From contig PMSI01000003.1 of assembly GCA_003168375.1 (NCBI GenBank), positions 310,001-374,000 on the forward strand: 64,000 nucleotides of DNA, in the 5' to 3' direction. The position numbers were made by a program, and so were the translations under genes. The stretch is from Vulcanimicrobiota bacterium. Lineage in GTDB: Bacteria; Vulcanimicrobiota; Vulcanimicrobiia; Vulcanimicrobiales; Vulcanimicrobiaceae. Shown piece after piece: positions 1-64,000 of this stretch. Numbering within the stretch: position 1 is the first letter of the stretch; every line of letters starts with the position of its first letter. Below the pieces are notes generated by a model. It saw only the letters and a program-made list of their open reading frames with translations. It searched no databases and was not told the DNA's origin.

Positions 1-1
1 G

Positions 2-292
2 TCATATCCGTTCAACGATCACGGCAAGGCGGTCGCGCTCGGGCGGACGCAGGGCTTCGTGAAGATGATGGCGGCGCCGCAGGACGGCCGCATCCTCGGC
101 GCGGCGATCCTTGGCCCCGACGCCTCCGATCTGATCGAGCCGCTGATCGTCGCGATGGCGTACGGCGCGACCGTTGCGGACTACGCACGCATCCCGCACC
201 TCCACCCGACGCTGGTCGAGATCCTCACCTATCCCGCGGAGGAGCTCGCCGAGCGGCTGCGCACGACGCCGACGCTCGCAGTAGCGAAATAG
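2..292 (+). CDS. Flavoprotein disulfide reductase, C-terminal part (cut by window start)
   Basis: Only the last 96 or so residues are present, in a frame open from the first bases of the window. They match the dimerisation domain of the dihydrolipoamide dehydrogenase/mercuric reductase family: a GFVK-x-M segment, the G-x-ILGAAILGP stretch, and HLHPTLVEIL near the end. In this family the His of HPT, with the following Glu, is the proton-relay pair at the partner subunit's active site. It would be a cytoplasmic FAD enzyme passing electrons between NAD(P)H and a disulfide or metal. The substrate cannot be told without the N-terminal CxxxxC region. The next gene starts 4 bases after the TAG stop. 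Confidence 0.85.
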   Translation, partial: SYPFNDHGKAVALGRTQGFVKMMAAPQDGRILGAAILGPDASDLIEPLIVAMAYGATVADYARIPHLHPTLVEILTYPAEELAERLRTTPTLAVAK

Positions 293-296
293 CACC

Positions 297-1184
297 TTGC
301 TTGCAGCGCTGGTCCAGTTCAAGCCGCGCAAGGGGGACGTACCGGCGAACCTCGCGGCGATGCGCGCGATTTTCGCGCGACTCGCGCCGAAGGCGCCGGA
401 GCTGATCGTGTTTCCGGAGGCCGCGCTGACCGGGTATTTCCTGGAAGGCGCGGTCTACGAGCTCGCGGTCGATGCGCCGACAATGGCCCAGCGCATCGAC
501 GAGCAGTGGCGCGCATCAGGGGCGGCCGCACCGTGCGACATCGTCGCCGGCTTCTACGAAAACGTCGCCGGCACGTTCCACAACAGCGCGATCTACGTGC
601 GGTGCGGCGAGCCGGACGGCGTGCACATCGTACACGTCCACCGCAAGATGTTCTTGCCGACCTACGGCGTCTTCGACGAGGAGCGCTTCCTCACGCGCGG
701 CCGCCGGCTGGCGACGTTCGAGACGCCGTTCGGGACCGCCGCGATCCTGATCTGCGAGGACGCCTGGCACGCGATCATGCCGACGATCGCGGCCCTCAAA
801 GGCGCGCGGCTCATCATCGTCCCAAGTGCGTCGCCCGGCCGCGGGCTGTGCGGCGGCGACGAGCTGGAGAGCAACACCCGGTGGAAGGCGATCCTTTCGT
901 CGGCGGCGGCCGAGCACGGCGTCTACGTGCTGTACGCGGCCCTGACGGGCTTCGAAGGCGGGAAGGGGATGTCGGGCGGGACGTGCGCGTTCTCGCCGCG
1001 CGGCGATCTGCTGGCCTCGGCCGGGCCGCTCGAGAGCTGCATCATCACCGTGAACCTCGAGCGCGAAGAAGTCGATCTCGCGCGCGCGACGATCCCGCTG
1101 CTCGGCGATCTCTCCGCGGTACTCCCCGACCTCTGGCTCGACGACGAGATCCCGGTGATGCGGCGGCTCGAGGAGTCGCCGTGA
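297..1184 (+). CDS. Carbon-nitrogen hydrolase (nitrilase superfamily), likely amidase partner of NAD synthetase
   Basis: A 295-residue nitrilase-fold protein with the full catalytic triad: Glu41 (FPEAALTGY), Lys117 (HRKMFLP) and Cys153 (ICEDAW). It starts with TTG and overlaps the next gene, an NAD synthetase, by the bases GTGA. In many bacteria the glutaminase (nitrilase) and synthetase domains of NAD synthetase are fused. Here they are two adjacent genes, and the synthetase lacks a nitrilase domain, so this protein probably supplies ammonia from glutamine or another amide. That role is inferred from the neighbour; the triad itself only shows an amidase or nitrilase. Confidence 0.85.
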   Translation: MLAALVQFKPRKGDVPANLAAMRAIFARLAPKAPELIVFPEAALTGYFLEGAVYELAVDAPTMAQRIDEQWRASGAAAPCDIVAGFYENVAGTFHNSAIYVRCGEPDGVHIVHVHRKMFLPTYGVFDEERFLTRGRRLATFETPFGTAAILICEDAWHAIMPTIAALKGARLIIVPSASPGRGLCGGDELESNTRWKAILSSAAAEHGVYVLYAALTGFEGGKGMSGGTCAFSPRGDLLASAGPLESCIITVNLEREEVDLARATIPLLGDLSAVLPDLWLDDEIPVMRRLEESP

Positions 1185-2029
1185 CGATGCCGCTCATCGA
1201 GGCGCCGCTCGACGAGCCGTCGCTCGTGATCAACGCGGCGCTGACCGCGCGCTGGCTGGAAGCGTTCCTGCACGACGAGCTGGTGGTGCGGCGCGGGATC
1301 GGCAGGGCGATCCTCGGACTCTCCGGCGGGATCGACAGCGCACTGGTCGCATACCTGTGCGCCCGCGCGCTCGGTCCGCAGAACGTCTATGCGATCCGCA
1401 TGCCGTACCGGACCTCGAGCCCGAGCTCGCTCTCCGACGCGCAGCGCATCGTCGACGCGCTCGGAATCAACGCCGAGACGATCGAGATCTCCGACGCGGT
1501 CGACGGCTACCTCAAACACGCGCCCGATGCCGATCCGCGCCGCAAGGGGAACGTGATGGCGCGGATGCGGATGCTGGTGCTGTTCGATCAGTCCGCGCGC
1601 CGCGGCGCGCTCCCGGTCGGCACCGGCAACAAGACGGAGCGGCTCATGGGCTACTTCACCTGGCACGCCGACGACACGCCGCCGGTGAACCCGATCGGCG
1701 ACCTCTACAAGACGCAGGTGTGGGCGCTCGCGCGTCACCTCGGCGTTCCGAACGACGTCGTCGACAAGCCGCCGAGCGCCGATCTCGAAGCGAATCAGAC
1801 CGACGAGCGCGACCTCGGGATCACGTACGCGAAGGCGGACCGCATCCTGAACCTCATCCTGCTCGGCTACAAAGACGACGCGATCGTCGCACGCGGCCAC
1901 GGTGCTGCCGACGTGCGGCTGGTGCGCCGGCGCGTCGACGCGACGCACTGGAAGCGGCACCTCCCGACGACCGCGCTGGTCTCCGGCACGGCGATCAACG
2001 AGTTTTACCTTCGCCCGGTGGATCTCTGA
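1181..2029 (+). CDS. nadE: NAD(+) synthetase
   Basis: Catalyses the last step of NAD synthesis, amidation of nicotinic acid adenine dinucleotide with ATP. The 282-residue product has the PP-loop motif SGGIDSA near residues 48-54 and the family segments GTGNKTERLMGYFT and KPPSADLEANQTDE. It is the short, synthetase-only form, so ammonia must come from elsewhere, plausibly the nitrilase encoded just upstream. GTG at 1181 was chosen over ATG at 1187 because AGGAG lies 5 bases before it and it gives a 4-base stop/start overlap; either is possible. The C-terminus is longer than in short NadE, with a basic stretch before TALVSGTAINEFYLRPVDL. Confidence 0.92.
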   Translation: MTMPLIEAPLDEPSLVINAALTARWLEAFLHDELVVRRGIGRAILGLSGGIDSALVAYLCARALGPQNVYAIRMPYRTSSPSSLSDAQRIVDALGINAETIEISDAVDGYLKHAPDADPRRKGNVMARMRMLVLFDQSARRGALPVGTGNKTERLMGYFTWHADDTPPVNPIGDLYKTQVWALARHLGVPNDVVDKPPSADLEANQTDERDLGITYAKADRILNLILLGYKDDAIVARGHGAADVRLVRRRVDATHWKRHLPTTALVSGTAINEFYLRPVDL

Positions 2030-2030
2030 G

Positions 2031-2648
2031 GTGGACGCGGGCGATCCGCTGCCGCCGCACGGGTTCTATCCGGTCAGCCTGAATCTGGTCGGACGCACAT
2101 GCGTCGTCATCGGCGCGGCTGACGATCGCGAGGCGATCGAGAAGGTGGCTGCATTGCGCGAAGTCGACGCCGAGGTGCGCTGGATCACCGACCCCGCGGC
2201 GCTGCGCGACGATGACGTCGCCGGCGCGTTCTTCGTGATCTCGACGCCGCCGGACGCTGCGCTCTCGGGCCGGCTGCGCGCGCTGGCCGACGAGCACAAG
2301 TTCCTGCTGTGTACGATCGACCAGCCGCGTTACGGCTTCGTCGCGATGCAGGCGATCGTGCGCGCCGGCCCGGTCCGAATCGGAATCTCGACCGGCGGCG
2401 TCGCGCCGCGCGTCGGCAAGCTCCTCAAGGAAGCGCTGCAGCGCGCGCTCGACGGCAAGTTCGCGCGCTTCATCGACCGTCTCGCGGAACAGAAGCGCCG
2501 CAATCGCACGCGGCTCGCCGGAGACGCCGCCGCGCGCCGGCAGGAGATGATCGACGCCGCCGACGGGTTCGCGCTCGAGGTTCGCGCGACATATCCGCAG
2601 TGGTTCGAAGACGAGCCGGCCGGCCTCGCCCCGCACGGAGCCGACTGA
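2031..2648 (+). CDS. Precorrin-2 dehydrogenase/sirohydrochlorin ferrochelatase-like protein
   Basis: A 205-residue protein like the N-terminal half of CysG and like Met8/SirC, which oxidise precorrin-2 with NAD and insert iron to make siroheme. Recognisable parts are FYPVSLNLVGRTCVVIG, the TPPDAALSGRLRALADEHK helix region, and the segment GISTGGVAPRVGKLLKEAL typical of the family's dimerisation domain. The dinucleotide loop is unusual: the family usually reads VVGGG-x-VA, here it is VVIGAADDREA. The GTG start lies one base after the nadE stop, so the two are probably co-translated. No other tetrapyrrole gene is in the window. Confidence 0.75.
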   Translation: MDAGDPLPPHGFYPVSLNLVGRTCVVIGAADDREAIEKVAALREVDAEVRWITDPAALRDDDVAGAFFVISTPPDAALSGRLRALADEHKFLLCTIDQPRYGFVAMQAIVRAGPVRIGISTGGVAPRVGKLLKEALQRALDGKFARFIDRLAEQKRRNRTRLAGDAAARRQEMIDAADGFALEVRATYPQWFEDEPAGLAPHGAD

Positions 2649-2691
2649 GCGTCTCAGGTTCTTCCGAAGCGGCTCGCTCATGCTGGGAGCT

Positions 2692-3363
2692 ATGCGAACG
2701 ACTGCGATCGCCGTGCTCTTCGCCGGCCTGCTGACGGCGGGTTGCGCAGCGCACCCTTCAGCCACCAAGCCGGCCGCTTCGAGCGGGATGGGGATGGACG
2801 CGTACGGGCATACGCGGATGAGCGAGCGGCGCGACGTCGTTCCGCCGGACGAGATGGGGCACACGCAACGGCTGCTCGCGATCCTGCGGCAAGAGCTCGT
2901 ACGCTACCACGACCCCGCGGCGGCCGAGCGCGACGGGTACCGGAAGGAGGGCGAGGACGTCCCGGTCGGTTCGCTCAAGCATTTCTTCAAGTTCGAGAAC
3001 CTCGCGCGCAACCACGACCACCTCGACCCCGACGCGCCCGCGGCGATCCTCTACCGCCGGACGACGAGCGGTTTCGAGCTCGCCGGCGTGATGTTCACCG
3101 CTCCGATCAGCGCGTCGATGGACGAGCTCGACAAGCGGATCCCGCTCGCGCTCGGGCACTGGCACAGCCATCGCAACATCTGCGTCCCGCAGAAGGACAG
3201 CCCGCCGCTGCGCACGCACGCGGAACGCGCGCCGTTCGGTTTCGAAGGTTCGATCACCACCCGCGCGGCGTGCGACGCGGCCGGCGGCGTCTTCCTCGAT
3301 AACGTCTACGGCTGGATGACGCACGTCTACCCGTACGCGCCGACGCTGGCCGACACGTTCTGA
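2692..3363 (+). CDS. Lipoprotein of unknown function, histidine-rich
   Basis: A secreted lipoprotein: a short basic start, a hydrophobic core and the lipobox LTAGC with Cys18. The mature part holds several His-containing motifs (NHDHLDPDAP, LGHWHSHRNIC) and conserved-looking aromatic ends (YGWMTHVYPYAPTLADTF), which may bind a metal; that is inference. I do not recognise the family. ATG at 2692 is chosen because it gives a compact signal peptide; an in-frame ATG at 2680 is the alternative. The gene stands between the siroheme-type gene and cinA with gaps on both sides, so operon membership is unclear. Confidence 0.7.
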   Translation: MRTTAIAVLFAGLLTAGCAAHPSATKPAASSGMGMDAYGHTRMSERRDVVPPDEMGHTQRLLAILRQELVRYHDPAAAERDGYRKEGEDVPVGSLKHFFKFENLARNHDHLDPDAPAAILYRRTTSGFELAGVMFTAPISASMDELDKRIPLALGHWHSHRNICVPQKDSPPLRTHAERAPFGFEGSITTRAACDAAGGVFLDNVYGWMTHVYPYAPTLADTF

Positions 3364-3428
3364 CGAGCCGCGCGCCGGAAGGCGGCGCTGACCCGGGGAA
3401 CGGCGCTTGCAGGGGCAAACCCTGACCC

Positions 3429-4703
3429 ATGGCGTCCGTCGAGATCGTGACGATCGGGACCGAGATCCTTCTCGGTCACCTCGTCGATACCAACAGTGCG
3501 CACGTCGCGCGCGTGCTCGCCGACCACGGCGTCGATGTCTACGCGAAGCACTCGGTCGGTGACAACGCCGATCGGCTCGCCGTGATGCTGACCGGCGCGC
3601 TCGAGCGTGCCGACGGTGCGATCACCACCGGCGGCCTCGGTCCGACGGTCGACGATCTCACCAAAGACGCCGTCGCGCGCGCGGTCGGGAAGAAGCTCGT
3701 GCTGCACGAACCCTCGCTGCGCGCGATCGAGGAGCGCTTCCGGTCGTTCGGGCGCACGATGACCGAGAACAACCGGCGTCAGGCGTACCTGCCCCAAGGC
3801 TGCATCGTCCTCGACAACCCGCACGGCACCGCGCCGGGGTTCGTCGCGCTGCGCGACGACGGCCGCTTCGTCGCGTGCATGCCCGGCGTGCCGCGCGAGA
3901 TGAAGCCGATGCTCGAGGAGCGGCTCGTCCCGTGGCTCGTGCCGCGGTTCGGCCTGCGCGAAGCGATCTACACCAAGACGCTGCACACGGTCGGGATCGG
4001 CGAGTCCGACCTCGACCGCCGGATCGAAGACCTCTTCCGAACGCTCGAGAATCCGAAGATCGCGGTCCTGGCCCACGGCTTCCGCGTCGACGTAAAGGTG
4101 ATGGCCAAGGCGGACAGCCGCGAACGTGCCGAGGCGATGATCGCGCCGGTGGCCGCCGAGCTGCGAACGCGGATCGGCAGCGGTTACTACGGCGACGACG
4201 AGACGACGCTCGCGGGCGCGATCGTGAGGCGGCTGGCCGAGCGCGGGCTGACGCTCGCTACCGCCGAATCATGCACCGGCGGCGCGGTCGCGGACGCGAT
4301 CGTCGGGGTCGCCGGGGCGTCGGCCGCGTTCCGCGGCGCGGTGGTGGCCTACGCGGACGACGTCAAGACCGGGCTTCTGAACGTTCCGGAGCTGACGCTG
4401 GAGAACACGGGCGCGGTCAGCGAGGAGACGGCGGTCGCGATGGCGCGGGGGGCTCGCCAACGCCTCGGAGCCGACGTGGTGCTCGCCACGACGGGGATTG
4501 CCGGGCCTTCAGGCGGGACTCAGGAAAAGCCGGTAGGACTGGTATGGTTCGCATTGGCATTTGGGGCCGGTGAGATCGAGACACGGCGGCTCACATTTCC
4601 GGGCAACCGTGCCGACATACGAGAACGCGCGACCGTCGCCGCCCTGGGCTTGCTCTGGCGCCGGATCGAACGCGACGTTCTCGCACAGACCGGCGTTCCG
4701 TAG
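3429..4703 (+). CDS. cinA: CinA-family protein, nicotinamide-nucleotide amidohydrolase
   Basis: A 424-residue CinA of normal length. The N-terminal domain (about 1-170) is the MoaB/MogA-like fold, with TIGTEILLGHLVDTNS, TTGGLGPTVDD and CMPGVPREM. The C-terminal domain (about 265-420) is the NMN amidase, with TAESCTGG at 278-285 and TTGIAGPSGGTQEKPVG. CinA deamidates nicotinamide mononucleotide and can hydrolyse ADP-ribose, feeding NAD salvage. This suits its place 1.4 kb from nadE. It was first named for competence in Streptococcus; no competence gene is nearby. Confidence 0.93.
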   Translation: MASVEIVTIGTEILLGHLVDTNSAHVARVLADHGVDVYAKHSVGDNADRLAVMLTGALERADGAITTGGLGPTVDDLTKDAVARAVGKKLVLHEPSLRAIEERFRSFGRTMTENNRRQAYLPQGCIVLDNPHGTAPGFVALRDDGRFVACMPGVPREMKPMLEERLVPWLVPRFGLREAIYTKTLHTVGIGESDLDRRIEDLFRTLENPKIAVLAHGFRVDVKVMAKADSRERAEAMIAPVAAELRTRIGSGYYGDDETTLAGAIVRRLAERGLTLATAESCTGGAVADAIVGVAGASAAFRGAVVAYADDVKTGLLNVPELTLENTGAVSEETAVAMARGARQRLGADVVLATTGIAGPSGGTQEKPVGLVWFALAFGAGEIETRRLTFPGNRADIRERATVAALGLLWRRIERDVLAQTGVP

Positions 4704-4708
4704 AAAGC

Positions 4709-6871
4709 ATGCGCATGACCGTTCGTCCGATCCACCGTCTGCTCCCGATCCTAGCGGCGGCGATCCTCGCCGCGTGCAGCGGTGGCGGCGGCGGCAGCAA
4801 AGTGACGCCGTCGACGCCGACCCCGACGCCGACCGCGACGCCGACGACCACGCCGGGCTGCAAGAGCCTCGCTCCGCAAACCCTGCCCGGGAGCAGCGTC
4901 TACACGCTGACCTCGAACCCGTCGGGTCTGGCGGTGCAGCGCATCGATCCGACGGTGACGACGCAGACCTGCTCGTACCTCACCGGGACGACGACGACCA
5001 CCGACACGCCTCAGAACGGGCCGCACCCGTGGAACTACGTGTTCGTACCGGCCGCGGCCAGCCCGTACGTGGTCAGCGTCGCTCAGCAGTTCAACGGAAA
5101 CCACACGCTGTTCTACAACCAGGCGGGCGACTCGACCGGCGCGATCCTGCTGAGTTCACTGCAGTCGATCCGCCGCAGCAGCACTGCCGCGCGCAGCGTG
5201 AACGAGGTGCAGCGCGGGATCCGGCGCTTCAGCGGCCCGGGCATCGACGCGACGACCCTGCTGGTGCGCTATCGCGGCGCGGCCGCGCAGATGCGCACGC
5301 GCTCGCAGCAAATCGCCGCGTCCGAAGGGACGATCAACGGCTCCGAGATCACGACCGTCGGCGGCACGTACGAGCGCTTCGTCCGCGTCCCGGCCGCAAC
5401 CGATGCAACCTCCTTCGCCGCCAAGCTGCGCACGCAAAGCGACGTCGCGGACGTCTTTCCGGTGCACAACCGCATCCCGCTCGGCCGCCCGGCTACCACC
5501 GTCAACGACCTGCACGGGAACAACCACGACCAGTGGTACCTCTTCGCCGACGGTTTCCCGAACGCGTGGTCGTACAACCTGGGCGCAAGCGCGAAGATCG
5601 CGATCATCGACACGGGCGTCGATCTGACCAATACCGACCTTTCGGCGAAGATCGACTTCTCGAAGGGGTATCAGACGACCACCGCTCAGGACACCAACGG
5701 GCACGGCACGAACGTCTCGGGAATCGCGGGCTCGCTGACCAACAACACGACCGGCTTCGCCGGCGCCGGGTACAGCGTCCGGCTGCTCGCGTACAACATT
5801 TTCCCCGACGCGACCGCCAGCAGCCACGACCAGACGGCGTCGGTCGCGGACGAAGTCTCGGCGATCAACGATGCCGTGGCAAAGGGCACCGACGTGATCA
5901 GCCTCAGCCTCGGCGCAGCGCAGGACTACGGAACGGACTTCAACGCGGCCGGGTTCGATCAGGGCGAGCACGACGCGATCGAGGCCGCGATCACCGGTGG
6001 TGTCGTCGTCGTCGCGGCCGCCGGCAACGATGCCGACGGAGGCGAGTCGGGGACGCCGCATCTCGTGCTCGATTATCCGGCCGCGTACGACAACGTGATC
6101 TCGGTCGGTGCCACCTCCCTGCATGACACGGCCAACCCGGGCCAGTTCACGGGCGCGACCGAGTACGTCGCGCCGTACTCGCAGTACGGCCCCGGACTCG
6201 GCGTCGTCGCGCCGGGCGGTGATCCCGGCAGCAACGACGTGAACCCGCTGCACTGGATCTGGAACTACTCGACCTCGACGGCGAACTTCGCGACCGACAA
6301 GTGCACGACTCCGAGCCCGCCGACATCCTGCAGCGCGTTCTTCGCCGGCACCTCGCAGGCGACGCCGCAGGTCAGCGCCGCAGCCGCGCTGCTGATCTCG
6401 GTCGGCGGTCACCACTCGCTCACCCCGGCGCGCGTCGCGCAGCTGATCGACGACACCGCCGACAACATCGGCGATCCGCACCAGGGCCACGGCCGCCTCA
6501 ACGTGTACAAGGCGATCGCGCTTCTGTTCAGCGACACCGGAGCGTATAGCGGGCCCGTCGCGCAGAAGACCAGCCCGACGCAGACGGTCGCGTTCGCGTA
6601 CAGCAACTCCGGGTCGAACAAGCCGGTGATCCTCGACGCGAACTATCCCGGCGGGGTTCCGGTCGATGCGAGCGGCAACTTCCGGATCGGCGACGTTCCG
6701 GCGGCGACCGGGAACTACCGTGTCGGCGTCTGGTACGACGCGAACGGCGACGGGACGATCAACGCGGGCGATCAGTTCGGCGGCGCTGCCGTCACCTGCA
6801 ACTCCGCATCGAAATGCACGATCGGCACGATCACGATGACGACGGTGGCCGCAGGGTTCACGCTACCGTAG
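4709..6871 (+). CDS. Subtilisin-like serine protease (S8), lipoprotein
   Basis: A 720-residue exported protease. The signal peptide ends in the lipobox LAAC (Cys23), followed by a glycine stretch and a TPTPT-rich linker. A propeptide-like region leads to the S8 catalytic domain with an intact triad: Asp301 (IIDTGVD), His332 (NGHGTN) and Ser549 (GTSQATPQ). Two segments unlike the core subtilisins, with paired cysteines, lie before the Ser. The C-terminal 90 residues contain WYDANGDGTINAGDQFGG, a dockerin/EF-hand-like calcium loop. It probably digests protein outside the cell while tethered to the membrane. A truncated paralogue lies at 9356-10581. Confidence 0.92.
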   Translation: MRMTVRPIHRLLPILAAAILAACSGGGGGSKVTPSTPTPTPTATPTTTPGCKSLAPQTLPGSSVYTLTSNPSGLAVQRIDPTVTTQTCSYLTGTTTTTDTPQNGPHPWNYVFVPAAASPYVVSVAQQFNGNHTLFYNQAGDSTGAILLSSLQSIRRSSTAARSVNEVQRGIRRFSGPGIDATTLLVRYRGAAAQMRTRSQQIAASEGTINGSEITTVGGTYERFVRVPAATDATSFAAKLRTQSDVADVFPVHNRIPLGRPATTVNDLHGNNHDQWYLFADGFPNAWSYNLGASAKIAIIDTGVDLTNTDLSAKIDFSKGYQTTTAQDTNGHGTNVSGIAGSLTNNTTGFAGAGYSVRLLAYNIFPDATASSHDQTASVADEVSAINDAVAKGTDVISLSLGAAQDYGTDFNAAGFDQGEHDAIEAAITGGVVVVAAAGNDADGGESGTPHLVLDYPAAYDNVISVGATSLHDTANPGQFTGATEYVAPYSQYGPGLGVVAPGGDPGSNDVNPLHWIWNYSTSTANFATDKCTTPSPPTSCSAFFAGTSQATPQVSAAAALLISVGGHHSLTPARVAQLIDDTADNIGDPHQGHGRLNVYKAIALLFSDTGAYSGPVAQKTSPTQTVAFAYSNSGSNKPVILDANYPGGVPVDASGNFRIGDVPAATGNYRVGVWYDANGDGTINAGDQFGGAAVTCNSASKCTIGTITMTTVAAGFTLP

Positions 6872-6922
6872 CAGTCAGACAGGGTCGGCTTCGCCCGATC
6901 CGGGACGGCGTCTCGTTCGGCC

Positions 6923-7375
6923 CTAATGAGGACAACGGATGATCGAGTCGATCCGTTTGCCGTGCTTGTCGATGCGTCGGACGGACATGCTCAGGGGTTG
7001 TCTGTTTACGTGGCGTTTGAGCGGCGGACATGAGCCGTACATGAGAGCCACGGCGATATCCTGCGGCACACCTACGCCTTGCGTGAGCAATGTCGCGTTC
7101 ATTTGGCCATGTCCCATGGCAAGGACGTTCCACGTACCGTTGATTTGCTCCATGATTGTATCGCCGCCACCTTCACCCACCGTCCAGCTCGTGAAACCCC
7201 ACTGTCCGATCACACTGACATAGTTCACCTGGACATTCGTGAGTCCCAGCGTCGCTTGCAACGCGGATTTCGTGATGCTCGTGACGTCGTCCTGAACAGT
7301 AGCCGAGGCCGGGCGCGGAATCGCAAGGAGCGAGACCAAGACAACGACGCCGACAGCTTGAATTATCGTTCGCAT
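6923..7375 (-). CDS. Small secreted protein of unknown function
   Basis: A 150-residue product with a clear Sec signal peptide (MRTIIQAVGVVVLVSLLAI, then PRPASA) and a mature part containing GEGGGDTIMEQINGTWNVLAMG. The last 35 residues are basic and contain two Cys. I do not recognise the family. It begins 10 bases after the stop of the large lipoprotein at 7386-9242 on the same strand, so the two are very likely one transcript. A small exported protein encoded right after an exported putative peptidase could be its inhibitor or immunity partner, but there is no motif to prove it. Confidence 0.65.
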   Translation of the reverse strand: MRTIIQAVGVVVLVSLLAIPRPASATVQDDVTSITKSALQATLGLTNVQVNYVSVIGQWGFTSWTVGEGGGDTIMEQINGTWNVLAMGHGQMNATLLTQGVGVPQDIAVALMYGSCPPLKRHVNRQPLSMSVRRIDKHGKRIDSIIRCPH

Positions 7376-7385
7376 GCTACGAGCC

Positions 7386-9242
7386 TCACTTCAGTACACG
7401 GTACGCGGCTGGGCCTAATCCCCACGGCAACCAGCCGCCTGGTTCTTGAGTACTAAACCCTGGGCCGGTTGAATTGCAAAGCGTGCCACTACTGCCCGAA
7501 TTGGACAGCGCGCTCTGGCAGAACTGCGACTCGCAGAACCCAATATGTTGCATGCCTTCGGCCGGTCGAGTACCGTCTTGCACGGTGAGGTCGCCGGCGC
7601 GTGCGTCCTGCTCCGCGACCTGCCGGAGGTAGCCTTTCGCCAGACCCCATTCAATAACGTCCGGGACCCAGGACTGTTGGCAAAAATGCGGATGCTGAAG
7701 AGTAGTATGGCAGAGGTACGAGGTGTCATTGTTGCTCGTGGGGATGGTGTGGCCTAGCGCCTTGTATAGCACTTTGTTGACTGCGATTGCGCACCCATTG
7801 CCAAGCGATCCCGAACCCGGTTGGCAGCGGTCAGCGTTTGCTTGATTCCAGATGGCAGGTGGGATCTGGTCCCCGGTCGGCCCGGTAACAGCAGCCAGAA
7901 CGATCAGGTCGACGACCGTGTAATCGCTGCAGACGTCGGGGATGTCAACTCGGCAGACGTAGTACGTAAAATTGTAGTTGCCCGGCGGTGCGCTCCAGGC
8001 AGCTGTCACGAACATCGAAGACGCGGAAGCCCCCGTTGTCTGCGCCGGCTGGAAGCTCACCGCAATGCCGGCTGGCGCTCCGTAGGAGAACCAATTGACC
8101 GAGAATGGGTTCCCGAGCCCGCCAACGCCGCCGTCATAGCAGTTTGTGCAATACACCGTCAGCGTGTTGGAGGTTCCCTGCAATACGGTCAGACGGGGAC
8201 CGCCGGAACTCGTCGCGACGCTTTCAAGCTCGCGCCGCGAGTCGTCCCATATAATCGGAACCGTTACAGGGTTCGGCGTCACGCTCGACTGGTACGCAAC
8301 GTTTCCTTGACCGACGACATACGCGTAGTTCGTATTTGTCGAGACGCCAAAGGCAGCCCCGGGTTGCGTTACGGAGGTGCCCGTAGCAACATCTCTGTAC
8401 GAGATCGCGTTTCCGTTGCCGCTCGTATCGGCAGGGTACGACAGGGAAAAGTATCCCCCGATCGTCGTAGGCGCGATCGCCGACGCCGTACCTGGTTGCT
8501 GAACGTAGGCGTTCGCGGCGGTGTAGTAATAGATTTCGCCGAGCGCATTGAGCAGGTAGAAGCCGCCGGGAGCGATGCCGCCGGCGTAGGTGCCCGTGTC
8601 CCACGACGCTGCAACCCGTACGCCGGCGCCGGGAAGCTGCGTCCATGTCCCGCCCGCGAAGTGCCAAATTCCGTAGCCGTACTGCCCGCCGCCCTGATTC
8701 GAGACCACGTAGACGGAACTGTCCGCGCCAACCGAAATGTCGCTCGCTCCGCCGGCGATCCCATTCCACGTGCCATTTTGATAGTAGTAGATATTACCGG
8801 CGGCGGTGACCGCCCAAGGAGTTCCGTCCGGTCCGACGGCGAGACGCGAAGCTGCGCCTTGTACGTACGTCCAGGAACCACTGACGTAGTGGTAGATCAG
8901 GGTGTCGCCCGAGCCGGCCCCTAGCCCCCAAACCGAGCCATCCGGACTCGCTGCTACAAAGCTCAAAGCCCCAGGGAGCGCCGACCAGCCTAGCAGTTGG
9001 ATCGCGCTTCGGATGTGCCTCGCTCCCGACATGGGGAGCGCCGTTGCCGGAGCGCGCATAGGTGGCGGGTGAAAGGATCCCGGCGAGAGCGAGCGCGGCG
9101 TCTCCAATTTCGAGGAACCCGAATTCGAAGTTCCCGAGGTGACAGCCGGAACGATACGAGCGCCGTTCCGCCCGGTGCACCCGTGCAGGGCCAACGACGT
9201 CAGCACGATGGCAATGCCAACGCGAGCACCGAGGAACCTCAT
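7386..9242 (-). CDS. Lipoprotein with beta-propeller-like repeats and a C-terminal cysteine-peptidase-like domain
   Basis: A 618-residue lipoprotein (lipobox LHGC, Cys22). Residues about 75-300 contain repeats of the form G-x-W-x-x-(L/V)-x-G-x-A-x-x-(I/L)-x-V-x-x-D-G-(T/S), as in tectonin/tachylectin beta-propellers that bind glycans. The last 150 residues contain GNGCAIAVNKVL (Cys484), a DLTVQDG segment and EGMQHIGFC (His566); this Cys...GD...H-(I/V)-G order is what CHAP and NlpC/P60 cell-wall peptidases show, though I cannot confirm the family. ATG at 9242 was chosen because GGAGG lies 6 bases upstream; an in-frame GTG lies at 9248. The small secreted protein follows in the same operon. Confidence 0.75.
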   Translation of the reverse strand: MRFLGARVGIAIVLTSLALHGCTGRNGARIVPAVTSGTSNSGSSKLETPRSLSPGSFHPPPMRAPATALPMSGARHIRSAIQLLGWSALPGALSFVAASPDGSVWGLGAGSGDTLIYHYVSGSWTYVQGAASRLAVGPDGTPWAVTAAGNIYYYQNGTWNGIAGGASDISVGADSSVYVVSNQGGGQYGYGIWHFAGGTWTQLPGAGVRVAASWDTGTYAGGIAPGGFYLLNALGEIYYYTAANAYVQQPGTASAIAPTTIGGYFSLSYPADTSGNGNAISYRDVATGTSVTQPGAAFGVSTNTNYAYVVGQGNVAYQSSVTPNPVTVPIIWDDSRRELESVATSSGGPRLTVLQGTSNTLTVYCTNCYDGGVGGLGNPFSVNWFSYGAPAGIAVSFQPAQTTGASASSMFVTAAWSAPPGNYNFTYYVCRVDIPDVCSDYTVVDLIVLAAVTGPTGDQIPPAIWNQANADRCQPGSGSLGNGCAIAVNKVLYKALGHTIPTSNNDTSYLCHTTLQHPHFCQQSWVPDVIEWGLAKGYLRQVAEQDARAGDLTVQDGTRPAEGMQHIGFCESQFCQSALSNSGSSGTLCNSTGPGFSTQEPGGWLPWGLGPAAYRVLK

Positions 9243-9355
9243 ATACACCCTCCCCCTGCGCTAGCGGTATTTTACCCCTAGGTAAGCTTCCCCTTTCCCG
9301 CCAAGGCTACCAGTTCAGACGGGGCGGGCCTGCCACCTCGGCGGTGCGAGCGTGA

Positions 9356-10581
9356 CGTTCTTTTTCCGTGCAGAGCGTGGCCGCGACCGTCGTGGGCGCG
9401 GTCGACCTTGGGACGACGAACGGGGCGATGCTGCGTGCGGTGACGCTCGCACCCGGGACCGATGCCGCCGCGCAAGCTGCGTTACTGCGGCAGAATCCTG
9501 CGGTAGCCGATGTCCAGCCGGTGCACTATCGCTCGCTCGCGAGCGATGGCGTCGCGAACGACCAGTATCTCGACAACGTCGACCAGTGGTACCTGTACAA
9601 GACGAACGTCGATTCCGCAGCGTGGGCACTGAGCCACGGCTCGGCGCCCGTCTCGGTCGCCGTGATCGACACCGGCGTCGACGAGACGAACCCCGACTTC
9701 GTCTTCGACGTGAAGGAGCGCATCGTCGGCGGCGTCAAGGCGACCGGCAACGGCGTCGTTCAGGACACGAACGGTCATGGTACCAATACTTCGGGACTCG
9801 CCACGGCGGCGACGAACAACTCCTATGGGTTCGCCGGCGTCGGATACGCGACGCATCTGCAGGCGTACGACATCTTCCCGCCCGCGACGGCTGCCAGCGA
9901 CTGTACGGCCGCCGACACCGCCGACGAGGCCGCGGCGATCCGCGATGCAGTTGCGAACGGAGCGTCGGTAATCAGCCTGAGTCTCGGCTCACCGCAGAGC
10001 AAAGGCTCGGACGCCGGGGAGCAGGCCGCGGTCGCGTTCGCGCTCGCCGGCGGCGTCGCCGTCGTCGCGGCGGCCGGCAACGAGTTCGGGAAATCGGCCG
10101 ACGGCAACCAGCCGGACTTTCCGGCAGCATATCCCGGCGTGATCGCGGTCGGCGCATCCGGGGTGACGAATCTCGTCGCAAACACCTACGCCTCGATCAC
10201 GGCCGAGACGGTCGCGTCCTACTCGAATTCCGGCCCGACGCTGGTCGCGCCCGGGGGCGACGCGACCTCAACCAGCGATAACGATTTCCCGCACTGGATC
10301 GAAGGCTATTCGACCACGACCGCCGCGTTCGCCGCGGACCGCTGCACCAACGCAGGCGGCGTGTGCCGCGTGCTGTTCAACGGAACCTCGCAAGCGACGC
10401 CGCAGGTCGCCGGGACGATCACGCTGATGGAGGCCTACCACGGTGGCCCGCGTTCGCTCGCCCGGCGACGGTGCTCGCGCTCCTGCAATCAAACGCCGAT
10501 GCGCTGCCCGGGATCTCAGCCACGCGTCAGGGCGCGGGCCGGCTCAACGCCGGGAACGCGGACGCAGCGGCGCACCCGTAG
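9356..10581 (+). pseudogene. Subtilisin-like protease, 5'-truncated and frameshifted paralogue
   Basis: The frame opens only after a TGA at 9353 and begins inside the propeptide region, so signal peptide and lipobox are absent. It reads through Asp (VIDTGVD), His (NGHGTN) and Ser (NGTSQATPQ) motifs almost identical to those of the protease at 4709-6871. At about 10461-10463 one base seems to be missing from a run of C: restoring it joins the frame to the normal end (ATVLALLQSNADALPG ... GAGRLNAGNA) with a TAG at 10579-10581. Without it, translation runs on into the neighbouring minus-strand gene. It is either a decayed copy or, for the frameshift alone, an assembly error. Confidence 0.8.
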
Positions 10582-10589
10582 CGCGCAGC

Positions 10590-11630
10590 TTAGCCCGTCC
10601 GGCCGTACCCGATCGCGTCGAGCTGGCGCTGCGCTGCCAGGCCGTCGGCGAAGGTCGGCACCCCCGGCGTACCGAGGTCGATCCGTTCCGCGAACGCGTC
10701 GAGCAGCGGCAGGAAGAACGGCAGGTTGCCGTGGACGACGGCGTGCTTTGCATGCGGCGAGGGTGCGATCTCGAGCTCGTCCTGCTCGTCGTCCGCGATC
10801 GTGAACACGCTGAGGTCGCCGAAGAACGTTCCGTTCGCGACCACGCTGCGCGTCTCGCCGTGCACCGCGACGGTCGTCGACTCGACCACGGTCGTCGCGT
10901 CCGCGCTGCAACGCGCGACCAGCCCGAGGCCGTGATCGGCGTAGGCGAACGCGCCGTCGGCGACGTCGCTCTCGAACGTCTCGCCGCCGGGACCGGTGCG
11001 GCGTGGGTTCGCGGTGCGAAGCATCCCCAGGGTCTCACGGGCGGGTCGCCCGGCGAGGTAGTTCGCCAGGTCGAAGAAGTGCGGCATCACGGCGTTCGCG
11101 AGCCCGCCGCCCTTTTCGCGCGAGAACCACCACGACGCGCCGCGGTTGGTGTTGCGTTCGAGCAGCTCGCGGCTCAGGCGCGCGACCTCGATCTCGCGGA
11201 GCGCGCCCAGATGACCGTTGTCGATCAGTTCCTTGATCGCGATGATCGCCGGGACGTAGCGGAACTCGAACGCGAGCGCGGCGGCGGTTCCGGCGCGTTC
11301 GCTCGCCGCGAGCATCTCGTCGGCCTCGGCGACGGTCAGCGCGAACGGCTTCTCGCACAGTACGTGCTTGCCGGCCGCCAGCGCGGCGAGCACCGAGCGG
11401 TGATGGTCGAACGGTGGCGAGGCGACGGAGACGACGTCGAGCTCGACGCCGGCCAGCATCTCCTCGGTCGAGCGGAACGCGTGCGCGATCTTGCGTTCGC
11501 GCGCAACGCGCGCGGCGCTCGACGGCGAGGCGATCGCGACCACCTCGAAGCGCGGATGGAGCGCGTAGGCCGGGGCGTGGACGGCGCCGCCGAACCCTGA
11601 CCCCACGATCCCGACTCGTAATTTGCTCAC
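10590..11630 (-). CDS. Gfo/Idh/MocA-family oxidoreductase
   Basis: A 346-residue NAD(P)-dependent oxidoreductase. The N-terminal Rossmann fold starts with LRVGIVGSGFGG, and the family's catalytic-lysine motif appears as CEKPF. The family oxidises or reduces sugars, inositols and related substrates, and some members reduce imines or biliverdin. GTG at 11630 is the start: AGGAGG lies 4 bases before it and it overlaps the aminotransferase stop by 4 bases. It is the last gene of the LuxE-LuxC-aminotransferase operon, so it probably acts on a product of those enzymes. Its end meets the broken protease gene tail to tail with an 8-base gap. Confidence 0.85.
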   Translation of the reverse strand: MSKLRVGIVGSGFGGAVHAPAYALHPRFEVVAIASPSSAARVARERKIAHAFRSTEEMLAGVELDVVSVASPPFDHHRSVLAALAAGKHVLCEKPFALTVAEADEMLAASERAGTAAALAFEFRYVPAIIAIKELIDNGHLGALREIEVARLSRELLERNTNRGASWWFSREKGGGLANAVMPHFFDLANYLAGRPARETLGMLRTANPRRTGPGGETFESDVADGAFAYADHGLGLVARCSADATTVVESTTVAVHGETRSVVANGTFFGDLSVFTIADDEQDELEIAPSPHAKHAVVHGNLPFFLPLLDAFAERIDLGTPGVPTFADGLAAQRQLDAIGYGRTG

Positions 11631-12943
11631 GTTGCCTCCTCCATCTCGCGCGCCGCTTCCTCGAACAGCTCGAGCGCGCGCGCGAGTTGCTCGTCGCCGA
11701 TCGTTGGCGGCGGCGCGATGGTGATCGACGTCCCGGTCGGCCCCGATTGCAGCAGGATGACGCCCTTCGCGAGCCCGCGCACGACGACGCGGTTCGCGAT
11801 TGCCGCCCCGGCGAATTCCACCGCCCACAGGAAACCGCGGCCGCGAACGTCCCGCACCGCCGAGAGGCTACGCAGCCGGCGGAGCCGCTCCCCCAGCGCC
11901 GGCTCGCGTGCGCGTACGAGCCCGGGAACGTCGAGCCGCGCGATCTCGTCGAGGTTGGCGAGCGCCGCCGCACACGCGAGCGGGTTGCCGAGGAACGTCG
12001 AGGTGTGCAACGCCTCGCCGGTGCTGGCCGGCCACGCCTCCATGACGCGCGCGGAGCCGATCGTCGCCGCGAGCGGAACGCCGCCGCCGAGCGCCTTGCC
12101 GACGCACAGTAAATCGGGGACGACGTCTTCGCGCTGACAGGCAAACATCGTGCCGGTGCGTCCGAAGCCGGTGTAGATCTCGTCCAGGATCATCAGCACG
12201 CCGCGCGCGTAGCAGAGCTCGCGCAGCGCGCGCAGGAAACCGTCGGGCGGAACGATCACGCCGCCACGCCCCTGAATCGGTTCGAGCAGAACGGCGCCGA
12301 CATCCGGATCGCGGTCGAGCGCGTCGCGCACGTCACCGATCGCGGATTCGACCGCCGCGTCCGAACCTGGATACGGCAGAAAGGTCGCGCGGTCGGCGAC
12401 CAGCGGCGCGAACGGGGTGCGGAACTTCTCGATTCCGGCGACCTCGAGCGCGCCGAGCGAGAGCCCGTGGTACGCGCCGTGATAGGCGATGGTGCGCGGC
12501 TTTCCGGTTGCCAGCAGCGCGGTCTTCAGCGCGAACTCGATCGCCTCCGCGCCCGAGGTCGAGAGGTAGGTCTTCATCAAATCGCCGGGCGCGAGCTCGG
12601 CGAGTCGCATCAGCAGCCGCGTTCGCGCTTCGGTCGGATGAACGTCGCCCATCCCGTGGATCAGACGCTGTGCCTGCGCGGCGATCGCGTCCGCGACGTG
12701 CGGGTTCGTATGACCGGTTGCGGCGACGCCGAACGCCGAGGTCAGGTCGAGATACCGGTTGCCGTCGACGTCGGTCACCGTCGCGCCCGACGCGCTCGCC
12801 CAGAACACCGGGTAATCGTCGCCGAGGTAGGTGACCCCGGGCGCCTCGTACGACGCGAGCTCGGCAGCGAGCGCGCGCGAGAACGGCCCGGGGATCGCGG
12901 TAACGATCGACTCGAGGTCGCCGTTATCCATTCGCTTCGTCAC
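11627..12943 (-). CDS. Class III (PLP-dependent) aminotransferase
   Basis: A fold-type I, class III aminotransferase of 438 residues. Visible motifs are DVDGNRYLDLTSAFGV, the YHGAYHGLSLGAL loop, LMILDEIYTGFGRTG, and LCVGKALGGG with the Schiff-base lysine. This class moves amino groups between an amino acid and an aldehyde or ketone, including terminal aldehydes. It follows a LuxC-type aldehyde-forming reductase and precedes an oxidoreductase, which suggests amination of the aldehyde made upstream. The start is GTG at 12943 or ATG at 12931; neither has a strong ribosome site. A copy of the dispersed repeat sits in the 39-base gap before it. Confidence 0.88.
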   Translation of the reverse strand: MTKRMDNGDLESIVTAIPGPFSRALAAELASYEAPGVTYLGDDYPVFWASASGATVTDVDGNRYLDLTSAFGVAATGHTNPHVADAIAAQAQRLIHGMGDVHPTEARTRLLMRLAELAPGDLMKTYLSTSGAEAIEFALKTALLATGKPRTIAYHGAYHGLSLGALEVAGIEKFRTPFAPLVADRATFLPYPGSDAAVESAIGDVRDALDRDPDVGAVLLEPIQGRGGVIVPPDGFLRALRELCYARGVLMILDEIYTGFGRTGTMFACQREDVVPDLLCVGKALGGGVPLAATIGSARVMEAWPASTGEALHTSTFLGNPLACAAALANLDEIARLDVPGLVRAREPALGERLRRLRSLSAVRDVRGRGFLWAVEFAGAAIANRVVVRGLAKGVILLQSGPTGTSITIAPPPTIGDEQLARALELFEEAAREMEEAT

Positions 12944-12950
12944 CCTGGCG

Positions 12951-12971
12951 CTTCGACAGGCTCAGCGTGAC
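12951..12971. repeat. Dispersed repeat, copy 1 (between luxC-like and aminotransferase genes)
   Basis: Core CTTCGACAGGCTCAG followed by CGTGAC. One of seven copies in the window. It fills most of the only gap in the operon. Confidence 0.75.
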
Positions 12972-12982
12972 ACGCCGAAGGG

Positions 12983-14218
12983 TCATTCGCGATCGATCCA
13001 GCGGATGAAGTCGGCGACGCGCGGTGCGCCGCCGTGATGGCCGCCGATCGGCGGCGTCTGCAGCGTGCCGAACGGCGCGACGCGGACGGCACCGATCTGC
13101 TCGGCGAGCGCGAGCGCGAGGGCGTCGGCCGCGGTGACCCCGAGCGCCTGCACCGGGAGGTGCTGGGCAGCCACGTAGCGCGCGATCGCGTCGTCTCCGG
13201 TGACGGAGATCAACGGGACGACGCGCGGCAGAAAAGGCGGCGGCTCACCGGCCGGCGAGTCGACGACGAGCGTCACGTCGGCGGCACGCAGCACGTCGCC
13301 GTGTCCGCCCGCCGCGCGAAACGCGGCGATTCCGCGATAGGCGGCGACCGCGGCGGTGCGCTGTGGGGAACGCGCGCCGCCCGGGAACTCGAGCGCGACG
13401 CGCTCGCAGGCTGCCCCAAGCGTCGCGCCGACGCGGCGCAGTGCGTCACCGTCCGCTTCGACGAACAGCGCGTGCAGCGAGAGACACCCTTCGCCGTCGT
13501 AGAGCAGCGCGTCGCGCGCGACGCGCTCCGCGCGATCGTCATCGAACTCGGCGACGTCGTCCCGCGTCAGCCGTCCGATGCTCGCTCGGTGTCCGAACGC
13601 GACGAAACGTGCCTCGGTCGCGCAGCGGGCGCGAATCGCGTACAGCGCTTCGTCGCCTCCGAACGCCACCACGACGTCGGCGGCGCCGAGGACCGCATCC
13701 TCCGCCGGATCGTCGCCGCCGGTCCAGGTCCTTGCCCGTGCCGCGCCGGCGAACGCCGGATGCTCCTGGGCCAGCGTCGCGAAGAATTCAGCGACCAGCA
13801 CGTCGCTGCGGTCCTTGACCACGACGTCGCACTTCGCGCACAACGCGAAGATCGCCGGGACGAGCGCGACGCCGATCGTCGTATCGCTCGAGACGATGAC
13901 GACGCGATCGACGCCGCGCGCCCACGCCGCCGGCGCACCGCGGCGTTCGGCGACACGGTCGAGCGCGTCGACGCTGCCGAGCTCCGACGCGATGGCGGAC
14001 TCGAGCGCCGCGCGGGTCGCGCCGCCGAAGAGGCGGTCCAGTGCGTAGTCGACGACCGGCGTGCTGTAGCCGAGGCGCGCTGCGATTGCGGCGGTCGCGC
14101 GCAGGCGTGGTGCGTAGTCGGCGTCGCACCAACGCTTCGCCGCGTCCGCGATGCACGCGACGATACGCTTCGCGGGCAGCGTGCGCAGCGCGCCCGAGCT
14201 GCCCCGCGCCTCAGGCAC
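12983..14218 (-). CDS. LuxC-like acyl-CoA/acyl-protein reductase
   Basis: About 411 residues, matching the LuxC family (an aldehyde-dehydrogenase relative). The nucleophile is the Cys of GEGCLSLHALFVE (Cys245 from this start). The cofactor-binding half carries VVIVSSDTTIGVALVPAIFA and VVVAFGGDEALYAI. In luminous bacteria LuxC reduces a fatty acyl group handed over by LuxE to an aldehyde using NADPH. The gene overlaps the end of the LuxE-like gene, and GTG at 14218 gives the shortest overlap; an ATG at 14242 is the other option. There are no luciferase genes, so the aldehyde must serve another purpose. Confidence 0.82.
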   Translation of the reverse strand: MPEARGSSGALRTLPAKRIVACIADAAKRWCDADYAPRLRATAAIAARLGYSTPVVDYALDRLFGGATRAALESAIASELGSVDALDRVAERRGAPAAWARGVDRVVIVSSDTTIGVALVPAIFALCAKCDVVVKDRSDVLVAEFFATLAQEHPAFAGAARARTWTGGDDPAEDAVLGAADVVVAFGGDEALYAIRARCATEARFVAFGHRASIGRLTRDDVAEFDDDRAERVARDALLYDGEGCLSLHALFVEADGDALRRVGATLGAACERVALEFPGGARSPQRTAAVAAYRGIAAFRAAGGHGDVLRAADVTLVVDSPAGEPPPFLPRVVPLISVTGDDAIARYVAAQHLPVQALGVTAADALALALAEQIGAVRVAPFGTLQTPPIGGHHGGAPRVADFIRWIDRE

Positions 14219-15338
14219 GGCGCACCAGCAGCGTCTCCGCATCCAGCGAGCAGCCGCGCAGCTCGGCGCCGTGCTCGCGTCCGAGCAGCACGAGCCCAGC
14301 CTGCCCTGCGCCGAGCCCGTCCTGAGCCTGTCGAAGGGAAGGGACGAGCGCGCCGAGGTCTTCGGTCTCGATCGCGATCACCGAGCCCCGGTTCGCCAAG
14401 TCGACGTGGCGGATCGCGCCGACCACGCCGTTCGCAACGGCGCGCCCATCGCCGTCGACGACGATCGCGCGCAGCCATGGTGGCGCGACCTTGACCCGCG
14501 GCTCGATCCGGCTGCGCGACGCGAAGGAGTCGTAGTACTGCGAGGACAGCTCGGTCATCCCGTACTCCGCGACGATCGCGTCGACCGCGACGCCGAGCCG
14601 GTCGGACGCGGCGGCGTAGAGCGCGGTGCGTTCGACGACGCGCGTGCGCCCTTTGAAGCCGCCGGTCTCCATGATGCGCGATCCGCCGGGGAGCGGGAGC
14701 CGCAGGCCGCGCGCCGTGAGCGCGTCGAGGAGCGCGACCAGCGCGAAGGCCGTCGTCGCGAGGCACACGGCGACGCCGTCGGCGTTCGCCCGCGCGACGT
14801 CGCGCACCAGTCCGTCGAGGTCGAGCGCGTCCCCGTGAAGGTACCATCCGCCCGCGCCGTCGCCGCGCTCTTGCGCGATCGTCGCCAGCATGTAGCCGAG
14901 CGAGCTGTGCGGGTTTTGCCGCGGATCCGGGACGAGGTTCAGATACCGTAGGCGCGCGCCGTCGGGGAGCAGCATGCGATCGAACGACGCGAGCACCGCG
15001 GCTTCGTAGAGCTGCGTCGTCGGCAATTCGTGCCGGCCGCCGCGCCCGCTCGTCGTGCCGCTCGTCTCGAACGCCGCGGCGGTCTCGGCCGGAGGGAACG
15101 TCGCGAGGCGCGCTTCTTTGAACGCGGCAGCGGGGACGGCGGGGATCTCGGTGATCCGCTCGGGGAGCCGCGCAGCGTCAAAACCCGCTGACCGCGCGAA
15201 CGCGGCGTAGGGTGCGTTGTGCGCGATCTGGTAGGCGAACAGGTCGCGCGCGAGCGCGAGGAACGCCGGGTCGTCGAGCTCGTAGTCGCCGATCGCGCGC
15301 AGCAGGCGCGCGTCGAGGGCGGCCACCTCGGCGCTCAC
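14211..15338 (-). CDS. LuxE-like acyl-protein synthetase
   Basis: A 375-residue member of the LuxE family (related to adenylate-forming enzymes). It shows ETSGTTSG, the phosphate-binding loop, YGMTELSSQYYD, and near the end GREHGAELRGCSLDAETLL, whose Cys is the expected acyl acceptor. LuxE activates a carboxylic acid with ATP, binds it as a thioester and passes it to LuxC. A repeat copy is inserted in frame near the 3' end, adding about a dozen residues (LRQAQDG...) before the conserved C-terminal motif. The GTG start lies 16 bases after the upstream secreted-protein gene. Confidence 0.85.
   Translation of the reverse strand: MSAEVAALDARLLRAIGDYELDDPAFLALARDLFAYQIAHNAPYAAFARSAGFDAARLPERITEIPAVPAAAFKEARLATFPPAETAAAFETSGTTSGRGGRHELPTTQLYEAAVLASFDRMLLPDGARLRYLNLVPDPRQNPHSSLGYMLATIAQERGDGAGGWYLHGDALDLDGLVRDVARANADGVAVCLATTAFALVALLDALTARGLRLPLPGGSRIMETGGFKGRTRVVERTALYAAASDRLGVAVDAIVAEYGMTELSSQYYDSFASRSRIEPRVKVAPPWLRAIVVDGDGRAVANGVVGAIRHVDLANRGSVIAIETEDLGALVPSLRQAQDGLGAGQAGLVLLGREHGAELRGCSLDAETLLVRRA
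14321..14338. repeat. Dispersed repeat, copy 2 (in frame inside the luxE-like gene)
   Basis: Reads CCTGAGCCTGTCGAAGGG on the plus strand, the reverse complement of the core. It is translated as part of the LuxE-like protein without breaking the frame, in a loop just ahead of the C-terminal acyl-accepting motif. Confidence 0.75.
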
Positions 15339-15354
15339 GCCGCGAGGATCACGG

Positions 15355-15924
15355 TCAGTAGCCGCCGACGCGCTCTTTCTTGCGATGGGCGGCGGTGAAC
15401 GGCGTGCCCTTGTCCTTCGGGTCGGCCGTCGTCAGCAGGCCGACCATGTCGGAGAAGTTCTCCGCGTAGCCGCTCAGCGTGACGACGGTCTTCTTCGCGT
15501 CGGTCGCGGTCAGCTTGAACAGCCGTCCGTCGAACGTCCCGGTGAACGGCACCTTCTCGTTGTTGTTGCGCACCCACGTCCCCGTCAGCGCGTCCGCTTT
15601 CTGGGTGACGTAGAAGTGCGAGTACAGGGTCTTCCCGTTCCCGCTGAGGGGCTGGACCTGCACCTCCCACACGCCGTCCATCGTCGAGAACTGCGGTGGC
15701 TCGGGGGTGTCGGAGGCGCTTGGCTCCGGGTTGGGGCTCGACGCGCGGCGACCGCGGCGGCCCGACGGGGCCGGGCTCGCGCCGGCGCCCGGTGCGGCGG
15801 ACGGCGTCGCGGCGGGGGCAGGCGTCCCCGGGGCGGACTGGCCGATCGGAGCGACCTGCGCGACGGCTGTACCGCCGAGGGCAAGGGCGGCGAGCCCGGC
15901 AAGCGCGATCTGACGAAGGTTCAA
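15355..15924 (-). CDS. Secreted protein of unknown function
   Basis: A 189-residue protein with a Sec signal peptide (MNLRQIALAGLAALALGG, cleavage near AVAQ). A Pro/Ala/Ser linker and a basic RRGRR patch follow. The C-terminal 110 residues form a compact domain with MDGVWEVQVQPL, THFYVTQ-like and LTGTWVR segments, resembling the beta-rich 'does it lower or raise the value of a substrate' proteins that lack a named family. The start is TTG at 15924, supported by GAGG 5 bases upstream. It is first in the minus-strand operon leading to the LuxE-like gene, but a functional link is not evident. Confidence 0.7.
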   Translation of the reverse strand: MNLRQIALAGLAALALGGTAVAQVAPIGQSAPGTPAPAATPSAAPGAGASPAPSGRRGRRASSPNPEPSASDTPEPPQFSTMDGVWEVQVQPLSGNGKTLYSHFYVTQKADALTGTWVRNNNEKVPFTGTFDGRLFKLTATDAKKTVVTLSGYAENFSDMVGLLTTADPKDKGTPFTAAHRKKERVGGY

Positions 15925-16167
15925 CGGGACCTCTTCTGCGATGAGTGGGACACGGGTGTCTTTTGGTAAACGCTGCGGACCTTCATCCCCGTGCCGCCGC
16001 CGCGGGCTTTACCGAAAGCTGACGCTCTGCTCGGCAGATTGTACGGAAGCGACGCACGGTCGGCAGGCCAGGGTGAGTTGGATCACGATGTAACGCTCAC
16101 CGCCCTGGTGCCGGTCTCTGCCGGAGCCGTTTTGGGCTTTGCTCTTTCTTCGTGAGGTACCGGCGTT

Positions 16168-18270
16168 TTGGCTTATCGACGCGCCGCAATCATGTCCTGT
16201 CTCGCCCTGGGCCTGGCCGGATGCCAAGGCGGTGGGGCGAACCTACCGTCACTCAACACGGGCGTGGCGCCCCCTCCGTCAGTGACGCAAAGCGGTGCCG
16301 TTACCCCGGCCGGCGGATCGGTCACCACGACCCTCGGAACGCAAACGGTCGTCATCACTGCGCCCGCAGGAGCGCTGAGCGGCCCGGGCACGCTCTCCGT
16401 CACGGTGTTCGGGAACAACGCGGCACCCAAGACGTTACAGTCCGCCGGCCGCAAGGTGCAGAAGATCGGCGCGAGCGCCGTCCTGGTCGTCGAGTTCACC
16501 GTCACGCTCACCGGCGCGACGCTGCTCAAGCCGCTGCAAGCTTCGCTGACGACGGGGCCCGCAGGGAGCGGTTCGATCTTCCGGCTCGCCGGACTCGGAA
16601 CCGCGTTCGACGACGTCGACACGGTGACGTTCGCCGCCGGCAAAGCCTCGACCGACGGGAACGTTCTGTACTCACGGATGTCGCTCGCGAGCGGCACCTA
16701 CTACGCATTCTACGTCGAAGCGTCGGTGGACGCCAGTGCGGCCCCGACGCCGGTCGTCACGGTCCAAACGCCGACCCTTCCGGTCGGCATGTTGAGCACG
16801 TCGCAGTTCGCGGCGACCGAGACGGAGCCGAACGGGTTCCCGTACCTCGATACGAACTTCACCTTCACGCTCGACAACCCGTCGCTCGGCTCGATCACGT
16901 CGGCAGGCGCGTTTACGGCGGGTCCCGTCGACGGTGCCGGCAACGTCACCGCGACCGACACGACCGCGGGCCGCGGCAACCCCAACGGGAAGAGTCAAGT
17001 CACCGTGAGCTCGCAGCGGCCGTCGAACGTCGGCGACAGCTTCAGCTTCACCGGGAAGCTCACGACGACGACGCAGCTCGTCAACAGCAACCCCACCCTG
17101 GTGCAGACCGACAGCGCGAACGTCGCGCTCACGACGACCACGTCGCCCTCGGCGCCGCCGATCGTCATAACCACGCCGGCGCCCGTCGTCGGAACGAACG
17201 TGCAGACCCTCGAGACGGATACCTATCCGTTGGAGACGGTGAGCACCAACACCGCCACGCTGTACGGATACTCCACCGGTCCCTCGGCGAGTTTGCCGGC
17301 GAACGTCGTCCCCGGCTCGTTCCTCGTCATCTCGAACCTGGCGACCGATTCGAACGGCGTCCAGTACGCGACGCAGTACGATCCGTCGGGTGTGAGCGGA
17401 AACGGCATCCTCGACGTGCTGCCGGAGAAGACCGGCGCGTTCGGACCGAACAACGCGGTCCTCCAGTACGATGAGACCGATCAAGCCAACTTCGCGCGGC
17501 ATCGCGTGGTCGGCGCGACCGGCTCGTACGTCGAGACCGGCACCGACGCCTTCCACGACGTCCAGACGATCACCGTGAACTCCGACCTGAGCGCGTCCTA
17601 CGACGCGCGGCAGTACAGCGGGTTCCGCTTCACGATGACGGCACCGACGGGAAGCCCGGCAAAGATCACGTTCCGCGTGTTCAATAGCGCGGGGACGAAC
17701 ATCCAGTCGTTCAGCCTGACGCCGTGGTTCCCGGCCGGGGTGACGCAGCCGTCGACCGAGACGGACGTCGACAACGGTCCGACCACCTATCCGGCTTCGT
17801 GCAGCGTCCCCGCGAAGTACGGGACGAGCGGCAACCAGATCGTGCAGACGATCACCCGCGTCGATCCCGCGCTCGGAAACTCCGAGCTGATGACGACGAC
17901 GACCTACGTCGCGCCGCGCGTCGGCCCGGTCTGCATCCAGCTCGCCGACACGGTGAAGACGTTCTACGACTACACCTTGCAGAACGGATTCATCGTCCTC
18001 GTCGGCAGCGGCACGACCAACATCCAGACGACGACGCTGAACGAAACGCTGACCCTGCAGTCGGCGAGCGTCGAAGGCGGGACGACGACTTTGTCGTCGG
18101 GCCGGTCGACCTCGGGAGCCCGCACGGTCTCGTCGGCTTCGGCGATGAACTTCGCCCCCGTCGCGTTCGCGCGCGCTCGCTTCGAGCACGCGGTCCGCGA
18201 GAAGACGAACTTCATGCGCAGACAGACCTTCAACCACAACTTCCTCAGCCAGGGGGTGAAGACGCTGTGA
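16168..18270 (+). CDS. Large lipoprotein of unknown function
   Basis: A 700-residue lipoprotein: lipobox LAGC at Cys19, then a Pro/Ser linker. The body is rich in Thr, Ser, Val and Gly with repeated beta-strand patterns, including AGGSVTTTLGTQTVVITAPAGALSGPGTLSV, which resembles ZU5/Ig-like beta-sandwich modules. No catalytic motif is visible. It starts with TTG at 16168 (GAGG 10 bases upstream); ATG at 16192 would also keep the lipobox. Its stop overlaps the GTG of the sedolisin gene by 4 bases, so the two are co-translated, perhaps as a surface protein and the protease that matures or accompanies it. Confidence 0.75.
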   Translation: MAYRRAAIMSCLALGLAGCQGGGANLPSLNTGVAPPPSVTQSGAVTPAGGSVTTTLGTQTVVITAPAGALSGPGTLSVTVFGNNAAPKTLQSAGRKVQKIGASAVLVVEFTVTLTGATLLKPLQASLTTGPAGSGSIFRLAGLGTAFDDVDTVTFAAGKASTDGNVLYSRMSLASGTYYAFYVEASVDASAAPTPVVTVQTPTLPVGMLSTSQFAATETEPNGFPYLDTNFTFTLDNPSLGSITSAGAFTAGPVDGAGNVTATDTTAGRGNPNGKSQVTVSSQRPSNVGDSFSFTGKLTTTTQLVNSNPTLVQTDSANVALTTTTSPSAPPIVITTPAPVVGTNVQTLETDTYPLETVSTNTATLYGYSTGPSASLPANVVPGSFLVISNLATDSNGVQYATQYDPSGVSGNGILDVLPEKTGAFGPNNAVLQYDETDQANFARHRVVGATGSYVETGTDAFHDVQTITVNSDLSASYDARQYSGFRFTMTAPTGSPAKITFRVFNSAGTNIQSFSLTPWFPAGVTQPSTETDVDNGPTTYPASCSVPAKYGTSGNQIVQTITRVDPALGNSELMTTTTYVAPRVGPVCIQLADTVKTFYDYTLQNGFIVLVGSGTTNIQTTTLNETLTLQSASVEGGTTTLSSGRSTSGARTVSSASAMNFAPVAFARARFEHAVREKTNFMRRQTFNHNFLSQGVKTL

Positions 18271-20282
18271 GAACGGCACGAATCCTCGCCGCGGTAGCAG
18301 CCGCGGCACTCCTCGCAGCGTGCGGCGGCGGCGGCGGCAGTAGCAAACCTGCCAACGTCGTTCCCGGGCAGCCGACGAATCAGGGCGCGGCAACGCCCTC
18401 GTCGACCTCGTTCAAGTACACGAGCAACGCGCTCACGGGGACACCATCCTCCGGCGCGGTGCAGATCGGCACGATGAAGGTCGACGTGCAGATGAACCTG
18501 CCGAACGTCGCCGCGCTCCACCAGTACGCGGTATCGGTCGGCGATCCGACCAGCGGGTTGTACCGACACTTCCTGACCCCCGAAGAGATCGGCTCGCGGT
18601 TCGGGGCATCAGACGCGGACTACAACGCGGCGATCGCGTACTTCACCGCCGCCGGCCTGCAGGTCACCGGCTGGAAGCAGAAGTCGATGCTGCGCGTCGT
18701 CGGACCGCAGGCCAACATCGAGAGCGCGTTCGGAACGACGTTTGCCCTCTACCATCTGCCGACCGGCGATGCGTACGGGCCGGCGACGACGCCGCACTTC
18801 TCCAAGCCGCTCGCCGTGCACTCGGTCACGCACCTCGTGTACAGTCCGAAGTGGACGAAGCGCAACTCGATCGCGATCCCCCCGCACGGCACGACGCCGG
18901 CGTTCAACTTCGGCCTCCCGCCGCAGCAGATCGCCGCCGCGTTCGACTACACCGGCGCGTACCAAGCCGGGTTCACCGGGACGGGGATCAACATCGGGAT
19001 CATCGGGACGGGTCCGATCAGCAGCGCCGACTACGCGGCGATGAAGACCCAGTTCGGGCTGAGCTGGATCGACGGTTTGGGCGCCTCGCACAACACCGCC
19101 AACACGATCACGCAAGTGAACGTCCAGCCGGCCGCCGGCATCAACGGGGGCACCCCCGCCACGCCGCCGCCGGTGACCGGGCCGTGCAACACCGCGCTGC
19201 CGGCTTGCAATCCGGAAGACGGCGAAGCGCAGATCGATACCCAGCAGACCGCCGCGCTCGCACCGACCGCGAACGTGCTGTTCTACCTCGCGTACGTCCC
19301 GCACGAGACGTTCGGCACGTCGCACGACTTCGGCCCCGAAGAGGGGATCAGCGAGGTCAACGATGAGGTCCAGCAGGCGATCAACGACAACATGGCCGAC
19401 ATCCTGTCGCTGAGCTACGGGATCGCCGAGCAGTACAGCGACTACACGCTCGCCGACGGTACGACCTTCGATCCCAACGGAACGGAGCCGGTACAGTTCG
19501 CGATGCTCCAGGCCGAAGGGATCGCGGTCTTCGTCTCGTCCGGCGATGCGGGCGCGCAAGGCTGCTCGCGACCGTTCGACGGGGTCGCGCCGGGTGTGGC
19601 GGGACCGAACCAGCCCTGTGTGAGCGCCCCCGCGGTCGACGCCAACGTCACCAGCGTCGGCGGGATCACGGCGCCGATCGACGAGGCCGGGAAGAAGATC
19701 GGTCCCTACACGACGTGGGGCGTCCAGACCGAGCACGGCTTCGGTGCGACAGGCGGCGGGCTCTCTGTCGCCGTCCCCAAGCCGGCCTACCAGACGGGAC
19801 CGGGGATCACCGGGACCAAGCGCAACCAGCCCGACGCTTCGCTCGACGCCGATCCCTTTACCGGCGTCGCGGTTGCGTTCAACATCGGGTTCTCCGGCGG
19901 CGGTTTCGGCGGTTTCGGGGGCACCAGCGTTGCCGCACCGGAGATGGCTGCGATGTGGGCGCTCGTACTCGACGCGTGCCGGCAGACCGCTGCCTGCACC
20001 GCCAAGGGGTCCGGCGCGAAGCCGTACCGCATGGGCAACGCCGCACCCGCGATGTACGCGATCTACAACAGCGCGACGCTCTACCCGGCGACGTTCCTCG
20101 ATATCGTCGACGGCAACAACGGCGTGCGCCCGTGCAGCGTGAACCCAGGCCAGGTCGGACCCTGTCCGAACCCCTCGCCCACGATCCAGCCGGGCTTCAA
20201 CGCCACGTCCGGATACGACCTCACGACCGGGATCGGCGTGCCGTTCGGACGGCACCTGATCAAGTCGGTGGTCGGCGTCTAG
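18267..20282 (+). CDS. Sedolisin-type (S53) serine-carboxyl protease, lipoprotein
   Basis: A 671-residue secreted protease of the sedolisin/kumamolisin family, usually active at low pH. The signal peptide ends at LAAC (Cys19). A pro-kumamolisin activation domain follows (VSVGDPTSGLYRHFLTPEEIGSRFG). The catalytic set is complete: Glu320 and Asp324 (GEAQIDTQ), oxyanion Asp427 (SSGDAG) and Ser554 (GTSVAAPE). C-terminal DIVDGNNG and TGIGVPFG are where the family binds calcium. With the S8 protease at 4709 it shows strong investment in extracellular proteolysis. It is coupled to the upstream lipoprotein gene by a GTGA overlap. Confidence 0.92.
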   Translation: MRTARILAAVAAAALLAACGGGGGSSKPANVVPGQPTNQGAATPSSTSFKYTSNALTGTPSSGAVQIGTMKVDVQMNLPNVAALHQYAVSVGDPTSGLYRHFLTPEEIGSRFGASDADYNAAIAYFTAAGLQVTGWKQKSMLRVVGPQANIESAFGTTFALYHLPTGDAYGPATTPHFSKPLAVHSVTHLVYSPKWTKRNSIAIPPHGTTPAFNFGLPPQQIAAAFDYTGAYQAGFTGTGINIGIIGTGPISSADYAAMKTQFGLSWIDGLGASHNTANTITQVNVQPAAGINGGTPATPPPVTGPCNTALPACNPEDGEAQIDTQQTAALAPTANVLFYLAYVPHETFGTSHDFGPEEGISEVNDEVQQAINDNMADILSLSYGIAEQYSDYTLADGTTFDPNGTEPVQFAMLQAEGIAVFVSSGDAGAQGCSRPFDGVAPGVAGPNQPCVSAPAVDANVTSVGGITAPIDEAGKKIGPYTTWGVQTEHGFGATGGGLSVAVPKPAYQTGPGITGTKRNQPDASLDADPFTGVAVAFNIGFSGGGFGGFGGTSVAAPEMAAMWALVLDACRQTAACTAKGSGAKPYRMGNAAPAMYAIYNSATLYPATFLDIVDGNNGVRPCSVNPGQVGPCPNPSPTIQPGFNATSGYDLTTGIGVPFGRHLIKSVVGV

Positions 20283-20309
20283 CCGGCGAGTAAGCGACCG
20301 GAAGCAAGC

Positions 20310-20349
20310 GCAAGAGGCGCCGGAAACTTCGGTATCCGGCGCCTCTTGC
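20310..20349 (+). terminator. Perfect 15-bp inverted repeat between the sedolisin gene and rpmE
   Basis: Arms GCAAGAGGCGCCGGA (20310-20324) and its exact complement at 20335-20349, loop of 10 bases. There is no T-run, so it may end transcription only partly, or act in the rpmE leader, whose start codon is 25 bases downstream. TAGAAT at 20359 could be a -10 element for rpmE. Confidence 0.6.
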
Positions 20350-20373
20350 ACCCGGTGGTAGAATATTGGGGCT

Positions 20374-20655
20374 GTGAAGACCAAGGGCCACCCCAAATGG
20401 TATCCGGAAGCCCACGTGAAGTGCGCTTGCGGAGCCGAATTTACCACCGGATCGACGTCGCCGACCATTCAGGTCGAGGTGTGCTCCAACTGCCATCCTC
20501 TGTGGACCGGGCAGCAGAAGTTCCTCGACACGGCCGGACGCGTCGAGAAGTTCAACCAGCGTGCCGCGATGGCCGACAAGAAGAAGGCCGAGGCCGCCGA
20601 GCGCAAGACGCGCAAGCAGGCCGACGCGCAGGAGAACAGCCCGGCTTCGGTTTAG
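20374..20655 (+). CDS. rpmE: 50S ribosomal protein L31, zinc-binding form
   Basis: A 93-residue bL31 of the zinc-binding (C+) type: Cys17, Cys19, Cys37 and Cys40 form the CxC...CxxC ribbon, with the family segments [27 protein letters not shown]. It sits in the central protuberance of the large subunit and bridges the two subunits. The last 25 residues are a Lys/Ala/Glu-rich tail beyond the usual length. The start is GTG. Placement just ahead of prfA is common in bacteria. A strong terminator hairpin follows directly. Confidence 0.96.
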
Positions 20656-20675
20656 CCCCGCCCGAACGATCCCCG

Positions 20676-20706
20676 GAAGCGAGCCGTCCTTCGGCTCGCT
20701 TCTTTC
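20676..20706 (+). terminator. Terminator hairpin between rpmE and prfA
   Basis: GAAGCGAGCCG and CGGCTCGCTTC pair perfectly over 11 bp around a 5-base loop and are followed by TTTC. It ends 8 bases before the prfA start, so it lies in the prfA leader and may lower prfA expression relative to rpmE. Confidence 0.7.
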
Positions 20707-20713
20707 ATGCCCG

Positions 20714-21795
<1,082 letters not shown>

Positions 21796-21799
<4 letters not shown>

Positions 21800-22653
21800 C
21801 GATCGGCGAGGCGCTGCGTGACGCGGCGGTGCGGCTGGAGCCGGTCGGGGGGACCGGGCGGCTCGACGCGGTGTTTCTCCTCGCGCATGCCGGCGGTGTT
21901 TCGCGCGCCGAGATGATCGCGCACCGGGAACGCCAGCTCGGGCCCGAGATCGTGCAGCGGTTCGAAGAGCTCGTGGAACTGCGCGAGCGCGGCGCACCGC
22001 TCGCATACGTCACCGGCGAGGCCGGTTTCTACGGGCGGATGTTCGGTGTCGATGCGCGCGTGCTGGTTCCGCGACCGGAGACCGAACTCGCCGTCGAATG
22101 GGTGGTCCGCCATCTGCGCGCGATCGGTCGTGAGAACGGCAGCGCGGCCGACGTGGGAACCGGCAGCGGCGCGCTCGCCGTGACGCTCGCCGCCGAGCTC
22201 CCCGGACTCGGCGTATACGCGAGCGACGTGTCGCAGGACGCGCTTGTCGTCGCGCGCCGGAACGCCGCCCGCAACGAGGTGTTTCAGCGCGTCACGTTCC
22301 TGCACGGAGACCTTGCCGCTCCGCTGCTGCCATACGCCCCCTTCGACGGTGTCGTCGCGAACCTGCCGTATGTGCCGGGCGCGGAGTGTGTGGCCGCGCC
22401 CGATCCCGTCTCGTTCGAGCCGCTCCTAGCGCGTGACGGCGGCAGCGACGGGCTCGCGGTCTACCGCCGTTTCGTCCCTGACCTTCCGGCGCTGGTGGGG
22501 CCGCGCGGGATCGCGGTCCTCGAAGCGGCGCCGGCGAACGTGCGCGCGCTCGAGGCACTGGTCCGAGGCGCGCTGCCGGAGGCCGGCGTCGAGACGATCC
22601 AGGACTATGCCGGCCTCGAACGCTTGGTCGTCGCCGTCATCCCGCCGGGCTGA
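21796..22653 (+). CDS. prmC: Release factor glutamine N5-methyltransferase
   Basis: Methylates the glutamine of the GGQ motif in release factors, using S-adenosylmethionine. The 285-residue protein has the N-terminal helical domain, the RPETELAVEWV segment, SAM motif ADVGTGSGALAVTLA, and the substrate motif here as NLPYVP, a variant of the usual NPPY. The TTG start overlaps the prfA stop (TTGA), so release factor and modifier are translationally coupled. Confidence 0.93.
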
Positions 22654-22695
22654 TCCCTCCCGGCTCGATCGCGGCGCGTAGCAAGTAGGCGATCG

Positions 22696-22720
22696 GAGGC
22701 GCCGCCGGAGGCGCCTCCGG
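22696..22720 (+). other. Hairpin in the pyrG leader
   Basis: GGAGGCGCC pairs with GGCGCCTCC around a short loop, 28 bases ahead of the pyrG start. It has no T-run. It could be a weak terminator for the prfA-prmC transcript or an attenuation element; pyrG is regulated by leader structures in Gram-positive bacteria, but by a different sequence. Confidence 0.4.
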
Positions 22721-22732
22721 CCCGCTCGGTGA

Positions 22733-25157
<2,425 letters not shown>

Positions 25158-25161
<4 letters not shown>

Positions 25162-26195
25162 CACCGGGGCTGCGCCCAGACCTCGCGCTCGACGTGCGGG
25201 AGACCTCGCACACGTCGGCCGGGATGCTCGCGTACGTGCGTGCGCTGCGCCGGGTGCTGCCGCAGGTCGCGCCCGACTTGCGTGTCGCCGAGGTCGGCAG
25301 CGGCGACAACTTCGATCTGGCGGAGCAGGTCGGGCTTCCGCTGCGGATCGCGCGCCTGCGCCCGCGCCTCGTCCACTTTCCGACGCCGTACGTCCCGCGT
25401 ATCGTCCCCGCTCCGTACGTGGTGACGGTCCACGACGTGATCGATCTCGAGTTTCCGCAGTACGCGAAGCCCAAGGTCGGGCCGTACTGGCGCCACGTGG
25501 TCGGGCCGGTGCTGCGCGGGGCGCGTGCCGTGATCACCGACGACGATGCGACAGTCGAGCTGCTCGAGCGCTACCTGCGCGTCGATCCGGCGCGCGTGCG
25601 CGTCATTCCGCTCGGCGTCGACGAACCCGATCCGCTTCCGGAACCGCTCGTCGGCGATCGGCCGTACCTGTTCTACGCCGGCAACCACCGTCCGCACAAG
25701 GATCTGGCGACGCTGGTCGCGGCCTGGGCGTCGCTCCCCGACCGCCACGCGGTCGACCTCGTCCTCACCGGCGACGAAGAGCCGGCGCTGCGCGCCGTGC
25801 GGCACGCCCACGGCGAGCTCGCGTTCGCCGGCGCGGTCGACGAGGAGGATCTGTGGCGGCTGTACCGCGGCGCCGTAGCGTACGTGCACCCGGCGCTGCG
25901 CGAAGGCTTCGGCCTCCCGGTGCTCGAGGCGCTGCGCGCCGGGACGCCGGTGATCGCGGCCGAGACCGCGACCGCGACGGTGCTCAAACCGTACGTTCAT
26001 CGCTACGCTCCGCACGACATCATGGCTCTGCGTTTGCTGCTGTTGCGCGCCGTCGAACAGCCCGACGCGTTCGCGCTTGACGCCGGCCTCGCGCGAGCGG
26101 CTACCGCCGAGCTCACCTGGGAGCGCACGGTCCGCGCGACCGCCGGCCTCTATCGCGAGCTGCTGGATTCGCCCGCGGCGAATCGGCCGTCGTGA
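25158..26195 (+). CDS. Family 4 glycosyltransferase
   Basis: A GT-B fold, GT4-type enzyme of 345 residues. The C-terminal half has FYAGNHRPHKDLATLVAAW, then LALTG-like VLTGDEE and the donor-binding motif HPALREGFGLPVLEALRAG, where the E-x7-E pattern contacts the sugar nucleotide. It starts with GTG overlapping the previous stop, and ends overlapping a close paralogue. The three genes form a surface-glycan block; the sugar and acceptor are unknown. Confidence 0.88.
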
Positions 26196-27175
26196 TCCGC
26201 GTCGTGCTGGCGGCGCGGCCGACGACGCGCGCCTCGGCCGGGATGCGCGCGTACACGCGCGCGCTCCTCGAACGCATGCCGCGGGTCGCGCCGGATATCG
26301 AGCTGATCCCCGTGGACGCGCCGCTCGCGCTCCATCCGCTCGCGCTGCGTGCCGCCCGCCCGCAACTGGTCCACCTGCCGTACCTCGAAGCGGCGCCGCT
26401 GGTCCCGCGGCCGTATGTTGCGATGGTGCACGATCTGATCCACCTGCAGTTCCCGGCGCTGTTCTCGCGTGCGACGGCGCTCTACTGGCGCGTCGTTGCG
26501 GCGCCGCTCTACCGGGGCGCTGCGCGCGTCCTGGTGAGCGACGAGCGTGTCGCCGCTGACTGCGTGGCGCTGCTCGGCGTCGCGCGCGAGCGCATCCGGA
26601 TCGTTCCGCTCGGATTCGGCGAGGGGGTCGCCGGCGCGGAGCCGTGGGCCGCGCAGCGGCCGTACGTGCTCTACGCGGGGAACCACCGCCCGCACAAAGG
26701 GCTCGAGACGCTCTACGCCGCCTGGGCGGCGCTCCCCGAGAATCTGGCGCTCGATCTCGTCCTGACGGGACCTGACGAACCCGGCGTGCGTTCCCGGTAC
26801 ATGCGGCAGAACGGCGAGATCGCATTCCTCGGAGAGCTCGACGAGGCGACGCTGGCGCGGCGCTATCGCGGCGCGCTGGCGTACGTTCAGCCATCGCTCG
26901 CCGAGGGGTTCGGCATTCCGGCGCTCGAGGCGGCGGTCGCCGGAACCCCGGTTCTGGGGAGCACGGCCGCGATTCCGTCGATCCTCGCCCCGTTCGCGCA
27001 GACGTTCGCCGCAGGCGACGCCGCGGCGCTCGCCTCGCTGCTGGCCGCGCTCGCCCGCGATCCGGCGCGTGCGCGAGAACGTGCCGCCGAGGGCGCCGTC
27101 ACGCTGCGGGCGTATACCTGGGATCGGTTCGCGGCTTCGACGGCCGCCGTTTATCGCGAGGTGGTATGCCCCTAA
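26192..27175 (+). CDS. Family 4 glycosyltransferase, tandem paralogue
   Basis: A 327-residue GT4 enzyme closely related to the gene before it: both share SAGM-x-AY near the N-terminus, the VHD-x-IH/D-L motif, YAGNHRPHK and the EGFG-(I/L)-P donor motif (here PSLAEGFGIPALEAAVAG). The pair looks like a tandem duplication, probably adding successive sugars to one glycan. It starts with GTG in a 4-base overlap. Confidence 0.87.
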   Translation: MIRVVLAARPTTRASAGMRAYTRALLERMPRVAPDIELIPVDAPLALHPLALRAARPQLVHLPYLEAAPLVPRPYVAMVHDLIHLQFPALFSRATALYWRVVAAPLYRGAARVLVSDERVAADCVALLGVARERIRIVPLGFGEGVAGAEPWAAQRPYVLYAGNHRPHKGLETLYAAWAALPENLALDLVLTGPDEPGVRSRYMRQNGEIAFLGELDEATLARRYRGALAYVQPSLAEGFGIPALEAAVAGTPVLGSTAAIPSILAPFAQTFAAGDAAALASLLAALARDPARARERAAEGAVTLRAYTWDRFAASTAAVYREVVCP

Positions 27176-27210
27176 CCCTTCGACAACCCTTCGACAAGCT
27201 CAGGATGACC
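27176..27210. repeat. Dispersed repeat, copy 4 (one full and one partial unit)
   Basis: CCCTTCGACAA is followed at once by CCCTTCGACAAGCTCAGG and ATGACC, in the 50-base gap between the last glycosyltransferase and the stalk-domain gene. The doubled half suggests slippage or repeated insertion. Confidence 0.75.
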
Positions 27211-27225
27211 TTGCGTGAGCTCTGA

Positions 27226-28767
27226 ATGACGGACCTCAGGAGGGCGCTGTTCTTGCTGGTCTTCGTTGCGGCGTGGACCGCTCCGGTGACCGCAGCGCCG
27301 CCGCCGAAGCGGGACGAAGCGCCGATTCGGCCGATCACCATCGTGGTCAACGGCGAGGAACTCGCCCGCGATCCGGCGCCGCGGATCGTCGGCGGGCGTC
27401 TGCTGGTCCCGGTCGTGCGCATCTACAGCGCCCTCGGCATCACCGTCGCACGCGCCGGCCAAACGCTGGTTGCGTCGGCCCCGTCGAAGCGCATCACGAT
27501 AACGGTCGGGTCGAGCCGCGCCACGGTGGACACGCGCGCGATCGCGCTGGACTCGCCGGCGGTGGAGATCGACGGCGCGACCTATGTCCCGCTGCGCTTC
27601 GTCGCCGACTCGCTCGGCGCGCAGGTCTCGTACGATCCGAAGGGCGAGCGGGTCGAGGTCGTCTCGTCGATCGTCGGCCGGACGCCTGGGCTCGAACAGC
27701 ACACACCGGGCGGTTCGACACAGATCGTCGGCACGGTCAGCGCGGTCGACTTGAACTCGGCACCGGAGTCGGTCACGGTGACGCGCGGGCAGTCGGTGCG
27801 GACGATCGCGATCACCTCGGACGCGAAGATCGTCGTGCAGGACGTCGTCACGCGCACCACGACACCGGCCACGCTGCAGGACGTTCACGTCGGTGACGCG
27901 GTCAGCGTCATCTTACGCAGCGACGGGCGAGTCGATCAGGTGATCGCGCGATATGCGTCGCGTGCCGGGACGATCGCGGCGGTCTCGTCGAGCGCGTTCG
28001 TGCTGCAGAACGGCTACGTCGTGACGCCGGACAAGGGCACTGAGATCACGCTCAACGCGCAGCCGGTCGCGATCGCCGATCTGAAAGTCGGCGACAACGT
28101 CACCGTGCGGCTCAATCCGGACACGGGCGAAAAGCGGCAGATTCTGGTTGCGCGCGTGGTCGAGTCGACCCCGACGCCGGCCGGTTCGGCACAGATCACC
28201 GATATCGCGGTCGGCGCGAAGGGGCCGCTGCGTGCCGGCGATGCGTTCACCGTCACGCTGCACGGGACTCCGGGCGGGAGAGCCTCGTTCGACATCGGCA
28301 CGTATCTGACCGGGCTGCCCGTGCCCGAGATCCAGCCCGGCACGTACACGACCAAGTACACCGTTCCCGAGGGGATCAACTTCAGCCGGACGACGATCTA
28401 CGGGCACCTCAACGTCGGCGCATCATTAGCGCCGCGTGCCGAGGCATCGCAGCTCGTCGCGGTGACGACCACGAAGCCGCAGATCGTCGACATCGCGCCG
28501 CCGAACGGGCAGACCGTCAACAACAACAAGCCCTCGATCTATGCGACGTACCGTACGCCGACCGACGCCGGGATCGACGTCGGCAAAGTCCGGATCGAGG
28601 TCAACGGCCTCGACGTGACGGCGGCCTCGACGCGCACCGACCAGTTCATCACCTACAGCCCCGGGGTGGCGCTCCCCGACGGCCCGGTCACGGTGAAGAT
28701 CACGATCGCCGACAATGCGGGGAATCCCCAAACGCGCATCTGGACGTTCACCGTCCGCACCCACTAA
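27226..28767 (+). CDS. Secreted protein with copper-amine-oxidase-like N-terminal (stalk) domain
   Basis: A 513-residue exported protein: a Sec signal peptide, then a stalk domain at about 35-130 (NGEELARDPAPRIVGGRLLVPVVRI, YVPLRFVADSLGAQVSYDPKGERV), the fold seen at the N-terminus of copper amine oxidases and in many cell-surface proteins. Residues 150-330 hold repeated beta-barrel units (GTVSAVDL..., VHVGDAVSVILRSDGRV, LKVGDNVTVRLNPDTGE), and the C-terminal part looks like Ig/bacterial surface modules. No oxidase domain is present. It is probably a surface or cell-wall binding protein, next to glycan-building genes. Confidence 0.78.
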   Translation: MTDLRRALFLLVFVAAWTAPVTAAPPPKRDEAPIRPITIVVNGEELARDPAPRIVGGRLLVPVVRIYSALGITVARAGQTLVASAPSKRITITVGSSRATVDTRAIALDSPAVEIDGATYVPLRFVADSLGAQVSYDPKGERVEVVSSIVGRTPGLEQHTPGGSTQIVGTVSAVDLNSAPESVTVTRGQSVRTIAITSDAKIVVQDVVTRTTTPATLQDVHVGDAVSVILRSDGRVDQVIARYASRAGTIAAVSSSAFVLQNGYVVTPDKGTEITLNAQPVAIADLKVGDNVTVRLNPDTGEKRQILVARVVESTPTPAGSAQITDIAVGAKGPLRAGDAFTVTLHGTPGGRASFDIGTYLTGLPVPEIQPGTYTTKYTVPEGINFSRTTIYGHLNVGASLAPRAEASQLVAVTTTKPQIVDIAPPNGQTVNNNKPSIYATYRTPTDAGIDVGKVRIEVNGLDVTAASTRTDQFITYSPGVALPDGPVTVKITIADNAGNPQTRIWTFTVRTH

Positions 28768-28770
28768 CGA

Positions 28771-30375
28771 GTGTCATCCTCGATGATCCGTTCGACGGCG
28801 GCCGGCGTTGGCGCGCTCGCGGTCGCACTGACGCTGAGCGCGTGCGGCGGCGAGGGCGACGCGAACGGGGGCAGCGCGCCGCTGGTGATGGCGCGCGTCA
28901 AGGACGCGGTCGTGCTCGATCCCTCGCACGCGACCGACGGGCTCTCGCTGAACACGACGAACGAGGTGATGCAGAACCTCGTGACCTTCAAACCCGGCTC
29001 GTTCGACGTCGTCGGCGACGCCGCCGAGCGATGGTCGGCGAGTGCCGACGGCAAGACGTGGACCTTCGAGCTGAGGCCGGGCCTCGTGTTCTCGGACGGA
29101 ACCCCGCTCGACGCGAAGGCGGTGAAGTTCAACCTGGACCGCTGGCGGCTCACCGTGAACCCGGCGCACGGGAATTTCGCCTACTCGTACTACGCCGACG
29201 ACTTCGGCGGCTTCCCCGGCGTCATCGCGGACGTGCAGGCGCCGAGCGCGACCCGCGTCGTGATCAAACTCTCCAAACCGCTCGGACCGTTCCTGCGCGA
29301 CATCGCGGAGCAGGCGTTCGGGCTGGGCTCACCGCAGGCGATCCTCGCCGACCCGAAGGCGTTCGAGATCAAGCCGGTCGGCAGCGGGCCGTATCAAGTG
29401 GCGGAATGGGTGCGCGACGATCACATCACGCTGATCGCGAACCCGAAGTGGAAGGGCCGTAAGCCCGGCTACCAGACCGTCATCATCCGCGACATCCCCG
29501 ATCAAGCGACCAGCGTGCTGTCGATCCAGAAGGGCGACATCGACATCCTGACCGACCCACGCCCCGACGACGCGAAGGCGCTGGCGAAACAGGCGGGGAT
29601 CAGCGTCGTCGAGCAGCCCTCGAACAACGTCAGCTACGTCGCGATGCACGTCGAGAAGAAGCCGTTCGGCGACGTGCGCGTGCGGCAGGCGATCGCATAC
29701 GCTATCGACATCGCAACGATGGCGAAGAGCCTCTATTCGAGCGGCGCGGTCGTGGCGGACAATTGGACGCCGCCCGGGATGCTGGGAGAGAATCCCGCCG
29801 TGAAGACGTATCCGCACGACCCGGTGAAGGCCCGCGCCCTGCTCGCCGCCGCCGGTTTTCCGCATGGGTTCGCGACGACGCTGAGCTACTCGACGGCGCC
29901 GCGTCCCTATCTGCCGGAGCCGCAGCGCGTCGCCGAGACGATCCAGGCGAACCTCGCGCAAGCCGGGATCCAAGTGACGCTGCAGCCCTACGAGTGGGGC
30001 GTCTTCCTCGACCGCATCAAGCACGGTCAGCACGAGATGTGTCTGATCGGGTGGACCGGCGACAACGGCGATCCCGACAATTTCTTCTACCCGCTGCTCG
30101 ATCAAGACTCGGCTCACAAGGACGGGACGGCGCAGAACTACTCGTTCTGGCGCGACCCGGCGTTCCATGAGCTGATGCTGCAGGGGCAGGCCGCGGTCGA
30201 CGACACGAAGCGCAAGGAGATCTACCGGCGAGCGAACGCGATGGTGCACGAGCAGGCGCCGGCGATCTCGCTCGTCCACACCACCGTCCCGATCGTCATG
30301 AAGTCCTCGCTCAAGGGCTACGTGCCGAGCCCGAATACGTCGTACCACTTCAACCTGATCCATCCCGGGAGCTAG
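28771..30375 (+). CDS. Peptide/nickel-type ABC transporter substrate-binding lipoprotein (SBP family 5)
   Basis: A 534-residue family 5 solute-binding protein (DppA/OppA type). The lipobox is LSAC (Cys25 from the GTG start; ATG at 28783 is an alternative). Family segments include WTFELRPGLVFSDGTPLDAKAVKFNLDR, the VRQAIAYAIDI helix, and C-terminal IGWTGDNGDPDNFFYPLL. It would capture peptides in the periplasm for import. No permease or ATPase gene is nearby, so it must work with components encoded elsewhere. It fits with the secreted proteases. Confidence 0.92.
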   Translation: MSSSMIRSTAAGVGALAVALTLSACGGEGDANGGSAPLVMARVKDAVVLDPSHATDGLSLNTTNEVMQNLVTFKPGSFDVVGDAAERWSASADGKTWTFELRPGLVFSDGTPLDAKAVKFNLDRWRLTVNPAHGNFAYSYYADDFGGFPGVIADVQAPSATRVVIKLSKPLGPFLRDIAEQAFGLGSPQAILADPKAFEIKPVGSGPYQVAEWVRDDHITLIANPKWKGRKPGYQTVIIRDIPDQATSVLSIQKGDIDILTDPRPDDAKALAKQAGISVVEQPSNNVSYVAMHVEKKPFGDVRVRQAIAYAIDIATMAKSLYSSGAVVADNWTPPGMLGENPAVKTYPHDPVKARALLAAAGFPHGFATTLSYSTAPRPYLPEPQRVAETIQANLAQAGIQVTLQPYEWGVFLDRIKHGQHEMCLIGWTGDNGDPDNFFYPLLDQDSAHKDGTAQNYSFWRDPAFHELMLQGQAAVDDTKRKEIYRRANAMVHEQAPAISLVHTTVPIVMKSSLKGYVPSPNTSYHFNLIHPGS

Positions 30376-30377
30376 TG

Positions 30378-30728
30378 ATGGCGCAGACCGATCCGAACTG
30401 CATCTTCTGCAAGATCGTCCGCAAGGAGATCTCGGCCGACGAAGTGTTGCGCGACGAGCACGTCGTCGCGTTTCGCGACCTCAACCCGCAGGCGCCGACG
30501 CACGTGCTGGTGATCCCGACCGAACACGCCGCGCATCTCAGCGATTTCATGCAACAGGCGCCGGCCCAGGCCGCGCACCTGCTGGCCGCCGCGTCGGAAC
30601 TGGGCCGCCGTTTCGGCCCGGGCGGATACCGCGTCGTGATGAACGAGGGCGCCGACGCCGGCCAGACGGTCCACCACCTCCACGCTCACGTCCTCGCCGG
30701 CCGCCGCATGACCTGGCCGCCCGGCTGA
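30378..30728 (+). CDS. HIT family nucleotide hydrolase/transferase
   Basis: A 116-residue histidine-triad protein (HINT branch). It has CIFCKIVRKEISADEVLRDE at the N-terminus and the triad HHLHAHVLAGR, whose middle histidine forms the nucleotidyl intermediate. Such proteins hydrolyse adenosine phosphoramidates. ATG at 30378 is preferred over GTG at 30375 because GGGAG lies 6 bases upstream. It ends 99 bases before rpsU. Confidence 0.93.
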   Translation: MAQTDPNCIFCKIVRKEISADEVLRDEHVVAFRDLNPQAPTHVLVIPTEHAAHLSDFMQQAPAQAAHLLAAASELGRRFGPGGYRVVMNEGADAGQTVHHLHAHVLAGRRMTWPPG

Positions 30729-30733
30729 GGTCC

Positions 30734-30762
30734 TTTACGGAGCGTGCGCGCTATGGTATCGT
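30734..30762 (+). promoter_or_regulatory. Possible promoter for rpsU
   Basis: TTTACG at 30734 and TATCGT at 30757, separated by 17 bases, resemble a sigma-70 promoter. A short GGCCC/GGGCC hairpin follows in the leader before the strong GGAGG site of rpsU. The match is modest. Confidence 0.35.
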
Positions 30763-30827
30763 TCTTCGTCGGGCCCTTACGGGCCACGAAGCGGTTTCGG
30801 CCGCGGCGGAGGGAGGTGTTCTAGTAG

Positions 30828-30998
30828 ATGGAGATTCGAGTCGCACCGGGCGAGACGATCGAGAGCGCGCTGCGTCGCTTCAAGAAGGCGACCCAGAAGG
30901 CCGGCGTCCTCGCCGAGGCGCGGAAACACGAGCACTACGAGAAGCCGAGCGTCCGCCGCAAGAAGAAGAGCGCCGCCGCCCGCAAACGCCGCAGCTAG
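30828..30998 (+). CDS. rpsU: 30S ribosomal protein S21
   Basis: A 56-residue bS21, read directly from the sequence: [20 protein letters not shown], a [16 protein letters not shown] middle and a basic C-terminus. S21 sits by the anti-Shine-Dalgarno region of 16S rRNA and helps start translation. A very strong GGAGGGAGG site lies upstream of the ATG. The next gene, yqeY, begins 6 bases later, the same order as in Bacillus subtilis. Confidence 0.96.
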
Positions 30999-31004
30999 CG
31001 GTCC

Positions 31005-31451
31005 GTGAGCATCAAGGACGACGTCACGGCGGATATGAAAGACGCGATGCGCGCGCGTGACCAGGTTCGCCTGGACACGCTGCGCAGCGTCATTTCGGCG
31101 TTCAACTACCGCCGGATCGAAGCGGGCGCGGAGCTCTCCGAACCCGATCAGCTGGCGGTCGTTCAGAAGCTCGTCAAGCAGCGCGCGGACTCGATCGAGC
31201 AGTTCAGCAAAGCCGGCCGCACCGAGCTGGCCGACAAGGAGTCCCGCGAGCGCGAGATCCTGCTGAAGTACCTCCCGGCGCAGAAGACCCCGGACGAGAT
31301 CAGGACGGTCGTCCGCGCGGCGCTTGCGGCGCTGCCGCCCGACGGGCGCAACCAGGGTGCGGTGATGAAGGCCGTGATCCCGCAGCTCAAGGGGCTGGCC
31401 GACGGAAACGCGGTGCGGCAGATCGTCGGCGAGGAGCTCGCCTCAGCGTAA
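31005..31451 (+). CDS. yqeY: GatB/YqeY domain protein
   Basis: A 148-residue YqeY protein, related to the C-terminal tRNA-binding domain of GatB. It has the typical MKDAMRARDQVRLDTLRSVISA start and the EREILLKYLPAQ segment. The function is not settled; a tRNA-related role is likely. It begins with GTG, 6 bases after rpsU, and the pair is widely conserved. Confidence 0.93.
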   Translation: MSIKDDVTADMKDAMRARDQVRLDTLRSVISAFNYRRIEAGAELSEPDQLAVVQKLVKQRADSIEQFSKAGRTELADKESREREILLKYLPAQKTPDEIRTVVRAALAALPPDGRNQGAVMKAVIPQLKGLADGNAVRQIVGEELASA

Positions 31452-31481
31452 CCTGCCGCGCGCGGGGAGGTAGTCCTCAGC

Positions 31482-32780
31482 GTGATCGCCCGCAGAATCG
31501 TCGCCCTGGTCTGCCTCCTCGCCGGAGCCGGTTCCGCCTGGGCGGCGGCCTCCGCGGCTCCGCGGGGCGGCGGCGTCGTCGTCATCCCGATCACCGGGAC
31601 GATCGACGAGGGGATGGCGCATCTCGTCGAGCGCGCCGTGGCCGAGGCGAAGGACGAACATGCCCGCGCGATCGTGCTCGACGTCAACACCTTCGGCGGC
31701 CTGGTCTCGGCGGCGACCGAGATCCGCGACGCGCTGCTCGGCAGCGAGGTCCCGGTCGACGCGTACGTGCGGCGCGCCTGGTCCGCCGGCGCGCTGGTGA
31801 CGCTCGCGGCGTCGCGCATCACGATCGCGCCGGGGGGGTCCATCGGCGACGCCCAGCCGATTCCCAAGACGGTGAAGACCGTATCGGCGCTGCGCAGCGA
31901 GTTCGAGTCGACGGCGGCACGGTTCCACCGCGACACGCGGCTGGCCGGTGCGATGGTCGACGCCACCGTCGATGCGCCTCCGTACAAGGCGCCGGGCGCG
32001 ATCCTCACCCTCACCGCGGATCAGGCGCACGGCGCCGGATTCTCCGAGGCGACGGTCGCCTCGTTCGACGCGGCTATGGCGCGCTTCGGCCTGGCCGGCG
32101 CGCCGCGCACCAGCGCAGCGTACACGCTCGCCGAGCAGATCGCGCGAATCGCGACCGATCCGAACGTGAGCGGCTTCCTGCTGACGATCGGGTTCCTCGG
32201 GCTGCTGATCGAGCTGCAGACCCTGCACGGCATCGCCGGCGCGGTCGGCGCGAGTGCCCTCGCGCTGTTCTTCGGCACGCACGTCTACGCCGGATTCTCG
32301 AACGGTTTGGTCGTCGCACTCGCCCTGGTGGGTCTGCTGCTGATCCTGTTCGAGCTGCACGTGCTTCCAGGCCACGGAATCGCCGGGACGCTCGGTGCCT
32401 TGATTCTGGTCGCGTCGGTGCTGCTGGCGTTCGGCTTGCCGTTTTTCGTCGGCGCGCTGCAGGCGCTCGCGCTCGCGATCGTGCTGACGATCGCGGTTTT
32501 CTGGCTGCTGCAGCGAGTGCTGCCCGAGAACGCCTTCATGAAGCGCCTGATGTTCGCCGGGACGCAGGGTCCCGACTACGTCGCGAGCCTCGACCATCGC
32601 CACCTGCTCGGCGCCTCCGGCACCGCGCTCTCGTTCCTGCGTCCGGCCGGTGTCGCGACGTTCGGCAACGCTCGCGTCGACGTGCTGACGGAGGGGGAGT
32701 TCGTCCCTGCCGGAACACCGGTCCGGGTCACCCGCGTCGAAGGTGCGCGGATATTCGTGCGCCCTGAAGCGGCGCCGTAG
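31482..32780 (+). CDS. NfeD-type membrane serine protease
   Basis: A 432-residue NfeD1b protein. After a signal peptide comes a ClpP-like protease domain with the nucleophile in [16 protein letters not shown] and a downstream Lys in IPKTVKT, matching the Ser-Lys dyad of the archaeal PH1510 type. Four or so membrane helices (about residues 225-345) and a C-terminal OB-fold domain ([25 protein letters not shown]) follow. NfeD proteins are encoded with flotillin-like partners, as here with floA, and are thought to act on membrane-domain proteins. Confidence 0.9.
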
Positions 32781-32790
32781 GAGCGCATAT

Positions 32791-33798
32791 ATGGGTACAT
32801 TTATCTTGGTCGTGATAACGGTCGCGCTGCTGGTCGGCGTCGCGCTGTTCTTCTACTACTTCCCGATCGGTCTGTGGATCCGCACCGTCGCGGCCGGGGT
32901 TCCGCTCTCGATCGGCTCGCTGATCCGGATGCGGATCATCGGCGTTCCGGCCGGTTTACTGGTTTCGAACCTGGTCCGCGCACGCAAGGCCGGGGTCCCG
33001 CTCACCGTCGACCAACTGCAATCGCACATCCTGGCCGGCGGCAACGTCGACAAGGTGGTGCTCGCGATGATCGCCGCGCAGCGTGCGCAGATCCCGCTGG
33101 AATGGCAGCGGGCGGCGGCGATCGACCTCGCCGGCCGCGACGTGCTCGAAGCGCTACAGACCTCGGTGAATCCGAAAGTGATCGAGACGCCGCTGTTTCA
33201 GGGCGTCGCGCAGAACGGCATCCAGCTGAACGTCAAAGCGCGGATCACGGTGCGCTCCAACCTCGACCGCTACGTCGGCGGCGCCGGCGAACCGACGATC
33301 GTCGCGCGCGTCGGCGAAGGCGTCGTCAGCGCGGTCGGCGCGGCGATCGACCACAAACAGGTGCTGGAATACCCCGACCGCATCTCCAAGGCAGTGCTGG
33401 CGAAAGGTCTCGACGCCGGAACGGCATTCGAGATCGTCTCGATCGACATCGCCGACGTCGACGTCGGAAAAAACATCGGCGCCGATCTGCAGACATCCCA
33501 GGCCGAAGCCGATCGCAGGATTGCGCAGGCGAAAGCGGCGGAGCGGCAGTACGCGGCGCAGGCGGCGGAGCAGGAGATGAAGGCCGAGACCCAGCGGATG
33601 CGCGCCAAGGTCGTCGAGGCCGAGGCGAAAATCCCTGAAGCGATCGCCGAGGCGTTTCGCGCCGGCAACCTCGGCGTGATGGACTACTACAAGCTCAACA
33701 ACATCAAGGCCGATACCGAGATGCGCGGTGCGATCGGCACGAGCGTCGTGCCCGACGGCACGAACCCGCCGCCGGCGAGCACCGCGCCGCCGCAGTGA
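32791..33798 (+). CDS. floA: Flotillin-like protein FloA
   Basis: A 335-residue FloA of the UPF0365 type. It has an N-terminal membrane segment, the characteristic [22 protein letters not shown] stretch, a SPFH-like core, and a Glu/Ala-rich coiled region (about 225-300). It organises functional membrane domains. The ATG has AGGAG 7 bases upstream, inside the end of the NfeD gene. The last 25 residues are Pro/Thr-rich. The stop overlaps the next GTG by 4 bases. Confidence 0.95.
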
Positions 33799-34295
33799 CC
33801 ACCGACGACTCCCTGAAAATCGGGATCGGCGCGCTCATCTTGGTGATCGCGCTGGTCAGGAGCGTGGTCCGCGCCACGAAGCGCGCCGGCCAGGCCGCCG
33901 CGCCGCGCACTGCCGCGCCGGCCCCTGTCGCGCCGCCCTCCGCCCCGCAGCAGCGCGTCGCGGCGATGCTCGCGGAGATGCAGCGGCGCGGGATCACGCC
34001 GCCGCCCGCGCTGCAGGCGATCGCCGCGCGGGAGGGCGTACCGGCACCCCCGCCGGTCCGTCCGCCGCCACCGCCGCAGCAGCACCGCCACGCCCGGCCC
34101 GAACGGCCGCCGGATCAGGGCAGCCGCCCGCCCGCCGAGGTTCGGGGGAGCGTGTTCCGGGCGCCGGCAACGCTCGCCACGGCGCCCGCCGGATCCACGG
34201 GACGGATGGTGGCCGACGCGTTCTCCGACCCGGCGCACGCCCGTAACGCGGTGATCCTGGCCGAGATTCTGGGTCCGCCCGTCGCCCTGCGGTGA
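33795..34295 (+). CDS. Small membrane-anchored protein of unknown function
   Basis: A 166-residue protein with one N-terminal membrane helix ([18 protein letters not shown]), a basic start of the soluble part and a long Ala/Pro-rich middle. A short folded end contains [30 protein letters not shown], which recalls the C-terminal helices of FloA-linked accessory proteins but has no family that I recognise. It overlaps the floA stop by 4 bases, so it probably serves with NfeD and FloA. Confidence 0.65.
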
Positions 34296-34331
34296 CAACT
34301 TCGCGCCGCCGAAACGCGTTGTAGCGAGGAG

Positions 34332-35285
34332 ATGCCGTCGATCACCAGCGAGGCGACGTTCGACCTCGGCGGGCTCTCCGATCCGCTCCGCTTCTGCGGA
34401 TACCGCGACCAAAACCTCAACGCGCTCGAAGCGCTCGTCCCGGTGGTGCTGCGGCTCGACGGCGACCGTGTCCACGTCAGCGGCGACCAGCGGGCCGTGC
34501 GCCGCGCCGAGCAGGTTCTTGCCGCGATGCTGACCGCCGCGCGCGGCGGCGCGCAGGTCACCCCGGACGACGTCGCGCTCGCGGCACGGGCCGCCGGCGA
34601 GCGCGGGATACCCCCGACCCTCGCCGTCACCGCGCGCGGCCGGGAAGTGCGGCCGAAGACGGACGGTCAACGGGCGCTGGTCGGGGCGATTGCCGCCAAC
34701 ACGCTCACCTTCGCGATCGGACCCGCCGGTACCGGAAAGACGTTTCTCGCGATCGTCATGGCGGTGCGGGCGCTCAAGAACCGCGAGGTGTCGCGGATCG
34801 TCCTCTCGCGCCCGGCGGTCGAGGCGGGCGAGAAGCTCGGTTTCCTGCCCGGCGATCTGAAAGAGAAAGTCGATCCGTACCTACGGCCTCTCTACGACGC
34901 GCTGCAGGAGCTGCTCGAAAACGGCATGACCGAAAAGTATCTGGAACGCGGAACGATCGAGGTCGCGCCGCTGGCGTACATGCGCGGCCGCACCCTGGCG
35001 GACGCGTTCGTGATCCTGGACGAGGCGCAGAACGCGACGCCCGAACAACTCAAGATGTTCCTCACCCGGCTCGGCGCGAACGCGAAGATGGTCGTGACCG
35101 GCGACGACACGCAGATCGACCTTCCGCGCGGGATGCGCAGCGGGATCCACGACGTCGAGCGGCTCTTCGCGGAGATCGACGATATCGGGATCGTGCGCCT
35201 CGACGAGAACGATGTCGTGCGGCACCCGCTGGTCGGGCGCCTCGTCGCGGCGTACGCGCGCGTCTCGCGCGAGCGCGACGCCTAA
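34332..35285 (+). CDS. phoH: PhoH-like ATPase
   Basis: A 317-residue PhoH protein (PhoH1 type). An N-terminal KH-like region precedes the ATPase core, with Walker A GPAGTGKTFLAIVMA, the RPAVEAGEKLGFLPGDLKEKVDPY block, and Walker B VILDEAQNATPEQLKMFLTR. It is an RNA-linked ATPase/helicase-type protein often paired with the rRNA endonuclease YbeY, which follows at once here. Confidence 0.95.
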   Translation: MPSITSEATFDLGGLSDPLRFCGYRDQNLNALEALVPVVLRLDGDRVHVSGDQRAVRRAEQVLAAMLTAARGGAQVTPDDVALAARAAGERGIPPTLAVTARGREVRPKTDGQRALVGAIAANTLTFAIGPAGTGKTFLAIVMAVRALKNREVSRIVLSRPAVEAGEKLGFLPGDLKEKVDPYLRPLYDALQELLENGMTEKYLERGTIEVAPLAYMRGRTLADAFVILDEAQNATPEQLKMFLTRLGANAKMVVTGDDTQIDLPRGMRSGIHDVERLFAEIDDIGIVRLDENDVVRHPLVGRLVAAYARVSRERDA

Positions 35286-35786
35286 TTGGTCTACCTCGCG
35301 AACAAGACGCGCGGGACCGGGCTCGACACGCGCGCGCTCGTGCGCGTCCTCGAGGCGCTGTTGGCGGAGATCGGCGAGCGGGGGACGAGTGTCTCGCTGA
35401 CGTTCGTGCGGGACGCTCCGATGCGCGCGCTCAATCGCGAGCACCGCGGAAAGGACGCGCCGACCGACGTGCTCAGCTTCCCGATCTACCCGCCGGATGC
35501 GTTCGACCGCGGCGGTCGCACGCGGCCACGCCCCTACGAGCATCAGGGCCCTGAGCGCATGCTCGGCGACATCGTCGTCAGCGTGGACACCGCGAACCGG
35601 CAGGCCGAGGACTACGGCGCGCCGCTGCAGCGCGAGGTCCAGCGGCTGCTGATCCACGCGGTGCTCCACCTGGCCGGGCACGACCACGTCGAAGCCCGCG
35701 AGCGCGCGGCGATGGAGGCGGAAGAACGGCGTTTGGCGGACTCGGTCGGCATGCCGTGGCCGTATCCCGAGTCGGTGGCGCGATGA
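35286..35786 (+). CDS. ybeY: Endoribonuclease YbeY
   Basis: A 166-residue zinc metallo-endoribonuclease that matures the 3' end of 16S rRNA and takes part in ribosome quality control. The metal motif is complete: HAVLHLAGHDH. DAPTDVLSFPIYP is the other conserved block. The TTG start follows the phoH stop directly. The stop overlaps the next ATG (ATGA). Confidence 0.95.
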   Translation: MVYLANKTRGTGLDTRALVRVLEALLAEIGERGTSVSLTFVRDAPMRALNREHRGKDAPTDVLSFPIYPPDAFDRGGRTRPRPYEHQGPERMLGDIVVSVDTANRQAEDYGAPLQREVQRLLIHAVLHLAGHDHVEARERAAMEAEERRLADSVGMPWPYPESVAR

Positions 35787-37279
35787 TCCGTTCCCTGTGC
35801 GCGGTCGGGCTCGCCGGCGCGCTGATCGTGGCTGGACCGCTCGCCGCCGCGCCGGCGCCGGGCGCGGTGCCGGCACGCGCGCATTGGCCGGTCCGGGGCG
35901 CCGACGACGAGACGCAGCGTTTGATCGACCGCGGCGTGATGATGCTCTACGCCTTCGACGTGGGCGAGGCGCGCGTCGCGTTCGGTGAAGCGCTCAAGAA
36001 GAATCCCGACGCCGCGCTGGCCTACTGGGGTCAGGCCGAGGCCGACACGATCGACATCAATCAACCGCAGACCGCCGCCGGCGACCGGCGTGGTGCGCTC
36101 GCGGTCGTCGAGGGCCGCGCGCATCTCGAGCATGCGAGCGAGGTCGAGCGGATGCTGGTCGACGCGATCGCCAAGCGCTACGGATCCGGAACGAAGAAGG
36201 AGCGCTTCACGCGCTATGCCGATGCGCTGAGCGCGTGGACCAAGACGCATCGCGACGACGCGAACGTGCTCACCGTCGCCGCGTTCGCGATCTGGAACGG
36301 CGAAGACGCGTTCTTCGACGGGCACGACGCCCTCACGCCCAAAACGAAGGAGATGCTCGCCGATCTCGACGACGCGCTGCAGCTCGAGGCGACGAACCTC
36401 GGCGCGCACCACCTGCGCATCCACCTGCTCGAGGAGCTGCGCCGCGCGCACGAAGCCGTCCCGGACGCCGAAGCGCTCGGCTCGTACGGCTACCCGCCCG
36501 GCACCTCCCACCTGCCGCACATGGCCGGGCACATCTGGGCGCGTGTCGGCGAGTACACGCGCATGGTCGACGACAACCAGCGCGCGATCGCGAACGATCA
36601 AGCGTGGTTCGCGCTCGGCGACGGTCCGGGCCAGCAGTACATGAAGAGCTATCACGATCACGACGTCGACTTCGTGCTCTACGGCCTGACGACGGTCGGC
36701 CGCGACGACGACGTGCGCGCGTTCGTGAAAGGCGAGGACAGTTTCTCGCAGATCAAGACCGCGCTCCGGCTCCACGAGGACGAGCGCGTCGGCGAGCTCG
36801 CCAAGGGCGCGACGAGCGGATACGCTGGGTTCGCGGCGGCGTTTGCAGCGGCACGGCTCGGCGACGCCGCGACGGCTCATGCCGCCCGAGGCCGGCTCGT
36901 CGCGGAAGATCCGCTCGGCCCGCGCGCCGCGCTGCTGGAGGGCGCGATCGCACTCGGCTCGCACGACCTGGCCGCGCGGGTCGTGGCGTATGCTCGCGCC
37001 TACGACCGGACGAAGAACGATCTCCCCGGCGACCCGAAGAACTACTACCCGACGCCGATCGGCGAGGGGTACGGGGCCGCATTGCTGGGGGCGAATCAAG
37101 CGGCCGAAGCCGAGCGCGTCTTTAGCGCCGAGCTCAAGCGCTTTCCCAACGATCCGCATCTCGAGTGGGGGCTCGCCGAGGCCCTGCGCGCGCAAGGCAA
37201 GGACGACGCCGCGCCGCGCGCCGCCTACAAGTCGCATTGGAAGGGCAGTCGCGATCTCACCCTCGCCGCGCTCGGCTGA
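35783..37279 (+). CDS. Secreted TPR-repeat protein
   Basis: A 498-residue exported protein: a Sec signal peptide with cleavage near AAAPAPG, then helical repeats, such as GVMMLYAFDVGEARVAFGEALKKNPDAALAYWGQAEA, typical of tetratricopeptide units. Conserved-looking His-rich segments (GAHHLRIHLLEE, HLPHMAGHIWARVGEY) are a mark of a widespread TPR family found in periplasmic proteins of unknown role. It probably mediates protein-protein contacts. It interrupts the ybeY-dgkA pair seen in Firmicutes. Confidence 0.75.
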   Translation: MIRSLCAVGLAGALIVAGPLAAAPAPGAVPARAHWPVRGADDETQRLIDRGVMMLYAFDVGEARVAFGEALKKNPDAALAYWGQAEADTIDINQPQTAAGDRRGALAVVEGRAHLEHASEVERMLVDAIAKRYGSGTKKERFTRYADALSAWTKTHRDDANVLTVAAFAIWNGEDAFFDGHDALTPKTKEMLADLDDALQLEATNLGAHHLRIHLLEELRRAHEAVPDAEALGSYGYPPGTSHLPHMAGHIWARVGEYTRMVDDNQRAIANDQAWFALGDGPGQQYMKSYHDHDVDFVLYGLTTVGRDDDVRAFVKGEDSFSQIKTALRLHEDERVGELAKGATSGYAGFAAAFAAARLGDAATAHAARGRLVAEDPLGPRAALLEGAIALGSHDLAARVVAYARAYDRTKNDLPGDPKNYYPTPIGEGYGAALLGANQAAEAERVFSAELKRFPNDPHLEWGLAEALRAQGKDDAAPRAAYKSHWKGSRDLTLAALG

Positions 37280-37646
37280 GCCGCCGCCTCGCCGCCACTC
37301 GCTCGCAGCGGCATTCGGCTACGCCTGCGCTGGGCTCGCTGCCGCCTGGCGTTCGCAGCGGAACCTTCGCATCCAAGCGGCGATCGCCGCGATCGTGCTC
37401 GTCGCCGGCGCGCTCCTCCGCCTCTCGCCTTTGGGCTGGGCGGTCGTCGTCTTGGCGATCGCGCTGGTGCTCGCCGCGGAGCTCGGGAACACCGCAATCG
37501 AAGCGGTGGTCGACCTCGCGTCACCTGACGACCACCCGCTCGCGAAGCGTGCGAAGGACCTCGCCGCCGCCGGCGTGCTCGTCGCGTCGGCAGGCGCCGC
37601 GGCGGCCGGTGTGCTCGTCCTGGTCGCAACGCTCGCCGGGCGGTGA
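37254..37646 (+). CDS. dgkA: Diacylglycerol/undecaprenol kinase (DgkA family)
   Basis: A small membrane kinase of about 130 residues with three predicted helices. The family signature is clear: AFGYACAGLAAAWRSQRNLRIQ, then AAELGNTAIEAVVDLASPDDHPLAKRAKDLAAAGVL. It phosphorylates diacylglycerol or, in the Gram-positive branch that it resembles, undecaprenol. The frame has no ATG, GTG or TTG in a suitable place. ATC at 37254, with GGAAGGG 8 bases upstream, is the best candidate, overlapping the end of the TPR gene. Position after ybeY matches the Firmicutes order. Confidence 0.85.
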   Translation: MSPSPRSAEPPPRRHSLAAAFGYACAGLAAAWRSQRNLRIQAAIAAIVLVAGALLRLSPLGWAVVVLAIALVLAAELGNTAIEAVVDLASPDDHPLAKRAKDLAAAGVLVASAGAAAAGVLVLVATLAGR

Positions 37647-37664
37647 GCCCGGTCCGTGGGCGTG

Positions 37665-37673
37665 TGCTATAAT
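37665..37673 (+). promoter_or_regulatory. Extended -10 promoter element
   Basis: TGCTATAAT is a perfect -10 hexamer with the TGn extension, 60 bases before the start of the CBS-domain transporter gene. No convincing -35 is present, as is usual for extended -10 promoters. Confidence 0.55.
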
Positions 37674-37732
37674 GACCCCCGCTTGAGTACCGACCCGCTA
37701 CCTTCGGGCAGACGCCCGCGGACCTCGCCGCA

Positions 37733-39043
37733 ATGACGGCGGAGGCGCACTGGCCCGAGATCGTCGCGCTCGTCCTGCTGGTGGGCGCAGCCGCCTTCTT
37801 CGCGGCGTCGGAGGCGGCGATCGTCTCGCTCAACCGGATCCGGGCCCGCGCGCTGGCGGAGAAGAATATCCGCGGCTCGCGCCTGCTGCAGCGGCTGCTC
37901 GAGAACCGGAATCGGACGCTCACCTCCGTCCTGATCGGTTCGACCTTCGTTCTGCTGGCGGCAGACTCGCTCGCGACCGCACTGTTCATCCACTGGAACG
38001 TCCCAAACGCGGCGATCTGGTCGACGATCGTCATGACGGTGGTCCTGCTGCTGTTCGGCGAGATCTTGCCCAAGACGATCGCGGTCGGCTCCGGCGAACG
38101 CACCGCCCTGCGTCTGGCGCCGTTTCTGGCGTTCGTGACCCGGCTGGTCTCGCCGCTGACGACGGGCTTTCTCTGGATCACCGACAACCTGATCCGGCTC
38201 TTCGGCGGGACTCCGCACGTCGGACCGTACGTCACCGAAGACGACATCAAGACCCTGGTGAACGTCGGCGTCGAGCAGAACGTGCTCGAGGAGGAGGAGC
38301 GCGAGCTCATCCACTCGATCATCGAGTTCGGCGACACGATCGTGCGCGAGGTGATGACGCCGCGGACGAAGATGGTCACGCTCAGCGTCACCTCGTCGCC
38401 GCGGCGCGCGCTCGACCTGGTCATTGCGGAAGGCTACTCGAAGCTGCCCGTCTGGGAAGAGTCGGTCGACACGATCATCGGGGTCGTTCACGACCGCGAG
38501 TTGCTGATCTCGCTCGCGAACGGGGAGATCGCCTCGACGAGCCTGCGCTCGCTCATGCGGCCGCCGAAGCACGTCCCGGAGAACAAGCGCATCTCGGAGT
38601 TGCTGCGCGAGATGCAGCGCGAGAAGTTCTCGCTGGCGATCGTGCTCGACGAATACGGCGGGACCGCCGGACTGGTCACGATGGAAGACCTGCTCGAAGA
38701 GATCGTCGGCGAAATCCGCGACGAGCACGACGAAGGTGAAGAGGAGTCGATCCGGCACATCAGCGACGCAGAGGCCGTGGTCGAGGCCGGGACCAACATC
38801 GAGGATGTCAACAACGCGCTCCGCATCGATCTTCCTCATGAAGAGTTCGAGACGATCGGCGGGTACGTCGTCGGGCTGTTCGGGCGCTTGCCGCGCGAAG
38901 GCGAAGAGATCGAGGCCCCGGGCAGCGACGTGCGTCTGCGCGTCGACCGTACGCGCGGACCGCGCATTCTCACCGTCCGCGTGCTCACCGACCGACAAGC
39001 CGCCCGGGCGCACGAGGAAGAGGCCGCCGCCGCCCGTGAGTGA
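37733..39043 (+). CDS. CNNM/CorC-type transporter with CBS domains
   Basis: A 436-residue membrane protein of the hemolysin C/CorC family. The DUF21 (CNNM) domain of three or four helices spans about 10-180 (FFAASEAAIVSLNRIRARAL, LLLFGEILPKTIAV). A CBS pair follows (VREVMTPRTKMVTLSV, VLDEYGGTAGLVTMEDLLEEIVGEI), then a CorC/HlyC C-terminal domain. It is likely a Mg or Co transport/efflux protein. In the Firmicutes version of this cluster, cdd and era lie here instead. It is driven by its own promoter at 37665. Confidence 0.92.
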   Translation: MTAEAHWPEIVALVLLVGAAAFFAASEAAIVSLNRIRARALAEKNIRGSRLLQRLLENRNRTLTSVLIGSTFVLLAADSLATALFIHWNVPNAAIWSTIVMTVVLLLFGEILPKTIAVGSGERTALRLAPFLAFVTRLVSPLTTGFLWITDNLIRLFGGTPHVGPYVTEDDIKTLVNVGVEQNVLEEEERELIHSIIEFGDTIVREVMTPRTKMVTLSVTSSPRRALDLVIAEGYSKLPVWEESVDTIIGVVHDRELLISLANGEIASTSLRSLMRPPKHVPENKRISELLREMQREKFSLAIVLDEYGGTAGLVTMEDLLEEIVGEIRDEHDEGEEESIRHISDAEAVVEAGTNIEDVNNALRIDLPHEEFETIGGYVVGLFGRLPREGEEIEAPGSDVRLRVDRTRGPRILTVRVLTDRQAARAHEEEAAAARE

Positions 39044-39046
39044 CCG

Positions 39047-39796
39047 TTGCCGAGCCCCCCGCTGAACGAGCGCAGTTCGACCACCGATGCGATCGTGCTC
39101 CGCGCGCGCCCGCTCGGCGAGGCCGATCGCGTGTACGTGCTGCTGACGCGCTCGCGCGGCAAGGTCGACGCCGTCGCGAAGGGCGTGCGCCGGCCGCGCA
39201 GCTCGATGGGCGGACGTCTCGAACCGCTCGCGGAGGTGCACGTCGCGCTGCACCGCGGCCGTTCGCTCGACGTCATCACCGAGGTACGGACCGTGCTCTC
39301 GCACTGGACCGGGCTCGCTCGGCCGGATGCGCTGGCGACCGCGTCGCTGTTCGCGGAGACGATCGACCTGTTCTGCGAGCCGGAGCTCCCGCTCCCGGAG
39401 ATCTACGCGCTCTTGGCCGGGGCGATCGCCGCGGTGGCGGCGAGCGATGCTCCGGCTGCGCTCGTCCCGCGTTTCCAGCTGCGGCTGTTGCATGCGCTCG
39501 GGCTGGCGCCCGCCGGCGATGCGTGCGTGCGCTGCGGCGAAGGTTTTTACCAGCACGGCGCCTGGCTCGACCTCGAAGCGGGTGGGCTCGGCTGCGAGCG
39601 CTGCTACGGCGCGCGCGGGGATGCCCACGCGTTGGACGCCGAGGACGTCGGAAACTTTCGCGCGCTCGGTGCCGAGCGCGGCGCGGGGGCCGCGTTGCGC
39701 GCGACCCCGCAGGTCGCGCGCGCGGTCGACGACATCGTGACCTGGCACCTCGGTAAACGTCCCAAAGCCCGCGCATTGGTGTACGAGTTCTCGTGA
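39047..39796 (+). CDS. recO: DNA repair protein RecO
   Basis: A 249-residue RecO, which anneals single strands and loads RecA with RecR. It has the N-terminal OB fold (TTDAIVLRARPLGEADRVYVLLT, GKVDAVAKGVRRPRSSMGGRLEPL) and a zinc site with CVRCG and CERC. The start is TTG at 39047; the gap to the previous gene is three bases. The stop overlaps the next GTG. Confidence 0.93.
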   Translation: MPSPPLNERSSTTDAIVLRARPLGEADRVYVLLTRSRGKVDAVAKGVRRPRSSMGGRLEPLAEVHVALHRGRSLDVITEVRTVLSHWTGLARPDALATASLFAETIDLFCEPELPLPEIYALLAGAIAAVAASDAPAALVPRFQLRLLHALGLAPAGDACVRCGEGFYQHGAWLDLEAGGLGCERCYGARGDAHALDAEDVGNFRALGAERGAGAALRATPQVARAVDDIVTWHLGKRPKARALVYEFS

Positions 39797-40203
39797 GCGC
39801 GGTGATCGCGCTCGACGTCGGCACGAAACGCATCGGCGTGGCGGTCGGCGAAGGCACCTTCGCGTTCCCGCATTCGACGCTCGAGCGCACGAACGTTCGT
39901 GACGACGTCGTCGCGATCGTGGCGCTGGCGCGCGAACGCGGCGTGCGAACGATCGTGGTCGGCGATCCGCTGACGATGAGCGGCGAGCGCGCGCTGGCGA
40001 GCGAACGAATCGACGCCTTCGTCGCCCACCTCGAGCGCGCGTTCGACGGCGCGATCGAACGGATCGACGAGCGCCTGACCACCGCTGCCGCGCAGAAGGC
40101 GCTGATCGAAGCCGACGTCTCGCGCGCGAAGCGCAAGAAGGTCATCGACCAGCTCGCCGCCGTCGGGATCCTCGAGACGTGGCTAGCCCGCAGGCCGCGG
40201 TGA
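39793..40203 (+). CDS. ruvX: RuvX/YqgF-type nuclease (pre-16S rRNA processing)
   Basis: A 136-residue RNase H-like protein. The catalytic Asp lies in IALDVGTKRIGVAVG, and DERLTTAAAQKALIEADVSRAKRKKVIDQLAAVGIL is the typical second half. It is the putative Holliday-junction resolvase family, shown in E. coli (YqgF) to process the 5' end of 16S rRNA. It overlaps recO by 4 bases and mltG by 4 bases. Confidence 0.94.
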   Translation: MSAVIALDVGTKRIGVAVGEGTFAFPHSTLERTNVRDDVVAIVALARERGVRTIVVGDPLTMSGERALASERIDAFVAHLERAFDGAIERIDERLTTAAAQKALIEADVSRAKRKKVIDQLAAVGILETWLARRPR

Positions 40204-41210
40204 ACCGCGCCGGCCGCGCGCTGCTCGGCGTCGCGCTCGCGACGGTGCTCAGCGCCGGTGTCATCGTCGGCGCGGCGTCGCTCTGGTTCCGCAACGCCGT
40301 CTACGTCGATCGCGGCCTCCCGGTGCAGCAGACCGACGTGATCGTTCCGCGCGGCTCGACGTTCGCGCAGGTCGTCACCGTGCTGCGCGAGCGCGGCGTG
40401 CTGCAGAACCCGCTCGCGTTCCGGCTGCTGGCGCGCCTGCGCCACGTCGACGCCGACGTGAAAGCGGGGGAGTATCGCTTTCCTGCCCACCAGACGAGCG
40501 ACGAGATCCTGCAGCGGCTCGTGCGCGGAGAGCAGTTCGCGGTCTGGGTGACGATCCCGGAAGGCTACACCGCGCACGAGATCGCGCGCACGCTCTCCGA
40601 TCGCGCGCTCGGCGACGCGAGCGCCTACGATCATCTCTTTTTGCACGACGGCGGCGTGACGCTGGGCGGCTCGCGAACCGTGAACCTCGAGGGCTATCTG
40701 TTTCCGAGTACCTACTTGATCCCGACCGACGACCGGCCCGATGGGGTCGCGAAGCTGCTGGTCGGGCAATTCCGGCGGGAGCTGCCGCGCGACGCGGAGG
40801 CGCGCGCCAAGGCGCTCGGGCGGACGGTTCCCGACGTGGTGACGATCGCATCGCTGGTCGAGCGCGAGGGGAAGGCGGACGAGGACCGGCCGTTGATCGC
40901 CTCGGTGATCTACAACCGCCTCCGGCTCGGGATGCCGCTCGAAGTCGACGCGTCGATCGAGTACACGTTCGCGGAACATCACGACGTGATCACGAAGCGC
41001 GATCTCGAGGTGGACTCGCCGTACAACACCTACCGGCATACCGGGCTCCCGCCTACGCCGATCGCGAACCCCGGCAAGGCCTCGCTCGACGCCGCGTTCG
41101 AGCCGGCGAAAAGCGACTACCTGTACTACGTGGCGAAACCGGATGGACATTCGGCCTTCGCGAAGACGCTGCAAGAGCACGACGCGAACGTCGCACGGTA
41201 CCTCAAATAA
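40200..41210 (+). CDS. mltG: Endolytic murein transglycosylase MltG
   Basis: A 336-residue YceG-like transglycosylase that cuts nascent peptidoglycan and so sets strand length. One N-terminal membrane helix is followed by a LysM-like region (DVIVPRGSTFAQVVTVL, VKAGEYRFP) and the catalytic domain with TIASLVEREGKADEDRPLIASVIYNRL, where the Glu of VEREGK is the catalytic acid, and SPYNTYRHTGLPPTPIANPG. The order ruvX-mltG-DUF1292 echoes the yrrK-yrzB-yrrL cluster of Bacillus. Confidence 0.95.
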   Translation: MNRAGRALLGVALATVLSAGVIVGAASLWFRNAVYVDRGLPVQQTDVIVPRGSTFAQVVTVLRERGVLQNPLAFRLLARLRHVDADVKAGEYRFPAHQTSDEILQRLVRGEQFAVWVTIPEGYTAHEIARTLSDRALGDASAYDHLFLHDGGVTLGGSRTVNLEGYLFPSTYLIPTDDRPDGVAKLLVGQFRRELPRDAEARAKALGRTVPDVVTIASLVEREGKADEDRPLIASVIYNRLRLGMPLEVDASIEYTFAEHHDVITKRDLEVDSPYNTYRHTGLPPTPIANPGKASLDAAFEPAKSDYLYYVAKPDGHSAFAKTLQEHDANVARYLK

Positions 41211-41220
41211 GGAGATCGTC

Positions 41221-41526
41221 ATCGAAACGAACGGCAGCGCCGGAAACAACGGCAGCGGCGGCGGCGGAGCGAAGCAGCCGCTCGACCTCAAAGACGTGCT
41301 CGAACTGCACATGCAGGACGGCACCGAGCTGCGCTTCGAGGTCGTCGGGCTGGTTGAGGACGACGAAGGCCACGCGTACGCGGTGTGCTACAACGACAAA
41401 GCCGACGAGTTCGTCGTGACCGACCAGGTCGGCGATCTCCTCGACGACGAGGAGCTCGCCCAAGAGATCCTCGACGACTTCTTCGTGCTGGCGGAAGAGT
41501 CCGGACCGCCGGAGGAACAGGCGTAG
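41221..41526 (+). CDS. DUF1292 (YrzB-like) protein
   Basis: About 101 residues, acidic, with the DUF1292 core LELHMQDGTELRFEVVGLVEDDEGHAYAVCYN. The function is unknown, but it lies with ruvX and mltG in many genomes. There is no ATG, GTG or TTG at the expected start. TAAGGAG ends 6 bases before ATC at 41221, so ATC may be the initiator; GTG at 41296, without a ribosome site, would cut off a Gly/Asn-rich N-terminus. Confidence 0.8.
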   Translation: METNGSAGNNGSGGGGAKQPLDLKDVLELHMQDGTELRFEVVGLVEDDEGHAYAVCYNDKADEFVVTDQVGDLLDDEELAQEILDDFFVLAEESGPPEEQA

Positions 41527-41552
41527 AGCCTGTCCTGAGCTTGTCGAAGGGC
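41527..41552. repeat. Dispersed repeat, copy 5 (at the start of the diacylglycerol glycosyltransferase gene)
   Basis: Reads AGCCTGTCCTGAGCTTG then TCGAAGGGC. It directly follows the DUF1292 stop, and its TTG at 41541 is the only suitable start codon for the next gene. Confidence 0.75.
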
Positions 41553-42695
41553 CCGGTCCTGTTCCTCTCCGCGCGCGTCGGCGAAGGCCACCGCGCCGCC
41601 GCCGACGCCGTCCGCCAGCGCCTCGTCCCGCGCGGGATGCGTGGTGAGGTCGTCGACAGCTACCGCTATGCGGCCTCATTGTTTTCGAAGGTCGTCAGCG
41701 ACGGTTACATCGGAATGGTCCGCACGATCCCGCAGGTCTACGGGTTCATCTACGACCGCGCGGAGCGCGCGACGGCGGCCGGCGGCTTTCGCGTCTGGGC
41801 GAGCGAGTTCACCGCACGCAACATCCGCGGGTTGATGGAACGGCTTCGGCCGAGCGCGGTCGTCTGCACCCACGCCTTTCCGTGCGGGGTGATGTCCGCA
41901 TACAAGCGGCTCTACGACCCGGCGATTCCGGTGATGGGGATCGTGACCGACTTCGTCGTGCACCCGTTCTGGATCTATCGCAACATCGACGCGTACGCCG
42001 TCGCGACGCCGGAGATCCAGGCCGCGCTGGTAGGCCGCGGGATCGATCCCGACCGTATCGAGGTCGACGGGATCCCGGTCGATCCGCGGTTCGGTGCGGT
42101 TCCGACCGACCGTGGCGCGCTGCGCGACGCGCTCGGGCTGCCGCGCGATGCCGCCGTCGTGCTGGTGATGGGTGGCGGGCTCGGTCTCGGACCGGTCGCG
42201 ACGACGGTCCGTTTGCTGGCGCGGACCTCGGGCATGCGAGAAGGGACGGTCTCACCGGTGATCCCGGTCGTGATCGTCGGGAAGAACCGCCGGCTCGAGC
42301 ACCGCGTCGTCGAGCAGGCGCGGCGCGACGGCGCCGACGTGCGCGTCCTCGGCTTTGTCGAGAACGTCTTCGACTGGATGTACGCGGCCGACGTTCTGGT
42401 GACGAAGCCCGGCGGCCTGACCACGTCCGAAGCGCTGGCCGCGCGCGTGCCGCTCGTCCTGCTGCGCCCGTTACCCGGGCAAGAGGAGCGGAATGCGCGC
42501 TACCTCGTCTCGCGTGGCGCCGCTTTGCGTGCGGGCGGTCCCGGCGAGCTCGTGCGCGCCGTCGATGCGGTGCTGGGCGGAGGACGCGTCGCCGAACGGT
42601 TGCGCGACAGCGCCGCGGCGCTGGCGCATCCCGACAGCGCCGACCGGATCGCCGGCCGCATTGCGGCACTCGCTCAGCCGGTGCTCAGCGCCTGA
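41541..42695 (+). CDS. MGDG synthase/UgtP-like diacylglycerol glycosyltransferase
   Basis: A 384-residue GT28-family enzyme. The N-terminal MGDG-synthase domain has PVLFLSARVGEGHRAAADAV and the C-terminal glycosyltransferase domain has LVTKPGGLTTSEALAARVPLVLL. It would move glucose or galactose onto diacylglycerol to make glycolipids. The native start seems to have been replaced: the TTG at 41541 lies inside a repeat copy and has no clear ribosome site. Its 3' end overlaps the convergent STAS gene by 22 bases. DgkA, 4 kb upstream, works on the same lipid pool. Confidence 0.85.
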   Translation: MSKGPVLFLSARVGEGHRAAADAVRQRLVPRGMRGEVVDSYRYAASLFSKVVSDGYIGMVRTIPQVYGFIYDRAERATAAGGFRVWASEFTARNIRGLMERLRPSAVVCTHAFPCGVMSAYKRLYDPAIPVMGIVTDFVVHPFWIYRNIDAYAVATPEIQAALVGRGIDPDRIEVDGIPVDPRFGAVPTDRGALRDALGLPRDAAVVLVMGGGLGLGPVATTVRLLARTSGMREGTVSPVIPVVIVGKNRRLEHRVVEQARRDGADVRVLGFVENVFDWMYAADVLVTKPGGLTTSEALAARVPLVLLRPLPGQEERNARYLVSRGAALRAGGPGELVRAVDAVLGGGRVAERLRDSAAALAHPDSADRIAGRIAALAQPVLSA

Positions 42696-43003
42696 CGCGC
42701 GCCGGTGAGGTCGTGCGCGAGTTCGAAGTAGCGGTCGAGGTTCGCGAGCGCGAAGATGCGCCGCGCGTTCGAGCCCGGCGGAACGACCCACACGATGCGC
42801 GCGCCGCGCGCTCGGAACTGCTTTGCGGTTCGCACGAATTCGGCCAGCGCCATCGAATCGAGATAGGAGACCGACGTCAGATCGACGATCGCGGCGCGTG
42901 CGCCGGCGAGCGCCGCGAGGCGTCCGCGCAGCTCGTCCTTGCGCATCATGTCGAGTTCCCCGCTCAGTGCAAGGGTCGCCGGCGAGTCGTTCTCCACACC
43001 CAC
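42674..43003 (-). CDS. STAS domain protein (anti-sigma factor antagonist type)
   Basis: A 109-residue STAS domain, the fold of SpoIIAA/RsbV. The phosphorylatable serine motif appears as VDLTSVSYLDSMALAEFV. Such proteins bind an anti-sigma kinase and free a sigma factor. No kinase or sigma gene is nearby. It starts with GTG (43003, or 42997). It overlaps the end of the glycosyltransferase gene tail to tail. Confidence 0.85.
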   Translation of the reverse strand: MGVENDSPATLALSGELDMMRKDELRGRLAALAGARAAIVDLTSVSYLDSMALAEFVRTAKQFRARGARIVWVVPPGSNARRIFALANLDRYFELAHDLTGARQALSTG

Positions 43004-43107
43004 GAGATCGGCGTTTCGAGCGGCGGCTTGTAGTCGCCGGCGGGGCAGCCGTCCGGCGCGCGACGCAGGGAGCGGCCGGTGCCCGTACGAACGGTCGCAG
43101 CGCGCCG

Positions 43108-43199
43108 GGAGAGGTGGCCGAGCGGCTGAAGGCGGCGGTTTGCTAAACCGTTATACGAGTTACATCGTATCGAGGGTTCGAATCCCTCCCTCTCCGCCA
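43108..43199 (+). tRNA. tRNA-Ser (GCU anticodon)
   Basis: A class II tRNA. GGAGAGG pairs with CCTCTCC at the acceptor, the anticodon loop is TTGCTAA, the variable arm is long with TACGA/TCGTA pairing, and the T loop is GGTTCGAATCC. The discriminator is G and CCA is encoded. Confidence 0.96.
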
Positions 43200-43266
43200 C
43201 CGGGCAGGGATCGTGCGCGGAGCGCCGTATCCCACGAGGTCGCCGCCCAAGCAGCGAACGACGCGC

Positions 43267-43340
43267 GCGGTCGTAGCTCAATTGGATAGAGCAACAGGCT
43301 ACGAACTTGTAGGTTGGGGGTTCGAGTCCCTCCGACCGCA
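43267..43340 (+). tRNA. tRNA-Arg (ACG anticodon)
   Basis: Acceptor GCGGTCG/CGACCGC, D arm GCTC...GAGC, anticodon stem ACAGG/CTTGT with loop CTACGAA, T arm with GGTTCGAGTCC-like loop. CCA is not encoded. Its A34 is the classic substrate of TadA, encoded 4 kb downstream. Confidence 0.95.
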
Positions 43341-43349
43341 CGTTTTCAT

Positions 43350-43386
43350 GAAGAGGCCCGCGCGGTGAACGCGCGGGTTTCTTCGT
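43350..43386 (+). terminator. Terminator after tRNA-Arg
   Basis: CCCGCGCG pairs with CGCGCGGG around GTGAA, then TTTCTTC; outer bases (GAAGA/TCTTC) extend the stem. It can serve both the tRNA and the convergent protease operon. Confidence 0.7.
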
Positions 43387-43391
43387 TCGCG

Positions 43392-44918
43392 TCAGTAGTT
43401 CTTGCGAGGGATCATGACGATGATCCCGTCCGGATAGTCGAACACGAAGTTGAATGCACGCATGAAGTCGAGACCGACCAGTATCTCGTTGCGCGCGAAC
43501 GAGGCGGAATCGCACGCGGTCGGCGTCGTATAGCGAACGGGCCCGAGGGCGAGAGACCTTAGCTTGCCGCAGTGCACGAGCTCGCTCCCGCCGATCCCGC
43601 TGATGTAGCCTTCGTAACGGGTGGTGAAGTCGAGGTGCTCGCGTTTGATGAGGTCCCGTGAGAAAAGAACGTCGGCGGGGTTACCGCTGTCCAGGGTGGC
43701 GATGACGTCGAACTTGTCGTCGAGTCGCATCGGCGTTCGAATGTGGAAGTCCGAGAGGTCCACGCGGACAACGATCCCTGCGTGCTCGTCGGGCGCGACC
43801 TTGGCGGGGTCCATCATATGGAGCGTCTTCGTGTCCAGGCTCAGCTCCGCGACGGAAGCGGCGAACAGATCGAATCCGACGATACCGACGACACCGAGAT
43901 GCGCGAAGTCCTGTTCGTCGAGCCCGCTGGACACGATCACATCGTGCATGGTAGATCCGCCGACTGCGATCGTATCGACCCGGAAGAGGTTCGCCCGCGC
44001 CGCGTTCCCGCCGATGCCACCGATCGCGGTGGTGCCGAACCGCGTCCCGCCGACGGCGCGAACAAACGAGTCGACCATCGCGGTATTCGCCGCGCCGGTG
44101 TCGAGGATGAACTTCCCTTTGTGCCCGTTCACGATCAGGTCGATGTAAATGCGGGGCGCCGGCTGGTCCGTGTACTCGATCTGCGCCGGCGCCTCGCCGA
44201 ACGTCCAGGTTGCGGTCTGTTTCGGCGGGCGCAGCTCGTCCGGTTGTATCTTGGCGTTGGGTTCGACCTTCGTATAGGCGTAGCGGGTCTTCGACTCGCC
44301 GTGGTGCCACGCTGAGAGGAAACGCTTTCCCTCGGCCGCGGTGTAGGCGAGTCCGTCGAACGAGTCCTCATATTTACCGTCCGGATCGATCACGGCCCGC
44401 CGGTACGCGCCGTTCGCCGGGTCGACGTAGACGTCGATCGGAAGACCGACTTGCGAGGTGAGGTGAACGACGGCGCAGTCGATCCCGTCAACCTTCTCGT
44501 TGCGCCGAAGGGCTGCGGTGAACTCATTCGTCGCGGTGGCTTCGGCGAAGAGCGCGTCGACGGCGAACTGCGCGCGGACGACCTCGCCGATCGCGCGAAC
44601 CGTGAAGCCGTTCTCGTTCGACGTCCATGCGATGTTGCCGGTGAAGCCCTCGTCGTACTGTATGCCGCTGGCTTCGACGAACGTATCACGGTAAGCGATC
44701 CCGTATCGTAACGAGGTGAAGCTGCGGAGCAGCTTGCCGTCGCGTGTCGCTTCGCCGGTCTGCTTGAGCGTCTTGACGACGCCGTCGCCGGCATGCCAGC
44801 CGACGTAGGAGGCGTGTTTCGCCATCAGCGCGGCGGCGTCGTCGGCGGCCGAGGCAGCGCCCGGAAGGGCCGTTGCGAAAAGTATCGCGGCGACGGTGCC
44901 TGCTGTACGAGCCCCCAC
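43392..44918 (-). CDS. Secreted retropepsin-like aspartic protease with two active-site motifs
   Basis: A 508-residue exported protein (signal peptide MGARTAGTVAAILFATAL, cleavage near ASA). The N-terminal 240 residues form a beta-rich lipoprotein-like region (GWHAGDGVVKTLKQTGEA). Two retropepsin-like lobes follow, each with an Asp motif: FILDTGAANT (Asp273) and IATLDSGNPADV (Asp410), and hydrophobic-hydrophobic-Gly turns (VGIVGFDLF, ILVGLDFM). One chain can therefore build a full pepsin-like active site. It starts 3 bases after its paralogue's stop, with GTG. Confidence 0.82.
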   Translation of the reverse strand: MGARTAGTVAAILFATALPGAASAADDAAALMAKHASYVGWHAGDGVVKTLKQTGEATRDGKLLRSFTSLRYGIAYRDTFVEASGIQYDEGFTGNIAWTSNENGFTVRAIGEVVRAQFAVDALFAEATATNEFTAALRRNEKVDGIDCAVVHLTSQVGLPIDVYVDPANGAYRRAVIDPDGKYEDSFDGLAYTAAEGKRFLSAWHHGESKTRYAYTKVEPNAKIQPDELRPPKQTATWTFGEAPAQIEYTDQPAPRIYIDLIVNGHKGKFILDTGAANTAMVDSFVRAVGGTRFGTTAIGGIGGNAARANLFRVDTIAVGGSTMHDVIVSSGLDEQDFAHLGVVGIVGFDLFAASVAELSLDTKTLHMMDPAKVAPDEHAGIVVRVDLSDFHIRTPMRLDDKFDVIATLDSGNPADVLFSRDLIKREHLDFTTRYEGYISGIGGSELVHCGKLRSLALGPVRYTTPTACDSASFARNEILVGLDFMRAFNFVFDYPDGIIVMIPRKNY

Positions 44919-44921
44919 GAG

Positions 44922-46559
44922 CTACTGCCCGTTCGGCGTCATGACGACGTGGCTGCGAGTGTAGTCGAACGTCCAGTTGAAGTGACGAAGGAAATCGAAT
45001 CCGATCAAGCCGCCGTCCTTGCCGAAGACGGCTTCCTTTGCGAGGCAGACGGAGGCACCCTGATACCGGTACGGTCCGACCGAGATCTCGTTGAGCTTGT
45101 AGCAGGTCGCGGGTTCCGGCGTTATACCGTCGACGCCGGTGAAGTAGATCGTACCGAGGGGGAGTGAGACGAGCCGGCCGCTGGTGATGAGGTTGTCGCT
45201 CAACGTCGCGAAATGGTCATCGCCGGTATCGATCGTGGCGCGGGTCGTGTAATTCCCGATTTTCACCAGCACTTCGGGAGTGTTGTCGGCGAGATTGACC
45301 GGGAACGCGTACGCGCCTTTCTCGATCGTCGGCTGGAACTGTGTCGGGTCTCCGAACGTGACCGCACCCTTCACCAAGTCGACATGCACGAGCGCGCCCG
45401 CCAGCAGATCGAACCCGAGGATCCCGTCGTACGGAGCCTTATCGCTCGGATCGCGCTCAGAAACGGCGACGACGACATTCGAGAGCGTATTATCGCCCAC
45501 GGCGATCGTTTCGGCGCGAGCGAACCGGGCCGTGTTCACGCCGCCGGCGACGCCGGAGTACGAGGTCCGCCCCAGCATCGACAAGCCCAGCGATCGCGCG
45601 TAGGGCTGATACAGCAGGATCAGGCCCGCGCCGGAGTCGAGTAAGAAGTCTCCGGGGTGGCCGTTGATCGACGCGCGCACGATCACGCGGCGCCCGATTC
45701 TCGTCCCGCGCTGGACTTGGATCGGGACGGAATCGCCGTTGCCGAACGCCCAGGCGGAGCTCGGCGACGGCGCGGCCAGCTCCGCATCCGAGACCGCTTG
45801 AACCGCGCCGCGCACGAGCTCGTGCTGCGGCCCGTTGCCGAACCGGAAGTGCGCGGGAACCCTCACGCCGGGCGCGATCTCTTTGTAGTCGATGATGTGC
45901 ACCGTCGCGTGCCGGTAACGGTCCTCCGGATCGAACACGATGCGGCGAAGCGCCCCCGTCGCGTGATCGATCGCGAGGTCGGCGCTCATCCCGCCAGGCG
46001 GCGTGACGCGCACAATGTCCGCCGGCGTTCCGTCGACCGTCTCGGACCCCATCTCGCGCGTCGCAGTCCCTTCGGGGATGACGCCGCCGCTGTCGAGCGC
46101 GTTCGAGGTGATCGCGCGGCGAGCTGCGTCTTCCAGCGCGGTCACCACGTAGCGGTTTTCGTTCGACGACCAATACGAGTGCCCGTTGAAGCCGGATTCG
46201 ACGCTGACGCCGGCGCCGCGGCCGATCTCGTGATAGAGCGCTCCGCGGCGATACGTCGTCTCCTCGCTCGGCTCGAGCGGCTCGCGCTCTGCGGCCGCTG
46301 CCGGAGTCGGCGCCGAAGTTGGTGAGCTTGCCGGGGCCGGCGTTTTCGGCACCACGCGATAGGTCGTGACCAGGGTCTCGGGGCTTCCAACGAAGGCGGC
46401 GTACCGCGATAGCGGCGCCGACGCGAAGACGACCGCATGGGTAGCTCCGGGTCGAAGGTCCGCGGCCGCGCCGACGGCTCGCGCAGGCCGAGCAACGCCG
46501 AGAGAAAGGGCGACGGCCCACAGGCCGACCGCTGCAGTGATTACCACCCGGTTCGTCAC
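44922..46559 (-). CDS. Secreted retropepsin-like aspartic protease, tandem paralogue
   Basis: A 545-residue paralogue of the next gene with the same layout: signal peptide, an N-terminal region with a Pro/Ala linker and RRGALYHEIGRGAGV, then two lobes with FLLDSGAGLILLY (Asp308) and ATIDTGDDHFATL (Asp444), followed by DGILGFDLL and GLIGFDFLRHFNWTFDY. It is first in the two-gene operon and starts with GTG at 46559. Secreted aspartic proteases fit with the S8 and S53 enzymes here; the substrate is unknown. Confidence 0.82.
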   Translation of the reverse strand: MTNRVVITAAVGLWAVALSLGVARPARAVGAAADLRPGATHAVVFASAPLSRYAAFVGSPETLVTTYRVVPKTPAPASSPTSAPTPAAAAEREPLEPSEETTYRRGALYHEIGRGAGVSVESGFNGHSYWSSNENRYVVTALEDAARRAITSNALDSGGVIPEGTATREMGSETVDGTPADIVRVTPPGGMSADLAIDHATGALRRIVFDPEDRYRHATVHIIDYKEIAPGVRVPAHFRFGNGPQHELVRGAVQAVSDAELAAPSPSSAWAFGNGDSVPIQVQRGTRIGRRVIVRASINGHPGDFLLDSGAGLILLYQPYARSLGLSMLGRTSYSGVAGGVNTARFARAETIAVGDNTLSNVVVAVSERDPSDKAPYDGILGFDLLAGALVHVDLVKGAVTFGDPTQFQPTIEKGAYAFPVNLADNTPEVLVKIGNYTTRATIDTGDDHFATLSDNLITSGRLVSLPLGTIYFTGVDGITPEPATCYKLNEISVGPYRYQGASVCLAKEAVFGKDGGLIGFDFLRHFNWTFDYTRSHVVMTPNGQ

Positions 46560-46664
46560 GCGGGGACTTTAGCGGTACGAGTCGTTCTGAACCTGCCGTG
46601 AAGGTGCACCCCGAGAGGTTCTTGACGGGTTCTGGATAATCGACGTCCGTTCGTTCGGGAGCCC

Positions 46665-46686
46665 CCTTCGGCAAGCTCAGGATGAC
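46665..46686. repeat. Dispersed repeat, copy 6 (upstream of tRNA-Met)
   Basis: CCTTCGGCAAGCTCAGG followed by ATGAC. It differs from the core at two positions and ends 8 bases before the tRNA. Confidence 0.7.
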
Positions 46687-46694
46687 ACGGTAAC

Positions 46695-46766
46695 GGCTCG
46701 GTAGCTCAGCGGTAGAGCGGGGGACTCATAAGCCCTAGGTCGTAGGTTCAAATCCTACCCGAGTCA
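46695..46766 (+). tRNA. tRNA with CAU anticodon (elongator Met, or Ile2)
   Basis: Acceptor GGCTCGG/CCGAGTC, D arm GCTC...GAGC, anticodon loop CTCATAA, T loop GGTTCAAATCC. It lacks the initiator features, so it is elongator Met or the lysidine-modified Ile2; the GGTCG...GGTTCAAAT half resembles E. coli ileX. CCA is not encoded. Confidence 0.85.
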
Positions 46767-46785
46767 GTTTTTCTCGAGGTACCTC

Positions 46786-47052
46786 ATGTCAACGATCCCC
46801 TGCGATTTCTGTCCGCACCCGGTAGACCGGGCGCAGATGGAAGAGATCGAAATCAGCCACTACGTGCCGGACAGCTCGGGAGACGATTTGGCGTACGCTC
46901 GGACGTATTTCTTCGGGCATCCCGATTGCGTCCGCAAGTTCTACCGCGGCCTGGTCGAGCACAAGCTGGACCTCTTCAAGCACCTGCCCACTACCGGCCC
47001 CGCCGGCCCGGGCCCCGCCGGACCCGCCGCCACAGAAGACCGCGGCCGGTAA
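46786..47052 (+). CDS. Small zinc-ribbon-like protein
   Basis: An 88-residue protein that I do not recognise. It starts with MSTIPCDFCPHPVDRAQMEE and has FFGHPDCVRKFYRGL, so CxxC and HxxC could bind one zinc. A Gly/Pro/Ala-rich tail follows. It lies alone between two tRNA genes, with GAGG about 7 bases before the ATG. Confidence 0.6.
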   Translation: MSTIPCDFCPHPVDRAQMEEIEISHYVPDSSGDDLAYARTYFFGHPDCVRKFYRGLVEHKLDLFKHLPTTGPAGPGPAGPAATEDRGR

Positions 47053-47077
47053 AGCCGATCGCGGCGAGATGTAGGCT

Positions 47078-47151
47078 GCTCCCGTAGCTCAATTGGATAG
47101 AGTGTCGCCCTCCGAAGGCGAAGGTTGCCCGTTCGAGCCGGGCCGGGAGCA
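47078..47151 (+). tRNA. tRNA-Arg (CCG anticodon)
   Basis: Acceptor GCTCCCG/CGGGAGC, anticodon stem TCGCC/GGCGA with loop CTCCGAA, T stem GCCCG/CGGGC with loop TTCGAGC. CCA is not encoded. The tadA frame is open right through it. Confidence 0.95.
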
Positions 47152-47203
47152 CGTTTCCCCCACCGAGGCCGAGCGTTCGGCTGCCGCCGAGGACTGGCTG
47201 CAC

Positions 47204-47650
47204 ATGCGCCGCGCGATCGCGCTGGCCGCCGAGGCGGCCGCCGCCGGTGACGTCCCGATCGGCGCCGTGCTGGTCGTCGACGGGCGCTCGTTCGAGGCGC
47301 GCAACGAGAAGGAGCGCCGCCCGGATCCGACCGCGCACGCTGAGATGCTCGCCGTTCGAGCGGCCGCCGAAGCGCTCGGCCGATGGCGCATCGGGGGCTC
47401 GCTCTACGTGACGAAGGAGCCGTGTCCGATGTGCGCGGGCGCGCTCGCCGCGGCGCGCATCGAGCGGCTCGTGTACGGGTGCAGCGATCCGAAGGGAGGG
47501 GCCGCGGGGTCGGTCATCGATATACTCGGATCGGCCGCCGTGAACCATCGCGTCGACGTGGTCGACGGGGTGCTCGCGGAAGAAACCGCAGCGCAGCTTC
47601 GTGAGTTCTTCGCGGAGAAGCGCCGCACGGAGAGGTGGTCGAGTGGTTGA
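47204..47650 (+). CDS. tadA: tRNA-specific adenosine deaminase
   Basis: A 148-residue zinc deaminase that makes inosine at position 34 of tRNA-Arg(ACG). The zinc motifs are complete: TAHAEMLAV (His ligand and proton-shuttling Glu) and PCPMCAGAL. ATG at 47204 is the first canonical start after the tRNA-Arg gene; homology to E. coli TadA seems to begin a few residues before it (AAAEDWLHMRRA), so the true start may be a non-standard codon upstream. The last seven codons and the TGA lie inside the tRNA-Ser gene. Confidence 0.9.
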   Translation: MRRAIALAAEAAAAGDVPIGAVLVVDGRSFEARNEKERRPDPTAHAEMLAVRAAAEALGRWRIGGSLYVTKEPCPMCAGALAAARIERLVYGCSDPKGGAAGSVIDILGSAAVNHRVDVVDGVLAEETAAQLREFFAEKRRTERWSSG

Positions 47651-47719
47651 AGGCACCCGCCTCGAAAGCGGGCGAACGTTGATAGCGTTCCGTGAGTTCG
47701 AATCTCACCCTCTCCGCCA
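47629..47719 (+). tRNA. tRNA-Ser (CGA anticodon)
   Basis: A class II tRNA. Acceptor GGAGAGG/CCTCTCC, anticodon stem CCCGC/GCGGG with loop CTCGAAA, long variable arm (GAACGTTGATAGCGTTC) and T loop GTTCGAATC. Discriminator G, CCA encoded. It overlaps the 3' end of tadA by 22 bases. Confidence 0.96.
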
Positions 47720-47728
47720 CGAACGCGA

Positions 47729-47754
47729 ACGGGCGAGCCGCTAGGCTCGCCCGT
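47729..47754. terminator. Bidirectional terminator hairpin
   Basis: ACGGGCGAGCC and GGCTCGCCCGT form a perfect 11-bp stem with loop GCTA, between tRNA-Ser and a convergent gene. Confidence 0.65.
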
Positions 47755-47758
47755 CGTG

Positions 47759-48481
47759 CTATTGCGCCAGCTTCGGATCGGCCGGCGTCGCCGGGAACGA
47801 GAAGTCGTGGTTCGTCGCTTCGGCGCTGCCGGTGACGCGGCCCATCCGGAGGGGCCCGTAGAACGTGTGCACGTAGGTCGCGTGCGTGACCAGCCAATGT
47901 CCCTCGACGACCTGGTAGTCGCAGGCGAACGTCGTCGTCGGGCCGATGTAGACGACGCGTGTCGGCAGGTTCGACGCCGTGTCGACGTACACGTCGTGAA
48001 TGTAGAAGTCCGAGTTGTTCCCGCGCGTGAGGGTCGGCAACGGATCCATCACGATGTGCGCGATGCGATCGTTCGAGTCGTCGGCGTACGCGGCGCGGTA
48101 ATAGCGCAGCGACACGACCACCACATCCGCATGCGAGGTCTCGCGCGGGTCTTTGAACGTGATGACCTGCCCGGGTTCGACGTAGCTGAGCGTATCGCGC
48201 TGGCTGCCGCTGAAGGTGACACGGAAGTACGAGATCGCGTCGAAGGTCGGGATCAGCGGGAAGCTGTGCGCGTACTGGCGCTGACCGCGCGGCAGGTCCT
48301 GTAGCACGGCGGAGTCGTCACGGGTGCGGGTCTCGACCTCGCGGGAGATGACCTTGTGGCGGCGCAGCGAGGGGACGTCGACGACGACGTCGGTCTTGTA
48401 GGCGAGGTACGGAGGCGCTTGGGCGAAGGCGGCGGCAGCCGCGTTTGCCGTCGTCCGGAACTGGACGTCTGCGGCGATCAC
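47759..48481 (-). CDS. Conserved-looking protein of unknown function
   Basis: About 240 residues, beta-rich, with many aromatic residues in pairs (IHDVYVDTASNLPTRVVYIG, HWLVTHATYVHTFYGPL). It resembles outer-membrane lipoprotein-sorting type folds or proteins that read 'no signal peptide seen': the open frame begins with GTG at 48481, and upstream codons reach a stop without a hydrophobic segment. An N-terminal run of alanines may be the rest of a lost signal. I do not recognise the family. Confidence 0.6.
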   Translation of the reverse strand: MIAADVQFRTTANAAAAAFAQAPPYLAYKTDVVVDVPSLRRHKVISREVETRTRDDSAVLQDLPRGQRQYAHSFPLIPTFDAISYFRVTFSGSQRDTLSYVEPGQVITFKDPRETSHADVVVVSLRYYRAAYADDSNDRIAHIVMDPLPTLTRGNNSDFYIHDVYVDTASNLPTRVVYIGPTTTFACDYQVVEGHWLVTHATYVHTFYGPLRMGRVTGSAEATNHDFSFPATPADPKLAQ

Positions 48482-48529
48482 GCGAGCTCGGACAGGAGGG
48501 AGGGGAGAACGATCAAAAGCGGCGTCATC

Positions 48530-48961
48530 GTGTCAGACTCTTCGCGTACAACGTATGTCGCTTCCGCCCTGTTCCTCACCGCGGCCGGGGCGCGCTCGAT
48601 CCTGGACGCTGCGCTCGCCGACGCGGACCGGATCGGGGTGCCGGAATGTGTCGCCGTGGTCGACTCCGGCGGACACCTGCTCGCTTTCGGCCGCGGCGAC
48701 GGGGCGCGGATCGGCTCGATCTCGATCGCGCTGACGAAAGCGGTCTCGGCGGCGACCCGCAAGCGCCCGACGGCGGAAGAGGGGGGCGGCGATCCGATGA
48801 TGACCGTCCGCCTTGCTCTGGCGGCGGACCGGCTCACCGGGATCGGGGGCGGCTTCCCGATCGTCGTCGACGGTGTCGTCGTCGGCGCGATCGGCGTCAG
48901 CAGCGGAACGGTCGACGAGGATATCGTCGTCGCGCGGGCGGGCCTCGCCGCCATCGCGTGA
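48530..48961 (+). CDS. GlcG/HbpS-type heme-binding-like protein
   Basis: A 143-residue member of the GlcG/HbpS (DUF336) family: AAGARSILDAALADADRIGVPECVAVVDSGGHLLAFGRGDGARIGSISIALTKA is the family's N-terminal half, and GGGFPIVVDGVVVGAIGVSSGTVDEDIVVARAGL the second. Some members bind heme or help glycolate use. GTG at 48530 has no ribosome site; ATC at 48512, 4 bases after GGGGAG, could be the true start. The stop overlaps the cyclase GTG. Confidence 0.85.
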   Translation: MSDSSRTTYVASALFLTAAGARSILDAALADADRIGVPECVAVVDSGGHLLAFGRGDGARIGSISIALTKAVSAATRKRPTAEEGGGDPMMTVRLALAADRLTGIGGGFPIVVDGVVVGAIGVSSGTVDEDIVVARAGLAAIA

Positions 48962-50766
48962 AGCGTTTCACCGACCACTACACCTACCGTTTCGACGTCG
49001 CACCCGAAGCGCTCTGGCGTGCGGTGTCGGACACCGACGCGGTGAACCGTGACGCCGGCCTGCCGCCGGTGCGCTATACCTTCGAACCCCGGCCCGAGGG
49101 CGGACCGGTGACGATCGCGCACGTGCGCTTCGGTCCCGTCCCGATCGAGTGGGAGGAACCGCCCTTCACCTGGGAGGCGCCGTATCGTGTCTCGGTCGAG
49201 CGCCGGTTCCGGGGCGGGCCGTTCGTGCGCTTCAACAGCGACGTGCACGTCGTTGGCGACGGAGCGGGCTCGCGGATCGAGCACGCCGTCGAACTCGACG
49301 CCCGCGACGGCCTGGGCGCGCTGCTCGGACCGGCGGTCATGGCGCGTGGAAAAGCCGGGGCGGGGCGGGCCTACGAGCTCGCGGCGGAGCGCGCTCGAGC
49401 GGCGGGTCCGACGCCCGCATCCGGGCTCGCGGGCGTCCCCGAGGTTCCGGCGGCCGGGATCACGCGCGTGACGCGCTTCGTCGACGCGCTCGAGGCGCTG
49501 CGGCCGCATACCGAGCACGAGCCCGAGATCGCCGCGCGCCTGGCGGCGCTGGTCGAGCACGGCGACGATGCGTTCGTCGCGCGAATGCGGCCCTACGTGC
49601 TCGCCGACCGCTGGTCGATGCCGCGCGACCGCGTGCTCGCGGCGATGCTCGCGTCGACCCGGGCCGGGCTGCTCGACCTCTCGTGGACGCTGATCTGCCC
49701 GAGCTGCCGCGGCCAGAAGAACCGCGTCGCCTCGCTCGCCGGTCTCGGAGGCGAGGTTCACTGCGATCAGTGCGGGATCGCCTATGGGGCCGATTTCGAC
49801 CGCAACGTCGAGGTCACGTTCGACGCCTCGCCGTCGGGACGCAGCGGCGAGGCACCCGTCTACTGCGTCGCGGGACCGCAGAGCGCGCGCCAGACCCTCG
49901 CGCAGACGCGGGTGGGGGGGCTCGGTGCCGCCGCGCTCGACGTCGTGCTGCGGCCCGGCGCGTACGTGATCCAGGCGCTTCCCGACCGGGCAGCACGCTT
50001 CACCGTGGAAGAGGACGCCGGCGCCGGGATGCTCGAGGTGCGGATCGACTCGACTCGCGTTCGCGCCGGTACCTCCACCGTACGGGCCGGTGCGGTGCGC
50101 GTTCACGCGATCAACCTGTCGGTACGCGAGGCCGTCGTCCGCGTCACCGAAGCCGAGCTCTCCGATCAGATCGCGACCGCGGCCGACGTGACCGCACTGC
50201 AGGCGTTCCGCGACCTGTTCTCCAGCGACGTGCTGGCCGACGGGATCGAGCTCGCGATCCGCTCGCTGACGATCGTGTTCACCGACGTCGTCGGCTCGAC
50301 GCAGATGTACGGCGAGACCGGCGACGCTCGCGCGTTCCGTCTCGTGCACGACCACTTCGAGGCGCTCCGCGAGGTGATCGTGCTGCAGCGCGGCGCGATC
50401 GTGAAGACGGTCGGCGACGCGGTGATGGCCGTCTTCGTCGACCCGCGGGACGCCGTCCTGGCGGCGCTGCGATTCGGCAGCGCCGTCGCGCCGCTCCGCC
50501 TGCGCATCGGCATGCACCGCGGACCGTGCATCGCGATGCGGGCGAACGACCGCCTCGACTACTTCGGCGCGACCGTCAACCTCGCATCGCGGGTCGGGCA
50601 CGCCGCCGCCCCGGGAGAACTCCTGGTGACCGCGGCGATCGCCGACGATGCGCGCGTCGCGGAGATCCTCCCCGCCGGTGAACGCGGAACCCTCACCTTG
50701 CGCGGGATCGCGGAGCCGGTCGAGGTCGTGCGAATCGGGGCGCCGGCCGCCGAACCGGCGCGATGA
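48958..50766 (+). CDS. Class III adenylate cyclase with SRPBCC and DUF5939 domains
   Basis: A 602-residue, apparently soluble enzyme. Residues 1-150 form a SRPBCC/START-like ligand pocket (FTDHYTYRFDVAPEALWRAV). About 165-425 is a DUF5939 region, with a zinc knuckle CPSC...CDQC. The C-terminal cyclase domain has FTDVVGSTQMYGE (metal Asp), VKTVGDAVMAVF (adenine-recognising Lys and second Asp) and DYFGATVNLASRV (Asp, then transition-state Asn and Arg). All the residues needed for ATP cyclisation appear present. A small lipophilic ligand bound by the first domain may control cAMP output; that is inference. Confidence 0.9.
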   Translation: MKRFTDHYTYRFDVAPEALWRAVSDTDAVNRDAGLPPVRYTFEPRPEGGPVTIAHVRFGPVPIEWEEPPFTWEAPYRVSVERRFRGGPFVRFNSDVHVVGDGAGSRIEHAVELDARDGLGALLGPAVMARGKAGAGRAYELAAERARAAGPTPASGLAGVPEVPAAGITRVTRFVDALEALRPHTEHEPEIAARLAALVEHGDDAFVARMRPYVLADRWSMPRDRVLAAMLASTRAGLLDLSWTLICPSCRGQKNRVASLAGLGGEVHCDQCGIAYGADFDRNVEVTFDASPSGRSGEAPVYCVAGPQSARQTLAQTRVGGLGAAALDVVLRPGAYVIQALPDRAARFTVEEDAGAGMLEVRIDSTRVRAGTSTVRAGAVRVHAINLSVREAVVRVTEAELSDQIATAADVTALQAFRDLFSSDVLADGIELAIRSLTIVFTDVVGSTQMYGETGDARAFRLVHDHFEALREVIVLQRGAIVKTVGDAVMAVFVDPRDAVLAALRFGSAVAPLRLRIGMHRGPCIAMRANDRLDYFGATVNLASRVGHAAAPGELLVTAAIADDARVAEILPAGERGTLTLRGIAEPVEVVRIGAPAAEPAR

Positions 50767-51470
50767 GCGGCCCGAACCCGCTCTACGACGAGCCCGAGCT
50801 CGCCGCGGCGTACGCGCGCGTCAGCGCGACGAATGCCGCGAACGCCGCTTACGAACGTCCCGCTGTGCGCGCGCTGCTGGGCGAGGTTTGCGGTCTCGAC
50901 GTGCTCGACGCCGGCTGCGCGGCGGGCGAGCACAGCGCGTGGCTCGCGGATCACGGCGCGCGCGTCGTCGCGCTCGACGCGAGCGAGGCGATGGTGCGGC
51001 TCGCGCGCGAACGGCTCGGTGAGCAGGTGCGCGTGCTGCACGCCGATCTCGCGCAGCCGCTGCCGCTCGACGACGCGTCGGCCGACCTCGTGCTCTCGTC
51101 GCTCACGCTGCACTATCTCGAAGACTGGTGCGCGCCGCTGCGGGAGTTCGCGCGGGTATTGCGGCCCGGCGGGCGGCTGGTGTTATCGACCCACCATCCG
51201 CTCATGACGGCCGGCGACGTCGATGACTATCATGCGGTGCGCCTGGTCGAAGAGACGTGGCACGGCTTCGGAGCGCCGGTTCTGGTGACGTACTATCACC
51301 GGCCGCTGCAGCGAATCGTCGCGGACATGCTCGCTGCAGGGTTCGTGCTGCGCGGGATGCACGAGCCCCAGCCGACCGCCGATGCCGATGCGCGCGATCC
51401 CAAACTCGCGGCGAGGTTCCGCACGGAGCCGGGGTTCCTCATCGTCGATGCGGAAACCGCGCGGCGATGA
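50763..51470 (+). CDS. SAM-dependent methyltransferase
   Basis: A 235-residue class I methyltransferase (UbiE-like subgroup). The SAM loop is VLDAGCAAGEHSAWLADHGARVVALDAS, followed by ADLVLSSLTLHYLEDW and LRPGGRLVLSTHHPL. The substrate cannot be told. It overlaps both neighbours by 4 bases (ATGA), in a run cyclase-methyltransferase-MaoC. Confidence 0.88.
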   Translation: MSGPNPLYDEPELAAAYARVSATNAANAAYERPAVRALLGEVCGLDVLDAGCAAGEHSAWLADHGARVVALDASEAMVRLARERLGEQVRVLHADLAQPLPLDDASADLVLSSLTLHYLEDWCAPLREFARVLRPGGRLVLSTHHPLMTAGDVDDYHAVRLVEETWHGFGAPVLVTYYHRPLQRIVADMLAAGFVLRGMHEPQPTADADARDPKLAARFRTEPGFLIVDAETARR

Positions 51471-51892
51471 GCTATGGAGAGAAACCGTTCGAGGACTTTC
51501 GGATCGGCGATGCGACCAGCTTCTCCAAGACGATCACCGACGCCGACATCCTGCTGTTCGCGGGCGTGAGCGGCGACAACTATCCGCTGCACATGGACGC
51601 CGAGTACGCGAAGACGACGCGCTTCGGGCAGCGCGCGGCGCACGGGATGCTGACGGCGAGCCTGTTATCGACCGTCGTCGGGCTGCTGCTCCAGCGGCCC
51701 GGCGGGATCTACGTCGAGCAGTCGCTCCGGTTCAAACGCCCGGTGTTCATCGGCGACACGTTGACCGCGACCGCGGAAGTGACGGAGCTGATCCCGGAGC
51801 GGCGGCGCATTCGCATCGAGACGCGGGTCGAGAACCAGCGCGGCGAAGCCGTCCTCGACGGGGCGGGGCTCATTCAAAAAGACGAACGCTGA
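51467..51892 (+). CDS. MaoC-like (hotdog) acyl-CoA hydratase
   Basis: A 141-residue single hotdog domain with the R-hydratase motif: DADILLFAGVSGDNYPLHMDAEYAKTTRFGQRAAHGML, where Asp and His are catalytic. It would hydrate enoyl-CoA. No thiolase or dehydrogenase is nearby. It starts at an ATGA overlap; the TGA end overlaps the convergent SRAP gene by 23 bases. Confidence 0.9.
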   Translation: MSYGEKPFEDFRIGDATSFSKTITDADILLFAGVSGDNYPLHMDAEYAKTTRFGQRAAHGMLTASLLSTVVGLLLQRPGGIYVEQSLRFKRPVFIGDTLTATAEVTELIPERRRIRIETRVENQRGEAVLDGAGLIQKDER

Positions 51893-52547
51893 CGGTGTCG
51901 GTGACCGGCTCGATCGCGCGGGGGTCGTCGAACGCCGGGCGGTTCATCTCGGGCGTGACGGCGGCCGACTGCATCCGCGAGGGGTCGTAGGGGACCAGTG
52001 TCGAGACGGCGTCGGCGAGGTCGCCGTGCAACCACGTGTCGAGCGCATCGTCGTCGAGAATCACCGGCATGCGGTCGTGGATCTGCGCGAGCAGCGCGTT
52101 CGGCGGGCAGGTGACGATCGTGCACGACTCGACGCGCGCGTCCTTCGGGCCCCAGCGCTCCCACAGGCCGGCGAACGCGAACACGGCTCCGCCGTCGCGG
52201 GTGAAGCGGTACGGCAGCCGCCGCCCCTTCGCGCCGGTCCATTCGTAGAACCCGTCGGCGAAGATCACGCAGCGTCGGTGCTGCAGTGCGTCGCGGAACG
52301 CGGGCTTCTCGGCGAGCGTCTCCGCCCGCGCGTTGATCAGCTTCCGGCCGGCCGAGAGATCGCGTGCCCACGGCGGAACGAGCCCCCAGCGGAGCGGCTC
52401 GATCTCGCCTTCGGCATCGTTGCGCACCGCCAGCACGTCGTCGGTCGGCGCGATGTTGTAACGCCGCGGCCAGCTGCGCCGCAACTTGAACTGCGGATAG
52501 CGGTCTACGATCCGTTCGGGACTGGCGAGCGTGAACCGGGCGCACAT
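51870..52547 (-). CDS. SRAP domain protein (YedK/HMCES family)
   Basis: A 225-residue SRAP protein, which shields abasic sites in single-stranded DNA by a covalent link through Cys2. That Cys (MCARFTLASP) is present, with NARAET, FYEW and HDRMPVIL, the other active-site blocks. It is probably part of DNA damage tolerance. The ATG overlaps the upstream stop by one base. Confidence 0.94.
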   Translation of the reverse strand: MCARFTLASPERIVDRYPQFKLRRSWPRRYNIAPTDDVLAVRNDAEGEIEPLRWGLVPPWARDLSAGRKLINARAETLAEKPAFRDALQHRRCVIFADGFYEWTGAKGRRLPYRFTRDGGAVFAFAGLWERWGPKDARVESCTIVTCPPNALLAQIHDRMPVILDDDALDTWLHGDLADAVSTLVPYDPSRMQSAAVTPEMNRPAFDDPRAIEPVTDTVSVRLFE

Positions 52548-53230
52548 CAGGAAAGCGCGACCTCCGCGATGAGGTTGGGCCGGCCGGCACCCATCGTGAT
52601 CTCCGCTCCAGTCTGCGGTTCATAGAACGCGAGGACGGGTGCGGCCGCCGATCCATCGCCCAGCAGCAGCGCAGCGTCGCGCGCGATCGTTTCGCACCGA
52701 GCATACAATGCGCGGAGCCCCGGCTCGTCGAGCGCTTCGTACCATGCGCGCTCGACGTCGACGTTGACACGCGTCGCTTCACCGCCGCCGCCCCAGACAC
52801 CCGAAAAACGCACGTTGTCCGCCTCCGCGCGAACGGTCAGCGCGAACATCGCAAGCTGCGCGAACGTGTAGTCCTGATACGGCTCAACGACCGAATAGAG
52901 TCCCGCACAAAAGGCGACGTATGCGATCCTTTCGGAACGCACGCCGAGCAGAAGGGCGGAGCCGCCCGGTTCGGCGCGATACAGGTACGCGTCCAGGTCG
53001 CCCGCCACGCGATGCTCCATCTGCTCGACTGATTCGATCGGCAGTGCGTCGGCTCGAAGGGCGGTGCGCTGGTCCGGCGGGATCTGCGCAAGGTCGCGCT
53101 TGGCCCACGCGGCATAATACGCGGGAAACGGTGGCGCGACGATGTCGTACCCTAGGAACCGCTGGGCCAGGTCCCGGGCAAGCGCGTCCACGTCCACGCC
53201 GCGGTGGTTCGCCGGTCTCTGAACGGGCAC
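52547..53230 (-). CDS. Protein of unknown function
   Basis: A 227-residue protein without a signal peptide. It contains LARDLAQRFLGYDIVAPPFPAYYAAWAKRDLAQIP and FSGVWGGGGEATRVNVDVERAWYEALDEPGLRALY. I do not recognise it. The start is taken as GTG at 53230, because longer frames run through a repeat copy and into the leader of the divergent response regulator. It is coupled to the SRAP gene and may share its promoter. Confidence 0.6.
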   Translation of the reverse strand: MPVQRPANHRGVDVDALARDLAQRFLGYDIVAPPFPAYYAAWAKRDLAQIPPDQRTALRADALPIESVEQMEHRVAGDLDAYLYRAEPGGSALLLGVRSERIAYVAFCAGLYSVVEPYQDYTFAQLAMFALTVRAEADNVRFSGVWGGGGEATRVNVDVERAWYEALDEPGLRALYARCETIARDAALLLGDGSAAAPVLAFYEPQTGAEITMGAGRPNLIAEVALS

Positions 53231-53247
53231 CGCCCGCGGTATGGCGT

Positions 53248-53269
53248 CCTTCGACAGGCTCAGGATGAC
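53248..53269. repeat. Dispersed repeat, copy 7 (upstream of the response regulator)
   Basis: CCTTCGACAGGCTCAGG plus ATGAC, exactly the consensus. Its AGGA lies 4 bases before the ATG of the response regulator, so the repeat supplies the ribosome site. It sits between two divergent genes. Confidence 0.8.
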
Positions 53270-53956
53270 ATGATCACCCGGATCGTGGTCGCGGAGGACG
53301 ACGCGTCCATCCGCGAGTTGCTCGTCCATCACCTCGAGCGCGAGGGCTTTCGCTGCGAAGAGGCGGCGGACGGCCCGGCAGCGCTACGGCTCGCGCGCGG
53401 CGGCGCGGACCTGCTGATCCTCGACCTCGGGCTGCCGGTGGTCGACGGGTTCGACGTCGTCCGCGCCTTGCGGCGCGAGGCGCGCGACGTGCCGATCCTC
53501 GTGCTGACCGCACGGTCCGAGGAGATCGACCGCATCGTCGGGCTGGAGATCGGCGCTGACGACTACGTCGTGAAGCCGTTCTCGCCGCGCGAGATCGTGG
53601 CGCGGGTAAAAGCGCTCGGCCGGCGCGCGGGGCTGAGCTCGACGCAGGCCCCGGTCGTGCTGCGATTCGATCGGCTCGAGATCGACGAGGCGGCGCGCGA
53701 GGCCCGCCTCGACGGCATCGACGTCGGGCTGAAGCCCCGCGAGTTCGCGCTGCTGCTCGAGCTGGCGTCGAACGCCGGCGTCGCGCTGTCGCGCGCATCG
53801 CTGTTGCAACGCGTCTGGGGTTTCGACTTCGAGGGCGACGCGCGGACCGTCGACGTGCACGTCCGGCGCGTGCGTGCGAAGCTCGACGACCGCGCGACGG
53901 GTTCCGGGCTGCTCCAGACGATCCACGGGTTCGGGTACAAGTTTGCACGCGGCTGA
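53270..53956 (+). CDS. Two-component response regulator, OmpR type
   Basis: A 228-residue regulator. The receiver has acidic residues AEDD, phospho-acceptor Asp52 (LLILDLGLP), and the Thr/Lys switch (LTAR, VKPF). A winged-helix DNA-binding domain follows, ending ARTVDVHVRRVRAKLDD-x-LLQTIHGFGYKF. It works with the histidine kinase encoded next; the target genes are not evident. The start lies at the very end of a repeat copy. Confidence 0.96.
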   Translation: MITRIVVAEDDASIRELLVHHLEREGFRCEEAADGPAALRLARGGADLLILDLGLPVVDGFDVVRALRREARDVPILVLTARSEEIDRIVGLEIGADDYVVKPFSPREIVARVKALGRRAGLSSTQAPVVLRFDRLEIDEAAREARLDGIDVGLKPREFALLLELASNAGVALSRASLLQRVWGFDFEGDARTVDVHVRRVRAKLDDRATGSGLLQTIHGFGYKFARG

Positions 53957-55061
53957 CGTTCGCGGTCTGCTACCGAGGCTAGACGCGTTCGCGCGGCGCC
54001 TTGCCGGGCTCGGAGAGCAGCCGCGTCCGGTGCTGGTCGTGCGTCTGCCGGAGCTCGAGCGCGTCGCGTGGCGCCGCGGCCTGCGCGCTGCGCGAGCCGT
54101 CGAACGCGCAGCGACCGCCGCTTTCTCGACTGCCGTCTCGCGGGTGCTCCGCGCCGGCGATCTCGTCGCTCACGACGGCGGCAGCGACGTCTTCGTCGCG
54201 GCGCTCGTCGCGCCGACCCGCGACGGCAGCGTCCCGGCGCCGGTCGACGCGCGTTCGGCGCTCGCGCGGATCGCTGCGACCATGGAGGCGGAGACCCGGC
54301 TCGAGGTTCGCACCGGGTGGACCACCTACGAGGGGGCCGACACCGGCGCGATCGAGGCGCTCGTCGAGCGCGCGCTCGCGCGCGGCGCTCAGGAGCGCGA
54401 GCGGTATGCGTTCTTCAGCTCGCTCGGACACGAACTGCGCACGCCGCTCTCCTCGATTCGCGGCTACCTCGAGACGCTGCTCGACGACGGCGTCGACGCC
54501 GGAACACGCGAGCGCTTCGTGCGCATCGCCTACAACGAGTCGCTGCGCCTCAGCCGGCTGGTCGAAGGGATGTTCGAGATCTCGCTGCTCGACATGCGCG
54601 CTTCACTGCCCGCGCCGGCGAGCGGTTCCTTCGTGCACGCGGTCGACGCCGCGCGCGACGCCTGCACCGGCAGTGCGGCCGCGCGCGGCGTCTCGGTCGC
54701 ATTCGACGAGGTTCCGGCGTTACGGGTGGCGATCGATGCCGACCGTCTCACGCTCGTGCTCGTCAACCTGATCGAGAACGCGATCAAACATGGGCGCCCG
54801 GGCGGGGGCGTCTTCGTGGGCATCCACCTCGATGACGAGCGGCTCGTCCGCGTCACCGTCGACGACGACGGGCCGGGGATCGCGCCCGGCGACCGCGAGC
54901 GCGTCTTCGTCTTCGGCGACCGCGGCGTGACCGATGCGAGCGGCACCGGGATCGGCCTGGCGCTGGTTCGCCTGATGATCGAGCGCGCCGGCGGGCGCGT
55001 CGAGCTCGAGACCTCACCCCTGGGTGGCGCGCGTTTCGTCCTCGCCATTCCGCGAGTCTAG
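53943..55061 (+). CDS. Sensor histidine kinase with a degenerate GGDEF-like N-terminus
   Basis: A 372-residue kinase without membrane helices. Residues 30-140 look like a GGDEF fold whose signature is reduced to AHDGGSDVFVAAL, so probably a sensor or dimer module and not a cyclase. The kinase core is complete: phospho-His163 (LGHELRTPLSS), NLIENAIKHG, DDDGPGIAPGDRERVF, GTGIGLALV. The TTG start overlaps the regulator by 14 bases, so the pair is a cytoplasmic two-component system. A fragment of a related kinase lies just downstream. Confidence 0.88.
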   Translation: MHAADVRGLLPRLDAFARRLAGLGEQPRPVLVVRLPELERVAWRRGLRAARAVERAATAAFSTAVSRVLRAGDLVAHDGGSDVFVAALVAPTRDGSVPAPVDARSALARIAATMEAETRLEVRTGWTTYEGADTGAIEALVERALARGAQERERYAFFSSLGHELRTPLSSIRGYLETLLDDGVDAGTRERFVRIAYNESLRLSRLVEGMFEISLLDMRASLPAPASGSFVHAVDAARDACTGSAAARGVSVAFDEVPALRVAIDADRLTLVLVNLIENAIKHGRPGGGVFVGIHLDDERLVRVTVDDDGPGIAPGDRERVFVFGDRGVTDASGTGIGLALVRLMIERAGGRVELETSPLGGARFVLAIPRV

Positions 55062-55072
55062 TGCTTGCCTTC

Positions 55073-55102
55073 TTGACATTCGCGGCCGCGATTCCCTAAG
55101 TA
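55073..55102 (+). promoter_or_regulatory. Sigma-70-like promoter
   Basis: TTGACA at 55073 and TAAGTA at 55097, 18 bases apart, just after the kinase gene. It would drive the kinase-remnant region. Confidence 0.5.
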
Positions 55103-55366
55103 GTGCCAAACGGCAGGGAGGAAGATGCCAAAACGGGTCGGTACGAGACGGCCGGTTCCCGGGCAGCGAGCCTGGGTCGTCGGCGTCTTCGCCGTTTCGA
55201 CCTCACCGATGTGGTGTCGTCCGTCAGCGTCGAAGACGACGGCCCGGGAATCGCCTGCGCCGACCGCGAGCGAGTCTTCGCGCTCGGCGAACGCGCTCCA
55301 AACGCGGCGGAACGGCAGCCTCAGTCATCCCTTCGCACTCGGTTCACCCGCGCTCGCCAATCGTAG
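55103..55366 (+). pseudogene. Histidine kinase remnant
   Basis: An 87-codon open frame contains VSVEDDGPGIACADRERVFALGERA, nearly the same as the kinase's ATP-lid segment VTVDDDGPGIAPGDRERVFVFGDRG. Nothing before or after it in any frame matches the rest of a kinase. It is most simply a leftover of a duplicated kinase gene; its 3' part overlaps the LuxR-type gene on the other strand. Confidence 0.55.
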
Positions 55367-55819
55367 AATTGCCGAGATCTCTTCACGATGCAGTCGTACG
55401 GTGCGCATTTGGTCGCGCGTCCCTTGCCGGTCGCGCTCGCGCTTCAGCGCTACAAGCGCCGATACGAGTCCGAATGCTGGCGAATCGCCGACGCGTGGTC
55501 GGGCTATCACGTACACTCCCTTATCCAATCCTTGCAGTAGTTCTTTGACGCTGTGAGCACCGAACTTTTCGCGGACGTTCTTGCACATCGTGCGTACCGT
55601 CTCGGCGCTGCGTCCCGTCTCCCTCGCAATGATCACTTGATTCTTGCCCCGACGAAGTTGCTCGATGACCGCGGCCTCTCCAGGGCTCAGAACGGCTTCA
55701 TGCTCTTCCGGTCGTCCTTCGGGGACTACGGGCCGGCGGGGACCTGAAGGCTCGCGCGATCGGTCGAAAGCTTCGTCAGCACATAAATGCACCGAGACTG
55801 AGGCCCCACACTGCACCAC
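55325..55819 (-). CDS. LuxR-type HTH protein
   Basis: A 164-residue protein with a LuxR/GerE helix-turn-helix in the middle: LSPGEAAVIEQLRRGKNQVIIARETGRSAETVRTMCKNVREKFGAHSVKELL. There is no receiver or other sensor domain, and the C-terminal 60 residues are of unknown fold. The GTG start at 55819 is the longest option. It lies downstream of, and on the same strand as, the TPR-LuxR regulator, with a 92-base gap. Confidence 0.7.
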   Translation of the reverse strand: MVQCGASVSVHLCADEAFDRSREPSGPRRPVVPEGRPEEHEAVLSPGEAAVIEQLRRGKNQVIIARETGRSAETVRTMCKNVREKFGAHSVKELLQGLDKGVYVIARPRVGDSPAFGLVSALVALKRERDRQGTRDQMRTVRLHREEISAILRLASAGEPSAKG

Positions 55820-55911
55820 GACACCTACGCGGACGTTTCGCTAGACCCCGAAGCGAGGCTTACGGTGAATCATGCTCCAGTGCGGGCGAGCCGTCCAGCG
55901 TGAGAAATCGC

Positions 55912-57444
55912 CTATGCGCTGCGAGAGGCTTCTGGGTCGTTCGGGCCGCCGATGGTTCCCCGCCTCATCGCCACAGCGACAAGTTCGCCTCGCGTCCCGG
56001 TGCCGAACTTCGCGCGCAGCTGCTCGACCGTGTTACTAATCGTCTTCCAGGAGCGACCCAGGGTGACGCCGATCTCCTTGTAGGTTTTCCCCTCAGCGAC
56101 GAGTGTGAGAACGATCCGCTGCCGGTCCGTTAGCATAGGGGCGCGGTCGGCTCCCCCGCTACGGAGTTCCTGTGCCATCCAAAAGCGGGGGTCGGCGCCA
56201 GTCAACGTCGACGCGGCATATAGGCGATAGCGGTTCGATCCAGTCATCCGCGCGAGCCGGAGCGCTACCGCGGCCGCACGACGACGATAGCCGAGCTTTC
56301 GAAACTTGCTGAGGGCACGGGTATACGAGCGTACCGCCGCGTTGCGATCACCGCGCGCGTCGGCGAGAGATCCGTCGATGAGCTCCTCGAGCGCGGCGTA
56401 CCGCTCGTCGCCGGCCACGGCTCGAAGCATCGGCGCGATAACCTCCCGGTACTGCTTCAGAAGTCTTGCGGCGTCCTCGGGAGCCCTACCATAGGCGAGT
56501 TCTTCGGCAATGAACAGCGGAAGTTGTTTCTGGTCCGGACCGAGAGCGCTCGGATCCATGGCTTCATATATGATGCGTGCACGCAGGGCGAACTCGAGGT
56601 GCGCGCGAGACTCGCGCAAACCCCGAAAGACGGAAGCGGTTTGGCAGAGTGCGATCGCTCGGTACGCGATGTTCGGTGCGTCGAGCTCGGCTTGACGCGA
56701 CCATGCTCGGGCGCGCTCGTCGTCACCCAGCAGTTCACTCATCATGGAGCAGTACATCGCGACCCAAAACCGCGGTCGTCCTAATCCGGCAGCGTTCCAG
56801 TCGAACGCGCGCACGCGTAGCTCCACGGGTTCCCAGGCAGCGGTGTCCATCATCTCTGCGCTGAGCGTACACAGGCCGAGCAGTACGTTGGCCTCGACGA
56901 AGCGATCGCGCCAGCGACAAAGTCCGATGCAGTCGAAGGCCGCCCGAAACCTCAACGCAGCGATGTCAAAGCGGCCGCGAGTGAACTCGATCCAGCCACG
57001 GTACTCGAGCGCTCGCGCCCTGATCATGTCGGCTTCGGGCGGAACCGAAGCCAGCAGCGCGTCCGCCTCGTCATGGCGGCTGGTGAGATACTTTGCGATG
57101 CCCCGATGCAGCGTCAGTTCGGCTCGGATGGTCGGATGCGCGTCGCTCGAGCGGGCCTCCGCCTGCGAAAGGAGCTCCTCACCGCGTTCATGCTGACCGA
57201 GTCGGAGATACGCGGTCCCCAATAGCATTTCGGCGGTAACGAGTCCGTCTGTCGAGATCGGCGTGAAGGCGCACGCCAGGAGCGCCTCGACGGCGCGATC
57301 GGCTCGATCGAGGCGCAGCAAGACGCGTGCTCGCAAGAGCGCGAGTTCGAAGTGCATGGCGTCGTCGCGAACGACAATCGTATCGCACGACCCGAGACAC
57401 CCCTCAAAATCACCCCCGAGAAACTGTTCATGCGCGCCAGACAT
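55912..57444 (-). CDS. TPR-repeat transcription regulator with C-terminal LuxR HTH
   Basis: A 510-residue regulator. Residues 1-410 are helical TPR-like repeats (LLGTAYLRLGQHERGEELLSQAEARSSD, ARALEYRGWIEFTRGRFDIAALRFRAAF). The C-terminus (about 435-500) is a LuxR-type HTH: LTDRQRIVLTLVAEGKTYKEIGVTLGRSWKTISNTVEQLRAKF. TPR domains in regulators often bind peptides or proteins. No ATPase domain is present, so it is smaller than the MalT/LAL type. A short gene for a secreted peptide lies 127 bases upstream on the same strand. Confidence 0.88.
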   Translation of the reverse strand: MSGAHEQFLGGDFEGCLGSCDTIVVRDDAMHFELALLRARVLLRLDRADRAVEALLACAFTPISTDGLVTAEMLLGTAYLRLGQHERGEELLSQAEARSSDAHPTIRAELTLHRGIAKYLTSRHDEADALLASVPPEADMIRARALEYRGWIEFTRGRFDIAALRFRAAFDCIGLCRWRDRFVEANVLLGLCTLSAEMMDTAAWEPVELRVRAFDWNAAGLGRPRFWVAMYCSMMSELLGDDERARAWSRQAELDAPNIAYRAIALCQTASVFRGLRESRAHLEFALRARIIYEAMDPSALGPDQKQLPLFIAEELAYGRAPEDAARLLKQYREVIAPMLRAVAGDERYAALEELIDGSLADARGDRNAAVRSYTRALSKFRKLGYRRRAAAVALRLARMTGSNRYRLYAASTLTGADPRFWMAQELRSGGADRAPMLTDRQRIVLTLVAEGKTYKEIGVTLGRSWKTISNTVEQLRAKFGTGTRGELVAVAMRRGTIGGPNDPEASRSA

Positions 57445-57571
57445 CGTCGCGCGCGCCAGGTCTGGTCCTACGTCCGTGATCTGTCCTCCACACCGGAAGA
57501 GGCGTGACGGACGCTCACCACCTGACGCCCGCCATAGGCGTCGGTGCTTCGCCGCGAGCGGGCTCGCTCCG

Positions 57572-57694
57572 CTACGAGCCTCCCGCCGGTCCGATCACGC
57601 TCATCGAAGCGGCAGAAGCCCCGTTTGCCGGAGCGGACGCCCCGGCGGTGACGCCGCCGACAAGCAGCGACACTACCAGAACCAACAAGGTCAT
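57572..57694 (-). CDS. Putative 40-residue secreted peptide
   Basis: A short frame not tied to any known family: the first 22 residues (MTLLVLVVSLLVGGVTAGAS...) form a Sec-like hydrophobic signal, and the last 18 or so are small, uncharged residues ending in SVIGPAGGS. GGAAGG lies 9 bases before the ATG. The frame is one of few on this strand that begins with a ribosome site. It could be a signalling peptide read by the TPR-LuxR regulator downstream; this is inference from position. Confidence 0.45.
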   Translation of the reverse strand: MTLLVLVVSLLVGGVTAGASAPANGASAASMSVIGPAGGS

Positions 57695-58004
57695 GGCAAA
57701 CACCCTTCCGGCACCACGTGCCGACACCGGGTGAAATCACCCGGGTGGCCTTCCCTTCGGCGTCAGATCACCGGAGCCGCTCTACTAGGGGCGCGCAGCT
57801 CGCTGGCGGCCGCGAAGGCCTCGCCATGCGGCGAGGCTTCCGCGCGCACGCCCGTGCCGGCCACGCCTGCGAACGGAACCGGCGAGAGGCGGGGCAGCGA
57901 CGCCGGGTGTGGGCTCGCCTCACAGCGAGCGCGTCGCCACCCCACACCAATGATAGAGCCACTTGGCAGACGCTGCTAGTCCTCCCCGTTTACAATTCCG
58001 GAAA
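57695..58004. other. Non-coding stretch with stem-loops
   Basis: No credible gene. On the minus strand, just ahead of the peptide's ribosome site, CCGGGTG/CACCCGG (loop ATTT) and GGCAC/GTGCC form adjacent hairpins, and CCTCGCC/GGCGAGG a third further up. They could be part of a regulatory leader, but I match no known riboswitch. TACAAT at 57991 may be a -10 element for the remnant that follows on the plus strand. Confidence 0.4.
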
Positions 58005-58232
58005 ATGGAGCCCGAGAAGTTTGGTATGCGGCTGAATCGGCTTCACGAGGACGAGGATCTCCATCACCGAGTTGGCGAGGGTGGCGGGCAGGGTCGACGG
58101 CACGATCGGTCACCCGGGAGATGCGAGGTGCACTCTCCCGGCCTCATACCGGGTCTGCGTCTCGCGTCGGTGCTCGGCGTCGATCCTGGCGACCTCGCGT
58201 TTGACGACACGACGGATCCGTTTCGGCGCGCG
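58005..58232 (+). pseudogene. XRE-family HTH regulator, frameshifted remnant
   Basis: Three pieces of one small helix-turn-helix protein appear in order but in different frames: MEPEKFGMRLNRLHEDEDL, then SITELARVAGRVDGTIGH in the next frame, then RLASVLGVDPGDLAFDDTTD back in the first. At least two frameshifts separate them, so it is inactive. Confidence 0.6.
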
Positions 58233-58675
58233 TCACGAAGATCGATTCACCCTTCGCGATGCTGGAGCGCCGCAAACAGCCTCGGGCGCAGCGGACGTAC
58301 GCTTCACCAAAGCAATGCGCGACCGGTCGCCGTGTCACTGAGGTCGAGCCGCGCCAACCCGTCCGCCGGCGCCGTGTCCTAAGACGACGGATTCGTCCCG
58401 AACACAAGCCACTCTTGGATCGCGCCGAGAAGGTCGTGGACGACCTGGCCGGATTCATTGCATGTCGACCCGACCCCGAGAGCCTTAGCGAAGCCCAGGC
58501 CTCATCGTGCGCGCGGTCCGTGGTGAAGTCGGTGCGGCAGCGCGCACCCGCTTCAGCATAGACAACCTATGTTGGCTTGCGCCGACGGAGACTCCGGTCG
58601 TCAAACTGCTTAATTGGTCAGCTCGCTGTGATTCCAATCGGCGTACCAGCACCGCCGCTCCGAAAAAGATGGGGA
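58233..58675. other. Stretch without a recognisable gene
   Basis: Short frames only, none with a ribosome site or a family match. A 40-codon minus-strand piece (58380-58500) has protein-like composition but no start codon; it may be a further gene remnant. Confidence 0.4.
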
Positions 58676-58704
58676 TTGACAAGCGAAAATCGATCTGGCA
58701 GGAT
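58676..58704 (+). promoter_or_regulatory. Possible promoter of the toxin-immunity operon
   Basis: TTGACA at 58676 and CAGGAT at 58699 with a 17-base spacer. The -10 is weak. A terminator-like hairpin follows before the toxin gene. Confidence 0.4.
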
Positions 58705-58717
58705 GACCGCGTTCTGC

Positions 58718-58749
58718 GCCGGCTTTTTCGTAAGCCGGCTTTAAGCTTT
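58718..58749 (+). terminator. Terminator-like hairpin just before the toxin gene
   Basis: GCCGGCTT and AAGCCGGC form an 8-bp stem with loop TTTCGT, followed by TTTAAGCTTT. The toxin ATG at 58750 comes immediately after. It may end upstream transcription or attenuate the operon. Confidence 0.55.
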
Positions 58750-60873
58750 ATGCGGGGTGCCTTCAGAGTGTTGGGTGTGTTTCATCGCGCCGCCAAGCCG
58801 GTTTCTGCTCTCGCGGGAAGCGGTGTCCGACACATCTTGCGCGCTGGTTCCGCGACGATGTTGGCGGTTATTGTTGCTGGCTGTTCGGGAGGCGGAGCGT
58901 CGAAGAGTAGCCTCCCGGGCACGGCGCAAGCAACGCAGCCTCCGCCGGCCGGAACCGTTGCGACCGCTTCGAGCCACTCTGGTGCCCCCACTACGGTCAC
59001 GAACCAATGTGTTCTCAACACGGCGTCGAGCGGACCAAACGCGCCGGTCGCCGATTGCTATGTCGACTACGCCGGCACGATTTCGCAAGACTGGCAGCTC
59101 GCGTACACCGACTTCGACGACGGAGACGGAAGCTGCTCAACGATCACGATCACGCCCAATGCGGCAGCAGCAAGCATGGGCGCGACGATCACGCCAGCGT
59201 CAGGCTCGTGTACTTCAAGGTTCCGTGCCGCTCTCACGACCAACGTGGATCCGAAGTCCGGCCCCAGGGTTGTGAACATTGAGTTTGACGGGACGGCGAT
59301 TGTGACTGACGCGACCGATGGCGTCTCTGGTTTTCCCGAAGCGTTTACAATTACGATGCTTGTGCATGTCGGAACGTGTGCGCCGGGTGCGGTACCGAGC
59401 TCAGTACGGCGTAACTCTGCGTCGGCGCCTCGGGTCGGTCGTTCGCCCTCGGGAAGCGTTCGCAAGCCACGAACCGGCTCGTTCGCCGACGCTGAGATCA
59501 CGGCTACCCCAGTTATCGACGGCCCGCCGACCTGCAGCCCGCCGCCGCCCCCGGATATCGCGAAACTGCTCTATACGGCGAGCCTGGTCTCTAAACCGTC
59601 ACTCGCCTTCACCGACAGCGCCGACCCTGGGTTCGGTGCTCTCACATGGCACGTGTCGGGCGACATTTCGACGTTCAGCAATCTACAGTTTGCGAGTCAG
59701 GCGACCAACACGCTTCCGAATGCGAACGCATTGTCCTTTGATGTCGCGGACAGCGTCATGCCTGGCGACTTTTCCATTCATGTCAACGTAACGGCCGCGT
59801 CCGGAGCAACGAGCAGCGATACGATCGTTGTTCTGCGCGTTCTTTCCCCGGTCTCGGCTGAAGGCGAGGTGAACGCTTCAGACATCTACGAGCAGGACGC
59901 GCAAGGGAATATCGTCGTGCCGGATGGTTCGACGGTCCAATCGGACGACGATGGACAAGTCCCAGATTTCCCGTTTATCGCCACCAACCTCGATACGCTC
60001 AACAAGGCAAGACGACCCCAAGCCACGGATGCAGGCTTCGATCCCTTTAACCCGCCTCTGAACGTCGTGAAGTTTCTCAATAAGACTCCGCCAACTTCGG
60101 CGCGATTTGGTTGTGAGGGCTGGATCGCCGAGAGCAATGCTGCCGGTGATCTCAGCCTTGGCGCCTCTAAGGCGGTGGGACAGATTCGAGTCGTGTCTTA
60201 TTGTTTAACAAGTTCTCTGCTCCCAATGATAGTGCTGTTCCAAACGGGTGTGAACTTGAATCGAGAATCTGAGTCGAAAGAGCTGATTATCTACGCGCAG
60301 AAGTGCCAGATCATCGGGTCATATGGGAGGTTTAACGTGTGTGCGACCGACGTTTCCACGGTCGCTCCAGTGCTGGGACACGCCGAAAGAGACCAATTCA
60401 GCTTCAACATGGTTTGGTATAAGTTTCTCAACCCTATCCCAATAGTAAATCCGAAGGTCGGCGGGTTCTTCTATATCAACAATAAGGGCGTGTTCTACCC
60501 GAAGGTCAAAATCCTTGATCCGAACTGGGCTATTGCGCAAGTGTACAATCAAGATAACGGCTACGTGCCGTTCCCGACGCACCGGCCGTTCCAATACTGC
60601 CCGGGGCCCAAACGCCAGCTTCCCTGCGCTACGTCGAACACGCTTCAGACGGAGTTATTGAAGTGGCTAAAGGCCCCCCCTGCGGGTTTCCAAGCGCACC
60701 ATATCCTGCCGCTGTCGTGGTGCGGTCAGAACAACAAAGAGAACGGCGTATTCTTGCCCGAGTTGTACGACGATCCTAACGGCGAGTACAACGACAACAC
60801 CCACGGGCAGTTCACGTATTGGTGGCTTCTCAGTAACTTCAAGCCCGATGACACGGTGGAGAACTGCCACTAA
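58750..60873 (+). CDS. Putative lipoprotein toxin with C-terminal AHH/HNH-type nuclease domain
   Basis: About 707 residues. A basic N-terminus and hydrophobic stretch lead to the lipobox VAGC (Cys45), then a Ser/Pro/Thr linker and beta-rich modules (about 90-420). The last 75 residues contain GFQAHHILPLSW (His650, His651), NKENGVFLPELYDD and THGQFTYWW, the AHH-type pattern of HNH/endonuclease VII toxins in polymorphic toxin systems. A SUKH-like immunity gene follows with a shared base. The start is uncertain: ATG 58750 is used, with longer frames back to 58507 and TTG 58837 also possible. G+C is visibly lower than in the housekeeping genes. Confidence 0.75.
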   Translation: MRGAFRVLGVFHRAAKPVSALAGSGVRHILRAGSATMLAVIVAGCSGGGASKSSLPGTAQATQPPPAGTVATASSHSGAPTTVTNQCVLNTASSGPNAPVADCYVDYAGTISQDWQLAYTDFDDGDGSCSTITITPNAAAASMGATITPASGSCTSRFRAALTTNVDPKSGPRVVNIEFDGTAIVTDATDGVSGFPEAFTITMLVHVGTCAPGAVPSSVRRNSASAPRVGRSPSGSVRKPRTGSFADAEITATPVIDGPPTCSPPPPPDIAKLLYTASLVSKPSLAFTDSADPGFGALTWHVSGDISTFSNLQFASQATNTLPNANALSFDVADSVMPGDFSIHVNVTAASGATSSDTIVVLRVLSPVSAEGEVNASDIYEQDAQGNIVVPDGSTVQSDDDGQVPDFPFIATNLDTLNKARRPQATDAGFDPFNPPLNVVKFLNKTPPTSARFGCEGWIAESNAAGDLSLGASKAVGQIRVVSYCLTSSLLPMIVLFQTGVNLNRESESKELIIYAQKCQIIGSYGRFNVCATDVSTVAPVLGHAERDQFSFNMVWYKFLNPIPIVNPKVGGFFYINNKGVFYPKVKILDPNWAIAQVYNQDNGYVPFPTHRPFQYCPGPKRQLPCATSNTLQTELLKWLKAPPAGFQAHHILPLSWCGQNNKENGVFLPELYDDPNGEYNDNTHGQFTYWWLLSNFKPDDTVENCH

Positions 60874-61451
60874 TGACGCGAGCTGCGCTGCTTTCGCATT
60901 TGGGTCAGCTCGAGGAAGCAGCGAGGACGAACGGCTTGGGCGCGGACGTAGCGATCGGTGAACCCGCGCTTGAGTCGGAGATTGCGCAGCTCGAGGCGGC
61001 GCTAGGCGTCGTCCTTCCGAGACCATATCGCAAGTCGCTAAGCGAATGGAGCGGATGCACGATCGAGATTCGGCAACCGCCCTCTCTTGGCGCAGCCCGA
61101 GGAGCTCTTCGCGGCCAATGGGAGATCCTCGACGTACGCAAGATGGTCGCAGCGACGACACTAACACGTCGAAAGATGGCTTGCGCCATGGAGGGTTCCG
61201 ACGTCGCCGGGCAAGTCGCCGAGGTGATGTCCCGGATCATCGTAGTCGTTTTTCACGACGACATCTGCGTCTTCTTAACATGTGGTCGCGCCGAACGACA
61301 CGATTTGGCGGTCAGGTGTATGAACTTGGAATACGCCCTCGGAGAGTTTCCTCCGACGATGTACGTCATCGCCACGTCACCTGACGACTTTTTCGAAAAA
61401 TGCTTTGCCCAATTCGCTAAGACACTTGAAACGGAGATCTATTGGTGGTAG
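60873..61451 (+). CDS. SUKH (SMI1/KNR4-like) immunity protein
   Basis: A 192-residue cytoplasmic protein with the SUKH start: ESEIAQLEAALGVVLPRPYRKSLSEWSGCTIE (the LG-x-x-LP-x-x-Y-x-x-x-L pattern with the following W/G), and the matching C-terminal region MYVIATSPDDFFEKCFAQFAKTLE. SUKH proteins are the most common immunity family beside nuclease toxins. It shares its first base with the toxin stop, so dose is coupled. It would neutralise the nuclease inside the producer and its kin. Confidence 0.78.
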   Translation: MTRAALLSHLGQLEEAARTNGLGADVAIGEPALESEIAQLEAALGVVLPRPYRKSLSEWSGCTIEIRQPPSLGAARGALRGQWEILDVRKMVAATTLTRRKMACAMEGSDVAGQVAEVMSRIIVVVFHDDICVFLTCGRAERHDLAVRCMNLEYALGEFPPTMYVIATSPDDFFEKCFAQFAKTLETEIYWW

Positions 61452-63373
61452 TGCGTTCTGTCGGGTGCAACGCACCCACTCAGGTCAGCCGTTGGCTCAC
61501 TCGTGCCATTTGTCTAGGGTGCGCCGTTGTTTATACGTCATGTGGCCCGTCGCACGGATCTGCCTCGCTCGCGCCCCGAGCCGTAGCGTCGATCGCTCCG
61601 AGTAGCGCGCCGGCATCGGCGCAAGCCGCGGTCGCTGTTCGAGTTGTGACGGCAGCCGGGCTCACTACTATGACGAGGACCGCACGCCGCGACGCCACAC
61701 GCGCGTATCGCGTTGTGTCGGGAGGCCGGCATACGCTCTCCGCCTCGATTCAAAGCGTTGTCGTTACGGGGACCATTTATCCGTCATACGCGGGAGTACA
61801 GGCCGTCACGGCTTCTTCGACCCAGAATACGACGACGATCCCATCGTCTGTGAACTTGGCATTTACGAACGTACCGGTCGGTAACAACGAGTGGGTAGTC
61901 GTCGACGTCGTCGGTTATGATCAAGCGAACGGCGCCGGTAGTCACGTCGACCTCGGGCAGCTCGCTGGCCTCGTCAATGTTAGCGTGTCGGCGACGACCG
62001 CGACGATCGACGCGAACTCTACCCTACGCCTCCAGGTCGGGATGTCGGCTATGCTGCAGGGGATCTTGGCGTCCTACGACCTTCAGAACGAAACCACGCT
62101 TGACACCCATCTCGGTACAGTGATCTCGGGCACCGCCCCGTCGCCGGCGACGGGATTGTTTACAGGTCCACAACTCTCGTCGTTCCTCTCGACGCTGTAC
62201 CAGGCGTACAACCGCTCGATCACGGTCTCGACCACAGGTTCCTCTAATCCCGCCCTCGCTACAGTCGTCTTCAACTACGCGGACAACGGTGAAAAGAGCT
62301 ACGTCTATAACGCGTCGCAGACCAACGCGCTGAACACGGATTTCGCTCAGCAGGGGAGCCCGCAAGCCTCATCCGGCAGCGTATCACTTCTGGTCGTCGG
62401 AAATCCATTCAGCGGCTTGCTCCAGGCGAACCTTCATACCCCCACCACGACGCCTGCAGTGACGAGCGTGGACGTACGCGCTAAGGGTATTTCTGCGTCG
62501 ACAGGTTCGTTGCAGATACAGCACGTCTATGGCGGAGCGCTCTATGTCGGGATGAAAAACGCTTCGGCGTCGGCCTTGAATGCCGGGGCGTACACCGGTG
62601 GAACACAGACCGTACCGGGGCGCCCCCCTGCAGACTCGACGACTGTATCGATTCCTCTCGTCGCGACGCAAGCGTCGATGACCATGCAGGATCCGCAAGC
62701 CGCCGCGTTTGTCTCCGCTCCGTACTACACGATTTCTCCGACGACCGGACAATCGTTTGTGCTGGACTGCGACTACTCGAATGCAGGAGATTGCCGCTAC
62801 GGGGATAGCGTCGTCACAAACGTGGCTTCGCCCAATGTTACCGTGGTTTTCAATACCTTCAATCCGTTTGCTCTCGCGACTACGGCGTTCCAAGTCTGCA
62901 CCGGCCTCGACTGTTTTCCGCTGGTGAGCGGATCGACGAGTGTCGTCCGGGCGCCGTTCTACGACGGGGCGAACAGCCTGAGCTATTACGGGTGGGCGCC
63001 CGGCGCGGGCACTGCGGTCACGGGCGTCACACAACCTCTGACCGGTGGTTACGCGATCGCTTACTCGGGAGGAACCTCGGGATCGATTCAATCCGCCACC
63101 GCGGCCTACTTTTATCCGCAGCAAGATCTTCAGGTGCTGTCGGACGCGCCCGCAGGAACGACGTGGACTGCGACGGTCACATGCTCGGGACAAGCGTTGC
63201 AAAACTCGGGAATCCAGCAACCGGCGGGCTTCGCCGACATCTACATGATGAACGTTCCCGGCCCGGTCCAATGCAGTCCGATAAACCTGGCGTTTAGTCT
63301 CCCCGTCGGCTCGGCCTCGTCAGGGACGGTGACGATCACTTCGCTCGGAATTCCGCCGATAACGAGGTTCTAG
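61442..63373 (+). CDS. Secreted beta-rich protein of unknown function
   Basis: A 643-residue exported protein, perhaps a lipoprotein (hydrophobic ICLGCAVVYTSCG near residues 23-35, not a perfect lipobox). The body is rich in Ser, Thr, Ala and Asn with repeated beta patterns and few charged residues, as in surface adhesins; four Cys lie near the end in two close pairs. No enzyme motif is visible. TTG at 61442 has GGAG 5 bases upstream and overlaps the immunity gene by 10 bases, so it belongs to the toxin operon. Confidence 0.7.
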   Translation: MVVVRSVGCNAPTQVSRWLTRAICLGCAVVYTSCGPSHGSASLAPRAVASIAPSSAPASAQAAVAVRVVTAAGLTTMTRTARRDATRAYRVVSGGRHTLSASIQSVVVTGTIYPSYAGVQAVTASSTQNTTTIPSSVNLAFTNVPVGNNEWVVVDVVGYDQANGAGSHVDLGQLAGLVNVSVSATTATIDANSTLRLQVGMSAMLQGILASYDLQNETTLDTHLGTVISGTAPSPATGLFTGPQLSSFLSTLYQAYNRSITVSTTGSSNPALATVVFNYADNGEKSYVYNASQTNALNTDFAQQGSPQASSGSVSLLVVGNPFSGLLQANLHTPTTTPAVTSVDVRAKGISASTGSLQIQHVYGGALYVGMKNASASALNAGAYTGGTQTVPGRPPADSTTVSIPLVATQASMTMQDPQAAAFVSAPYYTISPTTGQSFVLDCDYSNAGDCRYGDSVVTNVASPNVTVVFNTFNPFALATTAFQVCTGLDCFPLVSGSTSVVRAPFYDGANSLSYYGWAPGAGTAVTGVTQPLTGGYAIAYSGGTSGSIQSATAAYFYPQQDLQVLSDAPAGTTWTATVTCSGQALQNSGIQQPAGFADIYMMNVPGPVQCSPINLAFSLPVGSASSGTVTITSLGIPPITRF

Positions 63374-63433
63374 CGCCTTCCTAGCGCCACTCGCCAGCGA
63401 CGCTACCGTTGCTTGCGTGTGGCGTTCCCGGAT

Positions 63434-63868
63434 TCAGACGCCGGCAGGGCCGCCTTTATGCAGGCCGCCGTCCGGGGACATCCAGCTTTCGGTATGATTA
63501 TTCGGGTCGTTAAGGTAAAAAAGACCGGGTTTTGCGGCGTCTCGCTCTTTCGCGGAATACGTCTTCGGGTGCCCGAGCGTTTCGTGCTCGAACACGGCCC
63601 TCGATATCGGTGACGAAAAGGCGAACAGATATAGGCATTTCGACGCGTCGTGGCGGTTCGTCGTATACCAGCGGCGGAAGGTCTCCTCGAGGTCAGTTAC
63701 ACGGTGGGAACGTACGATCACGTATTCACCGAGGCCGCCGCGCCCTGAGCACGGTACGCTGTAATGCTTGACCACGTCGTACGCGCCGCGATCGAGCGCG
63801 CTGTGACCGCTGCAGCCTGTAGCTAGCATAGCGGCGACGAACCCGCCTAGGAGCACTCGCTTTACCAT
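63434..63868 (-). CDS. Small lipoprotein of unknown function
   Basis: A 144-residue lipoprotein with MVKRVLLGGFVAAMLATGC (Cys19 after the lipobox ATGC). The mature part has paired Cys (SVPCSGRGG, ASKCLYLF) and FEHETLGHPKTYSAKERDAAKPGLFYLN. GGAGG lies 7 bases before the ATG. I recognise no family. It converges on the secreted-protein gene with a 60-base gap. Confidence 0.72.
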   Translation of the reverse strand: MVKRVLLGGFVAAMLATGCSGHSALDRGAYDVVKHYSVPCSGRGGLGEYVIVRSHRVTDLEETFRRWYTTNRHDASKCLYLFAFSSPISRAVFEHETLGHPKTYSAKERDAAKPGLFYLNDPNNHTESWMSPDGGLHKGGPAGV

Positions 63869-64000
63869 GTGCTTGCCTCCCGACCTCATGCCTCTATGTT
63901 CGGCACGGGATGTCTGACGGCGGAGTTCGCGCTGCAAACGCTGGTCTTCCTCGAAGCGTGACGGCCGCTGCATGAGCGCGAAACTCGGCGCCAGAAGGTT

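Follow-up and report, generated by a model that had tools for sequence, protein, structure and literature searches.

The minus-strand operon and its catalytic residues

The window, that is, the whole 64,000-nucleotide stretch analyzed here, carries four closely packed genes on its minus strand. Read 5' to 3', they encode a LuxE-like, predicted acid-adenylating and thioester-forming enzyme (15338-14211), a LuxC-like putative acyl-thioester reductase (14242-12983), a class III PLP-dependent aminotransferase (AT; 12943-11627), and a Gfo/Idh/MocA oxidoreductase (11630-10590) that appears to be accessory. LuxE and LuxC overlap by at most 32 nt, and a gap of 39 nt separates LuxC from AT; the true start of LuxC may lie downstream of 14242. 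The program-made open reading frame of Gfo/Idh begins too far upstream, at 11828; a GTG at 11630 fits and gives a 4-nt overlap with the AT stop. The initial annotation had described four packed same-strand genes with their catalytic residues, and this was confirmed by LuxE Cys362 (codon 14252-14250), LuxC Cys253 (13486-13484), AT Lys283 (12097-12095), and the EKPF lysine of Gfo/Idh, Lys94 (11351-11349). The LuxC cysteine had been numbered 245, counting from another start; the residue stands, and its number becomes 253. The reported absence of luxAB was borne out for the operon, from which luxD is missing as well. A search of the genome revealed no second LuxE or LuxC. Directly upstream of LuxE, on the same strand, lies a gene for a small proline-rich, predicted secreted protein (15355-15924). 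We found its homologs at 14 loci; other genera have further genes between it and LuxE, and it is probably not part of the pathway.

We then assigned the proteins to families. LuxE matched Pfam LuxE (PF04443) with 41.5 bits (cut-off, 24.9) and LuxC matched Pfam LuxC (PF05893) with 129 bits (cut-off, 21). In alignments of 32 sequences, LuxC Cys253 and LuxE Cys362, the C-terminal acyl-accepting cysteine of a GCS motif, were invariant, as were S92, G93, and T95 of the ATP-binding SGTT motif of LuxE, T94 being nearly so. Both proteins failed the equivalog models of the luminescence enzymes, LuxE scoring 31.8 bits against a cut-off of 550 for the fatty-acid ligase (NF052244) and LuxC 33.2 bits against 750 for the fatty-acyl reductase (NF052251), and a role in luminescence was thus rejected. 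The AlphaFold model of LuxE (pLDDT 89) matched acid adenylators of the PaaK/EhpF type; photobacterial LuxE (7xc6_E) was not among the listed fold matches, which is no evidence for a different fold. For the LuxC model, the top match was the LuxC chain 7xc6_A, with a TM score of 0.82.

The AT scored 331 bits against Pfam Aminotran_3 (PF00202; cut-off, 30.5), and its PLP lysine, Lys283, was present in all sequences of the LuxE-LuxC-AT trio that cover this column. The Glu/Arg switch by which class III enzymes handle amino-acid donors is missing: the glutamate is replaced by Arg226 (12268-12266) in 51 of 51 homologs, and Thr408 occupies a position where arginine is usual, with no arginine in that column. 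A phylogeny of the aminotransferase, proposed as a check in the initial annotation, recovered the trio ATs as monophyletic with support of 100/99. Gfo/Idh matched Pfam GFO_IDH_MocA with 97 bits (cut-off, 24) and retains the EKP lysine. Canonical enzymes of this family carry a DxGxH-type motif with a catalytic aspartate; alanine stands at the position of this aspartate throughout the 20 sequences aligned.

Conservation and relatives of the trio

LuxE was found in 52 of 55 genomes and LuxC in 108 of 117 genomes of the Eremiobacteria, a class of soil bacteria. LuxE-LuxC-AT belongs to the core genes of this class and has been inherited vertically; since the set is conserved across the whole class, its arrangement is not due to chance. 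Whether all four genes stay together in related genomes had been raised as a check: the trio does so across the class, genus g44 apart, while Gfo/Idh follows AT in the loci of families f1 and f2 and is absent from those of f3. Gfo/Idh, which had been placed in the pathway before or after the other enzymes, thus keeps its place behind AT in two families and is not a core member. LuxE-LuxC genes of the phylum outgroup are arranged differently, with an AMP-ligase fusion and a GNAT-like gene, and were uninformative on the trio. Viral contigs contained no LuxE relative.

The closest LuxE relatives found (35 to 39% identity) lie in operons behind TPP riboswitches, in nine of nine plasmids examined; NMT1-type or nucleobase transporters accompany them. 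Because of this setting, small heteroaromatic acids rather than fatty acids are suggested as substrates. In the literature, TPP riboswitches and LuxE came together only in an incidental mention, and no LuxC was found in connection with hydroxymethylpyrimidine.

A candidate nitrile-free route to preQ1

The proposal that LuxE, LuxC, and AT convert an acid via an aldehyde into an amine is well supported by the anatomy of the genes and their conservation. Starting from the acid-to-aminomethyl step that such chemistry requires, we first guessed preQ1 as the product and then looked for a gap among the queuosine genes. The queuosine pathway is treated as fixed, consisting of QueD, QueE, QueC, QueF, Tgt, and QueA; QueD and QueE make 7-carboxy-7-deazaguanine (CDG), and preQ0 is regarded as the obligatory nitrile intermediate. 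We searched for QueF, QueC, and QueA in ten near-complete genomes drawn from across the class. QueF was absent from all ten, and no genuine queuosine QueC was found: the weak QueC matches checked against NCBIfam were MnmA and NadE, and a QueC-like gene in genome G047 adjoins a predicted KAP-type ATPase and was not taken as queuosine QueC. QueA, which acts on preQ1-tRNA, was present in 10/10. In genome G000, both QueD and QueA exceeded their equivalog cut-offs (QueA, 401 versus 324 bits). Almost every genome of the class has a QueE-like gene, and QueD adjoins QueE in all 14 loci read. No Tgt emerged when the fetched loci, amounting to a small share of the genomes, were scanned for motifs. In the phylum outgroup, QueC (families f9, f11, and f14) and QueF (f9) lie beside QueE, all above cut-off; LuxC is absent from f9. 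Among the variants listed in a survey of 2,228 genomes, none has QueD and QueE but neither QueC nor QueF (PMC6593275).

Since the trio is conserved class-wide and QueC and QueF are missing in the genomes tested, we propose, with a probability of roughly 60%, that LuxE-LuxC-AT is a non-orthologous replacement of QueC and QueF. QueD and QueE would supply CDG, whose carboxylate LuxE would adenylate with ATP and transfer to Cys362 as a thioester. LuxC, acting through Cys253, would use NAD(P)H to reduce this thioester to 7-formyl-7-deazaguanine, an aldehyde from which AT, with its PLP lysine Lys283, would form 7-aminomethyl-7-deazaguanine (preQ1), thus bypassing the nitrile preQ0. Tgt would then insert preQ1 into tRNA for elaboration by QueA. 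We infer the substrate, the aldehyde intermediate, and the amino donor alike, CDG being the probable substrate; the heteroaromatic amine preQ1 is the best-fitting product. Glu257 of LuxE, which lies in an EYGM motif and is invariant in the Eremiobacteria, is a candidate for the recognition of guanine; the TPP-linked LuxE proteins have methionine instead.

Several further observations bear on this assignment. The resemblance of the LuxE model to aromatic-acid adenylators counts in its favor. In f3, QueE lies 14 to 26 kb from LuxE in seven of seven genomes having both on one contig, a synteny that we count as one observation of shared ancestry, and 2-oxoacid dehydrogenase genes are found beside the trio in f3 and beside queDE in f1. 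Against preQ1 count the low scores of the QueE-like proteins, which fall below the equivalog cut-offs yet are best matched by QueE models; the distance between que genes and trio in f1, where they occupy different regions; genus g44, in which LuxE is apart from LuxC-AT-Gfo/Idh and was not located; and a few class genomes that have QueE without LuxC, possibly owing to incomplete assembly.

The separation of que genes and trio in f1, with no operon uniting them, and the non-adjacent LuxE of g44 would also suit a trio that makes another core amine from another acid, CDG being turned into preQ1 by an unrecognized enzyme or preQ1 being imported. We regard this as possible but doubtful, as it requires either a second unknown activity or QueD and QueE kept for nothing, and it leaves a conserved set with exactly fitting chemistry unused for the gap. 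A thiamin-pyrimidine precursor, formed from a carboxy-pyrimidine as an aminomethyl-pyrimidine, is brought to mind by the riboswitches and transporters around the closest LuxE relatives. However, ThiC is present in 10/10 class genomes, the sole TPP-riboswitch match in each lies directly upstream of ThiC and not at the trio, and neither the window nor the scanned f3 loci contain a TPP riboswitch, making a thiamin role, which we rejected, very improbable. An arginine route, with the trio replacing ArgB, ArgC, and ArgD, was rejected for most of the class because ArgC exceeded its cut-off in six of eight genomes tested; in G000, an aminotransferase gene lies near ArgC.

The initial annotation had favored an amine or amino-lipid. 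Its amine chemistry holds, but a long-chain amine or amino-lipid made from fatty acids is an unlikely product, even if LuxE and LuxC are named after fatty-acid reduction and 7xc6_A is the best structural match of LuxC: the scores lie far under the fatty-acid equivalog cut-offs, TPP riboswitches precede the operons of the closest LuxE relatives found, no lipid gene accompanies the trio, and the polar lipids of the cultured relative Vulcanimicrobium alpinus include no identified amino-lipid (PMC9758169). The alternative then offered, a surface-sugar pathway, which we took as an amino-sugar pathway in which a uronic-type acid would be reduced and aminated while Gfo/Idh acts on the ring, could draw on the LuxE/LuxC genes of enterobacterial flagellin glycosylation islands (PMC4875605) and on the frequent action of Gfo/Idh enzymes on sugars. 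It is unsupported, and we consider it barely credible, because no glycosyltransferase or sugar gene is linked in any locus and the trio is class-wide rather than variable; moreover, Gfo/Idh is missing in f3 and lacks the usual catalytic aspartate.

Returning to preQ1, we favor, by somewhat better than even odds, a broader proposal: that the class makes preQ1 nitrile-free via LuxE, LuxC, and an AT with a rewired active site, and that the trio belongs to a wider group of LuxE-LuxC pairs whose substrates are heteroaromatic acids of cofactor metabolism, one of these pairs being TPP-regulated and serving a thiamin precursor. The literature on LuxE, LuxC, and aminotransferase gene clusters yielded no description of the trio, and nothing was found on 7-formyl-7-deazaguanine. 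If true, a whole class would have a second way of forming preQ1, automatic annotations naming such genomes queuosine salvagers would need correction, and a substrate could be given to LuxE/LuxC pairs labeled in databases as fatty-acid or bioluminescence enzymes.

Comparison with known systems

The luciferase fatty-acid reductase complex LuxC-LuxE (7xc6) shares with the operon the LuxC fold and catalytic cysteine as well as the LuxE family and its C-terminal GCS acyl-cysteine, but differs in its luxAB/luxD context and equivalog scores, a fatty acyl substrate being unlikely here. EhpF, a phenazine biosynthesis protein (3hgv/3hgu/3l2k), is a short adenylator of heteroaromatic carboxylates with a similar fold, although it belongs to a natural-product pathway and is about 15% identical to our LuxE. 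It has been proposed to feed a reductase, and we know of no aminotransferase step in its pathway. In the TPP-riboswitch LuxE-LuxC-SDR plasmid operons of Pantoea, Azospirillum, Priestia, and Lactiplantibacillus, LuxC likewise comes next after LuxE, but a dehydrogenase, from which an alcohol product is expected, stands where the trio has its aminotransferase, and the operons belong to the thiamin regulon. The best PDB sequence match of AT, the Escherichia coli putrescine aminotransferase YgjG, shares its fold and PLP lysine, whereas the trio clade differs from it and other class III transaminases by Arg226 in place of the switch glutamate and Thr408 in place of the usual arginine. Finally, QueC and QueF would share with the trio the proposed start at CDG, the end at preQ1, and the ATP-dependent activation of the same carboxylate followed by reduction, but they come from unrelated families and proceed through an amide, a nitrile, and nitrile reduction, in contrast to the aldehyde and transamination proposed for LuxE-LuxC-AT.

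A conserved LuxE-LuxC-aminotransferase core in Eremiobacteria

Four genes that nearly touch or overlap lie on the minus strand of the window, from 15338 to 10590, and encode a LuxE-like protein, a LuxC-like protein, a class III PLP aminotransferase (AT) and a Gfo/Idh/MocA oxidoreductase. The catalytic residues pointed out in the initial annotation were confirmed (LuxE Cys362, LuxC Cys253, AT Lys283 and Gfo/Idh Lys94), and a genome search found LuxE and LuxC once each in this 4.43-Mb genome of class Eremiobacteria. A gap of 16 nt separates the operon from a small proline-rich gene upstream; in other genera, further genes intervene between it and LuxE. Subtilisin- or sedolisin-like secreted peptidase genes surround the operon (4709-6871, 9368-10804 and 17724-20282, plus strand), and peptidase-type genes of this kind likewise flank it in relatives. 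The subtilisin-like one at 9368-10804 is convergent with the operon; past about 10440 its C-terminal part reads as low-complexity sequence, which suggests a frameshift or decay.

Nearly all named loci retrieved with the window's LuxC came from Candidatus Eremiobacterota MAGs. Within the class, LuxE was found in 52 of 55 genomes searched and LuxC in 108 of 117. The four genes, previously read as one unit, indeed stay together and in order in families f1 and f2, but not throughout: LuxE-LuxC-AT is retained in 11/11 loci of family f3, with no Gfo/Idh gene found in these loci, and genus g44 and its neighbors group LuxC, AT and the Gfo/Idh gene, LuxE being absent from the sequence read there. Because f3 keeps the trio without the Gfo/Idh gene, we consider LuxE-LuxC-AT the core of the set.

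The trio AT sequences form one clade (support, 100/99), and the deepest division within it, between f3 and f1/f2, is the one expected under vertical inheritance. Two changes set this clade apart from the remaining class III aminotransferases that its genomes encode, namely, replacement of the switch Glu (QGEGG) by Arg226 in 51/51 sequences and replacement of the Arg that holds amino-acid carboxylates (Thr408 in the window's AT). While the Gfo/Idh family usually carries a catalytic Asp in its motif, the homologs have Ala at this position. The predicted LuxE structure (pLDDT 89) most closely resembled PaaK-type ligases, ClxA and EhpF, a phenazine protein; confidence was low in the C-terminal arm bearing Cys362, as expected if that arm were mobile. 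The predicted LuxC structure was nearest to luminous LuxC (TM 0.82).

The conserved neighbors, named from their sequences, are household genes. Upstream lie genes for an O-acetylhomoserine sulfhydrylase and a CoA-binding-domain protein, together with leuCD; downstream are peptidase genes and cinA; and near the f3 trio there are a 2-oxoacid dehydrogenase operon and an MFS transporter gene. No glycosyltransferase, nucleotide-sugar or lipid gene was found alongside the set in the conserved neighborhoods. The amino-lipid proposed in the initial annotation is disfavored as a product, since lipid analysis of V. alpinus identified none, most lipids there being left unidentified (PMC9758169).

LuxE relatives behind TPP riboswitches

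In plasmid records, the most similar LuxE proteins found (35-39% identity across most of their length) belong to LuxE-LuxC-dehydrogenase operons of Pantoea, Azospirillum, Priestia and Lactiplantibacillus. In annotated records the dehydrogenase is an SDR, and some operons also harbor an NMT1-type ABC transporter after these genes or a nucleobase permease before them. A thiamin link was predicted beforehand from the transporters, and a TPP riboswitch was found upstream of LuxE in all nine plasmid loci examined (L133 to L138 and L256 to L258). In six loci (L133, L134, L137, L138, L257 and L258) it immediately preceded LuxE and reached or exceeded the gathering score. In L136 it preceded the permease gene ahead of LuxE, in L256 a pair occurred about 2 kb upstream, and the Priestia match (49 bits, E 3.6e-8) stayed under that score. 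The plasmid LuxE-LuxC pairs probably reduce a small heteroaromatic acid, the operons probably salvaging an oxidized thiamin precursor from acid to alcohol; a literature search found no paper describing TPP-riboswitch LuxE-LuxC-SDR operons. A distinct conserved arrangement in other classes of the phylum (L094-L102) combines a GNAT-like protein and LuxE with a LuxC fusion protein of about 870-950 aa that carries an AMP-binding (PaaK-like) domain; it includes no aminotransferase.

A queuosine pathway gap and a proposed role for the trio

The heteroaromatic-acid reading of the plasmid pairs led us to search for a cofactor-like acid giving an aminomethyl product, and candidate missing steps were checked in genomes spanning the class, with que (queuosine biosynthesis) genes checked in ten. 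An arginine step was rejected for most of the class, ArgC being found in most genomes tested, as was a thiamin step, ThiC being found in all. ArgC over the cut-off was absent from the near-complete f3 genomes G041 and G047, unlike in f1/f2, and these two genomes may have lost or modified the route to arginine.

QueD and QueE make 7-carboxy-7-deazaguanine (CDG), QueF makes 7-aminomethyl-7-deazaguanine (preQ1), and QueA acts on preQ1-tRNA. QueF was missing from 10/10 class genomes, while QueA was present in all ten. QueC was also missing: its weak matches in class genome G000 are MnmA and NadE, and most other weak hits share their lengths and profile ranges. In G047 (L174:6500-11100), one QueC-like gene has small genes and a predicted KAP-type P-loop ATPase as its neighbors, a setting that recalls a Qat-like defense locus. 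QueD adjoins QueE in 14/14 loci read; in G000 QueD and QueA both score over the equivalog cut-offs, and QueE matches QueE models best yet falls below theirs. Over the cut-off, QueC adjoins QueE in outgroup families f9, f11 and f14 of the phylum, and QueF does so in f9, where LuxC was not found. The trio and the que genes are separate, not one operon. In all seven f3 genomes where a single contig carries both QueE and LuxE, the two lie 14-26 kb apart.

Among the variants listed in a survey of 2,228 genomes, none combined QueD/QueE with the absence of both QueC and QueF (PMC6593275). We infer that the trio probably bridges the pathway gap seen in the ten genomes, with CDG as substrate: LuxE would adenylate CDG and carry it as a thioester, LuxC would reduce the thioester to 7-formyl-7-deazaguanine as intermediate, and AT would aminate this aldehyde to preQ1 with nitrogen from an amino donor. 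LuxE Glu257 (EYGM) is invariant in the class, whereas the TPP-linked relatives have Met there, and it may be a guanine-recognizing residue.
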